Below are positions 1 to 64,000 of a stretch of DNA of 64,000 bases, piece by piece; the first letter of the stretch is position 1; each line of letters begins with the position of its first letter. Both the position numbers and the translations under genes were made by a program. The stretch is taken from contig NZ_JAGKSQ010000006.1 of the NCBI RefSeq assembly GCF_017939705.1, positions 186,001-250,000 on the forward strand. Direction: 5' to 3'. Under the pieces are notes generated by a model that saw only the letters and a list, made by a program, of their open reading frames with translations, was not told the DNA's origin and searched no databases. This DNA comes from Halalkalibacter suaedae (GTDB lineage: Bacteria > Bacillota > Bacilli > Bacillales > Bacillaceae_D).

Positions 1-1418
<1,418 letters not shown>

Positions 1419-1426
1419 TATAATAG

Positions 1427-1462
1427 AAACCCCACCGTCAATTTATAACGGTGGGGTTTTTG
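1427..1462 (+). terminator. Intrinsic terminator of katG
   Basis: Inverted repeat with arms AAACCCCACCGT and ACGGTGGGGTTT, then a T-run, 9 bases after the katG stop. Confidence 0.93.
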
Positions 1463-1491
1463 CATTTCGGCCAGATCTAATATATTAATGA

Positions 1492-2570
1492 GATTTTGAT
1501 CCAATTTTCCGTAGTTATGAGCCACATTTCTCCTTTTATGAGCGGGATCGCCGTCCTTATGAGCCAGATCCTCACATTTATGAGCGGCAACCACTTGGCT
1601 GGCTTTTCATTCAATAAAAGCTCTTCTACATAGAGAAATTTAATCAAAAATCCAGCCAATGTGGAAGCTTTTTCAAAGATGAGGTGACTTTCCAGCTTAG
1701 GTTCAGCTGAGAATTGAGTGTTGGGTGAAGATTATGATCCAGTTCTCCATACTTATGAGCCGCATTTCTCCTTTTATGAGCGGGATCACCGTACTTATGA
1801 GCCAGATCCTCACTTTTATGAGCGGCAACCATTTGGCTGGCTTTTCATTCAATAAAAGCTCTTTTAAATAGAGCCGTTTAATCAAAAATCCAGCCAATGT
1901 GACAGCTTTTTCAAAGGTGAGGTGCTTCTAAGCTTAGGTTCAGCTGAGAATTGAGTGTTGGGTGAAGATTATGAGCCAATTCTCCATACTTATGAGCCGC
2001 ATTTCTCCTCTTATGAGCGGGATCGCCTTACTTATGAGCCAGATCCACACATTTATGAGCGGCAACCATTTGGCTGGCTTTTCATTCAATAAAAGCTCTT
2101 CTACATAGAGAAATTTAATCAAAAATCCAGCCAATGTGGAAGCTTTTTCAAAGATGAGGTGACTTTCCAGCTTAGGTTCAGCTGAGAATTGAGTGTTGGC
2201 TGAAGATTATGATCCAGTTCTCCATACTTATGAGCCGCATTTCTCCTTTTATGAGCGGGATCGCCGTCCTTATGAGCCAGATCCTCACATTTATGAGCGG
2301 CAACCATTTGGCTGGCTTTTCATTCAATAAAAGCTCTTCTACATAGAGAAATTTAATCAAAAATCCAGCCAATGTGGAAGCTTTTTCAAGGATGAGGTGA
2401 CTTTCCAGCTTAGGTTCAGCTGAGAATTGAGTGTTGGGTGAAGATTATGATCCAGTTCTCCATACTTATGAGCCGCATTTCTCCTTTTATGAGCGGGATC
2501 GCCGTCCTTATGAGCCAGATCCTCACATTTATGAGCGGCAACCACTTGGCTGGCTTTTCATTCAATAAAA
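1492..2570. repeat. Tandem array of about 238-bp units built from 21-bp boxes
   Basis: The string GAGCGGCAA recurs at 1582, 1820, 2057, 2295 and 2533, giving periods of 238, 237, 238 and 238 bp. Each unit holds about five 21-bp boxes made of TTATGAGC (first box TTATGATC) plus 13 variable bases, then a dyad with arms TTGGCTGG and CCAGCCAA about 70 bp apart. The last unit stops at 2570. The complementary strand reads as degenerate heptapeptides with a recurring AHK, giving several short overlapping frames with no good ribosome binding sites. The array lies between two convergent genes that each have a terminator, so I read it as non-coding repeat DNA. Confidence 0.9.
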
Positions 2571-2620
2571 TCCCCTCATCCACCGATAGCTGATTAAAAC
2601 ACTTAAATAGTAGATATAAA

Positions 2621-2655
2621 AAAACCGGAAAGAACACTAGGTTCTTTCCGGTTTA
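2621..2655 (-). terminator. Terminator of the FGGY kinase gene
   Basis: Perfect inverted repeat, arms AAACCGGAAAGAAC and GTTCTTTCCGGTTT with a 5-base loop, followed on the minus strand by a U-run. Confidence 0.92.
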
Positions 2656-2688
2656 CTTCCTAATAAGAAGTTGTAAAATAACTTGCTA

Positions 2689-4287
2689 CTATTTAAGACT
2701 ATTCACTGCTGCTCTTTCAATCTCAAGACCAGCTTTATAACGCTCCATGAATTGTTCAAAACCAGTTACATCTTCAGCCTCTGGAGAAACTGTCTTCACA
2801 GATTGGCCTGCAAACACACTCTCATTCAAATAGTCCTCTAATGTTTCATTTTCTTTTTTATTAATCATGTATGATCCAAGCAGAGCAATTCCCCAAGCTC
2901 CACCTTCTCCTGCTGTTTCCATTACCGAGACAGGTACATTAAAGGCAGCAGCTAAGATTCTCTGTCCAACACCTTCAGTTTTAAACAGTCCGCCATGCCC
3001 TAACACTTCATCAAGTTCTACTTTTTCTTCTTTGAATAAAATATCCATTCCTATTTTCATCGCACCAAATGCTGTGAATAAATGAACACGCATGAAATTA
3101 GCTAGGTTGAAATTACTTCCAGACGATCGTACAAACAATGGACGACCTTCTTCAAAATGAGTCATATGCTCACCAGAAAGATAGCCATATGATAATAGAC
3201 CACCACCGTCGGCATCTCCTTGAAGAGCCGAATTAAATAACGTTTCATACAATTTATTCTTATCGATGTCCAGGCCGATTGCTTTTGAAAATTCATCAAA
3301 CAATCCTACCCATGCATTCAAGTCAGAAGAACAGTTATTCGAGTGAGCCATCGCTACAAGATTACCTGTTGGTGTTGTGACTAGATCGATTTCAGGATGT
3401 ACCTTCGATAGATCCTTTTCAACTACAACCATCGCAAATGCAGACGTCCCTGCAGATACATTCCCAGTACGTTTAGCAATACTATTCGTTGCGACCATAC
3501 CCGTACCCGCGTCACCTTCTGGCGGACAAAGTGGAATACCAGCCTTCAACTCGCCACTTACATCAAGCAGCCTTGCCCCTTCTTCTGTTAATTCACCAGC
3601 ATTTTCACCTGCTACTAACACATTTGGTAGAATATCTTCTAGCTTCCAAGGCAGATTTTGTGTTTCAATTGATTGATTAAATTGCTTAATCATCGTTTCA
3701 TTAAAGCTCTTCGTATCCAAATCTATCGGAAACACACCAGAAGCCTCACCAACTCCTAATACTTTCTTTCCTGTCAGCTTCCAATGAACATAACCAGCTA
3801 ATGTAGTCTGAAAGTGAATGTCGCTAATATGCTCTTCCTTATTCAGAATAGCTTGATAAAGGTGAGCAATACTCCATCTTTGAGGAATATTGTAATTAAA
3901 TAACTTTGTTAATTCAGTAGAAGCTTGTTCGGTAATGTTATTACGCCAAGTTCGGAAAGGCACCAAAAGCTCTCCGTCTTTATCAAAAGCCATATAACCA
4001 TGCATCATTGCACTAAAACCAATAGCACCTACTGTTTGTAGAGTGACGCCATACTGCTCTTTCACATCTGCAGACAATTTTTGATAGCTATCTTGTAAAC
4101 CCTTCCAAATATCTTCTAAACTATATGTCCAGACATTATCGACAAAGCTATTTTCCCAATCATGGCTACCAGAAGCGATCGGTTCATTGTTCTCACCAAT
4201 AAGAACAGCTTTAATTCGAGTTGATCCAAGTTCAATCCCTAATACTGTCTTGCCACTTTCAATGGTGCTTTTCACATCAAGACTCAT
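2689..4287 (-). CDS. FGGY-family carbohydrate kinase (xylulokinase/ribulokinase-like)
   Basis: ATP-dependent sugar kinase of 532 residues. The N-terminal FGGY domain begins with the phosphate-binding [16 protein letters not shown] (about residues 16-31); the C-terminal domain has [13 protein letters not shown] and the ATP-site stretch [13 protein letters not shown] (about residues 430-470). The start is supported by TTGGAGG seven bases upstream of ATG. It is monocistronic, with a terminator behind it and a 17-bp-spacer promoter in front. An AraR-like operator upstream suggests an L-arabinose connection, which would fit a ribulokinase of the alternative FGGY type reported in clostridia (AraK). 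The substrate is inferred from this operator only; xylulose or another ketose remains possible. Confidence 0.85.
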
Positions 4288-4394
4288 TTAAATTTCCTCC
4301 AAGTAAGTAATAGTTTTTTAACTTTATAAAGTAAATAATTACGAATGACTAAATCAAATCTTGGTTGCTACGTTTTAGCGACTTTGTTCAAACA

Positions 4395-4508
4395 TTTATA
4401 ATGATACCATCATTATAAAAGAACTGAATTAATAATACAATCAAAAATGTACGTACAACTAATTTTATCATGCTTGCTTTTTCTATATAAAAACGTACGA
4501 ATATGTTT
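4395..4508 (-). promoter_or_regulatory. Promoter with AraR-like operator and palindrome for the sugar kinase
   Basis: On the minus strand TTGTAT (4440-4435), a 17-bp spacer and TATAAT (4417-4412) form a promoter. Bases 4445-4460 (AAATGTACGTACAACT) match the AraR operator consensus ATTTGTACGTACAAAT at 13 of 16 positions, 4 bp upstream of the -35. A second CGTACG core lies at 4494-4499, 44 bp away centre to centre, but matches less well. A perfect 11-bp-arm palindrome (4395-4419, TTTATAATGAT with 3-bp spacer) covers the -10. The operator assignment is inferred from consensus memory. Confidence 0.6.
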
Positions 4509-4523
4509 TTTCATTAGATGAAA

Positions 4524-4699
4524 GGATCCTCATTCCGCCATCTTCGAATATACGCTTATTTTCACGTGTTCTAGGATCTCTGTTCCGCTATTCGCCCGTT
4601 TGACTCCACTATTAGGTTAGGTTTATATAATTAACGGAATCAAAAATCCGTTTTAGACCTTTAGGCTATCTTTATAGCATTTTAGCGGAACGAGGATCC
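4524..4699. repeat. Inverted pair GGATCCTCnTTCCGC in a gene-free stretch
   Basis: Arms at 4524-4538 and 4685-4699 are inverted copies with one mismatch. Between them are weaker relatives (GGATCTCTGTTCCGC near 4571) and a hairpin AACGGA...TCCGTT near 4634-4656. No gene is supported in 4500-4776. Confidence 0.6.
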
Positions 4700-4776
4700 C
4701 CCTAATGATTTATCTAACAAAAAAGGCAACTGCTCTAGTTCAACAGTCACCCCCTTTACTGAAATTCTTCAAATAT

Positions 4777-5877
4777 CTATTCCCATCTAAACGTACGACT
4801 CGCAATAAAAAAGGCGACGATCGTCCACCCACCAAGGATAAGGATCTCAACCCAAAGTCCAGTTATCGGTGTACCCACATTCATCGTTTCCCGAAGAGCC
4901 GTACTTAAGTGAGCAATAGGTAAAATGTTGACAATCGGCTGGAGAAAATCGGGCATGTTGCTAATAGGGAAAAAGACACCACCAAGGAAGAGCATCGGGA
5001 AGGTCGCAAAGCCTGCGATCGGCCCAGCACTCTCTGGATTTTTGGCGACACCCGCGATAATGAAACCAAGTGCCATAAATGCCAATGTCCCTAATATGAC
5101 AAAACCAATTAACACGAGCCATGAACCACTTACGTTCACTCCAAAGATCAAGCTAGCAACGACCAATACGAGTAATGCCTGCAACCCATTTAGGACAAGC
5201 CTTGCGGAGATCTGAGCTGCAATGAATGTTGAGGCTTTTAATCTAGTTCCTTGCATTCTTCGCAAAATACCCCGCTCACGCCAAGCCGAAATCTGTCCAG
5301 CAACGCCATTCATATTGTTACTCATAATCATCATCGCCACAATTCCTGGTACTAGAAAGTCAATATAGCCAAGATCAAGAGCACGGATCCCTTTTGATTC
5401 AATTTCAACAATTGGCGTGTAGTTTGTCACTTGCTTACTCCATTCATCAATCGTCGCATTCACAACGGTAAGGCCGAGCTCTGAAGCTGACATATTTGTT
5501 TCATTATAATAAACAGGTAAGGAATAAGAAGGCTCATCTTCTGTGATAGCAGAGACCGAATCCCCATAGCCTTTAGGAAGCTCCATCACAATTTGGGTAT
5601 CGCCTTTTTCTAAACGGTCTAATGCTGTTGCTAAATCATTAGATTCATTTACAACCAACGCCTCATTTTCTTTCAAAAGCGAGACGATTTCCTCGGAGGT
5701 ATCCGTATCATCATGATCAACAACCGTAATTGAAATCGAGACACCACCTCCATTGCCAACAAATGTGCCTAGTGCGACCATTAAAATAAGCGGAAAGAGT
5801 AATGTGAAAAAGAGTACTTGGCGGTTTCGTGAAAAGATGCGAAGTTGTGCTAATGTTAGTTGCCAGTATGCTTTCAT
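4777..5877 (-). CDS. ABC-2 type transporter permease
   Basis: Membrane subunit of an ABC exporter, 366 residues. One N-terminal membrane helix (about 20-42) is followed by a large extracytoplasmic loop (about 45-180) and five further helices in the C-terminal half, the usual layout of the ABC-2 permeases that partner drug or lantibiotic-type ATPases. The motif AWRERGILRRMQGTRL just before the helix bundle is typical of the family. The start codon overlaps the end of the upstream ATPase gene by 4 bp (ATGA), so the two are translationally coupled. The exported substrate cannot be read from the sequence; drug or toxic-compound efflux is the usual role. Confidence 0.88.
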   Translation of the reverse strand: MKAYWQLTLAQLRIFSRNRQVLFFTLLFPLILMVALGTFVGNGGGVSISITVVDHDDTDTSEEIVSLLKENEALVVNESNDLATALDRLEKGDTQIVMELPKGYGDSVSAITEDEPSYSLPVYYNETNMSASELGLTVVNATIDEWSKQVTNYTPIVEIESKGIRALDLGYIDFLVPGIVAMMIMSNNMNGVAGQISAWRERGILRRMQGTRLKASTFIAAQISARLVLNGLQALLVLVVASLIFGVNVSGSWLVLIGFVILGTLAFMALGFIIAGVAKNPESAGPIAGFATFPMLFLGGVFFPISNMPDFLQPIVNILPIAHLSTALRETMNVGTPITGLWVEILILGGWTIVAFFIASRTFRWE

Positions 5878-6803
5878 TCTCGTAAACTCCTTCCTGTCAT
5901 ATGGATAAATACATCCTCTAATGTCGCCGTTCTCGTCTGCAGATCCTCAAGATTAATGTTTTGATGTGAAGCCTGCTGAATCAAATCCGTTAGTGTCAAC
6001 TGAATTGAATCAGTGTATAAAACGTATCGCTCGTTTCGATTGCTTACTTGCTTTACACCTTGTAATGAATGTAGGAAAGCAGGATCCGCGTTATCTAATA
6101 ATGAGAATTCAACAGCACTATCTGATTGAAGACTTTTCACTAATTTTGCCGGTGAGTCGAGAGCGATCAACTGACCCTGATCCATGATCGCAATTCGATC
6201 ACAGAGTACATGGGCTTCATCCATATAATGCGTCGAGAGAACAACCGTCTTCCCCCTTGCCTTTAGGCTCTCAATAATATCCCACAATGTTCTTCGTGCT
6301 TGAGGATCCAACCCTGTAGTAGGTTCATCAAGAAAGACAATTTTCGGATCATGAATGATTGCAAGCGCAATCGCTAATCGCTGCTTTTGGCCGCCAGATA
6401 AGAATTTGATTCTCGCCTTTTTCTTTTCCGTTAACAACACATCATCTATTAAATCCGCGATTGAAACATGGCTAGGGTAGAAGCTCGCATACATCTCCAT
6501 AATTTCTTGAACGGTTAACAATTCGAAAAGGGAGGTCGATTGAAGCTGAACACCTATCACTTCTTTGACATTTCCTATCTGCTTACGAATATCAAAGCCG
6601 GCAAGACGAGCTGTGCCTTCATCAGGCTTCCGAAGACCGACGAGCATTTCAATCGTTGTTGTTTTCCCTGCACCATTAGGCCCTAGCAAACCAAAAACCT
6701 CGCCAGCTTTCACGTTGAATCTCACATCATTGACAGCGGTGTGTTTATCATATCTCTTGACTAATCCATCAACCTCGATCATATCCTCTTTCATTCTACT
6801 CAC
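5874..6803 (-). CDS. ABC transporter ATP-binding protein (drug-export type)
   Basis: Cytoplasmic ATPase of the two-gene exporter, 309 residues. Walker A GPNGAGKTTT (about 41-50), Q-loop QLQSTSLFE, signature LSGGQKQR, Walker B KIVFLDEPTTGLDP and the switch histidine in STHYMDEA are all intact. The C-terminal 80 residues form the extension seen in DrrA/CcmA-like exporters. A GTG start at 6803 is used here (AAGG 6 bases upstream); an ATG at 6794 (AAAGG 10 bases upstream) is an alternative. A full terminator hairpin ends only 13 bases before the GTG, so transcription must read through it. Confidence 0.9.
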   Translation of the reverse strand: MSRMKEDMIEVDGLVKRYDKHTAVNDVRFNVKAGEVFGLLGPNGAGKTTTIEMLVGLRKPDEGTARLAGFDIRKQIGNVKEVIGVQLQSTSLFELLTVQEIMEMYASFYPSHVSIADLIDDVLLTEKKKARIKFLSGGQKQRLAIALAIIHDPKIVFLDEPTTGLDPQARRTLWDIIESLKARGKTVVLSTHYMDEAHVLCDRIAIMDQGQLIALDSPAKLVKSLQSDSAVEFSLLDNADPAFLHSLQGVKQVSNRNERYVLYTDSIQLTLTDLIQQASHQNINLEDLQTRTATLEDVFIHMTGRSLRE

Positions 6804-6978
6804 ACCTTTCCTTACTAAAAAAAAGGGTTTGTCCTATGACAAACCCCGCAGCAAGGACGGAGCACTACATCTTTTAAAAACCATGAAAGGAAAGAGTTTC
6901 TCCTATCAAGGTAAGTAGCGAACCGAGCCATTGCCAACTTCTATTTTTCATTATACGCGATGGTAATCCGCACGCCAA
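6804..6978 (-). promoter_or_regulatory. Promoter and structured attenuator leader of the ABC exporter
   Basis: TTGGCG (6978-6973), 17 bp and TATAAT (6955-6950) lie at the end of the preceding gene. The roughly 135-nt leader contains a long-range stem (6915-6925 with 6858-6868: CGG/CCG, a 2x2 internal loop, then CGCUAC/GUAGUG). It ends in a perfect terminator, arms GGGTTTGTC and GACAAACCC (6825-6846) with eight U residues (6824-6817). No promoter fits between this terminator and the start codon. It matches no riboswitch class I can name. Confidence 0.6.
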
Positions 6979-7367
6979 TTTTCTACCAATTGCTTAATTT
7001 GATTCGGTGTCAAACTCTCACTCACTGCTTTGTCAACTAAACGAGGCAACTCTTCATCACTAGCAAATCGCAATGCAATTAGCTGCTTCATAGATACGCG
7101 ATTGTCTAGACGCTTCCCAGTTAACACAAAATAACGAAAGTTCTCTTCAGAACGAATTAGGCGATCCTGAAGCTTTAACGCATAAAGTCTTACTTTTGCA
7201 ACAATAAATAAGAACAAGAAGGCTCCTATAACCGATAGTAAACTAGCTAGTGAAAATCCACCGACAAGTTGAATAATACTAAGAATCACAGTAAGTAGTG
7301 CAAGTGGTGTCAATACATAATGAAAAAGCGGGTCAATCATAGCATGTTTATTGTAATTTTGTTCCAT
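6951..7367 (-). CDS. DUF6526-like membrane protein
   Basis: Small membrane protein of 138 residues. Two adjacent hydrophobic helices near the N-terminus (about 17-60, LTPLALLTVILSIIQLVGG and LLSVIGAFLFLFIVAKV) are followed by a charged cytoplasmic tail rich in Arg, Glu and Leu. It resembles the DUF6526 family of Bacillaceae, whose function is unknown. ATG 7367 is chosen because AGGTG lies 6 bases upstream; a GTG at 7376 would overlap the ribosome binding site. Its 3' end carries the promoter of the downstream ABC operon. Confidence 0.7.
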   Translation of the reverse strand: MEQNYNKHAMIDPLFHYVLTPLALLTVILSIIQLVGGFSLASLLSVIGAFLFLFIVAKVRLYALKLQDRLIRSEENFRYFVLTGKRLDNRVSMKQLIALRFASDEELPRLVDKAVSESLTPNQIKQLVENWRADYHRV

Positions 7368-7573
7368 CTCATACACCTGCCCCTTTTAAAAAGTTTGAGT
7401 TAATCATCGCGAGTCTCAGCAACCCTTCTCAATCGTACCATATAGTATATTTAATGCCATTCACCTTATAACTATATGTACAAAAAATATCTATTCTATC
7501 GCGATTTCAAGTAGGGCGTTACTGAAAAAGAAAAACCTCATCCTTATTGGACATGTATAATGCTAGAAACGAT

Positions 7574-7702
7574 TCACCCTTTTACTAATCTTGAACGTAT
7601 TTTCCTTGAAAATAACTCAATGATTAATATTAGAAGACTAACTAACCCTATTTGAATGGACCACTTGATCCCATTTATAATCACGCTTCGCTCAAAATTC
7701 AT
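7574..7702 (-). CDS. Possible 42-residue single-helix membrane peptide
   Basis: From ATG 7702 (MNFERSVIING) the frame gives one hydrophobic helix (WSIQIGLVSLLILIIELF) and a basic tail (SRKIRSRLVKG). GGAG lies about 10 bases upstream of the ATG. No family is recognised and there is no terminator, so it may be chance. Confidence 0.3.
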   Translation of the reverse strand: MNFERSVIINGIKWSIQIGLVSLLILIIELFSRKIRSRLVKG

Positions 7703-7819
7703 GGAGCATTTTCTCCAGCTCCACCATGCCCTTAAAGTCTCACCTAGAAAAGAACGGAATCTGATCTGATGTCTCGAAATCAAAATCAGATGTGGATTTT
7801 GGATTTCTCTTTCATTCTG

Positions 7820-7893
7820 TTCTTGTTGTTGTTGTTCTTCTTCTTCTTTTTCTTCTTCTTTTTCTTCTTCTTTTTCTTCTTCTTTTTCTTCTT
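7820..7893. repeat. Polypyrimidine microsatellite, 12-bp unit
   Basis: Four exact units of CTTTTTCTTCTT at 7846-7893, preceded by short TTG and TTC runs. The plus-strand frame through it is a phenylalanine run and not a gene. Confidence 0.9.
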
Positions 7894-8167
7894 ATTGTCC
7901 ACGTATCGTTCATTTTTGAGCAGAGCAAAGCAAACCGTTCAAAATTCATCGATTAGAGACTGTTTCTTTACAATATATTCGAAAAATATGGTTCCTCAAT
8001 AGTTAGTAATGGAGACCTACGTCCTTTTAGCTCTAAGAGAAACATATTTTGTATCAATTTCTTTCATTACTCCCCAATCGTTCGAGCACCCTATTTGAAT
8101 CACTCAAAAATTAGCCATCAAGTCATCATCCTCTCAAGATTTTATGTAGTTCTCAAAAAAGATTACT

Positions 8168-8361
8168 TGCGGACATTGGTTCCGTTAAACAAGGAGAAAA
8201 ACGAAAAATCGTGCAGTAACGGACATTTAATCCGTTATTCAGTGCTATAACTGTAATTTTTTTAAGATTTATATGAAATAACGGAACATATGTCCGTAAG
8301 CATGTTAAAGAAGGGGAATTATCGAGGTTTAAGGGATCATATGTCCGTAAAGAGTTCTACA
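8168..8361 (+). repeat. Dispersed ACGGA/TCCGT dyad element, copy 1
   Basis: About 195 bp with four dyads: GGACATTGGTTCCGTTA, ACGGACATTTAATCCGT, ACGGAACATATGTCCGT and GGGATCATATGTCCGTAA. The spacers between the dyads are also conserved. The same order recurs at 25258-25452 and, inverted, at 17796-17993. Confidence 0.88.
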
Positions 8362-8529
8362 ACACTCAATACAGGAAAACAACGGTTCCGTTCATTGCTT
8401 AAAGACCTCTGAAAAAGGGAAATACATACCTTTCCTAGCTCAAAACCTTAAAATCATCAAAGGATTTTTAATGGCTTAGCCTATAAAATTTTAGGAAAAG
8501 ATCGATCGATGTTCATTTCTACAGTCAAG

Positions 8530-8564
8530 GAAAAAAGCAATCCCCGCTTCATAGAGGATTGCTC
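8530..8564 (-). terminator. Terminator downstream of the DUF2642-like gene
   Basis: Arms AGCAATCC (8536-8543) and GGATTGCT (8556-8563), with a U-run on the minus strand, about 105 bp after the stop at 8670. Confidence 0.8.
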
Positions 8565-8669
8565 TTAATAGCTGCAAAAGTAGCTACTGTACTATCTTAG
8601 ATCTCGGTATCTAAAAGGCTTATCAACTCATAACTGCCTATACTTATTATATTCTTACTATTTTCGGTT

Positions 8670-8924
8670 TTAGGACTCTGGCATAACCCAAATAATTTCA
8701 CTTATGCGAACAAAGAATGTCGAATCATATTCTTGAATCACAACATGATCAGGTTTAACATCCCTAATCATCCCATTTACTGGCCCACGTGAAGTATCAA
8801 TAACCACTCTTTTTCCAATAATGCTACGAAGAGTTGCATATACATAAGGCTCTACTAACATAACTTGCATAGGTGAATCAGGTGCTTGTGAATACATCAT
8901 TCCATTTGGATGCATATTGTTCAT
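8670..8924 (-). CDS. DUF2642/YuzF-like small protein
   Basis: 84 residues. The core from about residue 25 (VEPYVYATLRSIIGKRVVIDTSRGPVNGMIRDVKPDHVVIQ) is a compact beta-rich Sm/LSM-like fold typical of the DUF2642 family in spore-formers, in which YuzF and spore-coat-associated proteins are found; the biochemical role is unknown. The N-terminal Met/Asn/Pro-rich stretch is poorly conserved in such proteins. Either ATG 8924 or the in-frame ATG three codons on could start it: GAGAGG sits very close to the first. It is monocistronic with its own terminator. Confidence 0.75.
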   Translation of the reverse strand: MNNMHPNGMMYSQAPDSPMQVMLVEPYVYATLRSIIGKRVVIDTSRGPVNGMIRDVKPDHVVIQEYDSTFFVRISEIIWVMPES

Positions 8925-9124
8925 TTCCTCTCTTAGTAAGTACTATTTTTACATTTTCATTTTATTACTTACTAGCTTGACTCGTGCCTATCCTTAGAAA
9001 TTTTTTCGTTAGGAATGAATTTATAAAGTATGTGAACCATACCACTTCTTACAATAAACACTATCGTAAAATAAACAAATCAGAATCGCCTTTTAATAAT
9101 CCAAGCTCCTACTCAGTTTGAGAG

Positions 9125-9325
9125 TCATCTCTTATCCTTTTCTAGTATCTCTATTATTTTATCTAATTTCTTTTCAACCTCATTCATATCACTGGCTTTT
9201 TCTTTTGAATTTAATAGCAATCTCCTTATAAAAAGAGTAAAAGAAATGACAAATAAAACGATAAGTCCTAAGAACACAAATTGGAAAATAACACCTAGGA
9301 TATTTACTTGTTCAAACAACATCAT
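9125..9325 (-). CDS. Small membrane protein (DUF4083-like)
   Basis: 66 residues: one long hydrophobic segment (about 9-33, GVIFQFVFLGLIVLFVISFTLF), an Arg-Arg boundary, then an amphipathic coiled-coil-like tail (EVEKKLDKIIEILEKDKR). This layout matches the DUF4083 small membrane proteins of Bacillus; function unknown. GAGGGGA precedes the two consecutive ATGs; the spacing favours the second or the following TTG, so the exact start is uncertain by two codons. Confidence 0.7.
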   Translation of the reverse strand: MMLFEQVNILGVIFQFVFLGLIVLFVISFTLFIRRLLLNSKEKASDMNEVEKKLDKIIEILEKDKR

Positions 9326-9379
9326 TCCCCTCTTTCACGTTGTTTTAAGTAAAAATACGCATTAAAATAACTATATAAT

Positions 9380-9589
9380 TTAAGAACAACAAGCTACCAC
9401 ATCAAACAAATCCTCCTCACTAATCCAAATTTCACCTTCTCTTATTTCATACTTGATATTCGCTTGATCTAAACGCTGTAGTTGATTATCTGTTTTATCT
9501 GTCCAATATGTATCAATTTCTCCTGAACTACAAGCAGATAATGTAATGAGTGTAACTATTGCAAACGTCATAACTACTAATTTTTTCAT
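9380..9589 (-). CDS. Small predicted lipoprotein
   Basis: 69 residues with a type II signal peptide: MKKLVVMTFAIVTLIT followed by the lipobox LSAC, giving a mature protein of about 50 residues anchored at the outer face of the membrane. The mature part is acidic and ends in a Cys-Cys pair (VVACCS). No family is recognised. It is probably co-transcribed with the small membrane gene 55 bp downstream on the same strand. Confidence 0.7.
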   Translation of the reverse strand: MKKLVVMTFAIVTLITLSACSSGEIDTYWTDKTDNQLQRLDQANIKYEIREGEIWISEEDLFDVVACCS

Positions 9590-9792
9590 TTCACCCTTCC
9601 TCCGATCACTATTACCTTAAAAGACAATTCATTCTCGAACAAACCAGCATCAATAGTTCATTACTAGCTTTTACTACAAGGAAATCAAGAAATGCAAAGC
9701 CATTATTCTTGATGAATTTCAATCTTTCCTCCCCTTTAGCTACTACTCAGCTATTCCACCTAAACGTTCTCTATAGATGAAGAAGAAGGATG

Positions 9793-10356
9793 CTAACTTA
9801 GTATCATCTTTCCTTTTTCGGCTTTTAATGCATTTTCTTTCATTAACCACACGCTAGTGATGAAATAAACACCTGACATGACAAAGGGAAAAATGGAAAA
9901 TAAGTATTCAGTTAGCACAAATCCAAAAATTGTGGCAATAGAGATAATCGCTACTGTCTGAAAGATAAATGCTTTACTCTTATAAACCCATGCAAATGGA
10001 AAAAAATGTGCTCCTGTTAAAATCCCTACAAAAAACGGAAGCATTTGTGGTTCATCAACAAAGATCACCATCAAAATAGGAGTAAAAAACAGTTGCATAG
10101 CGCCAAGCATTCCTGAAAGAACTGACAACGGGTTATCTTTTGCAACCATATCAATTTTCATCATTTTTGAAAGAAGTATGCCAAGTGGAAAAATAATTGA
10201 TATTCCGATAAATAGTAATAGTCCGTGCATTTTAATGTGCATCTCAAAGAAACTTAACAGTCCGACAATAAGCCAAAAAAACATCCCAACAATAATCATG
10301 GGTAAACCTCTTTTTGTCTTGTTGATTAAATCATTTTGCATTTCCAAAAATCCCAT
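9793..10356 (-). CDS. Integral membrane protein, uncharacterised (DUF7010-like)
   Basis: 187 residues with about six hydrophobic helices (near 18-38, 45-65, 78-100, 105-122, 130-150 and 152-172) and a short basic C-terminus. It resembles an uncharacterised Bacillus family often annotated DUF7010. AGGAGGAGA lies upstream of ATG 10356. No catalytic motif is visible. It is apparently monocistronic. Confidence 0.65.
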   Translation of the reverse strand: MGFLEMQNDLINKTKRGLPMIIVGMFFWLIVGLLSFFEMHIKMHGLLLFIGISIIFPLGILLSKMMKIDMVAKDNPLSVLSGMLGAMQLFFTPILMVIFVDEPQMLPFFVGILTGAHFFPFAWVYKSKAFIFQTVAIISIATIFGFVLTEYLFSIFPFVMSGVYFITSVWLMKENALKAEKGKMILS

Positions 10357-10655
10357 CTAAATCTCCTCCTAAACTTTTGCCCACAACCAATTTTAACATT
10401 AATTTCCTTTTTTTTAGCAAAAAAAAACACCCTTTATTTTATTTAGGAATGCTAGCCAATGATTACAATTCAAAACAATTATTAGTCGACTTTGTATATA
10501 CGAATATTAATTAAAGCAGCTACATATCCTCTGTAGCACAAAGAATATTTAATATGCTAATTCTAATCAAACTCACCCGTTACTTAATCATGCAAAACTT
10601 CATTACAGGCAAATATGGTAAGATTATAGGTGCTGAAAGATATTATAGGTAGGTT
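10357..10655. other. Intergenic, divergent promoter region
   Basis: AT-rich region between a minus- and a plus-strand gene; no operator or RNA structure recognised. Confidence 0.5.
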
Positions 10656-11624
10656 GTGACACGCATAATGGGTATCATCGAGAAGCTATATACTGTTATT
10701 ATTTTCGGAGCTGTAATTATTGGAATAAGTATAGGTCAGTTAAATCTGGTACAAGAAAATGCAGAAAGCTTTATTTTGCCTCTATTAGTAGCTATGTTAT
10801 ATATTACTTTCTTACAAATACCTGTTGAAGAAATTAAGACAGCTTTTCAAAACATCAAGTTTACATACACTTCGGTGATCATTAACTTTGCATGGACGCC
10901 TGTGTTAGCGTGGCTACTTGCTTCACTTTTTTTAGTTGATAATCCCGCAATATACATCGGGTTCATCATGCTAATGGTTACACCATGTACGGATTGGTAT
11001 CTAATTTTTACAGGGATTGCGAAAGGTAATGTGGCACTTTCAACAGCTATCCTGCCTTTAAATTTAATCTTACAAGTCGTTTTATTACCTATTTACCTGC
11101 TTATTTTTGGCGGAACAACGGGAGTTATCGAGCTTTCTTTTCTTGTTGAAAGTATTTTAATTGTTTTATTTATACCGTTAATTTTAGCTCTTCTAACAAA
11201 ATGTTTACTAAGAAACAAGCAACAACTAAGAGACCGTCTTATATCAAATCTTAGCGTGTTACCTATCATTTTTCTAAGCCTTGCAATAGTTGCTATGTTT
11301 GCTTCACAGGGACAACTACTATTTGATAATTTAGATGTAATGTGGCAAATTACCATACCTATTTCTTTATTTTTTATAATAAACTTCTTCGTTGCTCAAA
11401 AGATTGGACAGTTTATGAAGTTCCCAAACTCCGACAGAATAAGTTTAAGTTTAACTACTTTAGCGAGAAATTCGCCAATTGCTTTAGCTATTGCTATGAC
11501 TGCATTTCCAGAACAACCTTTAATAGCTTTAACATTAGTAATAGGCCCATTATTGGAATTACCAATTTTAGCAGTCATCACTCAACTTTTATTATTTCTT
11601 TCTAAAGGTAAAAGGATTTATTAG
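10656..11624 (+). CDS. ACR3/bile-acid:sodium-symporter-family transporter (arsenic resistance-like)
   Basis: 322 residues, about ten membrane helices, belonging to the BART superfamily that includes the ACR3 arsenite exporters. The motif MVTPCTDWYLIFTG (about residues 107-120) holds a conserved-looking Cys in the position where ACR3 proteins carry their metalloid-binding cysteine, and the RNSPIALAIAMTAFP block matches the second conserved helix region. No arsR or arsC neighbour is present, so arsenite export is unproven and an organic anion substrate is possible. GTG 10656 has AGGTAGG just upstream (short spacing); the start could also be the TTG two bases earlier in another frame or ATG 10668. 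Confidence 0.78.
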   Translation: MTRIMGIIEKLYTVIIFGAVIIGISIGQLNLVQENAESFILPLLVAMLYITFLQIPVEEIKTAFQNIKFTYTSVIINFAWTPVLAWLLASLFLVDNPAIYIGFIMLMVTPCTDWYLIFTGIAKGNVALSTAILPLNLILQVVLLPIYLLIFGGTTGVIELSFLVESILIVLFIPLILALLTKCLLRNKQQLRDRLISNLSVLPIIFLSLAIVAMFASQGQLLFDNLDVMWQITIPISLFFIINFFVAQKIGQFMKFPNSDRISLSLTTLARNSPIALAIAMTAFPEQPLIALTLVIGPLLELPILAVITQLLLFLSKGKRIY

Positions 11625-11640
11625 TAATGGAAAAAGGATG

Positions 11641-12045
11641 GGACAAAAGTGATTTAACAAATAGAAAATCCGAATAATAATAGTTGGCGGAAGTAAACCG
11701 CTCCTGAAATATACTACGCTTTCCGCGGGAAGCCGGTGAGCCTCCTCGTCTACGCCTGCGGGGTCTCACCTTTGGCTTTTGCATGAGGCCACTGAAAAAG
11801 TCCCTTTGGGCAGGTGCGAGGAAGCAGCAATGGCTCCACACGTTGCACGCCTTCTATGAGAAACCCACTCATAGCAGGCTTAAGACAATGCAACGGTTTG
11901 GCTCATTGCTTAAAGGCCACTAAAGAAAGGTGAAGATCACACCTTTTTCAGTGGCCTCTTTTGCATCCCGCAGGAGTCTACGTATATTTCAGCCGCTATG
12001 TGATTGCTTTATTCAGTAATACAGTTAGACACTTTAGTTATGTCC
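11641..12045 (+). repeat. Dispersed intergenic element, copy A (carries inner insertion)
   Basis: Outer element running from GGACAAAAGTGATTTAAC to ACACTTTAGTTATGTCC, with imperfect inverted ends and an inner inverted pair around CTGAAATATAC...CTTTCCGCGGG and TCCCGCAGGAGTCTACG. It is homologous to 32053-32256 (short form) and 34905-35311 (long form). It is non-coding: the open frames inside it are not conserved between copies. Confidence 0.9.
11785..11958 (+). mobile_element. 174-bp MITE-like insertion inside copy A
   Basis: Ends are inverted repeats GAGGCCACTGAAAAAG and CTTTTTCAGTGGCCTC. It is flanked by the 8-bp direct repeat TTTTGCAT at 11777-11784 and 11959-11966. Internal hairpins include CTATGAG...CTCATAG. 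The same 174-bp sequence is inverted in copy C; copy B lacks it. There is no transposase, so it would be moved in trans. Confidence 0.85.
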
Positions 12046-12154
12046 AATCCTCTCTCATATTTCATTAATCTCCCTCGATGATTTGACATTATATCCCTTT
12101 TTATTAGCGTGCAAAAAGGTATTTACAACTTATTATGACATGCTTCCCGATAAG

Positions 12155-12292
12155 TTAATTCAATTCACTTATTCCTTCATCTTTCTTTCCTTTATCCTCT
12201 GCTTCGTCAATTGAACCTACTCTCGGTGCGTATCCAATTAAAATACCGATAATAGCACTAAATACAATTGCAATTTTAGTACCCTTTTCCAT
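12155..12292 (-). CDS. 45-residue membrane peptide
   Basis: ATG 12292 is preceded by AGAGGTGG at a good distance and opens 45 codons: MEKGTKIAIVFSAIIGILIG, then a polar tail rich in Asp, Glu and Lys. One helix (about 5-22) would anchor it, with the charged tail on one side. No family is recognised. It may form a small unit with the membrane-protein gene at 12373-12585, which lies 80 bp upstream on the same strand. Confidence 0.6.
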   Translation of the reverse strand: MEKGTKIAIVFSAIIGILIGYAPRVGSIDEAEDKGKKDEGISELN

Positions 12293-12372
12293 TACAATAT
12301 CCACCTCTTCACTTTTTCCATTTACTGTTAAATGTCTATGACTTTTATTGAGAGTTAAGACATTAAAGCAAC

Positions 12373-12585
12373 CTAATTCTCGGTTACATACTTTTTATAT
12401 TGTCTTTTGACAGAAATATAACTAAAAAGCAATATTAAGAACACACCCACTGTTACTCTTAATATAGTAGGTCCACCAAATAACTTTGTCGATAGACTCG
12501 CAAAAAACGAACCTGTAAAACCAGCGATAACTAAGCCTGTGAGAGTACCAGTAATAAAGTAAAAAAGAAATTTCCCCTTGCCCAT
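12373..12585 (-). CDS. Small two-helix membrane protein
   Basis: 70 residues. A first helix with Gly/Thr (LFYFITGTLTGLVIAGFTGSFFA) and a second (ILRVTVGVFLILLFSYISV) are separated by a short loop; the tail is basic. TTAGGAGGGAG is well spaced from ATG 12585. The N-terminal GxxxG-type pattern resembles small YtxH-like or envelope-stress proteins, but I cannot assign a family. Confidence 0.68.
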   Translation of the reverse strand: MGKGKFLFYFITGTLTGLVIAGFTGSFFASLSTKLFGGPTILRVTVGVFLILLFSYISVKRQYKKYVTEN

Positions 12586-12753
12586 ATTACTCCCTCCTAA
12601 CTATTTCTTACAATTATTGTAACATGTAAATTCAAGCTTCTTAAAGGAATGCTAAGGTTTAGTTAATTCATTTTTTTTAATGACTTCATAGTTTCCTCAC
12701 AATTATTAAGTATGATTGTTCAGATTCATATTTCATAAAAGGAGATTAGTAAC

Positions 12754-14130
12754 ATGAATGTTCCAGAGAAGCATCGTTCTTCCCCTCAAAATAGAAAGCA
12801 ACCAAATTCGTCTTTTTATCTTACTGTATGGAGATGGCATTTTTATGCGGGTATTCTCGTGGCACCATTTCTGATCATTCTCGCAATCACTGGTTCTATT
12901 TATTTATTTAAGCCACAAATTGAACAAGTTCTATACCAGGAATATTTCGAAGTAAACCCACAGGAGAATCGAGTCTCTGCAACAGAGCAACTAGAAGAAG
13001 TCAAAAGATTATACCCTGAGGCGGCGATAACTAAATATCGTCCGGGAGAGTATGAATCTCGTTCTAGTGAAGTAACCATTTCCTCTAATGGAGAATCCCT
13101 TACTGTCTTTATGGATCCTTACACCGGGAAATCTATTGGCACATTAAATAGTCAAGACAGAGTGATGAATAAGATCGAGGAAATCCATGGGGAGTTAATG
13201 GCAGGGACACTTGGAGACCGAATGGTAGAGTTAGCGGCTTGTTGGTCTGTCGTCTTAATTGTCACAGGTGCCTTCCTCTGGTTTCCTAGAAAGAACGAAA
13301 AGATCTTTGGTGTAATCATCCCAAGAATCAACAAGGGAAAAAGGATCCTAAGAAGAGACCTACATGCTGTACCAGCTATTTGGCTTTCAGTAGGCATGCT
13401 CTTTTTAATTATGACCGGCTTGCCTTGGTCTGGATTCTGGGGAGCACACTTCCAAACGATAGCGACAAACTCTGGTGCAGGTTATCCACCTTCTCTCTGG
13501 GGAGGGAGTGCCCCGACATCAGACATTCAAACACAGGATGTTGCCGATGTTCCTTGGGCAGCTGAAACGTTAGAGGTTCCTCTATCAGACGTTCAAGGCT
13601 TTGTCCCTCTACCTATTGAGGAGATTATCACAATCGCTAACCGAGAAGAGGTTCATCCAAGCTATACAGTTAGCATCCCATCTGATGCGGAGGGCGTTTA
13701 TACCCTTTCTGCTTATCCACCAAGGGCACAGGATGAATTTACGATGCATATTGATCAATATTCAGGTGCTATCTTAACAGATTATCGTTATGATCATTAT
13801 GGTTTTGTCGGTAAGATGGTAGCATTAGGGATAACGCTACACAAAGGTACTCAGTTTGGTCTCTTGAATCAATTAATTAGTTTATTCATTTGTCTAGGCA
13901 TCATTTTGGTTGCAGTTAGCGGCTTTTATTTATGGATAAGACGTAAGCCAAAGAAACAACTGGGTGCTCCGAAAGCTCCTAGATTGTTCAAAAAGAAATC
14001 ATTCTTAGTCATTTTATTAGGTTTAGGACTTCTCTTCCCATTAGTGGGACTATCGCTAATCGTTGTATGGTTAATAGATTGGTTGATTATTCAAAAGATA
14101 CCTCTACTAAAAAGATTTCTAAATGCATAA
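12754..14130 (+). CDS. PepSY-associated transmembrane protein
   Basis: 458 residues of the PepSY-TM family (PiuB-like, iron- or copper-related membrane reductase partners). The first helix follows a WRWHFYAGILVAPFLIILAITGSIYLF signature split by short loops; PepSY segments lie in the external loops (about 65-130 and 290-350) and the last helices near 375-400 and 420-450. Histidines in the first and later helices (WHFYAG, RRDLHAVPAIW, TLHKGTQFG) could bind haem, as proposed for this family. AAAGGAG precedes ATG. It is followed 21 bp later by a YtkA-like lipoprotein gene, so the pair is an operon. The metal and electron partner are unknown. Confidence 0.88.
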   Translation: MNVPEKHRSSPQNRKQPNSSFYLTVWRWHFYAGILVAPFLIILAITGSIYLFKPQIEQVLYQEYFEVNPQENRVSATEQLEEVKRLYPEAAITKYRPGEYESRSSEVTISSNGESLTVFMDPYTGKSIGTLNSQDRVMNKIEEIHGELMAGTLGDRMVELAACWSVVLIVTGAFLWFPRKNEKIFGVIIPRINKGKRILRRDLHAVPAIWLSVGMLFLIMTGLPWSGFWGAHFQTIATNSGAGYPPSLWGGSAPTSDIQTQDVADVPWAAETLEVPLSDVQGFVPLPIEEIITIANREEVHPSYTVSIPSDAEGVYTLSAYPPRAQDEFTMHIDQYSGAILTDYRYDHYGFVGKMVALGITLHKGTQFGLLNQLISLFICLGIILVAVSGFYLWIRRKPKKQLGAPKAPRLFKKKSFLVILLGLGLLFPLVGLSLIVVWLIDWLIIQKIPLLKRFLNA

Positions 14131-14151
14131 CAAGAAATGGAGTCAAATGTG

Positions 14152-14619
14152 ATGAGAAAGACTACACTTTATTTAACAATCGTGTTCGTTCTTTTTTTAA
14201 GTGCATGCTCTCTCAACGAGGATGTAGCTAAGCGATATAAACAGGAACTGCCTTTAAGGGTAGAAGTCATGATCCCCGAAAGATTTTCTGAGGGGAAACC
14301 TGAGTCTATTGATGCCGTTCTTACTCAAAATGGTGAAAGAGTCGTAAATCCTAGCTTTGTTCATTTTGAGATATGGAAACAAGATGGATCTGTTCGTTAT
14401 CCAATGGAAGAAGCCGAAGACATCGGCGATGGAACTTACCGTATAACAAAGGACTTTGAGCAAGATGGTTTGTATTTTGTCAAAGTACACGCAAGTAGTG
14501 CTGGATCCACTATTATACCGACAACCCAGTTTGTTGTTGGTGGGCTTTCAGCTAGTGACATTGAATATTTAGAAAAGGGAATGAAAGCCGAGACTCCCAC
14601 TAAAGAAACCCATCATTAA
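14152..14619 (+). CDS. YtkA/FixH-like lipoprotein
   Basis: 155 residues from ATG 14152, chosen because GGAG lies 9 bases upstream and the result starts MRKTTLYLTIVFVLFLSAC, a clean lipoprotein signal with lipobox LSAC; an ATG at 14137 would add five residues and spoil the signal. The mature part (about 35-135) is an immunoglobulin-like YtkA domain with the usual GDGTYRI and GLYFVKVHA strands, and ends in KETHH, a His pair that might bind metal. Such proteins often accompany PepSY or copper-handling membrane proteins, as here. Exact role unknown. Confidence 0.82.
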   Translation: MRKTTLYLTIVFVLFLSACSLNEDVAKRYKQELPLRVEVMIPERFSEGKPESIDAVLTQNGERVVNPSFVHFEIWKQDGSVRYPMEEAEDIGDGTYRITKDFEQDGLYFVKVHASSAGSTIIPTTQFVVGGLSASDIEYLEKGMKAETPTKETHH

Positions 14620-14743
14620 AGTCTTGGTGGTATATGTATTTAAGAAATTCTAATCAGACCAAAGAACTCCATCACGCTAGGGAAGTTTTTTGGTCTAATT
14701 TATACTCTAACTCTATATACATGGTCCCCTACTTAGTCAGTAC

Positions 14744-14787
14744 GAGGCCACTAAAAAAGGGAAGATTTCACCTTTTTTAGTGGTCTT
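14744..14787 (+). terminator. Terminator hairpin related to the inner mobile element
   Basis: GAGGCCACTAAAAAAGG and its inverse with a short loop, ending in TTAGTGGTCTT. It lies 125 bp after the YtkA-like gene. The sequence matches the hairpin at one end of the 174-bp insertion. Confidence 0.7.
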
Positions 14788-14851
14788 ATCAGTACCTTAC
14801 GTCGTTTCCTACTTTTCACTCTGGAATACATCCGTTTGTAAAAAAGTTTAT

Positions 14852-15538
14852 TTAACTTTTAGCTAGCGACTCTAACCTAAGTAATTCATCTAATTTTTTT
14901 ATCACATAACTTGGCTTATTTTCACCTTTAAATTCCTTATTATTTCGGTTTATCCAAACACTCTTTATTCCTATGTTCATTGCACCTTTCACATCACTTA
15001 AAAGGGAATCACCGATGTGAAGAACTTCATCTTTTGATAGATTACTTAACTCTAAAGCTCGTTCAAACATTTCTGGGCGTGGTTTATAGGACTTGACATC
15101 CTCACTCGTAATTAATCCACTGACCTTTAATTTATGGAATTCAATTGCTGTTTTTATATCAAAGGTATCAATATTCGAGAGTATATATACGGGGATGTTA
15201 TTTCCCTTAAAGAACTCTAATGAATCATCAAATATAGAAGGTCTCATCCAATGCTCAAATAGTAATTTACTCAATACGTTTTGATCTAAAGTTGAACCAA
15301 AATGGGAAAGTGTATTTTTTAGAGAGATCGTTTCTAATGTTCTTTGTGTTTTAAACGTTTCACCATAACATTCATGAAATAAATTCGAGAGTTCCTTCCA
15401 CCAGAACCCTCCAATTTCAGATAGAGTAGCTTCTGTCTTTGAACATTCTTTTATTTGGTTACAAATGTTTAAAAGAATCTCGCCATCTTCATGGACAACA
15501 GTGCCATAAAAATCTAAGAAAAATGCTTTAATAAACAA
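14852..15538 (-). CDS. HAD-superfamily hydrolase
   Basis: About 228 residues, probably a cytoplasmic phosphatase. Motif I is FFLDFYGTVV with the catalytic Asp pair replaced in its second position by Tyr (DFYGT), common in this subfamily; motif II is VYILSNID, motif III Lys is in VKSYKPRPEMF, and motif IV is HIGDSLLSDVKGA. A cap domain spans about residues 20-85. TTG 15538 is the likely start because GGGAGGGGG is 7 bases upstream; the upstream in-frame TTG at 15556 lies within the ribosome binding site. The substrate is unknown. Confidence 0.83.
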   Translation of the reverse strand: MFIKAFFLDFYGTVVHEDGEILLNICNQIKECSKTEATLSEIGGFWWKELSNLFHECYGETFKTQRTLETISLKNTLSHFGSTLDQNVLSKLLFEHWMRPSIFDDSLEFFKGNNIPVYILSNIDTFDIKTAIEFHKLKVSGLITSEDVKSYKPRPEMFERALELSNLSKDEVLHIGDSLLSDVKGAMNIGIKSVWINRNNKEFKGENKPSYVIKKLDELLRLESLAKS

Positions 15539-15635
15539 AGGCTTTCCCCCTCCCAAAAGTCTTTTTAAAACTCACTATTTCACTTTTTTCAATTCCACTT
15601 TATTTTAACATCAATTTCCTTTTCATCGACATAGA

Positions 15636-15665
15636 AAAGGCATTCCTTCTCGAAGGAATGCCTTT
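15636..15665 (-). terminator. Terminator-like hairpin
   Basis: Perfect arms AAAGGCATTCCTT and AAGGAATGCCTTT with a 4-base loop, just past the stop of the 15687-16352 gene. Confidence 0.75.
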
Positions 15666-15686
15666 AATAAGTAAGCGAGGAGTACA

Positions 15687-16352
15687 TTATTGAACATTAT
15701 CTGAACTGATTTCATAGTGTATTCCCTCGGACGCCAAAGTTATCTTATTTTCACTAGTGTGAATTGAATAGCTGTTCGGAGCTTCCCAGAAGTAATTACC
15801 ATCGGCAGTCTTTATTATAAAATAATTTCTTAAGATATCTGAATGGAAACTTCCATTTATCGCAATAGAATATTGCTCATCTTCAGACGTTTCTATTGAA
15901 ATTTCGTCATCTTGATAAAACTCCATTTTTTTAGCTTCATTTAGTAGTAGCGAAAAGTCATCGGCTTGATATACTTCTGTTATAGCTATATTTTCAATTT
16001 GTCTATTGAACTTCTCTACTAAAGAATACTGTGATTCTAAATTAGATATTTCATTTTGACTAGGTGGTTTAGAATTGATGGGGAGGATTTTTTCATATAA
16101 TCGTTCACTGCTTTCACTTCTAGTCATTATTGTATAATAAGCTTCAGTAAATTCATCCTCTGCCTGATATACCTTACTTATTTTCTCTTCAGAAGGGTTT
16201 TCAATATAATCCTGAATAACTATTTCGTAAGCATCAAAATGCTGTTGTGTTTCTTTAACTGTAACATTTCTATTATAAGCTTCATCTTGAATGTACTGTG
16301 AACTGAGTAGTACAAGAATAAATAGTATAAATAAAAATAGTTTCTTCTTCAC
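15687..16352 (-). CDS. Exported or membrane-anchored protein of unknown function
   Basis: 221 residues. An N-terminal hydrophobic segment (KKLFLFILFILVLLSSQYI) acts as signal or anchor without a lipobox; the rest is acidic and soluble, mainly helical up to about residue 130 and beta-rich afterwards (SIAINGSFHSDILRNYFIIKT). GTG start with AGGAGG six bases upstream. No family recognised. Confidence 0.65.
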   Translation of the reverse strand: MKKKLFLFILFILVLLSSQYIQDEAYNRNVTVKETQQHFDAYEIVIQDYIENPSEEKISKVYQAEDEFTEAYYTIMTRSESSERLYEKILPINSKPPSQNEISNLESQYSLVEKFNRQIENIAITEVYQADDFSLLLNEAKKMEFYQDDEISIETSEDEQYSIAINGSFHSDILRNYFIIKTADGNYFWEAPNSYSIHTSENKITLASEGIHYEISSDNVQ

Positions 16353-16490
16353 AGGCAGCCTCCTACATAATCATCTTCATAGCTGAGATACTGCACCAGG
16401 ATTAACCTGTTATTTCAATTGCACCAGCAAACTCTACAATCTTCAAACCACGTTATCCTCGTTTCAAGCTAAAACCCTGCTTGATAGTAT

Positions 16491-16691
16491 TTAAAAGATA
16501 GAATTTTTCATGACCAAAACCCCGTATAATATAGCTGTGCAAATGGCTATAAATAAAGCTACCATTACAAAACCATATATAAAGCCCCGTGCCATTGAAA
16601 CTAAATCTAAGAACATATTCTTTAGAACATCAAGTATTAACAATAGTAAATCTAAGAACATATTTTTAAAAGTATACATCATCCTAGACAT
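16491..16691 (-). CDS. Small membrane protein with internal KNMFLDL repeat
   Basis: 66 residues: an N-terminal amphipathic part in which KNMFLDL occurs twice 14 residues apart, then a hydrophobic helix (FVMVALFIAICTAILYGVLVM). At DNA level a roughly 20-bp stretch near 16603-16620 and 16650-16665 is duplicated. GGGGGGA lies 5-6 bases upstream of ATG. Function unknown; a toxin- or stress-type small membrane protein is possible but unsupported. Confidence 0.55.
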   Translation of the reverse strand: MSRMMYTFKNMFLDLLLLILDVLKNMFLDLVSMARGFIYGFVMVALFIAICTAILYGVLVMKNSIF

Positions 16692-16916
16692 GATTATCCC
16701 CCCGTCTGTATGTTCTTGCTACTATTTATAAAAATCCAACATCGTTTATTAAAATGTTCTGCTTCTTCAACTTTAACATCAATTTTCATTTTATTGGTAC
16801 GAAAAAATGGGAATTGCTAATGAAAATCATAGGCGATCAATTAGTGATCACCTTCTATTCATACACTACTTTATAATTCATTACTTATAATTCAATAAAT
16901 ACGTAAATTAATCAGG

Positions 16917-16947
16917 TTGACTCTCACGTTACGTGATCCTTTATAGT
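16917..16947 (+). promoter_or_regulatory. MerR-type promoter with 19-bp spacer and dyad
   Basis: TTGACT (16917-16922), a 19-bp spacer and TATAGT (16942-16947); the spacer holds the palindrome TCACGTTACGTGA (16924-16936). An overlong spacer with a central dyad is the hallmark of promoters activated by MerR-family proteins, here most likely the gene that follows. Confidence 0.85.
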
Positions 16948-16971
16948 AACTGATGAAGGGGGCGAAATAAG

Positions 16972-17697
16972 ATGAAAGTAAAGGAAGTTGCCGACTTAGT
17001 GGGAATTAGTGTGCGCACACTACATCATTATGATGAAATCGGACTATTAATCCCAGAAGAAACCACTGAAGCTGGTTATCGAGTATATTCTGACAGGAAT
17101 CTCGAAACCCTGCAGCAAATTTTATTTTTTAAAGAACTCGGCTTCCCTTTGAAGAAAATCAAAGAAATCATTGATAACCCGTCATTTGATCGACATGAAG
17201 CATTAAAAATCCAACATAACATGCTGCTAGAAAAAAAGAGCCGACTCGAAAAGATGATCGGAACTATCGAAAAAACCATTCAACATTCGAAAGGAGAAAT
17301 ACCAATGTCAAATCAAGAAAGATTCGAAGGCTTTGACTTTAGCCATAACCCCTATGAACAAGAAGCAAGAGAAAGGTGGGGCGATCAAGCTGTTGATGGA
17401 GCAAATGAAAAAACGAAAAACATGACTGCTTTTAATCAAGAAAAGTTCAATGAGATCTACCGCAATCTTGCAGCCATTCGCCATCTCTCTCCCGCTTCCA
17501 AAGAGGCTCAAAAGGAAATAAAAGAATGGTATCAGTTCCTAAACAAAATCGGGAACTATTCCCTTGAGGCATTTAAGGAACTAGGTCAAATGTACGTAGA
17601 TGATGAACGCTTCACTAAGAACATTGACCAATTTGGTGAAGGCTTAGCCAAATTCATGCGTAATGCTATGGAAGTGTATGCAGACAGACAGGACTAA
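16972..17697 (+). CDS. MerR-family regulator with TipAS ligand domain (Mta/TipA-like)
   Basis: 241 residues. The winged-helix DNA-binding domain (1-70, KEVADLVGISVRTLHHYDEIGLL then GYRVYSDRNLETLQQI) is followed by the dimer coiled coil (about 75-110) and a TipAS-type antibiotic-recognition domain (about 118-240). Mta of B. subtilis, which activates multidrug transporter genes, has this architecture and similar length. AGGGGGCG precedes ATG. A MerR-type promoter in front implies autoregulation. No transporter gene is adjacent; the ABC exporter at 4.8-6.8 kb has a normal 17-bp spacer and is not an obvious target. Confidence 0.9.
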   Translation: MKVKEVADLVGISVRTLHHYDEIGLLIPEETTEAGYRVYSDRNLETLQQILFFKELGFPLKKIKEIIDNPSFDRHEALKIQHNMLLEKKSRLEKMIGTIEKTIQHSKGEIPMSNQERFEGFDFSHNPYEQEARERWGDQAVDGANEKTKNMTAFNQEKFNEIYRNLAAIRHLSPASKEAQKEIKEWYQFLNKIGNYSLEAFKELGQMYVDDERFTKNIDQFGEGLAKFMRNAMEVYADRQD

Positions 17698-17709
17698 AAT
17701 AATTAAGCA

Positions 17710-17751
17710 AGGCCACTGAAAAAGGTAGATATTCACCTTTTTCAGTGGCCT
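17710..17751 (+). terminator. Terminator hairpin of the MerR gene, element-derived
   Basis: Arms AGGCCACTGAAAAAGGT and ACCTTTTTCAGTGGCCT, 12 bp after the stop. The arms match the end of the 174-bp inner mobile element. Confidence 0.82.
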
Positions 17752-17795
17752 CTAATCAATAAGAAGAACCGTTGCTTTCCATCTGTGCTTTGTAG

Positions 17796-17993
17796 AACTC
17801 TTTACGGACATATGATCCCTTAAATCTCAATAATGCCCCTTCTTTAGCATGCTTGCGGACATATGATCCGTTATTTCATATAAATCTTATAGAAATGACA
17901 GTCATAACGCTAAATAACGGATTAAATGTCCGTTACTGCATGATTTTGCGTCCTTTTCTCATTGTTAACGGAACCAATGTCCGCAAGTAACCT
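17796..17993 (-). repeat. Dispersed ACGGA/TCCGT dyad element, copy 2 (inverted)
   Basis: Reverse complement of the elements at 8168 and 25258, with the same four dyads in order. Nearby, 18051-18059 is a run of nine C. No gene is supported in 17752-18105. Confidence 0.88.
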
Positions 17994-18105
17994 TAGGAAC
18001 TATGCTACATCCTTTTCCTTGTCTATTGGGTACATGAATGCAGTAGCGATCCCCCCCCCGCACTTTCTATCTTTTGTTCGGAATTTGAGTACCGGCTCGC
18101 TTCTC

Positions 18106-19773
18106 TTAAAACTCTTCTTTTTCAATCGGATGACTAGCTTCATAGATCAGCTGGTCAAGCTCTTCTTTATATATTTCCGTCTGCTCATTCGACCAATTAA
18201 ATTCTTTTTTCATGAACTTGATCACAGACTCCTCGTGCTTACGTACCCAGTTTATATCGAAAAATAATGCTCCAGTTCGTCTTATGAAGAAGTCGATTGG
18301 CTTATAGGCCAGTTCATGATCGATGGCGTATTTCACCTCTGCATAGACGATTGGATCGATGCTTTCTGCTGCTGCCTTTTCTTTTTCATCCCTATACGTG
18401 TTAAAAATATGATCGACATTTGACCCGTAGCGATAGATAAGCTTCCTTGCCACTTTCTCTGCTAGACCGATCCTCTTTCCATCATTCAGTTTATTGTTCA
18501 CGAATGTTTTAAACCCTTCGGAACCACCAACGTCACCACCAGAGATCGGTAAATGCTTCGTTTTTGTGGGTGGGAAGCTCTTTCCTTCCTCATCATGAAG
18601 TTGCTTCGCGACTAGATCAACGATACTTTCAGCCATTTTTCGGTACCCGGTTAATTTACCTCCAGCAATCGAAATGAAACCGGAGTCTGAGACAAAGATC
18701 TCATCCTTACGCGAAATTTCAGAGGGCGATTTCCCTTCTTCATGGACCAATGGTCTAAGTCCGGCCCAGCTTGATTCGACATCCTCTGAACTTATCTTCA
18801 CTTCAGGAAACATAAAGTCGATCGCTTTTAAGACATAGTCGCGGTCGGCAACTGTCATTTTTGGGTGAGCGATATCACCTTTGTAAACAGTGTCTGTTGT
18901 TCCAACATACGTCTTACCATCTCTTGGTATCGCAAATACCATCCGTTTGTCGGGGGTATCGAAATAGATCGCTTGCTTTAACGGGAAGCGTTTTTCATCA
19001 AAAACGAGGTGAATCCCCTTCGTTAATTGTAGTGTTTTTCCCTTTTTCGAATGATCAATTTCTCTTAATGTGTCAACCCATGGTCCAGCTGCATTAACAA
19101 TTTTCTTTGCTCTAATTTCTTCAACAGAGCCATCGGTTATATCTTCTACCTTCACACCGACTAAATGGTTATTCTCATACACTAAATCATTTACCTTCAT
19201 ATAATTGAGGGCAAGTGCTCCTTTTTCAACCGCTTTTTTCATGACTTCTAGAGTTAGTCGGGCATCATCTGTTTTATACTCAACATAATAACCGCCACCC
19301 TTAAGTCCTTCACGTTTCAATAACGGCTCACGCTCCAGCACGACCTCTGGCTTAAACATTTTTCTTCTCTCATTCTTTTTAACTCCGGCTAGAAAATCAT
19401 AGACCTTTAAACCAATATTCGTGGAATAAGGGCCAAATGTTCCACCCTTGTAGAAGGGCAGTACCATCCATTCAGGTGTTGTCACATGTGGTCCGTTCTC
19501 ATAAACGATGGCCCGTTCCTTACCAACCTCTGCAACGACGCCAAATTCAAATTGCTTCAGATATCTTAGTCCACCATGGACGAGCTTGGTTGAACGGCTT
19601 GACGTACCTGCAGCAAAATCCTGCATTTCAACAACGGCAACATTTAATCCTCTCGTAACTGCATCTAAGGCAATTCCAGCACCTGTAATCCCCCCACCAA
19701 TAACTAGAAGATCTAACTGCTCCTTCTGAATCTGTTTCTTAATATCCGCTCTAAGTAAGTTTGAAAATTGCAT
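18106..19773 (-). CDS. glpD: Aerobic glycerol-3-phosphate dehydrogenase GlpD
   Basis: FAD-dependent membrane-associated enzyme that oxidises sn-glycerol-3-phosphate to dihydroxyacetone phosphate and passes electrons to quinone. About 555 residues. The FAD-binding DLLVIGGGITGAGIALDA stands at the N-terminus, followed by AAGTSSRSTKLVHGGLRYL and the C-terminal SWAGLRPLV and SIAGGKLTGYRKMAE motifs, all typical. ATG 19773 is chosen because it matches the family N-terminus and has GAAGGGG upstream; the frame is open to 19800. It is preceded by a promoter and a long terminator leader, indicating GlpP antitermination as in B. subtilis. It follows glpK in the same direction with about 290 bp between. 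Confidence 0.97.
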   Translation of the reverse strand: MQFSNLLRADIKKQIQKEQLDLLVIGGGITGAGIALDAVTRGLNVAVVEMQDFAAGTSSRSTKLVHGGLRYLKQFEFGVVAEVGKERAIVYENGPHVTTPEWMVLPFYKGGTFGPYSTNIGLKVYDFLAGVKKNERRKMFKPEVVLEREPLLKREGLKGGGYYVEYKTDDARLTLEVMKKAVEKGALALNYMKVNDLVYENNHLVGVKVEDITDGSVEEIRAKKIVNAAGPWVDTLREIDHSKKGKTLQLTKGIHLVFDEKRFPLKQAIYFDTPDKRMVFAIPRDGKTYVGTTDTVYKGDIAHPKMTVADRDYVLKAIDFMFPEVKISSEDVESSWAGLRPLVHEEGKSPSEISRKDEIFVSDSGFISIAGGKLTGYRKMAESIVDLVAKQLHDEEGKSFPPTKTKHLPISGGDVGGSEGFKTFVNNKLNDGKRIGLAEKVARKLIYRYGSNVDHIFNTYRDEKEKAAAESIDPIVYAEVKYAIDHELAYKPIDFFIRRTGALFFDINWVRKHEESVIKFMKKEFNWSNEQTEIYKEELDQLIYEASHPIEKEEF

Positions 19774-19874
19774 TAAAATCGGCCCCTTCAACATCATCAT
19801 ATTTTAAAAACCTATGAAGCATCTTAAGTAAACAATGCTATCTGTTTTTCTTTTCTTCTCTCGGTCACCGTTAG

Positions 19875-20003
19875 AAAAACAAAAAGAGACCACAAATCAA
19901 CCTTATTCCCATTTTCGGAAAAAAGTGATTATGTGGTCTCTCGAATTCTCCATCCACGCTATTAACTTAAGTTTAGTATAGCACAGTAACACTTCATTTT
20001 AAA
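19875..20003 (-). promoter_or_regulatory. glpD promoter and GlpP-type terminator leader
   Basis: Promoter TTTAAA (20003-19998), 17 bp, TATACT (19980-19975). The transcript then folds into a long imperfect hairpin, arms AGAGACCACA.AATCA and TGATT.TGTGGTCTCT (19941-19885), ending in a U-rich run. In B. subtilis such a leader terminator in glpD mRNA is opened by GlpP with glycerol-3-phosphate; the same is inferred here. Confidence 0.8.
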
Positions 20004-20064
20004 GGATAATGCCGGATAACACCTTGGCTTGACACTCCTATATTACGTTGCTTTGTAAAAATCT

Positions 20065-21567
<1,503 letters not shown>

Positions 21568-21606
21568 CTACTGTTTTTTCCCAACACTTAAAAGCAACAT
21601 AGGGAT

Positions 21607-21644
21607 AAAAAAGAGCTCAGGCATGGAGTCCTTTGCTCTTTTTT
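21607..21644 (-). terminator. Hairpin between the hydrolase gene and glpK
   Basis: Arms AAAAAAGAGC and GCTCTTTTTT with an 18-base loop. It ends the hydrolase transcript or, since it sits about 50 bp before the glpK start, attenuates transcription into glpK. Confidence 0.8.
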
Positions 21645-21667
21645 ATCAGTTATTCTGTGACAAGTGA

Positions 21668-23680
21668 TTAAAGGATTGTATAAAGTGTTGTATTCGCTAT
21701 TGTGATCATTGTCAGTAGCAATGTGTTAAGGAAAGCTGCTACATAGACATTTCCTGTCTTTCTAAAGAAATAGCGATTAAAGATCGCAGCAATTGCTAGT
21801 GCTGGTACTAGACCAATAACAATGATTGAAGCTAGTGATTGACTAGGGTATCCTGCAGTACCTGTCATAAACAATAAACCATAGTGGTAGACAAGGTAAA
21901 GGACTAAGCCACCGACAAAATGGAAAATTGAAATGAGATAGCCTTTGAACCCATCATACTTCACACTCGCTGTATTCATATTAACAGATAGACCAATGAC
22001 AAAGTAATAGATTAAGAAGAGTGGTGCATATTTAAGCATGGCGATCACATGCTGTCCTTCAAATGTTTTAACAGCAAATGTCCAGATTCGGAAATCGGTT
22101 TTGAAAACAGCATCTACGAAATAAAGAACCGCGTAGCCAGCGACAACCGCTATAACTGCTGTTAGAAGTGCAGCAATAATTGTTTTCACATTTACCTTTA
22201 CACCGTAACTCTGAATTGTTGCCCCTTCAGGCTTTTTAGAAACAAAATGGTAACAAACCATAATCATTAATGTCACAAGTGCTACATTAATCGCCCAGTA
22301 TACAGTCGGGTTGGCTGTTGGAGCACCAAACATTTCTGTTGTCGCAATTAATGTTGCTTGATTTTTCAAGAAGAAGTACTGAATGACACTTAAGACAAGC
22401 ATAATCAATGAGCATGTTTTAATATTTCGTGCGGCATTTTTCACGAATGAATAAATGAAGACAATTGCTGATATCGCAATGAAGATCATGCTAATTTGTC
22501 TTAATAGCCTCATCCCGTAGAAGTCGCCTCCATAGTAAGCCGAGAAGAATAACGCTGGAAATAACGCACCGAAAACTACTAATAGGATACCTGCAAGCTT
22601 CGCCCCATTTGTTTTTGGCTCTGGAAGTGGTTCAGGTTTTTTTGTATAAATATTCTTTAGGAACGGTAATTTCGCTAACAATTGAATTAGGGGGATGAAG
22701 AGCAGAAAGAATCCGATTAACGCTACAAATGAAAACCACTCTTTCCATACCCATGTCTGACCTTCTTCTCCAACTGTAACAAGATTGCTATAATCAGCAA
22801 ACGTCATGTCATAGAAATCAATGGCATGTGCTGTCGATGTTTCTGAGAAATGATTCCACGGATGTGTTTCATTTGGTTGATAGATGACCCTTTTCCCACC
22901 ATCAACGTCATAAACCGTACCTGCTGCTGCTGTTTCTGGATTCCCCAAAAACCCTTGCCCTTCCTCTGTACTAACATAGTCTTTTTTGACAACAGGCTCT
23001 CCAGCACCGGCTGCGGCTGCATCAAAGAAGAACTCATCATATTGACCTGCAATTTTGCCCGAAAATCTTGGACCATATGAGCTATTAATCTGTTCATCTG
23101 TAAATCCAAGTGCCTTAATCCACTGATAATCAGAACCCATTGTTAGTGAAGCATAAATTTTTCTAATACCACTTTCTTGGAAGTCGGCTTCATCGAGCAT
23201 GACAGCATGTGTTGAAGAAAATCCTCCCATTGAGTGACCCGAAACAGCAATGACCCCATTACCATTCTCATCCTTTAAGACATAATCCTGCTCATACATG
23301 TATTGAACAGCGTCATAGATCGCATGTGGCCAGAAAGAGAAGAACGGAACCGGTTTTTCCATTGTTCCAGTTGAATGACCATGATCATATTGATCTAGAG
23401 CTAGCACGACATACCCTCGTTTTGACATTTCAATTGCCTGAGCATCTTGCATTTCCGCTGAATTGAGATATCCATGCGTCGCAATGACAGTAGGCTTTGC
23501 TTGTTGATCGGCACCATCTGGTTTGTACAATAGACCTGACAGCTCTCCTCTTGGTGTATCAAAATAAATGCGTGAAACATCAACATCTCCATTAGCACTG
23601 TTAAATTGAGAAGCAACAAAGCTTCCGACTAGAATTAACAGTAAAGAAATCACTAATAATATGAACGGTTTCTTTCTCAT
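21668..23680 (-). CDS. Membrane-anchored alpha/beta hydrolase with 10-helix C-terminal domain
   Basis: About 670 residues. After an N-terminal anchor (about 7-25) comes an extracytoplasmic alpha/beta hydrolase domain (about 35-300): oxyanion-loop ATHGYLNS, nucleophile elbow SGHSMGG with Ser151, and a candidate catalytic His in NETHPWNHFS. From about 315 to the end there are ten hydrophobic helices with no recognised transporter motif. The gene lies between glpP and glpK, the place of glpF (glycerol facilitator) in B. subtilis, behind a consensus promoter, a perfect cre box and a terminator leader like that of glpD. I infer a role in feeding glycerol, such as hydrolysis of glycerides or glycerol esters at the cell surface; the substrate is not shown by sequence. 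ATG 23680 is preferred for spacing from GGGGAG; 23683 is also ATG. Confidence 0.8.
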   Translation of the reverse strand: MRKKPFILLVISLLLILVGSFVASQFNSANGDVDVSRIYFDTPRGELSGLLYKPDGADQQAKPTVIATHGYLNSAEMQDAQAIEMSKRGYVVLALDQYDHGHSTGTMEKPVPFFSFWPHAIYDAVQYMYEQDYVLKDENGNGVIAVSGHSMGGFSSTHAVMLDEADFQESGIRKIYASLTMGSDYQWIKALGFTDEQINSSYGPRFSGKIAGQYDEFFFDAAAAGAGEPVVKKDYVSTEEGQGFLGNPETAAAGTVYDVDGGKRVIYQPNETHPWNHFSETSTAHAIDFYDMTFADYSNLVTVGEEGQTWVWKEWFSFVALIGFFLLFIPLIQLLAKLPFLKNIYTKKPEPLPEPKTNGAKLAGILLVVFGALFPALFFSAYYGGDFYGMRLLRQISMIFIAISAIVFIYSFVKNAARNIKTCSLIMLVLSVIQYFFLKNQATLIATTEMFGAPTANPTVYWAINVALVTLMIMVCYHFVSKKPEGATIQSYGVKVNVKTIIAALLTAVIAVVAGYAVLYFVDAVFKTDFRIWTFAVKTFEGQHVIAMLKYAPLFLIYYFVIGLSVNMNTASVKYDGFKGYLISIFHFVGGLVLYLVYHYGLLFMTGTAGYPSQSLASIIVIGLVPALAIAAIFNRYFFRKTGNVYVAAFLNTLLLTMITIANTTLYTIL

Positions 23681-23838
23681 CATATTCTCCCCTTTATCTT
23701 TGAAAATTTTGTAAAATAATAATTACTACTTTAATAGACAAATAGATAATACCAAAAAGCCTTCGCTCGTACGTAAGCTTCTTTGTCAGTTCACCCCCAA
23801 GATGTTGTGAATATTACTATAATTTGAGTTTTAGAGAC

Positions 23839-23955
23839 AAAAAAAGACACATGAAATCCCCTTGAATAAGCATTCAAGGTATTCAATGTGTCTCCTGTTC
23901 TCGTCACAATTTATTAACTTAGCGTAAGTATATATTCTAATGAAAACGGTGTCAA
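23839..23955 (-). promoter_or_regulatory. Catabolite-controlled promoter and terminator leader of the hydrolase gene
   Basis: TTGACA (23955-23950), 17 bp, TATACT (23932-23927) is a near-perfect promoter. TGAAAACGGTGTCA (23941-23954) matches the CcpA cre consensus TGWAANCGNTNWCA at all positions and overlaps the -35 and spacer. Downstream lies a long hairpin (23893-23845, outer arms AGACACATTGAA/TTCATGTGTCT, inner perfect CCTTGAAT/ATTCAAGG) with seven U, a GlpP-type leader by analogy with glpD. Confidence 0.85.
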
Positions 23956-24037
23956 TAAGAATAGACAAAAATTCGTCAATTATTTCAAAATAATTATTTT
24001 ATGAGTCTTAACATCTCTGCTTTTAAATCAGTCATTG

Positions 24038-24571
24038 CTACCAAAGACTACGATTAGACGTTGTAACTGCTGAAGCCCCATTATTTAGTGCATTATCTAC
24101 ATCCTCTTTCGTACGAATTAGTCCCCCTGCAATAAGTGGAATTCCTGTTTCATCACTAATTTCTTTCAAAACGCTTGGAATGATACCAGGTAAGACTTCA
24201 ATATAATCAGGCTGAATTTTCTTACAAGCCTTTAAATTATAATTAAGTGCATGACTATCTAATGCAAACAACCGTTGAATCCCAATAATATTATGTTTCT
24301 TTGCAGAAGCGATCACATTGACCCTTGTTGAAATAATCCCATCCACCTTGACATTATTAATTAAATATTCGAGCCCATACTCATCAACCTTTAATCCTTG
24401 AATGAGGTCGGCATGCATGAACACTTTCTTTTTATGCTGCTTAGCAAATTTAACAATACTCTCTACTTGCGAGAGGCGTGTTTCAAGGAAAATAATCTGT
24501 TCATGATCCTTTTTAAGGGCATACTCAAAATCCTTCATATTACGCACAGCCGGTATCACATGACTAAACAA
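24038..24571 (-). CDS. glpP: Glycerol uptake operon antiterminator GlpP
   Basis: RNA-binding regulator, 177 residues, of the GlpP antiterminator family with a TIM-barrel-like fold. Recognisable blocks: VIPAVRNMKDFEYAL at the N-terminus, VFMHADLIQGLKVDEYGLEYL, GIISTRVNVIASAKK, IQRLFALDS, YIEVLPGIIPSVLKEI and the C-terminal GIPLIAGGLIRTKEDVDNAL...AVTTSNRSLW. With glycerol-3-phosphate bound, GlpP prevents termination in glp mRNA leaders. TTG start with GAGGTGAT five bases upstream. It sits directly upstream of the leader-controlled hydrolase-glpK-glpD genes it most likely controls. Confidence 0.95.
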   Translation of the reverse strand: MFSHVIPAVRNMKDFEYALKKDHEQIIFLETRLSQVESIVKFAKQHKKKVFMHADLIQGLKVDEYGLEYLINNVKVDGIISTRVNVIASAKKHNIIGIQRLFALDSHALNYNLKACKKIQPDYIEVLPGIIPSVLKEISDETGIPLIAGGLIRTKEDVDNALNNGASAVTTSNRSLW

Positions 24572-24829
24572 ACAATCACCTCAGTACTGAAATTTTCTTC
24601 TTTATGAATTTCTTCGTTTCTATATCTTACACATGCAATATAGCTAAAACAAGAAATTAACTCATTTAATTGAACTTGCGATAAGAACAATACCTGAAAT
24701 GATTACCAATAGGCAAAGTACTACCTCCTAAAAATAAAATTATGATAAAATTTTAAAATGAATGACAGAAAGCATTAGTAATAATCGAAAGTATACTTAA
24801 GGAATTTATAAAATAATGGAGGTTTTATC

Positions 24830-25111
24830 ATGAATAAAGACGGATTAGTAGCTCTTAGAGAAGTATCGAGAGATGAATTTATGGACTTGGCTCAAAATGG
24901 AGCTCGTGAACTATTTGAGCTTGGTCAATATAAAGTATTTGATGGTTCAAAAGGGGAAGAACTAAATCATTTTGTCTACTATATGGGTACACATAATTGT
25001 TATTTAATCGATATTGAGACATGCTACGAATTAGTAACAGCATTCTATTGTGGTGGAGATAAACCATCTATTCTTGAGAATTTAAATAAGATCGCTGCAT
25101 CAATTAAATAG
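24830..25111 (+). CDS. Hypothetical protein, 93 residues
   Basis: Soluble protein without signal or membrane segment. TGGAGGTTTTATC immediately precedes ATG, giving strong translational support. The sequence (LREVSRDEFMDLAQNGARELFELGQYKVFDG, then YYMGTHNCYLIDIETCYELVTAFYCGG) shows a helical start and two Cys-containing strands; no family is recognised. It is monocistronic, the only plus-strand gene between the glp and gan loci. Confidence 0.65.
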   Translation: MNKDGLVALREVSRDEFMDLAQNGARELFELGQYKVFDGSKGEELNHFVYYMGTHNCYLIDIETCYELVTAFYCGGDKPSILENLNKIAASIK

Positions 25112-25257
25112 GCTTTTCTAAGGAAGACTGTATTTTAACGAAATAAGTGCTCAAGAATAGGGGATCGCGTATGGACACCGCTCCTGAACTGATGGTTATG
25201 CTCTGTATATACGTACCCAATAAAAAGGGAAAAAGACGTGGCCTAGTTCCTGAAGGT

Positions 25258-25452
25258 TGCTTACGGACATTGGTTCCGCTAACAATGAGAAAAAACGCAA
25301 AATCGTGTAGTAACGGACATTTAATCCGTTATTCAAGGTTATGACTATCATTTCTTTAAGATTTATATGAAATAACGGATCAAATGTCCGTAAACATGTT
25401 CAAGAAGGGGAATTATTGAGATTTAACGGATCATATGTCCGTAAAGAGTTCT
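25258..25452 (+). repeat. Dispersed ACGGA/TCCGT dyad element, copy 3
   Basis: Same orientation as copy 1. Dyads: ACGGACATTGGTTCCG, ACGGACATTTAATCCGT, ACGGATCAAATGTCCGT and ACGGATCATATGTCCGT. No gene is supported in 25112-25557. Confidence 0.88.
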
Positions 25453-25557
25453 GCAACCCAGATATGGATAGCAACACTCCTCATATATACTCCGCTAATT
25501 AGATGCTTTGTTCGGGTACTCCATTAAGTCACTTTAGCTATACTTCTTTTCGTGAAC

Positions 25558-25597
25558 AAAAAAAGGAGCTACAAATCATTTTCGATTTGTAGCTCCT
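25558..25597 (-). terminator. Terminator at the end of the galactan operon
   Basis: Arms AGGAGCTACAAATC and GATTTGTAGCTCCT with a 6-base loop, then a U-run on the minus strand, 38 bp after the ganA stop. Confidence 0.93.
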
Positions 25598-25634
25598 CTT
25601 ACATATTTAATACAATACTTCTTTCATCATTCAG

Positions 25635-27695
25635 TTATCTTTTACACGCAACAACTCGTACTTCATACGTATTCAAAGTCACTTCACCAATTAGCTTTTC
25701 CCCTGTAACTAGATCTTTTACAGCAGAAGTAAATTCTACCTGTTGCGTTTGTTCAGTGAAATTCATAACAAAGACATAGTTCGTATCCTCGCCCTGTCTT
25801 GTCTGAACAGAAACGCCTTCCCCATGTTTGACAGTAACAACTGGACTAAGTCCTAATTCGTCAATAATTTCTTGATAGAAGTCTCTATGGAACTGTTGAT
25901 TAAGACGCGCCCCTATATAATAGCTTTTTCCCTTGTTATATTCATGACTCATAACAGCCGGTGTATCTTTATAGAAATCTTCTTGATACATGCCTTCTGT
26001 CCGTGCAGAACCTTGCTGAAGGACGGTTGCATAATCCTTTACTTCATAGGAATGATTACGGAACTGAACATAATTACGGTCATTCGGATAGTAGGTATCT
26101 GTTTCTTTCGGCTCCATGCCGAAGATTTCTTGCAAGTCTTTATGCCAGCCACCTAAATAAGTTAGATCGTGCTCATTCACCAATCCACTAATATAGGTCA
26201 TGACTAATCTTCCACCATTAGCAACAAATGCCTTCAACCGACTAATTGTCTCCTCACTCATTAAATAGAGCATTGGGGCAATTAGTAGCTTGTAGTTTAA
26301 AAAGTCTTCATCCTTTGTAATGACATCGACTGGAATGTCTTGCTCCCAGAACGTACGATAATGCTCTTGCAATGTTTGTGGGTACTGTTTTGTTTTCCGT
26401 CCAAAGCCTTGTGCATCATTCAAAGCCCAGTTGCTCTCCCAATCATAAAGGATTGCTACATCAGCGGGGCGGTTGGTCCCTACGACATCTTCCAGTTTCC
26501 CTAATACCTCTCCTACTTTGGCAACCTCTTGAAACACACGATTTCCCGTACTATTGTCATGATCGACCGCAGCACCATGGAATTTTTCAGAAGACCCACG
26601 AGATTTACGCCACTGGAAATACAACACACTGTCTGAGCCATGAGCGACCATTTGCATCGAAGAAAGCAGATGCATTCCAGGACGTTTGGCCTTGTTGACA
26701 TTATGCCAGTTTACAAGACTTGGCGTTGACTCCATTAATAGAAACGGCTGCTGCTTCAGGCTACGATAAAGGTCATTAATAAAGCCCACTTTCATCGCAA
26801 GATTATCGGTTGTTTCCCAATCATTATGCCATGCAGGATAAGCATCCCAGCTGATTACATCGACATGCTTAGCAAATTTACTATAATCAAGGGATTGAAA
26901 TGGAATTAAATCAAATGTATCAGCCATGAAGTTCGTTGTAATTGGTACAGCTGGCGTCATTTTCCGCAATGGCACAATTTCATTTTCGTAGAAGTCAATT
27001 GTTTGGTCAGTAACAAAGCGACGCCAATCTAAGTTCAAGCCGTGAACGGCACTTTCCCCAATTGGTGAGGGAGATTCAATTTGTGACCAATCAAAGATCG
27101 TATGACTCCAGAAGGGTCCCCACCATGAATCATTCAATGCCTTTAAATCATTATTATATTTGCCCTTCAACCAGATTCTGAAAGCCTCCTGACATTTATC
27201 ACAGTGACATTCACCACCATACTCATTCGAAATATGCCACATCAGTAAGGCAGGATGATCGCCATATCTCTCTGCTAACAAACCGTTTATCTTTTGCGTC
27301 TTCTCACGATAAACCTCAGACGTGAAGCAGTGATTATGACGTCCTCCATGTAACAATTTCTCGCGTCTTTCATTAACACGTAGCACTTCTGGATATTTCT
27401 GAGACATCCAGGCAGGACGTGCACCACTAGGTGTTGCCAGGATGACACGTCCACCATTGTTATAAATATTATTAATTATTTCATCTAGCCACTCAAAGTG
27501 ATAGACATCTTCCTCTGGCTCTAGGGCACTCCAAGCAAAAATACCTACTGAGAATGTATTTGTATTCGCAAGCTTCATTAATTTGATATCATCCGCCAAA
27601 ATGTCTGGCTGATCTAACCATTGATCAGGATTATAGTCGCCACCATGAAGCATCGATTTCGCTTTAGTGACATATGACTTTGATTGTTTTAACAT
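25635..27695 (-). CDS. ganA: Beta-galactosidase, GH42 (GanA-like)
   Basis: Cytoplasmic enzyme that splits galacto-oligosaccharides from galactan. 686 residues, against 687 for B. subtilis GanA. The (beta/alpha)8 domain carries the acid/base Glu158 (SNEYGGECHC) and the nucleophile Glu322 (FLLMESTPSLVNW); Cys123, 163, 165 and 168 form the zinc site typical of GH42. A trimerisation domain (about 390-600) and a small C-terminal beta domain follow. AAAGGAG precedes ATG. It is the last gene of the galactan locus, behind an AraC-type regulator and an importer, and has no signal peptide, consistent with intracellular action on imported oligosaccharides. Confidence 0.95.
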   Translation of the reverse strand: MLKQSKSYVTKAKSMLHGGDYNPDQWLDQPDILADDIKLMKLANTNTFSVGIFAWSALEPEEDVYHFEWLDEIINNIYNNGGRVILATPSGARPAWMSQKYPEVLRVNERREKLLHGGRHNHCFTSEVYREKTQKINGLLAERYGDHPALLMWHISNEYGGECHCDKCQEAFRIWLKGKYNNDLKALNDSWWGPFWSHTIFDWSQIESPSPIGESAVHGLNLDWRRFVTDQTIDFYENEIVPLRKMTPAVPITTNFMADTFDLIPFQSLDYSKFAKHVDVISWDAYPAWHNDWETTDNLAMKVGFINDLYRSLKQQPFLLMESTPSLVNWHNVNKAKRPGMHLLSSMQMVAHGSDSVLYFQWRKSRGSSEKFHGAAVDHDNSTGNRVFQEVAKVGEVLGKLEDVVGTNRPADVAILYDWESNWALNDAQGFGRKTKQYPQTLQEHYRTFWEQDIPVDVITKDEDFLNYKLLIAPMLYLMSEETISRLKAFVANGGRLVMTYISGLVNEHDLTYLGGWHKDLQEIFGMEPKETDTYYPNDRNYVQFRNHSYEVKDYATVLQQGSARTEGMYQEDFYKDTPAVMSHEYNKGKSYYIGARLNQQFHRDFYQEIIDELGLSPVVTVKHGEGVSVQTRQGEDTNYVFVMNFTEQTQQVEFTSAVKDLVTGEKLIGEVTLNTYEVRVVACKR

Positions 27696-27741
27696 AATAC
27701 TCTCCTTTGCATTTCTATCATAATGGCAAGCCTAGTAGGTA

Positions 27742-28608
27742 CTAGAGGGTATTTTTGTCTTTATTAACCTCGCTATTTTGCATAAATAATTTAGTGTATT
27801 TTTTAGGTGTGATCCCTTCTATTCTTTTAAATGTTGCAATGAAATTACTCGTATCATTGAATCCAACACTACTTGCTATATAATTTAATGGCAGATCATT
27901 ATGAGTAATGAGTCGCTTTTTTGCCTCTCTTATCCTCAGCTGAATCAAGAAGGAATATGGACTCATTTTAAATGCTTCACGAAAAAGAGTCGTTAGGTAT
28001 TGTGAGCTTATACCTGCTTGCTCGACCATATCCTGCAAACCAATATCTTCAGCATAATTCTCTTCTAGCCATACCACTATAGGACGTAGCTTGTCATAGT
28101 AATGTGAGATCGAATGTTGATTTTTGATCTTTTTATGCTTCTTTAGTATGACCATGAACTTATAGAGAAGTTCAGACGAGTCTAGCCTAGAAAACTCCGA
28201 ATTATGGTCAATATTATCCATGATTTGATAAATGATTTTCGATATTGATTTTTCTTCTTTCGATTCTTCATACAAGGCAGAATAGTCAATATCTAACGAT
28301 TCCATAATTCCCTCAACAACAGCCCCAGTAAAAGTAACATAGACAGTCGACCATTTTTCTCCTATTGAGTAATAAGAGTGGGGAGTAAAAGGCATCAACA
28401 GCACACCTTTGCCCGCGTCAAGGATATATTCCTGGCCTCCAAAGCTAAAACTCCCTTTTCCCTCTATCGTTTGAAGCCAATGGTAATACGGGTATCCCTC
28501 AGGTCTAGCAAAATCCTCTTCTTGAGGGTTATAGCCAATGCTCTCTATGAATAACGGTAATGAGTTTTCAGAGGCTGAAAATAATAATCTTTTCTTAATT
28601 TCTGTCAA
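27742..28608 (-). CDS. AraC-family transcriptional regulator
   Basis: About 288 residues. An N-terminal cupin sugar-sensing domain (about 20-150, GSFSFGGQEYILDAGKGVLLMPFTPHSY) and a C-terminal double helix-turn-helix (about 195-280, LQDMVEQAGISSQYLTTLFREAF, then LPLNYIASSVGFNDTSNFIATFKRIEGITPKKY). A TTG start at 28608 fits GGAGG eight bases upstream; the GTG at 28617 overlaps the ribosome binding site. It lies between ganA and the permease genes on the same strand and is presumably the local activator of galactan genes. B. subtilis uses the repressor GanR instead, so regulation differs. Confidence 0.88.
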   Translation of the reverse strand: MTEIKKRLLFSASENSLPLFIESIGYNPQEEDFARPEGYPYYHWLQTIEGKGSFSFGGQEYILDAGKGVLLMPFTPHSYYSIGEKWSTVYVTFTGAVVEGIMESLDIDYSALYEESKEEKSISKIIYQIMDNIDHNSEFSRLDSSELLYKFMVILKKHKKIKNQHSISHYYDKLRPIVVWLEENYAEDIGLQDMVEQAGISSQYLTTLFREAFKMSPYSFLIQLRIREAKKRLITHNDLPLNYIASSVGFNDTSNFIATFKRIEGITPKKYTKLFMQNSEVNKDKNTL

Positions 28609-28661
28609 TCCAGCCACCTCCCATTCAGCTTATTCTTAAGGTTTATATCAATATTAATATT

Positions 28662-29495
28662 TTATTTCACCGCACTCCCTAACATACCTGCAATAAAATG
28701 TCTCTGTAGCAACAAAAAGAAGATAATAATTGGAACTGTAGCAATCGCAATACCTGACATAACTTGACCGTAATCAATCAGAGAAAAGCCGATAAGACTT
28801 GATAGAGCTACAGGAAATGTGTACATGTCTTCAGTCGAAATAGCGACAAGTGGCCACATAAAGTTATTCCATTGCATCATGAAGAGAAAGATCGCTGTCG
28901 CTGCCAAAGCCGGTTTCATTGACGGTAATACAATCTGCAAGAATATTCTTAGCTCCCCTGCCCCATCAATACGTGATGACTCCAACAATGCAGTTGGGAA
29001 GGACATGAAGTTCTGTCGCATTAAGAAGATCGCAAACGGATAACAAAGCTGTGGAACAATTAAAGCAAAATACGTATTAAGCAAATTCAAGCTAGCAAAT
29101 AGTTGAAATAGTGGAATGATGGTTGCTTGATAAGGAATCATCATCGATAGTAAAAAGGCAATGAAAATGACACGGCTACCTTTAAATTTAAATTTTGCCA
29201 AAGCATAAGCAGCGAGTGTACACACTGCCAAGGAAATTAAGACATAGGATAAAGAGACAAATAATGAGTTAAACAAAACCTTCCATATACCAATTGATTC
29301 GTTTAAGTTATTGATATTTTCTAGTAATCTCTCACCGATAACTAGTGTAGGAGGATTTGTGAACATTTTACTTGTGTCATTTGTAGCCCCTACAAACATC
29401 CAATAAAAAGGGAATATTGAAACAGCTAAAAAGAGAATTAGGAAAACATATAAGGCTATTTTCTGTACCATTTTATTTTGCTTCACGTTATTCAT
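28662..29495 (-). CDS. ABC sugar permease (GanQ/MalG-type)
   Basis: 277 residues, six membrane helices, carbohydrate uptake family 1. The conserved EAA loop reads SSRIDGAGELRIFLQIVLPSMKPAL (split by one turn; about residues 180-205), where the shared ATPase MsmX-type protein would dock. It overlaps the end of the partner permease gene by 8 bp, and its GGGGG lies inside that gene. No ATPase gene is present in the locus, as is usual for such importers in Bacillus, which share MsmX. Confidence 0.92.
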   Translation of the reverse strand: MNNVKQNKMVQKIALYVFLILFLAVSIFPFYWMFVGATNDTSKMFTNPPTLVIGERLLENINNLNESIGIWKVLFNSLFVSLSYVLISLAVCTLAAYALAKFKFKGSRVIFIAFLLSMMIPYQATIIPLFQLFASLNLLNTYFALIVPQLCYPFAIFLMRQNFMSFPTALLESSRIDGAGELRIFLQIVLPSMKPALAATAIFLFMMQWNNFMWPLVAISTEDMYTFPVALSSLIGFSLIDYGQVMSGIAIATVPIIIFFLLLQRHFIAGMLGSAVK

Positions 29496-30339
29496 CCCCC
29501 GTTACTTTAAGCTGGAAATAAGACAGGATCGCCACTAAAATTACAACAACGTAAGCAATTGCTGATGCATAACCAAAATCAAAATATTGAAAACCATTAT
29601 TGTAAATATAGAGACCTAATGTCATTGTCGCATCCGATGGACCACCATTTGTTAAGTTATACGGTTCATCAAATAATTGTAATGTTGAGATTGTTGAAAT
29701 GATTGCAGTAAATAGAATAATCGGCTTCAATTGAGGTACTGTTATATGCAAAAATTGCTTGATTTTACTAGCACCGTCCAGTGATGCAGCTTCATACATT
29801 TCACTCGGTATATTTTGCATCGCTGCTAAGTATATAACCATGTTATACCCTGTCCATCTCCAAGTCATCGCTAGCATAATCGATACTTTTGCCCAAAATG
29901 AGTCTGCTAGCCAATTGATTGGACCAATGCCTAGATAACTTAGAAACTGATTGATAATGCCTGTATCTTGTAACATAATCGAAAACAAGATTGAGTAAGC
30001 AACTAATGATGTAACTGCTGGCATGAAGAAACCAACTCGGAAAATCCCACGTAATTTTAGCAGCTGACTATTCAGTGCATTAGCTAAAACTAAGGCCAAA
30101 AACAGCATAATCGGCACTTGAACAACTAAGATAATTAATGTATTGAATAGAGCTTTGTGAAAGATTGTATCCTTGATCAAACGAATATAGTTATCGAACC
30201 CAACAAATATATAGTTTCCAGCTTCTAATGTTTGAAAGCTTAGTATTACTGAAGCCACAATTGGATAAACCGTAAAAGCCATAAACAAGGCTAATGCCGG
30301 TGCCAAAAATAAGTAGGGTGCCAATTTTGTATGAGACAT
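29488..30339 (-). CDS. ABC sugar permease (GanP/MalF-type)
   Basis: 283 residues, six membrane helices; EAA loop YEAASLDGASKIKQFLHITVPQLKP (in two halves around DGASK; about residues 180-205). It is shorter than B. subtilis GanP (about 418 residues), resembling AraP-type permeases. AGGGAGTGG precedes ATG. It forms the membrane channel with the next gene for a galacto-oligosaccharide or related sugar. Confidence 0.92.
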   Translation of the reverse strand: MSHTKLAPYLFLAPALALFMAFTVYPIVASVILSFQTLEAGNYIFVGFDNYIRLIKDTIFHKALFNTLIILVVQVPIMLFLALVLANALNSQLLKLRGIFRVGFFMPAVTSLVAYSILFSIMLQDTGIINQFLSYLGIGPINWLADSFWAKVSIMLAMTWRWTGYNMVIYLAAMQNIPSEMYEAASLDGASKIKQFLHITVPQLKPIILFTAIISTISTLQLFDEPYNLTNGGPSDATMTLGLYIYNNGFQYFDFGYASAIAYVVVILVAILSYFQLKVTGDE

Positions 30340-30391
30340 CTATGTCCACTCCCTTATATGTCACTCACTATAGTCTATTTAAAAGGAATAA

Positions 30392-30423
30392 TCTTACAGG
30401 CGGTTCTTATTTCACCTGTAAGA
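30392..30423 (-). terminator. Intra-operon hairpin after the sugar-binding protein gene
   Basis: Arms TCTTACAGG and CCTGTAAGA without a good U-run. The position between a binding-protein gene and its permeases is typical of hairpins that stabilise the upstream mRNA and lower permease expression. Confidence 0.65.
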
Positions 30424-30466
30424 TTATAGATCTAGAGACGTTAATGTACTACAGACTATTCATTCT

Positions 30467-31762
30467 CTATTGAAGCCTGTTCTCAATTCTTCCTTGTGCA
30501 CCCTCGACAGCTTCTTGTGGATCAGCTCCCTGAACAACTTCAGCCTGAACTTTGATCGCTTCATCACGTGCAATTTGGTCATTTTCTGTATAGAGAACAG
30601 ATGGAATTTGAGTCATTTGATCTGCAAAGAATTCCCATACTGGTTCATTTCCGAAATACTCTAGCTCCTCAGAGAATAATTCAGATTCATAAACTGGTAA
30701 ATAACTTGGGAATAATCCACCATCCATTGCTAGCTCTTGCGTTTCAAAATCAGTAGCAAAGAATTCTAAGAAATCATAAACAGCTTGCTTATTTTCGCTA
30801 CTTTCAAAAATAGTAAATGAGCTACCACCTTGGTTTGCCGAACGACTGTCGTTTCCTTCAAATTGTGGCAATGGCATAACTCCCCAATTGCCAGCTTGAT
30901 CCGGTACCGACTGTTGTAAAGTACCTACTAGCCAACCACCAGCAATTGCTGTTGCTGTTTGGCTCTCTGATAGTGAAGTTACCCACGCATCCCAACCAGG
31001 TGTACCAAGTAGAATATCCGCGTCTGCCATTTGCTTGAATGCATTAGCAGTATTAACAGAAGCTTCTGTGTCCATATTGCTTTCACCTTCAGCAGAAAAG
31101 TATCCTAAACCTTGCTGACTCAAGAAAATTGTATAAACAGTTGAATCATTTGAGTCATAACTTAACATATTTGCACCAGTTGCTTCTTTGACTTTTATAC
31201 CAGCTTCAATATAATCATCCCACGTATTAATATCTTCAGCATTAACACCAGCTTCTTCGAAAAGATCTGTACGATAAAAGACTCCTACAGGACCCGCATC
31301 AAACGGGATTGCGTAAACGCTACCATCATAAGAAACGCTATTAACCTTATATTCAGGAAAGTCACTTGTAAATTCACTAAATCCCATCTCACCTACATTA
31401 ACAAACTGATCGGGAAAGTTAGTTACATAACCAGTCACACCATCATCTACTAACAAAGCTGCATCTGGTAAACCTTGACCACCAGCTTGTAAACCGGTTG
31501 TCACTTTTGAACGGATATCATTATTATTCATTTCTTCAACATTAACTGTTAGATTGGGATTTTGTTCTTTGTAGGCTGCGGCAGCCTCTTCAAGTACAGG
31601 AACATTAATATTAGTCGCCCAGATCGACACCTCTACACTTTCGTCTGAAGAACCACCATCATCTGTTCCTCCATTGCCATTACTTTCTTCACCAGTACTT
31701 GAACACCCTACCATTATTAATGCAAAAACCATTAGACTTAAAAAGAATAAAGCCTTTTTCAT
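30467..31762 (-). CDS. Sugar-binding lipoprotein of ABC importer (GanS-like)
   Basis: Extracytoplasmic solute-binding protein, 431 residues, family 1. Signal peptide KKALFFLSLMVFALIMVGC with lipobox VGCS; then a Gly/Ser/Asp-rich linker (about 24-42) and the two-lobe binding domain (VSIWATNINVPVLEEAAAAYKEQNP at its start). GGGAGGG is well spaced before ATG. First gene of the import operon; a cre-like box lies about 85 bp upstream. The substrate is inferred as galacto-oligosaccharide from the flanking galactan enzymes. Confidence 0.92.
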   Translation of the reverse strand: MKKALFFLSLMVFALIMVGCSSTGEESNGNGGTDDGGSSDESVEVSIWATNINVPVLEEAAAAYKEQNPNLTVNVEEMNNNDIRSKVTTGLQAGGQGLPDAALLVDDGVTGYVTNFPDQFVNVGEMGFSEFTSDFPEYKVNSVSYDGSVYAIPFDAGPVGVFYRTDLFEEAGVNAEDINTWDDYIEAGIKVKEATGANMLSYDSNDSTVYTIFLSQQGLGYFSAEGESNMDTEASVNTANAFKQMADADILLGTPGWDAWVTSLSESQTATAIAGGWLVGTLQQSVPDQAGNWGVMPLPQFEGNDSRSANQGGSSFTIFESSENKQAVYDFLEFFATDFETQELAMDGGLFPSYLPVYESELFSEELEYFGNEPVWEFFADQMTQIPSVLYTENDQIARDEAIKVQAEVVQGADPQEAVEGAQGRIENRLQ

Positions 31763-31845
31763 CGTTAACCCTCCCTATTCTATACGATAATATGAAACTC
31801 ACGATGATATTTTTAAATTAATTTAATTATCACCTTACATGAATT

Positions 31846-31859
31846 ATATAACGCTTTCA
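31846..31859 (-). promoter_or_regulatory. cre-like box upstream of the importer operon
   Basis: TGAAAGCGTTATAT matches the CcpA consensus TGWAANCGNTNWCA at 12 of 14 positions (last two differ). The same core stands upstream of ganB. Confidence 0.6.
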
Positions 31860-32052
31860 TTACCTATAATATATAATATTTTTAAAATGAAATATGAAAA
31901 TCTGAAAGTGAAATAAGCTTGATTCATTCTAAAATGTAGTTAATTCATTATCTAAGATGAATTTTTTCTCCTCTTCACAAAGGGATCTCTTATGTTGATG
32001 ATGTTTATCAAACTGCACCTTGATTTTATTGCCTTCAATCATAAAAAGGCCT

Positions 32053-32256
32053 GAGACAAAAGTGATTTAACTAATAGAACATCCAAAAAATAGTAGTTGG
32101 CGGATGTAAACCGCTCCTGAAATATACTACGCTTTCCGCGGGAAGCCGCTGAGCCTCCTCGAGCTTTGGCTTTTTCATCCCGCAGGAGTCTACGTCTATT
32201 TCATCCGCTACATAATTGCCTTGTAAGTGATTTTAGTTAGACACTTTATTTATGCC
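32053..32256 (+). repeat. Dispersed intergenic element, copy B (empty site)
   Basis: Short form, about 204 bp, of the element at 11641 and 34905. At 32171-32178 it has TTTTTCAT once, exactly where the other copies carry the 174-bp insertion between duplicated 8-bp sites. Confidence 0.9.
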
Positions 32257-32274
32257 CCCGCCTCATGCTCCTTA

Positions 32275-32313
32275 CAAAAAAACACAAGGTCCTCCTATAA
32301 GGGAACCTTGTGC
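32275..32313 (-). terminator. Terminator of ganB
   Basis: Arms CACAAGGT and ACCTTGTG enclosing CCTCCTATAAGGGA, with a U-run on the minus strand, 25 bp after the stop. Confidence 0.88.
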
Positions 32314-32337
32314 TTTTATACTCATTTATCACTTCCA

Positions 32338-33906
32338 CTAATTTTTGTAAAATTCTACATCATCCACATTGATCCAATTCCCTGCATTTGCATCAGTCCA
32401 GAATCCAATTTCTGCTTGCCCATTTGTCACATTAATATCTGTTATAGTAATTTGCGTCCATGAATTGGTTACAGGGATCGCACTATTTTTTTCTGATCCA
32501 CCAAAATTCTTAACATACATTTGACTAGTATTGAAGCCACCACTACTCTTAACCCATGCTTTCATAGTATATAGCCCATTAGTAAGACCTGTTTTCAACT
32601 GATACGTACTAAGCTGATACGCACTATTTTTCCAATGAGCAAGCCGGTAATCCCCTGTATAGCCACCAGCTTCAGTATAATTTGCATCATTATTTGAATT
32701 TGACCAAGTTGTCCAACCTGTAGGATTTTGTGTATCTGCATCAGATTCAAAACCAGCGTTTATTACGAGATTAGTTCCACCTGTTCCACCACTAGAATCT
32801 CCATCGGATGATGCATCACTGAAAGCGTCTATAGCAGTGGTGTATTGTAAAACATTTGGAGCTACCTCTCTAGTAGCACCTACTAGGTAGCCATCTGGAA
32901 GAACACTCGAATGTCCTTCAGGCTCCCAATAAAATACTCCAGTTCCCATTCCATTCGGTACCGCTTTCACAACATTGATCGTATCGTAAATCGTCCAATA
33001 CGTATCTTTAGGATTGCTTTCGTCTCCACCTACTTCAACGACCATTACTTCCTTATTATATCGTGAAGCCATGTCATTTAAGTTATACGATAAGTCATCA
33101 GTAAGCTCCCAGTAAGGCTGACCTTCCCAATATGGGTAGAATGATACCCCAATTACGTCTGTCTTACCACCATTATTAAAGAAATTGTCAAACCACCATC
33201 TAAATAGACTGTTATCATCTCCATGAGCCAAATGAGTGACAACCTTGGAAGATGGACTAACATCTTTTACAGCGTCATAGCCTTCATTTAGGAATGCTGT
33301 TAAGGCATTAAAATTATCAGTACTACCATTAGGTAGCATGATACCCGAGTTAATCTCATTTCCAACTTGGACCCAATCAGGTGTGATACCATTGTTTCTC
33401 AATTCATTCATCACATCGTACGTATGATTATATACTGCTGTTTGCAACTGATTATTATTGTAATTACTCCAAGCAGAAGGTTTAATCTGATGACCAGGAT
33501 CTGCGAACACATCACTATAATGGAAATCAACCATAATACTCATTCCCATATCATTTGCTCGTTGTGCCGCTGCGAGGACCCCCGCCTTATCACTATAACC
33601 AAGCATAGTCCAAGTTGTCCCATCTTTGTTCCAATAATAATCACTAGGAGGATCAACAAATACTCTTAATCTAACGGAATTAATTCCGTGGTCTTTAAGG
33701 ATTTGAAGAGGATCTTCAGGTTGTCCATTGTCATCTACCCACCTTACACCCTCATCTTCCAATTGCTTCATCCAACCGATATCTGCTCCATAAGCAAAAG
33801 AAGGTGCGGCTTCTGCTTTTTGAATACCATCACCCACTGTAGGCGATAAAAAGATGACAAAGGATAATGCTACGATACATAGATTTCTCACAAGATTATT
33901 CCTCAA
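32338..33906 (-). CDS. ganB: Secreted endo-beta-1,4-galactanase, GH53 with CBM61-like module
   Basis: Cleaves beta-1,4-galactan side chains of pectin outside the cell. 522 residues: signal peptide (about 1-34, ending AEAAPS), GH53 catalytic domain (about 36-375) with acid/base Glu184 in VQVGNEINSG and nucleophile Glu291 in MVVEVGGDES, then a Ser/Gly linker (SSDGDSSGGTGG) and a C-terminal beta-sandwich (about 385-522) beginning NLVINAGFESD, which resembles CBM61, the galactan-binding family known from other GH53 enzymes. B. subtilis GanB has no such module as I recall. TTG start with GGAGGAG eight bases upstream. A cre-like box lies just upstream. Confidence 0.93.
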   Translation of the reverse strand: MRNNLVRNLCIVALSFVIFLSPTVGDGIQKAEAAPSFAYGADIGWMKQLEDEGVRWVDDNGQPEDPLQILKDHGINSVRLRVFVDPPSDYYWNKDGTTWTMLGYSDKAGVLAAAQRANDMGMSIMVDFHYSDVFADPGHQIKPSAWSNYNNNQLQTAVYNHTYDVMNELRNNGITPDWVQVGNEINSGIMLPNGSTDNFNALTAFLNEGYDAVKDVSPSSKVVTHLAHGDDNSLFRWWFDNFFNNGGKTDVIGVSFYPYWEGQPYWELTDDLSYNLNDMASRYNKEVMVVEVGGDESNPKDTYWTIYDTINVVKAVPNGMGTGVFYWEPEGHSSVLPDGYLVGATREVAPNVLQYTTAIDAFSDASSDGDSSGGTGGTNLVINAGFESDADTQNPTGWTTWSNSNNDANYTEAGGYTGDYRLAHWKNSAYQLSTYQLKTGLTNGLYTMKAWVKSSGGFNTSQMYVKNFGGSEKNSAIPVTNSWTQITITDINVTNGQAEIGFWTDANAGNWINVDDVEFYKN

Positions 33907-33951
33907 TATTATTCTCCTCCTCTTTATAATATAATTTTGTTCAGATTAATT

Positions 33952-33965
33952 ATAAAACGCTTTCA
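33952..33965 (-). promoter_or_regulatory. cre-like box upstream of ganB
   Basis: TGAAAGCGTTTTAT, 12 of 14 matches to the CcpA consensus, about 50 bp upstream of the start. Almost identical to the box before the importer operon. Confidence 0.6.
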
Positions 33966-34033
33966 TTTTATGTTCATATAAGAATATTGAATTTTTCATA
34001 TGAGATATTGAAACCCAAAATATTCTTGTCCAA

Positions 34034-34069
34034 ACAAAAAAGCCACCGAATTCATTCTCGGTAAGCTTT
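34034..34069 (-). terminator. Terminator of the 34094-34465 gene
   Basis: Imperfect hairpin AAGCTTACCGA...TCGGTGGCTT followed by a U-run on the minus strand. Confidence 0.78.
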
Positions 34070-34093
34070 ACTTTTCCTATGTGTAAGAAATGG

Positions 34094-34465
34094 TCAGTTA
34101 TCATACAAAGTAAGATGTTCTTCAATATCTGGATTCTCTAAGATTCTTTTCATTTGTATGATCTTCAAATTATTTACACTATTACACTGCTTTAGATGAC
34201 GTCGCAAAAATGGATTAATATCCTCAATATATTGTTCTACTTTCTTTTCCTTTGAAACCTCTGGTAAATTAATTAATAGTCTCCCATACACCACGACTTC
34301 ATGAGATCCATTATCTGTATTTCTTTTAGGCGGACTAATATTATTTATTTCAAGAGCCTTTATATCACTTTGTGTTGCTAACAATAGATTTTCTACTGTT
34401 GTTTTATAGTTACTAGTTGAATCAACTCGAAAAGTAATATCTGCGTACGTTATAACTTCTATCAT
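34094..34465 (-). CDS. Hypothetical protein, 123 residues
   Basis: Soluble protein without signal or membrane segment: a beta-rich N-terminal half (IEVITYADITFRVDS, EVVVYGRLLINLPEV) and a helical C-terminal half (VEQYIEDINPFLRRHLKQC). ATG 34465 is preferred because GGAGG lies 8 bases upstream; an ATG at 34480 contains that ribosome binding site. The 8-bp palindrome GTTATAAC occurs at 34449-34456 and 34467-34474, on both sides of the start codon. No family recognised. Confidence 0.62.
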   Translation of the reverse strand: MIEVITYADITFRVDSTSNYKTTVENLLLATQSDIKALEINNISPPKRNTDNGSHEVVVYGRLLINLPEVSKEKKVEQYIEDINPFLRRHLKQCNSVNNLKIIQMKRILENPDIEEHLTLYDN

Positions 34466-34480
34466 GGTTATAACCTCCAT

Positions 34481-34904
34481 TATTCAAATTACTTTGCTCT
34501 TCAAACCCTATACAATACCAACCAATTAATTAGTACTATTAGCTTATATATTAACAACAATGAGATACCTTTAACAAGTAAACTTATTAACAACTGCCCA
34601 ACATAAAAGAATCCCCTGAAATCTCATAGACTTTCGATGACTCATACCTTGAATAGATTCTACATTACTCCTAATAGATTTATGAATTGTAAATAATGAT
34701 CAAACACCAATAATAACAAACGCTTACATTTCAACCTGAGGAATATTCTAGTAGCAAAAACTTAGTGCTCTAATTTTATCATATTTTCGAATAGTCTATC
34801 CTAATTTCTAATAGAATCCTTAAACAGCCGACAATCTAAAAAAAGAACTTTGTTGAAGATTAAATGGTCTATAGAAATAGTGCTGTATACGTTAAATAAG
34901 ACTA
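34481..34904. other. AT-rich intergenic stretch
   Basis: No open frame with a ribosome binding site, no strong hairpin and no repeat recognised. Confidence 0.5.
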
Positions 34905-35311
34905 GGACAAAAGTGATTTAACTAATAGAAAATCCGAACAATGATAATTGGCGGACGTAAACCGCTCCTGAAATATACTACGCTTTCCGCGGGAAGCCGG
35001 TGAGCCTACTACGCCTGTGGGGTCTCACCCTTGGCTTTTTGATGAGGCCACTGAAAAAGGCGTGATTTCCACCTTTTTTAGTGGCCTTTAAGCAATGAGC
35101 GAAACCTTTGCATTCTCTTAGGCCTTGCTATGAGTGGGTTTCTCATAGAAGGCGTGCAACGTGTGGAGCCATTGCTGCTTCCTCGAATCTGCTAAAAGTG
35201 ACTTTTTCAGTGGCCTCTTTTTGATCCCGCAGGAGTCTCCGTATATTTCATCCGCTACGTAATTGCTTTGTTCGGTATTTCAGTTAGACACTTTTTTTAA
35301 GTTCTAGTTCC
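34905..35311 (+). repeat. Dispersed intergenic element, copy C (carries inner insertion)
   Basis: Long form, same orientation as copies A and B in its outer parts (GGACAAAAGTGATTTAACT ... GTTAGACACTTTT). The middle is the 174-bp inner element in the orientation opposite to copy A. Confidence 0.9.
35044..35217 (-). mobile_element. 174-bp MITE-like insertion inside copy C, inverted
   Basis: Same length and ends (GAGGCCACTGAAAAAG...CTTTTTCAGTGGCCTC) as 11785-11958 but reverse-complemented. It is flanked by an 8-bp direct repeat TTTTTGAT at 35036-35043 and 35218-35225, whose sequence differs from the duplication in copy A. Confidence 0.85.
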
Positions 35312-35371
35312 AGCCCTCTAATATATAATTATGAAATAGATCATTTAGATCACTCTTCTACTCTCATAAAT

Positions 35372-36217
35372 TTATCCAATCACTCCACCATGCATTGAGA
35401 ACATATAGAAATCCTCTTCATCGGTCAAAGTCCAACCATCAAAAAAGGAACTCGCATGAAACACATCTAAAAAGAGATCGTCACATTGTACGATTAAAAA
35501 GGGACATTGCTCGAATAACTGAACATCTTCAATCGTTTTACCGACCAATAATTCTTTGACCGTTTTCCATTGCCCTTGGTTAGATTGGATATCTGTTCCC
35601 CCAAATAATATGACATCAGCATTTCGGATTCGCCATGGGCATTCAATGGTGATTGACCCTTTTTCAAATTGAATAATCAAATGAATTTCCGTATCAATTG
35701 CCGTAATCTGCTGACCAATAAAATCCTTAAAGGTAACCTTACTACCTTTCGAATGCCAGGTCCTACGTGCATGTCCAATAATCATTTCATTGATCTTGGC
35801 CATCGTATAGCCATAATGATTATCACCATCCTGAAAATCATCTATCATATCACTTAGCTCTTGCCAATTCATCTGTTCTTCAACTAACTCATATTCGATT
35901 GCAAAGTGATAAATCTCTTGCACAATGAGCATAGCATTCTCACTAGGAAGTAATAATTGTGCATGTAGTCGTTTAAAATGATCATCTAGGCACTCTTCTT
36001 TAGAAGGTGGAGTCATTTGGATGCTTTTCATCGCCTCAGCAAACATCGCTTCAATTTCAAATAGATTTAACTGCTCACCCATGCCCATACTAGCTAACTT
36101 CTTAATTTCAAGTACATCCAGATATAAACAATGATTTGCCCACTCCACATAATCTGCTACCTGGACTGTATTCGTATATCTCTTGTAATATAACTCTAAC
36201 AAATCTATAGTAGACAC
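35372..36217 (-). CDS. Hypothetical two-part cytoplasmic protein
   Basis: 281 residues, no signal or membrane helix. The N-terminal 140 residues are helical and acidic; the C-terminal part from about 160 (FIGQQITAIDTEIHLIIQFEKGSITIECPWRIRNAD) is a beta-domain resembling DUF6188-type small domains, some of which accompany toxin-immunity proteins. No toxin neighbour is seen, so no role is claimed. GTG 36217 lies directly after GGGAGG, an unusually short spacing; TTG 36202 is an alternative. Confidence 0.6.
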   Translation of the reverse strand: MSTIDLLELYYKRYTNTVQVADYVEWANHCLYLDVLEIKKLASMGMGEQLNLFEIEAMFAEAMKSIQMTPPSKEECLDDHFKRLHAQLLLPSENAMLIVQEIYHFAIEYELVEEQMNWQELSDMIDDFQDGDNHYGYTMAKINEMIIGHARRTWHSKGSKVTFKDFIGQQITAIDTEIHLIIQFEKGSITIECPWRIRNADVILFGGTDIQSNQGQWKTVKELLVGKTIEDVQLFEQCPFLIVQCDDLFLDVFHASSFFDGWTLTDEEDFYMFSMHGGVIG

Positions 36218-36304
36218 CTCCCATACTGCTTTAATTCAAACGAGGACTTCCTTATCATAAACTATTTTTATGAACTTTTTGGATTAAACGATAATGTTTA
36301 CAAC

Positions 36305-36352
36305 AAAAAAAGCTGCCAACTATATGCTAATAGCAAATACAGTCGACAACTT
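36305..36352 (-). terminator. Terminator of the pectate lyase gene
   Basis: Long imperfect stem with GU pairs (TGTCGACT against AGTTGGCA, inner TGCT/AGCA), then seven U on the minus strand. Confidence 0.8.
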
Positions 36353-36362
36353 CCCACAAATA

Positions 36363-38474
36363 TTATTCTACTGCCATGTAAAATAGATTTGCCACATCAT
36401 CTTTTGTGATTACATGTGTGCCTGAATTAAGCGATACAGTGACAATACCATTTACAATCGGATAGCTTGTCCCATTTACCTTGATTTCTGCTCCATCTTC
36501 AGTGTTGAACACTAATGTTAATGTGGACTCTTCAGTCGTCGCAAACTCAATCCTAGTTGAACTTTCAATCTTAAGGCATTGATTTAAAGTTAACCCATTA
36601 TATTCTACCGTCCCTTTGCTAGATGATAAATTTCCTTCAATAGCGAAGTAGTTGCTGACTTTTCCATTTGTCGTGAAATTATGAGAGTATGCTTCTGACG
36701 GATCCGTTGGGTCTGTTGGAGGCGTGGGGTCAGTCGGATCTGTCGGGTCTGTTGGTGTCGGATCTGTTGGACTTGGGTCTGTTGGCATTTCTGTGGAATT
36801 GCCCCCTACAGATATGAGGCTTGTCTTGTAACCTTTAATTTTTGCCATAAGCTCTGAGTTGAGTTTGTAGGATTTGTCATCAACCGAGTCATTAAATTCC
36901 CATGTAAAGTCTCCATTATTTAGGCGCCCAGCTTCTGCTGTCACAATTTGCTCAACATCGCTTACGTTGTCAATACTAGAACCATTGACACCAAGATCTA
37001 TCCTAGTATCAAAGTTATTATACGTTGTCCCACCGACTAATGTTTTGTAAGAGCTTGGAACGGTTTCATTTCTCGACGATGCTAGATACGCATCAAATGA
37101 TTTGGCATTAGCTGATGCTGTTCCCTCATTTGAATTTGCGTAAATAAGACTTGCCGCATCGACAACAATATTATTATATGCCTTAATCATACCTCCATCT
37201 TCACCTGAGAATGTACCATCGCCTAATGCATCAGTACCTTGTAATGAGCTCATCATTGGATTCTTTGCATTTCTAAAATAATTCGATTCTACAAATGCCG
37301 AACTTCCTGTTGTTGTACCAATACCATATTTTGAAATGCCATCAAAGAAATTATTATAGACATGGACTGACGCTACTCTTATACGTGGATGGCGCGAGTC
37401 TGAATGATCAAACCAGTTATGGTGAAAGGTAACAAAGAACTCTGATGATTCACTCAACCCAACTAGAGAAGCTTTTCCTGAATCCCAATAATGATTGTGA
37501 GAGATTGTGATATGTGTTGAACCCTTTTTAAGATCTGTTGAACCATCACCTTTTGCTTGGTCAGAATCCGATCCTGCCGTCCCGTAGAAAAGATCATTGT
37601 GATGCAACCAGATATTTGCGTTCCCTGTATCAAGAGAAATGCCATCATCAGGGAATAATGCCATACCTAGGTTTCGAACTTCTACATTCCCGCCATTTCT
37701 GACTAATATTCCCCACCCGTAAGCATATGCATCTTCTCCGATACCTTCTAATGTTATATTCATTTCTGAATAACTCGATTTACCTTTCACTTCAAGATAA
37801 CCATTACCATTAACTTGTCCACTCATGTCCCCAGAAGTGACTTGTCCAATAAATCTGATTGCAAGCGGTGTCGTATCATATCCCTTTTGTCGTAATGAAA
37901 GAATTTCGCTTATACCAACACCCGTCTGTACATCACCTGAGCTATTAACGATTACATCATGAGAAACAGTTTTCGCAGTCTCCGATGTTACATAGATAAC
38001 TTGAGCCCCGTCCTTCATTGTCCCGTCCTCATTATATGCACCTGAACCCGTACCATACTTCGAGTTATCAGCAAAAGCAAAACCAGATCTATCATGCTCC
38101 GTTACTGATATTACACCCGAGGAAGCGCTTACTTTTTGACCGTTAGAAAGAATCGCATCAACCTTCATGACATAATCTCCAGCTGCAAGTCCTACTGCAT
38201 CAGCTCTCCAAAATGAAGCGTATCTGCGAATCAATTCATTGTCAATTTGCTCATATTGACTATCTGGTGCATTAGCATGTTTGACATAGACATTATATCC
38301 TTCAGCATTACTTACTGGAGACCACTCTATATATGCCGTTTCAAACCAACCTCCACTGTTAGTTATAGAAAGACTAGCAGCATGTAATGTCTGACTTGCG
38401 AATCCGCATACCAGAAATAGCATAAAAGAATAGATCAATACTCGACTAAACCCTTTTTTAATCATAGCCCTCAC
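36363..38474 (-). CDS. Secreted pectate lyase, PL1 family, multidomain
   Basis: Cleaves polygalacturonate by beta-elimination outside the cell. About 703 residues from GTG 38474, chosen because GGAGGG lies 6 bases upstream and a signal peptide follows (RAMIKKGFSRVLIYSFMLFL, cleavage near HAAS). Then a fibronectin-III-like domain (about 30-125), the PL1 beta-helix (about 130-570) with calcium-site acidic residues and the conserved catalytic-arginine region HSDSRHPRIR, a Pro-Thr-Asp linker of PTDP repeats (about 585-615), and a C-terminal beta domain that is not recognised (possibly carbohydrate binding). A c-di-GMP class I riboswitch and terminator lie upstream, so expression is probably under c-di-GMP control. 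Confidence 0.92.
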   Translation of the reverse strand: MRAMIKKGFSRVLIYSFMLFLVCGFASQTLHAASLSITNSGGWFETAYIEWSPVSNAEGYNVYVKHANAPDSQYEQIDNELIRRYASFWRADAVGLAAGDYVMKVDAILSNGQKVSASSGVISVTEHDRSGFAFADNSKYGTGSGAYNEDGTMKDGAQVIYVTSETAKTVSHDVIVNSSGDVQTGVGISEILSLRQKGYDTTPLAIRFIGQVTSGDMSGQVNGNGYLEVKGKSSYSEMNITLEGIGEDAYAYGWGILVRNGGNVEVRNLGMALFPDDGISLDTGNANIWLHHNDLFYGTAGSDSDQAKGDGSTDLKKGSTHITISHNHYWDSGKASLVGLSESSEFFVTFHHNWFDHSDSRHPRIRVASVHVYNNFFDGISKYGIGTTTGSSAFVESNYFRNAKNPMMSSLQGTDALGDGTFSGEDGGMIKAYNNIVVDAASLIYANSNEGTASANAKSFDAYLASSRNETVPSSYKTLVGGTTYNNFDTRIDLGVNGSSIDNVSDVEQIVTAEAGRLNNGDFTWEFNDSVDDKSYKLNSELMAKIKGYKTSLISVGGNSTEMPTDPSPTDPTPTDPTDPTDPTPPTDPTDPSEAYSHNFTTNGKVSNYFAIEGNLSSSKGTVEYNGLTLNQCLKIESSTRIEFATTEESTLTLVFNTEDGAEIKVNGTSYPIVNGIVTVSLNSGTHVITKDDVANLFYMAVE

Positions 38475-38624
38475 TAAAATCCCTCCATTATTTAAATTAA
38501 AAAACTTCAACCTACTAGAATGACTACCTACAAATCCAAAATAATCATTAGACCATTCCATTCACCTCCTCAAATAAGAATCTCGTTATCATTTCATACT
38601 GTGCAAATATAAATCTAGGAAAAT

Positions 38625-38652
38625 AAAAAACCTAATGAGCCTTCTCATTAGG
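38625..38652 (-). terminator. Riboswitch expression-platform terminator
   Basis: Perfect arms CCTAATGAG and CTCATTAGG, 4-base loop, six U. It lies between the riboswitch aptamer and the pectate lyase start, so it terminates the leader and not an upstream gene. Confidence 0.88.
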
Positions 38653-38697
38653 TTGCATACTCAAGCCAGATGTTGACATTACCCTAGCCATTTATAT

Positions 38698-38780
38698 GTG
38701 CAACCCGACGATCATAGCAAATTGCTTTACCTTAGACTCGTAGCTTTGCGTCCCTATTTTTCAATAGGTTTGCCCTATGT
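38698..38780 (-). promoter_or_regulatory. Cyclic-di-GMP class I (GEMM-I) riboswitch aptamer before the pectate lyase
   Basis: On the minus strand: GGGCAAACC, a hairpin CCTATTGAAAAATAGG with GAAA loop, GGGACGCAAAGC, then a CTAAGG-containing second stem and GGGTTGC. These are the conserved blocks of the GEMM-I consensus as in the Vibrio Vc2 RNA. The 3' GGTTGCA can pair with TGCAACC at the foot of the downstream terminator, giving a switching scheme. Whether ligand turns the gene on or off cannot be decided by eye. Confidence 0.88.
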
Positions 38781-39002
38781 AGTATCATGCTTTGTTTAGT
38801 TAACTTTACCAAAATTTGTAATATATGTTCAATAATTAGATAGCACTATTTTTAATAATGCTATTTAAGTCATTATTCTATTAAAAATCGATAAAGTACT
38901 TTTAATAGGGTGTTCCTACCTAGTTTTATATTAGAAACGATTGCGTAGGGTGATGAAGTGGGAAGAATGACTTAGGATGTAAAAAGTTAAAGGACCGTAA
39001 AA

Positions 39003-39031
39003 AAGCGAGAATCTATTCAAAGATTCCCGCA
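39003..39031 (-). terminator. Terminator of the DUF6612-like lipoprotein gene
   Basis: GCGAGAATCT and AGATTCCCGC arms, with a U-run on the minus strand, 14 bp after the stop. Confidence 0.85.
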
Positions 39032-39044
39032 TCCTTCCAGATTA

Positions 39045-39899
39045 TTATTGTTGTGCCTCTACCGCACCTTCAATAACTTCTTGTGGAATTTCAATTTCTT
39101 CAAGATGATTATGATCTACATACTGGCCTTTCATATCCTGTGCTATTGTTACTTTTTGTCCTTCCGCACTCATTTCCATCTCCATGTTGAGATTTAATAC
39201 TGTTGGATAATAGGTCTCTTTGTCGATATGTATCTCGTAATCCATATGATTGATTTTCATACTTTCAATAGCTTCTGCAGAATTAGCCATCCCCTCAGGC
39301 AACGTCTGTTCCACCGTTTCCTTCAGAAAGTCAGTAAACTTTTCACCAGAAGCATTTAGTACTAGAATATAGCTTTTATCATCTTGTTGGAATGTAAAGT
39401 CATCAACAAATCTTCTCAAGTTTTCAATTTCCGCTGCTGGGTTTGTCTGTTGATTCGATATTTGTACTAATTGTTCCATCATTTCAGACGGGAACTTCAT
39501 CCAAGTTTGGCTAGTAGGCTCATAATAGTACATACCGTCTTTTGAAAAATAACTTTCAACCTCCATGACTTGCTCTGTACCAGGGATTTCCGTACTTATT
39601 TTTTGATGAAAAGCCATAGGATCTTGAACAACATCCATTTCAAGTGTCGATTCTAATGTCACATTAGCTGCTTCATCTTGATCCGAATTAATTACTTGGT
39701 TTAAATCCATATTCACTTTGAAACTATTCAATTCTTTAGATGCCTCTGTCGTTTTTTCAAAAACTTGCTCCAATGTCAGATCCGATTTCTTTGCACTTGA
39801 AGTGCCATCCTCATTATTCACCGTATCAGCACTAGAATTACACGCAGCTAACATCAAAACGAAGAAAACCCCTAAAAGAATAGATAAACTTTTTTTCAA
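39045..39899 (-). CDS. LolA-like/DUF6612-family lipoprotein
   Basis: 284 residues. Signal peptide MKKSLSILLGVFFVLMLAAC with lipobox LAAC, then a polar linker and a large antiparallel beta domain of the lipoprotein-localisation-factor type (about 45-270), in which DUF6612 proteins of Bacillaceae belong. The repeating VTLESTLEMDVVQDP and YPTVLNLNMEMEMSAEGQKV strands are typical. It is anchored on the outer membrane face; the cargo is unknown. It has its own terminator and a gap of about 360 bp to the chemoreceptor gene. Confidence 0.82.
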   Translation of the reverse strand: MKKSLSILLGVFFVLMLAACNSSADTVNNEDGTSSAKKSDLTLEQVFEKTTEASKELNSFKVNMDLNQVINSDQDEAANVTLESTLEMDVVQDPMAFHQKISTEIPGTEQVMEVESYFSKDGMYYYEPTSQTWMKFPSEMMEQLVQISNQQTNPAAEIENLRRFVDDFTFQQDDKSYILVLNASGEKFTDFLKETVEQTLPEGMANSAEAIESMKINHMDYEIHIDKETYYPTVLNLNMEMEMSAEGQKVTIAQDMKGQYVDHNHLEEIEIPQEVIEGAVEAQQ

Positions 39900-40060
39900 A
39901 ACTTCTCACACCCTTTTTGTTTATATGTCTAATCTAAGCAACTTAATCATTATAAATGTTTTAACTGGAAAATAACTCCTACATTACTCCTAATTTATGG
40001 GTATAATTACCAGTAGTTACTCCATTCAAACCTGACCATTGGTAAGTAGATGAGATTTTC

Positions 40061-40084
40061 CACTCAATGCTTAAGTATTGAGTG
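40061..40084. promoter_or_regulatory. 24-bp near-perfect palindrome upstream of the lipoprotein gene
   Basis: CACTCAAT and ATTGAGTG arms around GCTTAAGT. It is 160 bp upstream of the start and lacks a U-run; it could be an operator. Nothing else is recognised in 39900-40203. Confidence 0.4.
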
Positions 40085-40203
40085 TTATATCTACCATTAC
40101 TAAAGAGATTAGCCGGTGTTTCTCAATCATGATTAAGGATAATAAATTATTTTCTGAAAATCCCCTTAGTTTTCGGATATCACCCTATGAAAAGCTTCAA
40201 CAC

Positions 40204-40233
40204 AAAAAACCTATAGGAACTTTATCCTATAGG
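40204..40233 (-). terminator. Terminator of the chemoreceptor gene
   Basis: CCTATAGGA and TCCTATAGG arms, with a six-U run on the minus strand, 30 bp after the stop. Confidence 0.9.
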
Positions 40234-40262
40234 CCTTGTTAGTACTGAACAAGTTTTAGGGT

Positions 40263-42014
40263 CTATACTTTTAACGTTTTTACAGCTTCCTCAAGATTAT
40301 TAATTAATTTTTTCATATCCTGTGCTGAATCAACAATAGTATCGAATGAAACCTTCTGATCTTTAATACTATCTGTTAGTGTAATAACTGTATCGCTATT
40401 TTGTGTGGTTAAATCTGTAAATTGTTCAAACGTAGATGTGATTTCTTGATTTTCTGCAGACATTTGTTCTGTTGCTGCAGATATTTCATCCATTTGAGCA
40501 GACACATCCCGTGCAGAGTCAAGAATATCAGCAAAAAGGACTCCTGTCTCTTTTACAAGAGATACACCGGCGTTCGCGTATTTGACTCCCTCATTAATTG
40601 AAGTAACAGCTTCCTCTGTCCCATTTTGTATATAATCAATTAATGATTTAATTTGCTCTGCTGAACCTTTTGATTGTTCCGCTAGCTTTTTCACTTCATT
40701 AGCAACAATCGCAAATCCTCTACCATGCTCCCCTGCTCGAGCCGCTTCAATCGAAGCATTTAATGATAAAAGACTTGTTTGTTCTGAAATGCTTGTAATC
40801 AGTCCAACAATCGAATGAATTTCATTAGAACGTTCATTAAGATTTCGGATAATCTTTTCTGAGTTTTGTGACGATTGATTAATCAATCCCATTTGTTTTC
40901 CTACTTGATCTACTGACTCATTCCCTTGCAATGCACGACTCTCAGTTTCTTTTGATCTTTCACTGACATTAGAAATATTACGAGCAACCGTCTCCACACC
41001 AGCAGATAACTGTTGCAACGAAGAGGAAATCTCATAAGCAGATCCACTCTGAGAATCAAATCTTCCTGACATTTCTGACACGTCTTTAGTAATACTATCC
41101 ATTTTCTCACTAGTTCTGTTTACAGAAGCGAACAATGAGTCATAGTTACTTGATGTATTCTTCGATGCCGATTCAATAGAATTAATTAACCTACTTATAT
41201 TATCTACCATCGCGTTAAAGCTTACAGCTACCCGACCAATTTCATCATTCGACTCTCTTAATCTCACATCGTAATTACCTTCTGTGACAGACTCAATCCC
41301 ACTAGCAAGCTCACCAATTGGTTTATATAGCTTTCCTAACAAGAAATATTCCAACACGCCAATAACCACAACGACAATTAATAGAATTATACCTACAGTC
41401 ATTAGGATATTTCGTTGACTATCTACAAAGCCTTGTGCATTAAAGTCCATTCCATAATAAGCATAAACATTACCATTTTCATCTACATACGGTTTAGCAA
41501 CTGTAATCCATGTACCTAATCCATCTGAGTAAATATCAGAAACGACTATTTCCTTTTCAGCCGTCAGCTTGTTAACTAGCTTGACAATATTATCAGGCTG
41601 ACCATACATATCGCCAACTGTTAAATCCGCTTCCGTTTTAAGTATGTCTAATAATCCTGATGGTGCAGCAACTAAACTCGTTTCTGATCCATTTTCTAAC
41701 TCAGTACCAAAAATATAACCCTGTGCAACTGAAGGTTGATAGTTTGATAATTGATCAAAATGACTAACCAAACGTTGAGTCGCTTCACTATTCTCATCAT
41801 CTGTTCCCATTACTTCGATTACATCTTTAGGATCAATATCCTGTGACCATGTTTCAACAATTTGTTCAGCATCTGTTACAAGATCGTCTAACATGAAATT
41901 AGAATTAACAGAGTAACTAACCCCAGTTATCAAAATAGCAACTAAAGTAGTTGTGATGATACTAAATAAAATACTTTTTGTCTTTAATGATATATTAGAA
42001 TACCATTTTCTCAT
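40263..42014 (-). CDS. Methyl-accepting chemotaxis protein
   Basis: Membrane chemoreceptor, 583 residues. First helix at about 13-32, extracytoplasmic sensor domain (about 35-200, dCache-like, with [18 protein letters not shown]), second helix (about 203-223), HAMP (about 224-278), then the coiled-coil signalling domain with the hairpin tip [21 protein letters not shown] (followed by [18 protein letters not shown]). It would signal through CheW/CheA to the flagellar motor. It is monocistronic. Its leader carries a c-di-GMP class I riboswitch and terminator; chemoreceptor genes are known targets of that RNA class. The ligand is unknown. Confidence 0.95.
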
Positions 42015-42244
42015 TGATGTACACTTCCCTTAAGTAATTAATTTAGATTTATTGCGAAAAGAAAAAAATGTCGGCTTATGTCTTATCGGCTATGCTAACA
42101 AAAGACTTAACTATTTTAAAAATAATCTCTGTTAAACTTGGTTGTTGATTTCTACCACAGGAAATCACTTAGCTCGGACACTCTTAATCTCCAGCCTTTT
42201 GCAACATGTGTAAAGTCGAAAAATTAAAGCTTTAACATAAGACT

Positions 42245-42288
42245 AAAAATAAAAGACTACAACCATAGGAAGTAGCCCATAAGTAGTC
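42245..42288 (-). terminator. Riboswitch expression-platform terminator of the chemoreceptor leader
   Basis: Arms GACTAC and GTAGTC plus inner ATGGG/CCTAT (one GU pair), then a U-rich run. It lies between aptamer and start codon. Confidence 0.82.
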
Positions 42289-42313
42289 ACACAACCTAGT
42301 AGTTGTTGTATGA

Positions 42314-42402
42314 AAAGCAACTGGCAGACTTATACATATGTCTAGTATTTAGTCCCTATAGTTTTGCGTCCTATTTTTTCAAATAGTTTGCCCATATTTA
42401 AT
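42314..42402 (-). promoter_or_regulatory. Cyclic-di-GMP class I (GEMM-I) riboswitch aptamer before the chemoreceptor
   Basis: Minus strand: GGGCAAAC, hairpin CTATTTGAAAAAATAG with GAAA-type loop, GGACGCAAAACTA, GGGACTAA and a final CCAGTTGC. The block order is identical to the aptamer at 38698-38780, with differences inside the stems. Confidence 0.85.
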
Positions 42403-42634
42403 TTAGACATTTAGCCTTAGGTAATATATCACATTTTCAGCCCGATGGCTATAGCTATGTTAGTGAGTGAAACAGATTAGGATAGTCAGAAGAAAATTGA
42501 TGTTCATATGAAGAAAAAAACAACATTGCGAAGACTGCTTAACCGTGTAAGCGATGCAAGAAGTCCTTTTCATGAGAATATTAAAGCAAATGGTCCGACC
42601 TCCTTTAACCCTCCCCCTATCCTTCTTCCTAACA

Positions 42635-42733
42635 CAAAAAAGAGTCCAATTTCTTGAACTCTTTTCTTAGAAAAATTTATTTTTCAAATTCTAAAACAGC
42701 TACGCACTCCACATGGCTTGAGTACGTAGCTGT
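42635..42733 (-). terminator. Two terminator hairpins after the small membrane gene
   Basis: First CAGCTACG...CGTAGCTG (42691-42733) followed by UUUU, then AAAAGAGT...ACTCTTTT (42639-42667) with a U-run, both oriented for the minus-strand gene ending at 42751. Nothing else is recognised in 42403-42634. Confidence 0.75.
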
Positions 42734-42750
42734 AAATATAAGGATCGCAG

Positions 42751-42930
42751 TTAATTGATAAAAAAAACTAATAAGCTGGACAGAGTAGCAAATAAACCTC
42801 CTACAGCTAATGCGGGGCCAAAGGTGTTCATCAGAGTACTTCTTTTTCTGTCTTTCCTTTGATTAAACGTATATTTAATAAGTGCGAAAAGTGCTGTAAC
42901 TGAAATAAAAACTATAACCCAAAGTTCCAT
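42751..42930 (-). CDS. Small two-helix membrane protein
   Basis: 59 residues from ATG 42930, which has GGAGGGGG 6 bases upstream (an in-frame ATG at 42948 lies before that site). Helices MELWVIVFISVTALFALI and GPALAVGGLFATLSSLLVFF flank a basic cytoplasmic loop (NQRKDRKRS). No family recognised. Confidence 0.62.
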   Translation of the reverse strand: MELWVIVFISVTALFALIKYTFNQRKDRKRSTLMNTFGPALAVGGLFATLSSLLVFFIN

Positions 42931-43339
42931 TTTTCCCCCTCCATTCATATCGCATTTATAATTTATATATCCTGCCAGTTACGATAAAGAGTGACTACCC
43001 TTATTGAGCAATCGCTCCTCATTTATTTATACAAAAGACGGAAACAATAATTGAATATGATATAAATGATGTGGCAATAAGTCATTATTTCTTACGTTTT
43101 CGTTCTAAAAGTATTGGTGCTATATTTAGTAAGATAGAAACAATTGTCAAAAACCATAATGCCCTTCCATCCCCCTTCCATCTAACACCCTAATTTTAGC
43201 ATAAATACCCAATTTATATTCATTAGGTTATTTCAAAATCACCACTATATCTGCTGCTAGTATGAGTCTAGTACACATTGAAACAATCTCACATTTTATC
43301 TATCTCTAGCCTTTATTCATCTCAACCAGAAGCCAGTTA
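42931..43339. other. Intergenic stretch without recognised features
   Basis: A hydrophobic frame near 43085-43180 (minus) lacks a usable start codon, so no gene is called. Confidence 0.5.
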
Positions 43340-43368
43340 AAAAAGAGCCCAAATTCGGACTCTTTTTA
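43340..43368 (-). terminator. Terminator of rlmCD
   Basis: AAAAGAG..CC and GG..CTCTTTT arms, U-run, directly at the stop codon. Confidence 0.82.
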
Positions 43369-44745
43369 TCAATTATTCATTTCAAGTACTGCAACATTTT
43401 CTATGTGCGTCGAATGAGGAAACATATCTACCGGTTGCACTTCCTTCGTCTTGTAGCCACCCTGCTCCAAATACTTCAGATCGCGAGCGAGAGTAGCCGG
43501 GTTACAGGAGACGTACACGACGCGCTTTGGCTTCATATTTAGGATCGTTTCTAGCAATGCTTCGTCACAGCCTTTTCGTGGTGGGTCCACAACGATGACA
43601 TCTGGTCTGATGCCTTGTGCATACCACCATGGCATAACCTTCTCTGCTTCTCCTACTGCAAAGTCCACATTTGAGATGCCGTTTAGTTCAGCATTTCGCT
43701 TTGCATCAGCAATCGCGTCTGGAACAATTTCAACTCCGTATACATGTTTTGCACGTTGAGCTAGAAACAATGAGATCGTTCCTATTCCGCAATAAGCATC
43801 GATCACAGTTTCTTTTCCTGATAACTCGGCGTACTCTAGTGCTTTGTCATAGAGGACCTTTGTTTGCTCTGGGTTTACTTGATAGAAGGAGCGTGCCGAG
43901 ATCGCAAACTTAATGTCTCCGATGTAATCGTGAATATATTCTTCTCCCCAAAGGACTGTTGTTTGATCACCGAATATGACATTCGTTCGTTTTGGGTTGA
44001 TGTTCTGGACAATTGATTTGACGTCTGGGATCTCGGCTTGGATCTCGTCAATTAATTGCTTTTTATGTGAAAGCTCTTGTCCTCTTGTAACAAGAACCAC
44101 CATAATTTCACCTGTTTTATAGCCTTTTCTTGCGACAACATGTCGTAATGTGCCTCTGTGCTTTTCTTCATCATAGCCTCTAATGCCATAGTTGTTAGCA
44201 ATTCGTTTCACAACGGCTACAATTTTATCGTTGTCCTCATGCTGTATAAGACATTCGTCCATATCGATAATTTGATGGCTGCGTTCTTGGTAAAAACCAC
44301 CTATCACAAGCCCACCTTCTTCCCCAATCGGAACCTGTGCTTTGTTGCGGTAGCGCCATGGCTCGTCCATCCCAAGTGTCGGGTGAATTGGGATGTCTTT
44401 AATTCCGCCAATTCGTTCAAGGACGTCCTTGACTTGCTTTTGTTTGGCTAGTAGTTGTCCCTCGTAGCTTAAGTGCTGGACCTGACAGCCACCACAGCGA
44501 TTGTAAATTGGACATGGTGGCTCGATGCGATGTGGACTCGCTTCATTTATTTCTAGTAAACGAGCAAAGCCGTAGCCCTTATTCGTTTTCGTTACTTTTA
44601 TCGTTACGTGTTCCCCAGGAAGTGCTTTCGGGACAAATAAGGTGTAGCCATTGACCTTGGCAACGCCTGCACCCTCATGCGTTAAATCTTCAATTTCGAC
44701 TTGAAGCTGTTCATTCTTTTGAACAGGTAGTGGTTGTTTCGTCAT
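43369..44745 (-). CDS. rlmD: 23S rRNA (uracil-C5)-methyltransferase RlmD/RlmCD (YefA-like)
   Basis: SAM-dependent enzyme that methylates uracils of 23S rRNA (U1939, and U747 in RlmCD). About 458 residues from ATG 44745 (AAAGGAC upstream). It has an N-terminal TRAM domain ([29 protein letters not shown]), an iron-sulphur Cys cluster ([15 protein letters not shown]), the SAM site [15 protein letters not shown], the [11 protein letters not shown] motif and the catalytic [11 protein letters not shown]. It follows dagK in the same direction with no promoter visible, as yerQ-yefA in B. subtilis. Confidence 0.95.
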
Positions 44746-44859
44746 TAGGTTCCGTCCTTTTTCTCGGTTATCGTGAATCATTGTACCACACTTACAAATA
44801 GCATTAAAAATGTCACAAAAATAAGAGAGTTCGCCGATTAGGTGTACTCTCTTTCTCAT

Positions 44860-45762
44860 CTAGTATTTACTTTTGCGATCACTTGGTGTCAGCATTTGAA
44901 AATGCTGATACATATTAACGAATTCAGCAGGTAATGCTCCACCATGTTCACCGTCTAGATTCAATTGCATGTCTCCTTCTACTTGGACCTTAATACGATT
45001 TGCATGAACATACATCACCTTTGGATGATTAATATGTTCACCACGTAAGGCGAGGGAGCCGATCTGAATAAATTCAGGAAATGAAATCTTTTTGACAATG
45101 ATGAAATCGAACATTCCATCCTTTAAAGAGGCGTTCGGAGCAAGCTTTTCAAAGCCACCAACAGAATTCGTATTTGCTACGAGGAACATCATAATCTCAT
45201 CTTCAAAAAGTTTCCCGTCGTATTCAATTCGAACTCTCTTAGGTGTGACCTGCGGGAGCTTCTCAAGTCCTTTTAAATAATAGGCAAATTGACCAACTGC
45301 GGTCTTTAATTTACTAGGAACCTCATAGGTCAGCTCTGTTAGCGATCCGGCAGCGGCAATATTAATGAAATAACGATCATCAACCTTACCGATATCAATC
45401 GGTTCAAGATGATCTCCACATAAGACATCACAGGCTTTTTCAATATCACGTGGAATGTGCAGGGCTCTAGCAAAATCATTTGTTGTCCCAGCTGGAATTA
45501 AACCAAGCATTGGTCTTTTATCCAAATCAGCTAAACCATTGACAACCTCAAATATTGTACCGTCACCGCCTGCAGCAATGACAAGGTCATACCCGTTTTC
45601 TCCTGCTTTTCGTGCGGCCCTCTTAGCACAGCCTTCTCCTGTTGTCGCATGGGCAGACGTTTCATAGCCGGCCTTTTCTAGTCTTTCTAGAACATAGGCA
45701 AGATTCTTTCTTATTTGTTCTCGTCCCGATGTCGGGTTATAAATAAAACGAGCTCGTTTCAT
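44860..45762 (-). CDS. dagK: Diacylglycerol kinase DagK
   Basis: Soluble, membrane-associated lipid kinase that returns diacylglycerol to phosphatidic acid during lipoteichoic acid synthesis. 300 residues of the YegS/DagK family: FIYNPTSG at the N-terminus, AAGGDGTIFEVVNGL nucleotide motif, LGLIPAGTTNDFARAL, and a C-terminal LNLDGEHGGALPAEF. AGGGG precedes ATG. It precedes rlmCD as in B. subtilis. Confidence 0.96.
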   Translation of the reverse strand: MKRARFIYNPTSGREQIRKNLAYVLERLEKAGYETSAHATTGEGCAKRAARKAGENGYDLVIAAGGDGTIFEVVNGLADLDKRPMLGLIPAGTTNDFARALHIPRDIEKACDVLCGDHLEPIDIGKVDDRYFINIAAAGSLTELTYEVPSKLKTAVGQFAYYLKGLEKLPQVTPKRVRIEYDGKLFEDEIMMFLVANTNSVGGFEKLAPNASLKDGMFDFIIVKKISFPEFIQIGSLALRGEHINHPKVMYVHANRIKVQVEGDMQLNLDGEHGGALPAEFVNMYQHFQMLTPSDRKSKY

Positions 45763-45849
45763 AGCGGATCCCCTACTTCAATGTAATAGTCTATCCAAAT
45801 TCTTCTAAATTGTATTGTACATTAAATCAACACCAGACAGCAAATAAAG

Positions 45850-45897
45850 AAGAAGGTTTCCAAAAGGCCAATGTTCTCCTTTTTTGGAAACCTTCTA
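45850..45897 (-). terminator. Terminator of the gat operon
   Basis: Long stem AGAAGGTTTCCAAAA...TTTTGGAAACCTTCT, nine bases after the gatB stop. The minus-strand tail is only weakly U-rich. Confidence 0.85.
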
Positions 45898-45905
45898 TAC
45901 TTCCT

Positions 45906-47336
45906 TTAACGTTTAGCAATCTCCTCTAGTAAGAGCTTGTTCACCATTGGTGGATTGGCTTTTCCTTTTGATGCCTTCATAATTTGTCCGACAAGGAAAC
46001 CAATTGCCCGGTCTTTTCCGTTCTTGTAATCCTCAATTGATTGTTCATTGTTATCAAGAACTTCTGTAACCATCTTCAGAAGTGCACCTTCATCAGAAAT
46101 TTGCACAAGTCCCTTATCCTTAACAATTTGCTCAGGATCGCCACCGTTTTCAATTAATTCCTTGAAGACCTTCTTCGCAATTTTCGAAGAGATTGTCCCC
46201 TTTTCAATTAATTGAATCATTTTTGCCAATCCTTCAGGCGTTAAGGCAACATCTTCTAATTCTTTTTGTTCGGCATTAAGATATGCCGAAACCTCGCCCA
46301 TTAACCAGTTCGATGCTTGCTTCGCTCCAGCACCTTGTTGAACTGTGCTTTCAAAGAAATCTGACATTTCCTTCGTTAATGTCAAAACCATCGCATCATA
46401 CGCTGGAAGTCCTAATTGTTCAACATAACGTTGCTTACGAGCATCTGGAAGCTCTGGAATTTCCGCACGAATGCGTTCCTTCCATTCTTCATCAATATAC
46501 AAATCAGTTAAATCTGGCTCAGGGAAATAACGATAGTCATCAGAACCTTCTTTAACACGCATTAAGACTGTTTTATTAGCTGCTTCATCATAACGACGTG
46601 TTTCTTGCTCGATGATCCCACCAGATAATAATACCTGCTCTTGACGTTTCTCTTCATATTCAAGACCTTTACGAACAAAGTTAAATGAGTTCAAATTCTT
46701 AAGCTCTGCCTTTGTTCCAAATTTCTCTTGACCAACAGGACGAAGAGAAATGTTCGCGTCACAGCGAAGAGATCCTTCCTCCATCTTACAATCAGATACG
46801 CCAGTGTATTGAATAATTGCCTTTAGCTTTTCTAAGTAAGCATATGCTTCTGCTGGTGTGCGGATGTCTGGCTCTGAAACGATCTCAATTAATGGTGTTC
46901 CTTGACGGTTATAATCGACAAGCGAATAACCATTGCCTGAGTGCGTAAGCTTACCTGCATCCTCTTCAAGATGAAGACGAGTGATCCCGATACGCTTCTT
47001 ATAGCCGTCAACTTCAATTTCAATCCAGCCATGTTCGCCAATCGGCTTATCAAACTGTGAAATTTGATATGCTTTCGGATTGTCTGGATAGAAGTAGTTC
47101 TTACGGTCAAACTTTGTATCTGTAGCAACTTGACAATTTAATGCCATCGCTGCTTTCATTCCAAATTCAACAGCTGATCGGTTCAAAACAGGTAGAACTC
47201 CCGGATAGCCAAGGTCAATGACACTTGTGTTCGCGTTTGGTTCAGACCCGAAATGATTGGGACTAGCTGAGAAAATTTTCGATTCTGTCTTTAATTCAAC
47301 GTGGACCTCAAGTCCAATAATCGTTTCAAAATTCAT
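45906..47336 (-). CDS. gatB: Glutamyl-tRNA(Gln)/aspartyl-tRNA(Asn) amidotransferase subunit B
   Basis: Catalyses activation of the misacylated tRNA in the GatCAB complex. 476 residues: [20 protein letters not shown] at the start, [12 protein letters not shown] and [18 protein letters not shown] in the kinase core, and a C-terminal YqeY-like tRNA-binding domain ending in [19 protein letters not shown] precedes ATG. Third gene of gatCAB, 12 bp after gatA. Confidence 0.98.
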
Positions 47337-47348
47337 CGCAATCCCTCC

Positions 47349-48806
47349 TTACAGTGTTGGTTTTTTAGTGTGGTAGTCTGTTGCTTGTTCAAAGGCATGT
47401 GCCACACGATACACAGTGCTTTCATCAAAATGCTTCCCGATAATTTGTAGGCCAAGTGGTAAACCATCCTTGAATCCACAAGGAACTGAAATCCCTGGTA
47501 CTCCTGCAAGGTTCACTGGAATTGTTAAAATATCATTTGCATACATTGTTAATGGATCCTTCGTGTTCTCACCAATCTTAAAGGCTGGGGTTGGTGATGT
47601 TGGTCCAATAATAACGTCATAGGTTTCAAAGATTTTCTCAAAATCTTGTTTGATTAAAGTACGAACCTGCTGTGCTTTCTTGTAGTAAGCATCATAGTAG
47701 CCAGAGCTTAGAGCAAATGTTCCTAGCATGATACGACGCTTAACCTCATCCCCAAAGCCCTCTGCACGTGTCTGCTTATATAATTCAAGAAGATTTTCAG
47801 CATTATCCGTTCTATATCCATAGCGAACACCATCAAAACGAGAAAGATTGGCAGATGCCTCAGATGAAGAAATTAAGTAGTAGGTTGCAAGAGCATATTT
47901 AGAATGCGGTAATGAGACCTCTTCCCATGTTGCTCCTTGTCCTTCTAGAACCTTTAATGCATCTAGCACAGATTGCTTAACTTCTTCTTGAACACCTTCA
48001 GCAAGGTATTCTTTCGGAACTGCAATCTTCAATCCTTTAACATCTCCCGTTAGAGCAGATAAGAAGTCAGGTACTTCAACATTCGCTGATGTTGAATCCA
48101 TTGGATCGACACCGACAATTGACTGAAGAAGATACGCATTGTCTTCTACTGTTCTAGTAACTGGTCCAATTTGATCCAGTGACGAAGCAAATGCAACTAG
48201 TCCAAAACGAGATACACGTCCGTATGTAGGCTTTAATCCAACAACACCACAATAAGCTGCTGGCTGACGAATCGAACCACCAGTATCTGACCCTAGTGCA
48301 AAAGGAACTTGTCCTGCTGCAACGGTTGCTGCAGATCCACCACTTGATCCACCTGGAACATGGTCAAGATTCCATGGGTTTTTCGTTTCTTGATAGGCTG
48401 AGTTTTCAGTTGACGATCCCATTGCAAACTCATCCATATTTAGCTTTCCAATTGTAACTGATTGAGCTTGTCTCAACTTCTGTACAACTGTTGCATCATA
48501 GATTGGATCAAAGTTTTCAAGGATACGACTTGAGCATGTTGTGCGTAAACCTTTTGTTACGATGTTATCTTTAATTCCAATCGGCATACCAAATAAAAGC
48601 CCACGTTCACTTCCTGAACCAAGCGCTTCGTCCAATTCAGCAGCATATGCACGTGCCTTTTCTTCGTCTAACGTCATAAACGCTTTGACTTTACCATCTG
48701 TTTCAGAAATACGCTTATACGATTCATCTACAAGATCAGAAACTTTAATTTCTTTGCTCTGAAGCATCGAATGTAGCTCTGACATCTTATGGTCAAATAA
48801 TGACAT
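47349..48806 (-). CDS. gatA: Glutamyl-tRNA(Gln) amidotransferase subunit A
   Basis: Amidase subunit that releases ammonia from glutamine. 485 residues of the amidase-signature family; the Gly/Ser-rich signature [21 protein letters not shown] followed by [14 protein letters not shown] carries the Ser-cisSer-Lys triad, the Lys being in GIKDN. GGGAGG precedes ATG; 15 bp after gatC. Confidence 0.98.
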
Positions 48807-48821
48807 TAAGCTTGTCCTCCC

Positions 48822-49112
48822 CTATTCTAAAATGGACGGTACGCGGATCTGTCCATCCTCATGATCTGGTGCATTTTTTAATACATCTTCAATTGGTAAA
48901 CCTTTGTCTGGCTTATCTTCACGCAACACATTCTTCATATCAAGCACATGTGTCGTCGGCTTTACTCCTGTTGTATCAAGCTCATTTAGCTGTTCTGCAA
49001 ATGAAATAATTGCATCAAGCTGCTGTGTAAACATTGTTGCTTCTTCCTCAGTAATCGCAAGTCTTGCTAAATTAGCAACATGCTTCACCTGTTCCTCTGA
49101 AATTCGGGACAT
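48822..49112 (-). CDS. gatC: Glutamyl-tRNA(Gln) amidotransferase subunit C
   Basis: Small subunit of 96 residues that holds GatA and GatB together. [22 protein letters not shown] at the start and [31 protein letters not shown] near the end (in two halves around PIED) are typical. GGAGGTG precedes ATG. First gene of the operon. Confidence 0.97.
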
Positions 49113-49223
49113 TATCTATTCACCTCCGCAAAAATTTGCACGTAATGACAATATGATTAATAATACCAAATTACACACCTATAGGCAATAAGCGGTAATG
49201 ACTCGGCATTCCTTCCAAGAAAA

Positions 49224-49252
49224 GAACTCCCAGCTATCACCACTGGGAGTTC
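49224..49252 (-). terminator. Terminator of putP
   Basis: GAACTCCCAG and CTGGGAGTTC arms with a 9-base loop, then UUCUUUU, 16 bp past the stop. Confidence 0.9.
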
Positions 49253-49267
49253 AATCTAATCTAACTA

Positions 49268-50776
49268 CTATACCGTTTTCGATGTTGCCTTTTCAAATTC
49301 TTCTTCAATTTCTTTAGAAGGCTCTTGACCTGCCAAGCTGACTAACCAAACAGCAAGCCATGCAAGAATGAAACCAGGAATGATTTCATATAGGCCTAGA
49401 ATCGGATATTGATCTGCTGAGATATCAAACCAATTCGTCAATTCCGCCCAGATAATAACGGTTGCTCCACCGACAATCATACCTGCTAATGCACCATTAC
49501 GTGTCATTCGTTTCCAGAATAGAGCCAGAATAATAACAGGGCCAAATGCAGCCCCAAAACCAGCCCATGCATAACCAACTAAATCAAGAACAGAGCTTTC
49601 TGGGTTATAGGCAAGCCAGATCGCAATAAGTGCAATAATGACCACACCTAGACGCCCAACCCAAACAAGTTCATTCTGACTCGCATCCTTACGAATAAAG
49701 GCTTTGTATACATCCTCTGCTAATGCACTAGATGATACAAGTAGCTGTGAATCAATTGTACTCATAATTGCTGAAAGAATCGCTGCGAGTAAGAAACCTG
49801 ATACCCAAGGATTAAATAACACTTGAGTAAACATGATAAATAATGTTTCGTGTGCGCCTTCAGGTAGAGCTCCTCCACCTAATCCACCAGCTGAGAAATA
49901 GGCAATACCAGCAAATCCAGTGAAAATCGCACCGAATAAGGCAAGAACCATCCATGTCATCCCAACTGCACGAGCCTTTGGAATTTCCTTAACAGACTTT
50001 ACAGCCATGAAGCGTGTCAGGATATGTGGTTGACCAAAATAACCTAAACCCCACGCAAGTAAAGAAATAACCCCAATAAATGTGGCTCCTTGGAACGCAT
50101 CTAAATAGGCAGGATCAATTGCTCCAACTGCATTTACTGTTTCACTCCAACCACCGATTTCTGAAATTGCAACAATTGGCACGATAATTAATGCTAAGAA
50201 CATTAAAATCCCTTGTGCAAAGTCAGTCCAACTAACGGCAAGGAAGCCACCTAGGAAAGTATAAGAAATAATAACAATTGCACCAATCCATAGGGCTTGA
50301 GTGTAAGTCATCCCGAATGAAGCTTCAAATAGCAATGCTCCACCAACAAGACCAGATGACGTGTAAAATGCGAAGAAGACAAGAATAACAAGTGCAGAGA
50401 TAATACGAAGTAAGTTCGACTTATCATGAAACCTGTTTTCTAAGAAATCAGGTAACGTAATTGAATCATTCGCTACCTCAGTGTAAGTGCGAAGACGCTC
50501 CGCAACAAACTGCCAATTTAAATACGCACCAATTGCTAAACCAACAGCAATCCATATTTCACCCATACCACCGACATACATCGCACCAGGTAATCCGAGT
50601 AATAACCAACTACTCATATCCGAAGCACCAGCACTTAATGCGGCAACACTTCCACCTAAACGCCTTCCTCCAAGTACATAATCAGAAAGATTGCTCGTTA
50701 ATTTGTATGAGACAAGTCCTATTGCAAGCATCCCTACTAAATAAATAATAAATGTGACTAACGTGGCCGTTTCCAA
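49268..50776 (-). CDS. putP: Sodium/proline symporter (PutP/OpuE)
   Basis: Sodium-coupled proline uptake carrier, 502 residues, about 13 helices, SSS family. Conserved blocks: GGRRLGGSVAALSAGASDMSSWLLLGLPGA (two halves around SAGAS) with the sodium-site serines, GLGYFGQPHILTRFMA, and DSQLLVSSSALAEDVYKAF. TTG 50776 is the start, with AAAGGAG upstream; this overlaps the tail of a 34-residue gene. Its place next to gatCAB matches opuE in B. subtilis, which serves osmoprotection; putP-like proline catabolic use is the alternative. Confidence 0.95.
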   Translation of the reverse strand: METATLVTFIIYLVGMLAIGLVSYKLTSNLSDYVLGGRRLGGSVAALSAGASDMSSWLLLGLPGAMYVGGMGEIWIAVGLAIGAYLNWQFVAERLRTYTEVANDSITLPDFLENRFHDKSNLLRIISALVILVFFAFYTSSGLVGGALLFEASFGMTYTQALWIGAIVIISYTFLGGFLAVSWTDFAQGILMFLALIIVPIVAISEIGGWSETVNAVGAIDPAYLDAFQGATFIGVISLLAWGLGYFGQPHILTRFMAVKSVKEIPKARAVGMTWMVLALFGAIFTGFAGIAYFSAGGLGGGALPEGAHETLFIMFTQVLFNPWVSGFLLAAILSAIMSTIDSQLLVSSSALAEDVYKAFIRKDASQNELVWVGRLGVVIIALIAIWLAYNPESSVLDLVGYAWAGFGAAFGPVIILALFWKRMTRNGALAGMIVGGATVIIWAELTNWFDISADQYPILGLYEIIPGFILAWLAVWLVSLAGQEPSKEIEEEFEKATSKTV

Positions 50777-50778
50777 AT

Positions 50779-50883
50779 TTACTCACTCCTTTTTGTTGAT
50801 AATGAGATTAACGATAAAATAATTAATAATGGCATAGGAATCGCCAATAACAACCATGTTGCTGTTGTTAATTCGTAACCCAT
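50779..50883 (-). CDS. Symporter small accessory protein, 34 residues
   Basis: ATG 50883 with GGAGGGG 7 bases upstream opens 34 codons: MGYELTTATW, a helix LLLAIPMPLLIILSLISL, and STKRSE. Its last codons contain the ribosome binding site of putP and its stop ends 2 bp before the putP start, so the two are translated as a pair. Single-helix peptides directly upstream of SSS-family symporters are annotated as symporter small accessory proteins, and this fits in size and place. Confidence 0.8.
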   Translation of the reverse strand: MGYELTTATWLLLAIPMPLLIILSLISLSTKRSE

Positions 50884-51006
50884 TGTTCTCCCCTCCTCTT
50901 CCCTGTCTTAAATTAGCCTTATGCAGCAAAAGACAGATTCATTACAGACGACCTAATCTAAATACCCGAATTTCATGCTCTTCAAACATAAAATTACACA
51001 AAAATA

Positions 51007-51037
51007 AAACCTTCTAAGATATTCTTAGAAGGTTTTA
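51007..51037 (-). terminator. Terminator of the nucleoside importer operon
   Basis: AAAACCTTCTAAGA and TCTTAGAAGGTTTT arms, directly after the nupQ-like gene. Confidence 0.88.
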
Positions 51038-51041
51038 CATA

Positions 51042-52004
51042 TTATCTTGAACCTTTAACATACGGTTTCCCTACTGCCTTCGGAGCATCTGCCCTACCGA
51101 CAAATCCTGCTAAAGCAAGAATAGTTAGAACATAAGGAGCAATTAACAAAAATACACTTGGTATATTTGCAAAAAGCGGTATTTGTTGTCCTGTTATACT
51201 TAATGCTTGAGCTAAACCGAAGAATAAGGCAGCTCCTAAAACCCCTAAAGGATTCCACTTTCCAAAAATCAAAACTGCCAAAGCCATGAACCCTTGACCA
51301 GCAATGGTTCCACCAGAAAAGTTACCAGCGATGGTTACTGCATAGACAGCTCCACCAAGACCACCTAGTGCACCACTTAACATGACTCCAACATAACGCA
51401 TCTTATTAACATTGATTCCCATTGTGTCGGCTGCCATTGGATGTTCGCCGACAGAACGTAAACGCAGACCAAATGGTGTATAGAAGACCACATATAGGAC
51501 GACAAATACTAATAAAATCGCTAAGAATGACGTCACATACGTTCTAGAAAATAGCAATGGACCGATAATTGGAATATCACTTAGAAAAGGAATATCAATA
51601 CGATTTAATCGATTTTGAATGAAATCAGTTTGACCTTTTCCATAAATTAAACGTACGAGAAAAACACTTAAACCGACAGCCAGGAAGTTCAGGGCCACAC
51701 CACTTACAACCTGATCAGCCCGGAAGTTTATTGAAGCAACTGCATGAAATAATGAGAAAATGGAGCCAACAACAGCTGCTATCAGTAATGCTAGCCACGG
51801 AGACAACGCCCCAACTCCTGAGCGTTCAAGAGTTAATGTCGCAATAATCGCAGTAAATGCTCCCATAACCATAAGTCCCTCAAGACCAATATTAACAACA
51901 CCAGAACGTTCACTAAACAGTCCACCTAGTGCTGTTAAAATAAGTGGAGCCGCAGCAATGATCGCTGCTGGAATAATGAGGGCGAGGATTTGCATAAGAT
52001 CCAT
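51042..52004 (-). CDS. nupQ: Nucleoside ABC permease (NupQ/YufQ-like)
   Basis: 320 residues, about nine helices, BPD_transp_2 family as in the BMP-type nucleoside importers. VVNIGLEGLMVMGAF and GALGGLGGAVYAVTIAG are typical blocks. It starts at the stop codon of the partner permease. In B. subtilis NupNOPQ takes up guanosine. Confidence 0.88.
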   Translation of the reverse strand: MDLMQILALIIPAAIIAAAPLILTALGGLFSERSGVVNIGLEGLMVMGAFTAIIATLTLERSGVGALSPWLALLIAAVVGSIFSLFHAVASINFRADQVVSGVALNFLAVGLSVFLVRLIYGKGQTDFIQNRLNRIDIPFLSDIPIIGPLLFSRTYVTSFLAILLVFVVLYVVFYTPFGLRLRSVGEHPMAADTMGINVNKMRYVGVMLSGALGGLGGAVYAVTIAGNFSGGTIAGQGFMALAVLIFGKWNPLGVLGAALFFGLAQALSITGQQIPLFANIPSVFLLIAPYVLTILALAGFVGRADAPKAVGKPYVKGSR

Positions 52005-53063
52005 TTAGAGCCCCTCCTTTTTTACGCGATTAATAATCCAGTGAATCACATAGCTAGATGCAACAAAGAAAATGATAAGTGCAATCACTATATCGATTAG
52101 CTCTGCCGGTATCCCAGCCTGTGATTGCATCGTTAAAGACCCGACTTGAAGTCCACCAAATAAGAATGCCGCTAGAAAAACACCCAAGGCTGCATTAGCC
52201 CCTAGCAAGGCAACTGCAATTCCATCAAAACCAACACCTGTAAATCCTGACAGAATATTCATATATCCGAATGTTCCAAGTCCTTCCATTGAACCTGCTA
52301 CACCAGCAAACGCACCTGCAATAATCATTGATAAGACAATATTATTTTTGACATTCATACCAGCGTATTGAGAAGCATGTTGATTAAGTCCAACTGCACG
52401 AAGCTCATATCCCTTTGTTGTTCTCCATAATATGAACCACATAATTAAACAAGCAAGTATTGCTACAATAAAGCCGTAATGGGCTCTTGAGTAATCTGTA
52501 ATCGATTGGATAAAAGGTGATGCAAGTGAAGCTGTTGGTGCAATCGATTCCGTTCTTTCACCAGGAACAATTAAGTATTCCCGAATTAAAAAATTAGCAG
52601 TATATAGAGCAATATAGTTCATCATGATTGTTACAATAACTTCATGTACCTGATAGCGAGCTTTTAGAATTCCTGGTATTACTCCCCACAGAGCACCTGC
52701 TAATGCCCCAGCCATAATAGCTAATGGTAAATGAATTACTTGTGGTAAGTCCAAGACAATACCAACATAGACGGAAGCCAACCAACCAACAATTAACTGA
52801 CCTTCTACACCGATATTAAATAGGCCAGTACGAAATGCAAAGGCAACTGATAACCCAGCTAATATTAATGGTGTCATTGATCTGATTGTTTCACCTATAT
52901 AATAAGGGTGACTAAAAATCCCTGTTAGTAGAGCCGTATATCCTACAATTGGATTATACCCACTAACAACCATAACAATTGCACCGATAAGAATTCCTAA
53001 TAATACAGCAATAATCGGAACAGATAATGATAATAATTTCCCCGTCGGAAGCCACTTACGCAT
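52005..53063 (-). CDS. nupP: Nucleoside ABC permease (NupP/YufP-like)
   Basis: 352 residues, same permease family; FRTGLFNIGVEGQLIVGWLAS and AIVIIAGAF-type helices with GVGFDGIAVALLGANAALGV at the C-terminal side. Start and upstream stop overlap by one base (TAATG), so it is coupled to the ATPase gene. Confidence 0.88.
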   Translation of the reverse strand: MRKWLPTGKLLSLSVPIIAVLLGILIGAIVMVVSGYNPIVGYTALLTGIFSHPYYIGETIRSMTPLILAGLSVAFAFRTGLFNIGVEGQLIVGWLASVYVGIVLDLPQVIHLPLAIMAGALAGALWGVIPGILKARYQVHEVIVTIMMNYIALYTANFLIREYLIVPGERTESIAPTASLASPFIQSITDYSRAHYGFIVAILACLIMWFILWRTTKGYELRAVGLNQHASQYAGMNVKNNIVLSMIIAGAFAGVAGSMEGLGTFGYMNILSGFTGVGFDGIAVALLGANAALGVFLAAFLFGGLQVGSLTMQSQAGIPAELIDIVIALIIFFVASSYVIHWIINRVKKEGL

Positions 53064-54592
53064 TAGTTTGCTTCACCTGCTTTCTCTTTCTTACCCCCGG
53101 CCATTAGGAGGCCTAGTTCTTGCTCGTTCGTTTTATCTCCATCGACAATTGCAACAATTTCTCCTTCATACATAACCGCAATTCGATCACTCACATTTAG
53201 AATCTCATCTAACTCTAAGGACATAAGTAAAACGGCTCGTCCTTTGTCGCGCTCGGAAATAAGTCGACTATGAATGGACTCAATCGCTCCAACATCTAGA
53301 CCACGGGTTGGCTGTGCGGCAATTAAGAAATCTGGTGAACGATCAACCTCACGGGCAATAATCGCTTTTTGTTGATTCCCACCTGAAAGCGCCCGAGCTG
53401 CAGTATATTCACTTGGAGTTCTAACATCGTACGCTTCAATGAGAGCACGAGCTTTTTTATAAATTTCCTGATAATTTAGTACCCCTTTTTTCGACAAAGG
53501 CTTACGGTAGTAAGTTTGGATAGCCATATTCTCTCCAACAGAAAAGTCAAGAACTAATCCGTGCTTATGACGATCTTCAGGGATATGGCCAATACCCGAT
53601 TCCGTGACTTTTCTAGGTGCTAAATTTGTAATTTCCTTATCATTCAGAGTGATTGAGCCAGACTCTGCTTTTCTTAGACCTGAAATAGCCTCAATTAACT
53701 CACTCTGACCATTTCCATCAACCCCAGCTAGACCCACAATCTCTCCAGATTTTATATCTAGGGATAGATTGTTTACTGCTTTTATTCCCCTTGAGTCCTT
53801 TACTGTTAAATTTGATACAGCTAAGACGACCTGCTTCGGTTTAGCTTCTTCCTTTTCAACAGAGAAGTTAACCTCTCTACCAACCATCATTGCCGCAAGC
53901 TTATCAGGGTCAGATTCACTGACATCAACCGTGCCAATTCCTTTTCCTCTTCTAATAACTGTGCAACGATCACAAACTGCCATAATTTCTTTTAATTTAT
54001 GTGTGATTAGTATGATTGATTTACCTTCAGAAACTAACACCTTCATAATTGCCATTAATTCGTTTATTTCCTGCGGTGTCAGTACTGCTGTTGGTTCGTC
54101 GAAAATCAAAATTTCTGCACCACGATAAAGTGTTTTAAGTATTTCTACTCTTTGCTGCATTCCAACAGAAATATCTTCAATTTTTGCATATGGATCTACC
54201 TTCAGACCATAGCGGTTTGAAATTTCTTCGACTTCCTTTGCCGCCTTTTTAATATCAACAAGGGTAGCCTTCTTCGGCTCATTACCCAATATGATATTTT
54301 CTGTTACGGTGAACTTTTCAATAAGCATAAAATGTTGATGGACCATCCCAATCCCTAAGCGATTAGCTACATTCGGATCTGATATATTGATCTTCTCTCC
54401 ACGAACAATAATTTCTCCTTTTTCGGGTTGATATAATCCAAAAAGCACATTCATTAATGTTGATTTCCCGGCACCATTCTCACCCAGAAGAGCGTGAATC
54501 TCCCCTTTTTTAACTTGTAATGTGATATTATCATTTGCAACAATACCAGGGAATTCTTTTCTAATATTATTCATTTCAATAACATAAGTCAT
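53063..54592 (-). CDS. nupO: Nucleoside ABC importer ATPase, two cassettes (NupO/YufO-like)
   Basis: About 509 residues with two ATP-binding cassettes. Cassette 1: Walker A GENGAGKSTL, Walker B EILIFDEPTAVL. Cassette 2: degenerate Walker A GVDGNGQSEL and signature ALSGGNQQK, as usual in this family. ATG 54592 has GGAGG 8 bases upstream; the longer frame to 54625 begins before it. It follows the binding-protein gene after an intra-operon hairpin. Confidence 0.9.
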   Translation of the reverse strand: MTYVIEMNNIRKEFPGIVANDNITLQVKKGEIHALLGENGAGKSTLMNVLFGLYQPEKGEIIVRGEKINISDPNVANRLGIGMVHQHFMLIEKFTVTENIILGNEPKKATLVDIKKAAKEVEEISNRYGLKVDPYAKIEDISVGMQQRVEILKTLYRGAEILIFDEPTAVLTPQEINELMAIMKVLVSEGKSIILITHKLKEIMAVCDRCTVIRRGKGIGTVDVSESDPDKLAAMMVGREVNFSVEKEEAKPKQVVLAVSNLTVKDSRGIKAVNNLSLDIKSGEIVGLAGVDGNGQSELIEAISGLRKAESGSITLNDKEITNLAPRKVTESGIGHIPEDRHKHGLVLDFSVGENMAIQTYYRKPLSKKGVLNYQEIYKKARALIEAYDVRTPSEYTAARALSGGNQQKAIIAREVDRSPDFLIAAQPTRGLDVGAIESIHSRLISERDKGRAVLLMSLELDEILNVSDRIAVMYEGEIVAIVDGDKTNEQELGLLMAGGKKEKAGEAN

Positions 54593-54698
54593 TTCTTTTT
54601 CCTCCCACCTTTTAACAACTTCCAACTATGTAGCGATAAGGGGCAATGATGGATCGGGGCAATTAGTCAATTCATCATTGTCCCTTCTAAAAAGAGAA

Positions 54699-54730
54699 GG
54701 GCGTCTTAGACAATACATCTAAAGACACCC
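54699..54730 (-). terminator. Hairpin between binding-protein and ATPase genes
   Basis: Arms GGGTGTCTTTAGA and TCTAAGACGCCC, followed by UUCUCUUUUU. It probably allows partial read-through so that the lipoprotein is made in excess. Confidence 0.82.
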
Positions 54731-54740
54731 TTGTTACAAA

Positions 54741-55859
54741 TTAAAGGGTTTTCAAGTATTCTTCGTATTGCTCATCAGTAGTTGGTACATTGATTTCACC
54801 AGACAGTATTCTCTCAATGTATTCATCAACAGTTGAAAGAGCTTCTTCTGACATATTATCAGTAGTCGTAGCAATACCAACGCCTTCATCTTCTAAACCA
54901 TATTCAAGGATTTCTCCACCAGGGAAATCGCCATTCATTGTTTGTTCAGTAACAAGGTATACAGCTCTATCAACACGCTTAATCATTGATGTTAATGTAA
55001 CAGATGCACCTGTTTCTTCATCATAAATACCTTCTTCATGTTGATCTTGGTCAACACCAATTACCCAAACATTTTCACCATTTAATGCACGGTTTCTAGC
55101 CTCTGTAAATACACCGTTTCCAGTTGCTCCTGATGCATGATAGATAATATCTGCACCTTGGCTGTACATTGTATCTGCAATTTGAGTACCAACATCCGCA
55201 GCATTGAAGCTTTCAGCATACTGAACACGGATCTCTGCGTCAGGGTTTACAGCCTTCACTCCAGCTTTAAAACCATTTTCGAATTTCTTAATTAATTCTC
55301 CTTCAACACCACCAACAAATCCTACAATATTACTTTCTGTTTGAAGACCAGCTGCAACCCCAACAAGGAAAGATCCTTCATGTTCCTTAAACGTGATATG
55401 AGCTACGTTCTGTAATGGAGTTCCTTCTTTATTTGTTACAACTGAATCAACAATCGCAAACTGTGCATCAGCATTTTGTTCAGAAACAGTTAGCACCGCA
55501 TCGTTCATTAAGTAACCAATTGCCCAAGTCAAATCAAGATCTTCACGCACTAAATTACGAATATTCGGTTCAAATTCAGCAATATCGCCTGATTGAACAT
55601 AACGATATCCAGTTCCTTCCTCAAGACCGAACTCTGTTCCAAATTCCGATAATCCAGCCCATGCTGATTCGTTGAATGACTTATCGTCAATTCCACCAAT
55701 ATCAGTAACCATCCCAACTTTAAAATCTGATGTTTCTTCTGCAGGAGTGTCTGTTGCCCCTCCTTCAGCTGGTGCTGGGCTTTCTTCCGCAGTCCCACAT
55801 GCAGCAAGTGTTGTTACTGCAACCGTTGACATTACCAAAGTACGTAACCACTTTTTCAT
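54741..55859 (-). CDS. nupN: BMP-family nucleoside-binding lipoprotein (NupN/YufN-like)
   Basis: Substrate-binding lipoprotein, about 372 residues from ATG 55859 (AGGGGGATATAAC upstream). Lipobox LAAC after KKWLRTLVMSTVAVTT, acidic linker, then the BMP domain: VGMVTDIGGIDDKSFNESAW, FVGGVEGELIKKFENGFKAG and YHASGATGNGVF. It delivers nucleosides (guanosine in B. subtilis) to NupOPQ. Confidence 0.9.
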   Translation of the reverse strand: MKKWLRTLVMSTVAVTTLAACGTAEESPAPAEGGATDTPAEETSDFKVGMVTDIGGIDDKSFNESAWAGLSEFGTEFGLEEGTGYRYVQSGDIAEFEPNIRNLVREDLDLTWAIGYLMNDAVLTVSEQNADAQFAIVDSVVTNKEGTPLQNVAHITFKEHEGSFLVGVAAGLQTESNIVGFVGGVEGELIKKFENGFKAGVKAVNPDAEIRVQYAESFNAADVGTQIADTMYSQGADIIYHASGATGNGVFTEARNRALNGENVWVIGVDQDQHEEGIYDEETGASVTLTSMIKRVDRAVYLVTEQTMNGDFPGGEILEYGLEDEGVGIATTTDNMSEEALSTVDEYIERILSGEINVPTTDEQYEEYLKTL

Positions 55860-56114
55860 GTTATATCCCCCTATTTTTTTAATGCTGACCAAAAGATTAC
55901 TACGCTGATTGGTTCTTCACCTTAGGTTTTCACCATCGATTGGTTCTATACCCGAAACCGAAAATAATCAATCAACAATTTTAACGTTAAAGTCAGACTT
56001 CAGACTTCTTGAACGAGTCCTCAAGCGAATTAAATATATCATGTACATTTTGAATAATAAATACATTTTGTTATATTTCTTACGGTTCTATATAAATTTA
56101 GTATTTTAGGTTAT
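55860..56114 (-). promoter_or_regulatory. Upstream region of the nucleoside importer operon
   Basis: Contains a direct repeat GATTGGTTCT at 55907-55916 and 55938-55947 (31-bp period) and two CCGAAA words near 55952-55962. No purine riboswitch core is visible. Confidence 0.4.
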
Positions 56115-56149
56115 AAATAGAGACAGTTATAGGAAAACTGCCTCTATTT
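56115..56149 (-). terminator. Terminator of camS
   Basis: AAATAGAGGCAGTT and AACTGTCTCTATTT arms (one GU pair) immediately after the stop. Confidence 0.85.
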
Positions 56150-56156
56150 ACCATTA

Positions 56157-57344
56157 TTAATCAAATATATGAATAATTGGTTCACTACCAGGATTCTGAA
56201 CAATAAGACTTTCTAATTTACCAGAAACCGAACTCACCTTTAGACTAATCTTATAATTTGGATCGAATCTTTGTTGGAGTTGGCTAGCTGCATATTGCGT
56301 CAATGCAACAATTTCAGCTTTTCCTTGGAAACGAATGGGGATCTCAATCGAGAGCTCCTGTATTTTGTTATCTAAATATCTTCCTTTTCCTACAACGCCA
56401 ATATATGAATCAAAGAAACCCTGTACATCATCTTTGAAACGTTGGAATTGATCGGCTTCCCCTCTAGCATGCTCACTCGCTTCACTTGAAGGAAACAAAT
56501 AGTATTGTTCATTAATTTCCTGCCATCGTTGCAAGGCATTACCTGGATCGGCCTTTGCTTGTGAGATGAAATTACCTGGAATTGCAGATTGTCTAGGCTG
56601 CTCCCTAAAAAGAGCGATCACAATCGGTATGTCTTGAAAGGCTCCGTCTTCAAACTCTCCGGATCTTAGTCGACTGAGTATTTCCTCTGCAATTCGTTTC
56701 CCCTCTCGTTCAATGACATCGTCAGGTATGACTGTCTCATAGAAATTATAAAGACCATCCTCTGTCTCAGTCCGAAAATTATAGACACTATTCAAAGAAA
56801 GCCCAAGCACAATACCACCTAGCTTCATTTGACCATCTTCACTCTTGACAAGATAGTTATGCTCTAAAATATGAGAAAGATATCTTGGATGATTTTCTTC
56901 CCGTTCCTTCTGGTCTTTTTCATCTCCTAGAGCAGGATTTAATCCCGTTGGGTTCGTTTCTTCGTTATATCTCATCAGCCAGCTATTCAACTGGTCTCTT
57001 TTAATGAACTGACCTTCTCTAAAAAAGTAAGTATCTGGATCGAAATGCTGCTGGGCAATACGAGTAAGTCCCATCTCTAACTGGTCAAGATCCATCCGAT
57101 TGTCTACAACTGCTGTCCCAAAACCTCTTGATTCACCATGAAGATAGGTACCATCATAAATAACACTTTGATAGTAATTATCTGGGGTTAAAATCGGAGG
57201 AACAACTTCAACTACTTGCTCTTCTTCACTATCAATTGACTCATCGATAATGGCTTCTTCCTCTTCCTCTTGGGGTAAAATTTGAAAGCATCCCGATAGA
57301 AAAATCACTAGGATAGACATTATCCAAAAGTAACGCTTATTCAC
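56157..57344 (-). CDS. CamS-family sex-pheromone-type lipoprotein (YerH-like)
   Basis: 395 residues. GTG start with GAGGAGGGGG upstream. Signal KRYFWIMSILVIFLSGC with lipobox LSGC, acidic Glu-rich linker (QEEEEEAIIDESIDSEEE), then the CamS domain (ESRGFGTAVVDNRMDLDQLEMGL near its start). In enterococci the related signal peptide is processed to a sex pheromone; in Bacillus no role is known. It follows ligA by 30 bp, as yerH in B. subtilis. Confidence 0.92.
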   Translation of the reverse strand: MNKRYFWIMSILVIFLSGCFQILPQEEEEEAIIDESIDSEEEQVVEVVPPILTPDNYYQSVIYDGTYLHGESRGFGTAVVDNRMDLDQLEMGLTRIAQQHFDPDTYFFREGQFIKRDQLNSWLMRYNEETNPTGLNPALGDEKDQKEREENHPRYLSHILEHNYLVKSEDGQMKLGGIVLGLSLNSVYNFRTETEDGLYNFYETVIPDDVIEREGKRIAEEILSRLRSGEFEDGAFQDIPIVIALFREQPRQSAIPGNFISQAKADPGNALQRWQEINEQYYLFPSSEASEHARGEADQFQRFKDDVQGFFDSYIGVVGKGRYLDNKIQELSIEIPIRFQGKAEIVALTQYAASQLQQRFDPNYKISLKVSSVSGKLESLIVQNPGSEPIIHIFD

Positions 57345-57373
57345 ATTTCCCCCTCCTCTCTCATCTAAAAAAT

Positions 57374-61623
<4,250 letters not shown>

Positions 61624-61680
61624 ACCCTCACTCCAAACATTTGTTCTAGTTATTCTCTATAGTTTACTTTGTTGTTTGTC

Positions 61681-62376
61681 TTATTTCAATGTCTCTTTTA
61701 CCGCTTGTACGGTTTTTATAGCTGCATTTAGATCATCATAGATTAAATTCCCAACGACAATAGTATCCGCAACCGCAGCCATTTCACTCGCTTGTGCGAC
61801 AGAACGAATCCCACCACCGTAGAAAAGTTTCGTATCTGACAATACCTTCCCTACCTGCTTGACAAGCTCGACGTCTCCATATGTTCCACTATACTCTACA
61901 TAGAAAATTGGAAAACGATAGAGGTTTTCAGCCATTCTCGCATATGCGACTACATCATCAATTGATAGGTCTGTCTTCGCTTCTGTTAGCTTAGCAGCCT
62001 TTGCTTCAGGATTAAGTATACAATAGCCCTCGACCTTGATCTCATCCCAGTTCATGATAGCACCGTATTCTTTAATCGCCTGATGATGATAGCCCAAAAC
62101 CCAGTCTACCTTTTGACTATTCATTACAGATGGGATAAAAAAGTAATCAAATCCAGGCGTGATTGATTCGATCGTTGAAACCTCCAGCGCACAAGATACC
62201 GTATACCGGCGTACACGCATAAGAAGTTGGAGTGTGTTATCTAATGTCACACCATCACTGCCACCAATAATGAGGCCATCCGTCCCAGATTCACAAATCT
62301 GTTCTAGCTCTTCATCTGTTATGTTTTTATTTGGATCTAATTTAAATACATGACGCCACTCTTGATACTCAAGCAC
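61681..62376 (-). CDS. pcrB: Heptaprenylglyceryl phosphate synthase PcrB
   Basis: Prenyltransferase that joins heptaprenyl diphosphate to glycerol-1-phosphate, making archaeal-type ether lipid in Bacillus. 231 residues, TIM barrel: [42 protein letters not shown] and [12 protein letters not shown] start with CGGAG upstream. First gene of the operon. Confidence 0.95.
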
Positions 62377-62530
62377 GACATTTCAACTCCGTTCGTTTCG
62401 TATGTCTAAGCCCTAATTATAGCAAAGATGATTAGGGTTGTCGCCCAAGCTGTCGGCTCATCTTTTTTCCAATTATGTAGATTCGATTAACAAAAGTCAC
62501 GTGCACCCTCCAACATTTTACCTATCAGAA

Positions 62531-62568
62531 AAAAAACGTCTCAAGGACCATATTGATCCTTAAGACGT
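62531..62568 (-). terminator. Terminator of the ribonucleotide reductase operon
   Basis: ACGTCTCAAGGA and TCCTTAAGACGT arms (one mismatch), then a U-run on the minus strand. Confidence 0.9.
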
Positions 62569-62573
62569 CCATT

Positions 62574-63611
62574 CTATAACTCATCAAATCCATTATCACT
62601 AGAAACCTTCGCATACTGGCGTGACTTTTGCTCAAAGAAATCGCTCTTTGCCGCATTCACATCCTCATATGCTTTGATCCATCGCATCGTATTTGTACGG
62701 TGCTCAGGGAAAATATGATCATAGCCAAGCTGTTTCACACGTTTATTTGCCATAAATTTTAAATATGATTCCATTTCCTCTGGATCAATCCCATCAAGCT
62801 TGTCCCCTATAATATAACGGAACCATTTAATCTCAAGATCAGTTGCTTCTTTAAATGCATCTTCAACAAATTGCTTCATTTCTGGGGTATCTAGTTCAGG
62901 ATTTTCTTTTAGAAGCTCCTTAAACAAATTCGTAAAGAAATGAACATGTAGCTGCTCATCACGATTGATATAATTAATCATCGTGGACGTTGAAACCATC
63001 TTTTGATGTCGAGCTAAATTATAGAAGAAAGCAAATCCAGAATAGAAGTTTAACCCTTCTAAAATAACATCATAAACAATGGACTTAGCAAGAGATTCTG
63101 CTGTCGGATCACTAACAAACTCCTCATAGCCATCAACAATAAACTCGTTACGCTCTCTCAAAACAGGATCATGCTTCCAATATTCATAAATCTCATCCTG
63201 CATTGATTTTGGCACAAGACTAGACAAGACATAGGAGTAGCTTTGGTTATGAACAACCTCCTGAAATGATAGGACACTCATTAACGCAGCCATACTCGAG
63301 TCAGTTAAATAGTCTGCTACTTTCATTGAGTAATCAGTCTGAATACTATCCAGAAAAGCAAGCAGTCCAATAATTTTCTTGAAGGCTTCCTGCTCATCAC
63401 CTGTTAGGTTAGGAAATTGCTTTGCATCATGTGTCATATTAATTTCAAATGGTGTCCAGAAATTAGCGAGCATGTTCTTATATAAAGGATATGCCCATGA
63501 AAAACGAACATCATCCCAATTTAGCACATTTGAGCTTTCGCCATTAATTAACCCAGTCGAAGCATTTGGAGCGTGAATATCATATAATTTTCTTTTTTTC
63601 ATTGTATCCAT
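62574..63611 (-). CDS. Class I ribonucleotide reductase beta subunit
   Basis: Radical-generating small subunit (NrdB/NrdF type), 345 residues. Metal ligands are visible: Asp in LLAFLDSIQ, Glu and His in FQEVVHNQSY, Glu in ILEGLNFYSG and the pair in RDEQLHVHFF. The radical Tyr is in HNQSY. TGGAGG precedes ATG. It lies 18 bp after the alpha gene. The subclass (Ia or Ib, iron or manganese) is not settled; no nrdI is seen in the window. Confidence 0.93.
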   Translation of the reverse strand: MDTMKKRKLYDIHAPNASTGLINGESSNVLNWDDVRFSWAYPLYKNMLANFWTPFEINMTHDAKQFPNLTGDEQEAFKKIIGLLAFLDSIQTDYSMKVADYLTDSSMAALMSVLSFQEVVHNQSYSYVLSSLVPKSMQDEIYEYWKHDPVLRERNEFIVDGYEEFVSDPTAESLAKSIVYDVILEGLNFYSGFAFFYNLARHQKMVSTSTMINYINRDEQLHVHFFTNLFKELLKENPELDTPEMKQFVEDAFKEATDLEIKWFRYIIGDKLDGIDPEEMESYLKFMANKRVKQLGYDHIFPEHRTNTMRWIKAYEDVNAAKSDFFEQKSRQYAKVSSDNGFDEL

Positions 63612-63629
63612 AATAAATCCTCCACTTTT

Positions 63630-64000
63630 TTAGCTAGAACAACTTTCACAATCATCGACTGTTACAGATGTTGAGCGAACATAATAGGTTGTTTTAAGAC
63701 CTTCCTGCCAAGCTAGTAAGTGCAACTCTAGCAATTCCTTTGCTTTTACGTTATTTGGTACATAAATATTAAATGAAATTCCTTGGTCGACATGACGCTG
63801 TCTTCGGCCATTTTGACGAATGCTCCATTTTTGATCGATTAGATGAGCCGGCTTATACAACCATGTCGTATTCGCATTTAAGTCTGGTGCAACTACTGGG
63901 ATTCGGTAGTTTTTCTTTTCTTCCATATAAAGCTTCGAGAAAATTGGATCAATTGACGCAGTCGAGCCAGCAATAAGTGCTGTTGTCGCATTCGGAGCAA
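63630..64000 (-). CDS. Class I ribonucleotide reductase alpha subunit, C-terminal end (cut by window)
   Basis: Only the last 123 codons are present and the frame runs off the window end. The tail NATTALIAGSTASIDPIFS is the conserved barrel end with the substrate loop; the C-terminus DDCESCSS carries the redox-active Cys pair that reduces the active site after each turnover. An internal ATG at 63926 is not the start. It reduces ribonucleoside diphosphates with the beta subunit downstream. Confidence 0.93.
   Translation of the reverse strand, partial: APNATTALIAGSTASIDPIFSKLYMEEKKNYRIPVVAPDLNANTTWLYKPAHLIDQKWSIRQNGRRQRHVDQGISFNIYVPNNVKAKELLELHLLAWQEGLKTTYYVRSTSVTVDDCESCSS

Follow-up and report, generated by a model that had tools for sequence, protein, structure and literature searches.

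Repeated insertion into one site of a dispersed repeat in Halalkalibacter suaedae: perhaps two nested IS1182-type MITEs, the inner one guided by hairpin shape

A dispersed repeat occurs three times in a 64,000-nucleotide stretch of Halalkalibacter suaedae DNA (hereafter "the window"). Copies A and C each contain a 174-bp segment with inverted ends that is reverse-complemented between the two, and the third, copy B, has an empty site. How did one segment come to occupy the same position of two repeats in opposite orientations, what moved it, and what marks the site? A sequence-only reading of this locus had proposed two independent insertions of a small element that targets another repeat.

Nested copies and duplicated target sites

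Direct reading and BLAST confirm the segment in copies A and C, at 92% identity, and its inversion between them (Table 1). The ends of this inner element, GAGGCCACTGAAAAAG and CTTTTTCAGTGGCCTC, are exact in both copies and form 16-bp perfect inverted repeats. Direct reading likewise bears out the octamers duplicated at the borders in A and C, and the single octamer in B. Within copy A, the inner element overlaps no ORF of ≥100 aa in the ORF list of the window, and its single-strand DNA fold has a z-score of −5.8. It is short, non-coding and bounded by terminal inverted repeats, i.e., it has the properties of a MITE. The outer repeat had been placed at 11641, 32053 and 34905; it is present there, but its true ends lie slightly further out, at about the positions in Table 1. 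We placed these ends by eye, guided by 51 copies with both ends recognised (51 of 80 empty copies; consensus by eye, GAGGCTGGGACAAAAGTG..AGTTATGTCCCAGCCTC). In copy A, the outer repeat has imperfect terminal inverted repeats, with the left end AAGGATGGGACAAAAG; in copy B, on reading, the upper hairpin is shortened.

Table 1. Repeat features in the window (coordinates count from its first nucleotide)
Feature	Coordinates	Strand	Remarks
Outer repeat, copy A, with insert	11634..12052	+	Ends by eye from family ends
Left target duplication of copy A	11777..11784	+	TTTTGCAT
Inner element in copy A	11785..11958	+	Ends GAGGCCACTGAAAAAG / CTTTTTCAGTGGCCTC; direct reading, BLAST
Right target duplication of copy A	11959..11966	+	TTTTGCAT
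Second solo hairpin, same kind as that at 17709	14744..14787		Downstream of ORF ending at 14619
Solo 44-bp hairpin akin to right end of inner element	17709..17752	+	12 bp past end of ORF 16972-17697
Outer repeat, copy B, empty site	32046..32264	+	Ends by eye
Unoccupied target octamer of copy B	32171..32178	+	Single TTTTTCAT
Outer repeat, copy C, with insert	34898..35318	+	Ends by eye
Left target duplication of copy C	35036..35043	+	TTTTTGAT
Inner element in copy C	35044..35217	-	Inverted relative to A; 174 bp, 92% identical; reading, BLAST
Right target duplication of copy C	35218..35225	+	TTTTTGAT

Filled and empty outer copies occur across the H. suaedae genome, a 4.32-Mb draft in 30 contigs, in which the window occupies C27:186001-250000. 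A 405-bp composite query has at least 69 matches there (40 of 256 candidates scored), and an exact pattern finds 97 empty outer sites. The 16-bp inner end, with up to three mismatches, occurs 10 times in the window against 0.58 expected; in the genome, the insert end with up to two mismatches has 144 matches, against five for a reversed control. From the genome we collected 40 neighborhoods of inserts or ends and 80 empty sites. The comparison of empty sites took in 84 of the 97 exact-pattern sites, and comparisons of distance and fold used 83 empty and 14 filled copies, one copy (L157) being excluded as too short.

At gathering thresholds, the only Rfam matches in the 64-kb window are two c-di-GMP-I riboswitches, and its repeats thus fall into no curated RNA family. 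Both riboswitches are on the minus strand, one (38696-38784) upstream of ORF 36363-38561, which is pectate-lyase-like from reading its translation, and the other (42313-42402) upstream of ORF 40263-42014, chemotaxis-receptor-like on the same basis. A plasmid search gave four records, from Priestia and Niallia, with the match limited to a short core of the outer repeat.

Among the copies collected, 14 complete inserts of 173–176 bp, seven per orientation, retain both outer flanks. When these are tabulated by orientation and duplication, the left flank equals the right in 14/14, and the duplications are specific to the copy. The 8-bp length that had been claimed applies to 11 of the 14; the other three duplications are of 9 bp, and these are exactly the three copies with a 7-nt loop. 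Nine kinds of loop occur among the filled copies, each faithfully duplicated, and two randomly drawn empty loops would agree with a probability of 0.087. The loop spectrum of the 84 empty copies resembles that of the filled ones. A 710-bp insert with looser ends in another outer repeat (L233, in the region of G000:C11:650710) has a 10-bp duplication, GCTTTTGCAT, together with an 8-nt loop, which breaks any simple rule relating loop to duplication length. This insert has no clear transposase match and, by eye, holds a hairpin repeat resembling the targets in genome G015 (see below).

Mismatched flanks had been named as a sign against insertion. They are absent from the 14 intact copies and present in damaged ones: in L014, L016, L017, L020, L023, L024 and L043 the outer flank is lost, cut or mismatched on one side. 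Mini hairpins of 44–46 bp also occupy the outer-repeat site, with matched flanks in three of four (L029, L036 and L038) and, by reading, unmatched flanks in the fourth (L032). These mini hairpins and the first six damaged copies stand outside the 14, and L043 and L035 are incomplete.

Could the outer repeat instead have contained the segment from the start, with copy B having lost it and recombination at its inverted ends having flipped it in copy C? Such ends make inversion possible in principle, and filled copies do occur at many places. However, loss and inversion would not yield flanks that agree within copies and differ between them in 14 of 14 cases. Nor does this account fit the coincidence of the three 9-bp duplications with the three 7-nt loops, the full transposons at similar sites in relatives (see below), or the distances between inserts and between their hosts, which are uncorrelated over the 14 copies (Mantel r = −0.02, p = 0.54). 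We regard it as extremely improbable; the copy-specific matched flanks contradict it.

A second alternative is that each orientation goes back to one founding insertion, after which outer and inner element spread together as a composite. For the seven plus-orientation copies, the correlation between insert and host distances is borderline (r = 0.51, p = 0.05), so that some common history is possible among them, whereas the seven minus-orientation copies (r = −0.55, p = 0.96), like all 14 together, show none. Spread from two founders is also hard to reconcile with nine loop types, or with inserts no more than 2.3% apart that lie in opposite orientations in hosts 10–21% apart. The closest inserts, L009 and L019, are 0.6% apart and oppositely oriented, and their hosts differ by 21%. 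Over the 10 of 91 insert pairs that are no more than 3% apart, the mean host distance is 15.4%, against 16.9% over all pairs. For each of the 14 filled copies the nearest outer repeat is an empty one, but with 83 empties to 14 filled copies this counts for little. Spread as units is very unlikely. Matched flanks specific to each copy, and inserts that are not co-inherited with their hosts, mean that the inserts are independent insertions, repeated at one site in both orientations. The two opposite insertions proposed for copies A and C are thus upheld, and elsewhere in the genome near-identical inserts stand in opposite orientation in distant hosts.

To find an allele of copy A with an empty site, we searched 13 genus genomes for the transporter gene that lies upstream of this copy. 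Twelve matched, and the outer motif (with up to one mismatch) was found in 0/12 loci. The transporters are at most 82% identical over their full length (85–86% for fragments), so orthology of the spacer is unlikely. At one locus, L250, a single match resembling the inner end lies upstream of the transporter gene.

The solo hairpins of the window (Table 1) follow directly after genes, the one at 17709 after an ORF that is MerR-like by reading of its translation and without matching flanks by eye. They may be terminators co-opted from a mobile element. More broadly, selection and not transposition might have spread the inner elements, as transcription terminators or regulatory hairpins; the position of both solo hairpins (14744 and 17709) and their resemblance by eye to bidirectional terminators speak for this, but an insertion step is needed to account for duplicated targets and for a site that is fixed within a dispersed repeat. 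We consider spread by selection highly improbable. Transposed elements could still serve secondarily as terminators.

Candidate partner transposons and the origin of the outer repeat

A full transposon with the ends of the inner element was to be looked for, and one was found in relatives, as elements of 1.7–1.9 kb that fall by sequence in the IS1182 family and have 8–9 bp duplications; in the H. suaedae assembly no intact copy was found. PF13751, the domain of IS1182 transposases, is matched in nine of 13 genus genomes, with no match in H. suaedae. One of the relatives, G006, has a degenerate 815-bp IS1182 copy with nearly the same ends, at the same place in an outer-type repeat, with one mismatch in its 9-bp duplication. 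A 104-aa fragment of this copy, used as a query, has matches in 10 of 41 family genomes and finds full-size elements in two other genera. In the H. suaedae assembly, the same search finds only two degenerate fragments with stops and no intact transposase. Contig C12 of that assembly starts with what resembles, by eye and by comparison with L071, the end of an IS1182-type element (L035, G000:C12:1-300), so copies of such an element may be collapsed in the assembly. In L035 this IS1182-like end adjoins a mini hairpin that itself sits in an outer repeat, which would make three levels of nesting.

We compared eight IS1182-type elements: five from G015, two from G022 and the one from G006. The five in G015 (1831–1881 bp) have exact 16-bp ends and perfect 9-bp duplications. 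Those in G022 have two mismatches at the left end and perfect duplications, of 9 bp in L108 (1695 bp) and 8 bp in L099 (1693 bp). Thus, the ends and duplication size of the inner element match those of IS1182-type elements. The full elements stand in front of hairpin arms similar to those of the outer repeat. L108 has an open 486-aa frame that matches the NCBIfam IS1182 model at 1.2e-106; its score of 357.5 bits, like those of L071 (394.8) and L069 (416.4), is over the curated cut-off of 270; the broken fragment of L115, from G015, falls under it at 201. The G015 frames are broken in both of two copies inspected. By eye, the inner element and the full elements have only their ends in common, and their interiors differ. 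Judged by sequence, then, relatives hold IS1182-type elements with identical or near-identical ends, the same duplication size and similar targets.

Beyond these genomes, 13 loci came from scanning named genomes, three of them with exact duplications: one in Evansella vedderi, where a 9-bp duplication precedes CCCGTAGGAGTC, and two in Lachnospiraceae. Two others, L122 (Lachnospiraceae) and L129 (Domibacillus tundrae), have both ends and no duplication, and in the remaining eight the second end is unrecognised or past the contig edge. Halalkalibacter wakoensis and H. okhensis have one junction each, one-sided, before CCCGCAGGAGTC; by eye, that of H. okhensis is the same sequence as a junction in G010. 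A motif-based pattern run over 41 genomes found 33 right-hand junctions in nine of them, giving 30 assigned loci. A left partner, with flanks matching to within one mismatch, was assigned for 15 of the 30 junctions (11 of them in H. suaedae), a figure that is a catalog and not a test because the assignment itself demands matching flanks. The other four paired elements are of 110 and 611 bp (perfect duplications) and 399 bp (one mismatch), together with the 815-bp copy.

Outside any outer repeat, the H. suaedae genome also has an element of 489 bp (L033, G000:C24:350260-350748) whose two ends are exactly those of the inner element. Its flanks are a near-matching 8 bp, TGATTTTG/TGGTTTTG, and there is no clear transposase match inside. 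By eye, its interior has a GGATCATATGTCCGTAA-like repeat in common with positions 17800-17980 of the window.

The outer repeat points to a second IS1182 subgroup, comprising L069/L262 (524 aa; NCBIfam, 1.7e-124), L263 and L282, with ends like GAGGCTGGGACAAAAC. The outer end GAGGCTGGGACAAAAG matches L262, L263 and L282 at 15/16 positions at one end and 14/16 at the other. Nine loci of this subgroup were examined; two (L264 and L283) have no end match, and four others have weaker or one-sided matches. The flanks of L282, AAAGATAAAA and TTTTATCTTT, form an inverted repeat and show no direct duplication, and those of the 51 outer repeats are, as in L282, A-rich on the left and T-rich on the right. 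No direct duplication above shuffled pairing was found at the borders of these 51 copies, and copy-specific inverted matching is only weakly above it (514/5000 as high). No relative of the L069 protein was found in the H. suaedae genome. With ends this alike, the outer repeat is itself probably, though not certainly, an IS1182-type MITE of the second subgroup, with the ends GAGGCTGGGACAAAA.

Taken as a whole, the inner element is very probably an IS1182-family MITE inserted by a staggered cut at an 8–9 bp site in the outer repeat, the latter being probably a MITE of the second subgroup. Under this mechanism, the 174-bp segment would be a non-autonomous derivative of an IS1182-family insertion sequence with the ends GAGGCCACTGAAAAAG, and an IS1182 transposase would act on it in trans. 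Staggered cutting of the 8–9 bp site would then leave the site duplicated. The ends of the inner element are nearly symmetric, and hence both orientations occur. We infer the mobilisation in trans, as we do the origin of the outer repeat and any recognition of a folded shape, the last of which is considered next.

Fold and sequence at the target

In the consensus fold of the 83 empty copies, the outer repeat is a nested stem-loop in which TGAAATATAC pairs with GTATATTTCA, continuing with a basal stem (CCGCGGGA/TCCCGC-GG) that is followed by the pairings GCC/GGC and GGTGAG/CTCACC. Where the basal stem gives way to the upper one, the target octamer bulges out on the 3′ side only. Insertion would fall, on this predicted fold, between an upper stem GCC/GGC and a basal stem CGGGA/TCCCG. 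The stems are nearly invariant across the empties, the basal stem included, and because of this invariance covariation gives no support there. At ~1.65 bits, two columns of the octamer rank with the most variable positions of the whole element. The bulge is highly variable even in empty copies of an otherwise conserved element (e.g., at 32171-32178 in the window); candidate explanations are past insertion and loss, or relaxed constraint.

One explanation of the fixed site is that it is chosen by primary sequence: the motif CCCGCAGGAGTC, next to a short variable site, would be what is recognised, and the hairpin would be incidental. The 30 nt after the octamer are almost invariant (mean entropy, 0.05 bits), and CCGCAGGAGTC, which is common to Halalkalibacter junctions, is exact in four of the eight IS1182-type elements and variant in the other four. 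The junctions found with the motif-based pattern carry no weight here because they were selected by that motif. Against a choice by sequence, the target of L100 is TCCACTAGGAGTC, and the opposite arm has changed to match: the L100 basal stem is CCTGTGGA/TCCAC-TAGG, compared to CCGCGGGA/TCCCGC-AGG in L115, so that both arms are changed. Similarly, the targets of L099 and L120 read CCCACAGAAGTC and CCCCAGGAGTC. In Lachnospiraceae, L121 entered an unrelated perfect hairpin (z = −3.5; 2/200 shuffles as low), although the other Lachnospiraceae target, that of L126, has a fold that is not significant (z = −0.8). We give recognition by primary sequence a serious chance, a little short of even.

The alternative is recognition of the fold. 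The targets in G015 belong to a different hairpin repeat, with the core GTTGAACTAA or similar. A similar bulge is predicted for the targets of L100, L109 and L115, with z-scores of −9.1, −3.8 and −2.9 (0/100 shuffles as low for each), and the fold at L118 has z = −2.0 (3/100 as low). Other folds are not clearly better than those of shuffled sequences (L120, −2.0; L123, −1.8; L108, −1.2; L099, −1.0; L098, −0.7). Folds with 45 nt per side are mostly uninformative because the repeat is cut off. The 3′ arm is a common sequence too, as the four exact occurrences of CCGCAGGAGTC indicate, and sequence recognition is therefore compatible with these targets. Hairpin geometry may be a signal as much as sequence is, with the shared motif as the competing candidate. 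A tentative and more specific reading is that this IS1182 subgroup would recognise an extruded hairpin with a one-sided bulge by shape, not by sequence, would cut in or around the unpaired bulge, and would duplicate it rather than replace the hairpin; a second IS1182-derived MITE family, at >100 sites, would supply a standing landing pad. We see this as a real possibility, but lean against it.

Comparison with known systems

Perhaps, then, the locus holds two nested IS1182-type MITEs, the inner one guided by hairpin shape. Like other bacterial MITEs, the inner element is short and non-coding, with terminal inverted repeats and duplications, and its partner insertion sequence is proposed from common ends. 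In the main text of the MITE review PMC10969869, as far as that text was available, IS1182 is absent. In the openly licensed literature, four short strings of these repeats have matches only in three papers, all unrelated by title, and "IS1182 family", "target site duplication" and "palindromic" occur together only in PMC5678879; ISfinder or subscription journals may contain a description.

Nesting of short repeats has a precedent in the pneumococcal BOX, RUP and SPRITE repeats, which are inserted into one another (PMC3049150; reviewed in PMC10969869). A single fixed nested site with copy-specific duplications does not appear for these in the available parts of both papers, and the organisms are different. 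Specific insertion into a dispersed extragenic palindromic repeat is likewise reported, in the accessible part of PMC1525189, for ISPsy8, ISPpu9, ISPpu10, ISRm22 and others, which enter REP elements. The species and repeats are different from ours; here, a MITE is inserted, and the target is probably mobile too.

The closest likeness is to the IS1182 family itself (NCBIfam NF033551), which includes the staphylococcal elements IS1272 and TnSha1. The likeness lies in the family of the partner transposase and in the palindromic or hairpin targets, for which PMC5678879 and PMC4923244, in the portions available, cite Siguier and colleagues. As described in those portions, IS1272 and TnSha1 insert into hairpins and delete part of the target, with no duplication. 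Target Z of TnSha1 received several independent insertions, in both orientations (PMC4923244, in the available part), as did the single target described here. Whereas the staphylococcal elements reportedly destroy the hairpins that they enter, the present insertions duplicate 8–9 bp sharply, keep the hairpin with its basal stem, and use one fixed site, i.e., hairpin replacement of the IS1272 type is not seen; the comparison concerns insertion behavior. A hypothetical path outlined in the available text of PMC5678879, in which insertion into a loop duplicates the loop, would resemble the present case, with a side bulge in place of the loop.

What is observed directly in H. suaedae is repeated, independent insertion at one site, in both orientations and with copy-specific duplications. 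A single genome thereby presents one target in a naturally occurring range of copies, some empty and some filled, in which the cut positions can be read, so that recognition of structure versus sequence in the IS1182 family becomes directly testable. Two repeat families, the inner very probably and the outer probably of MITEs, stand in a host-and-guest relation that leaves the genes of the host unharmed, which suggests that one mobile element can use another as a landing pad.
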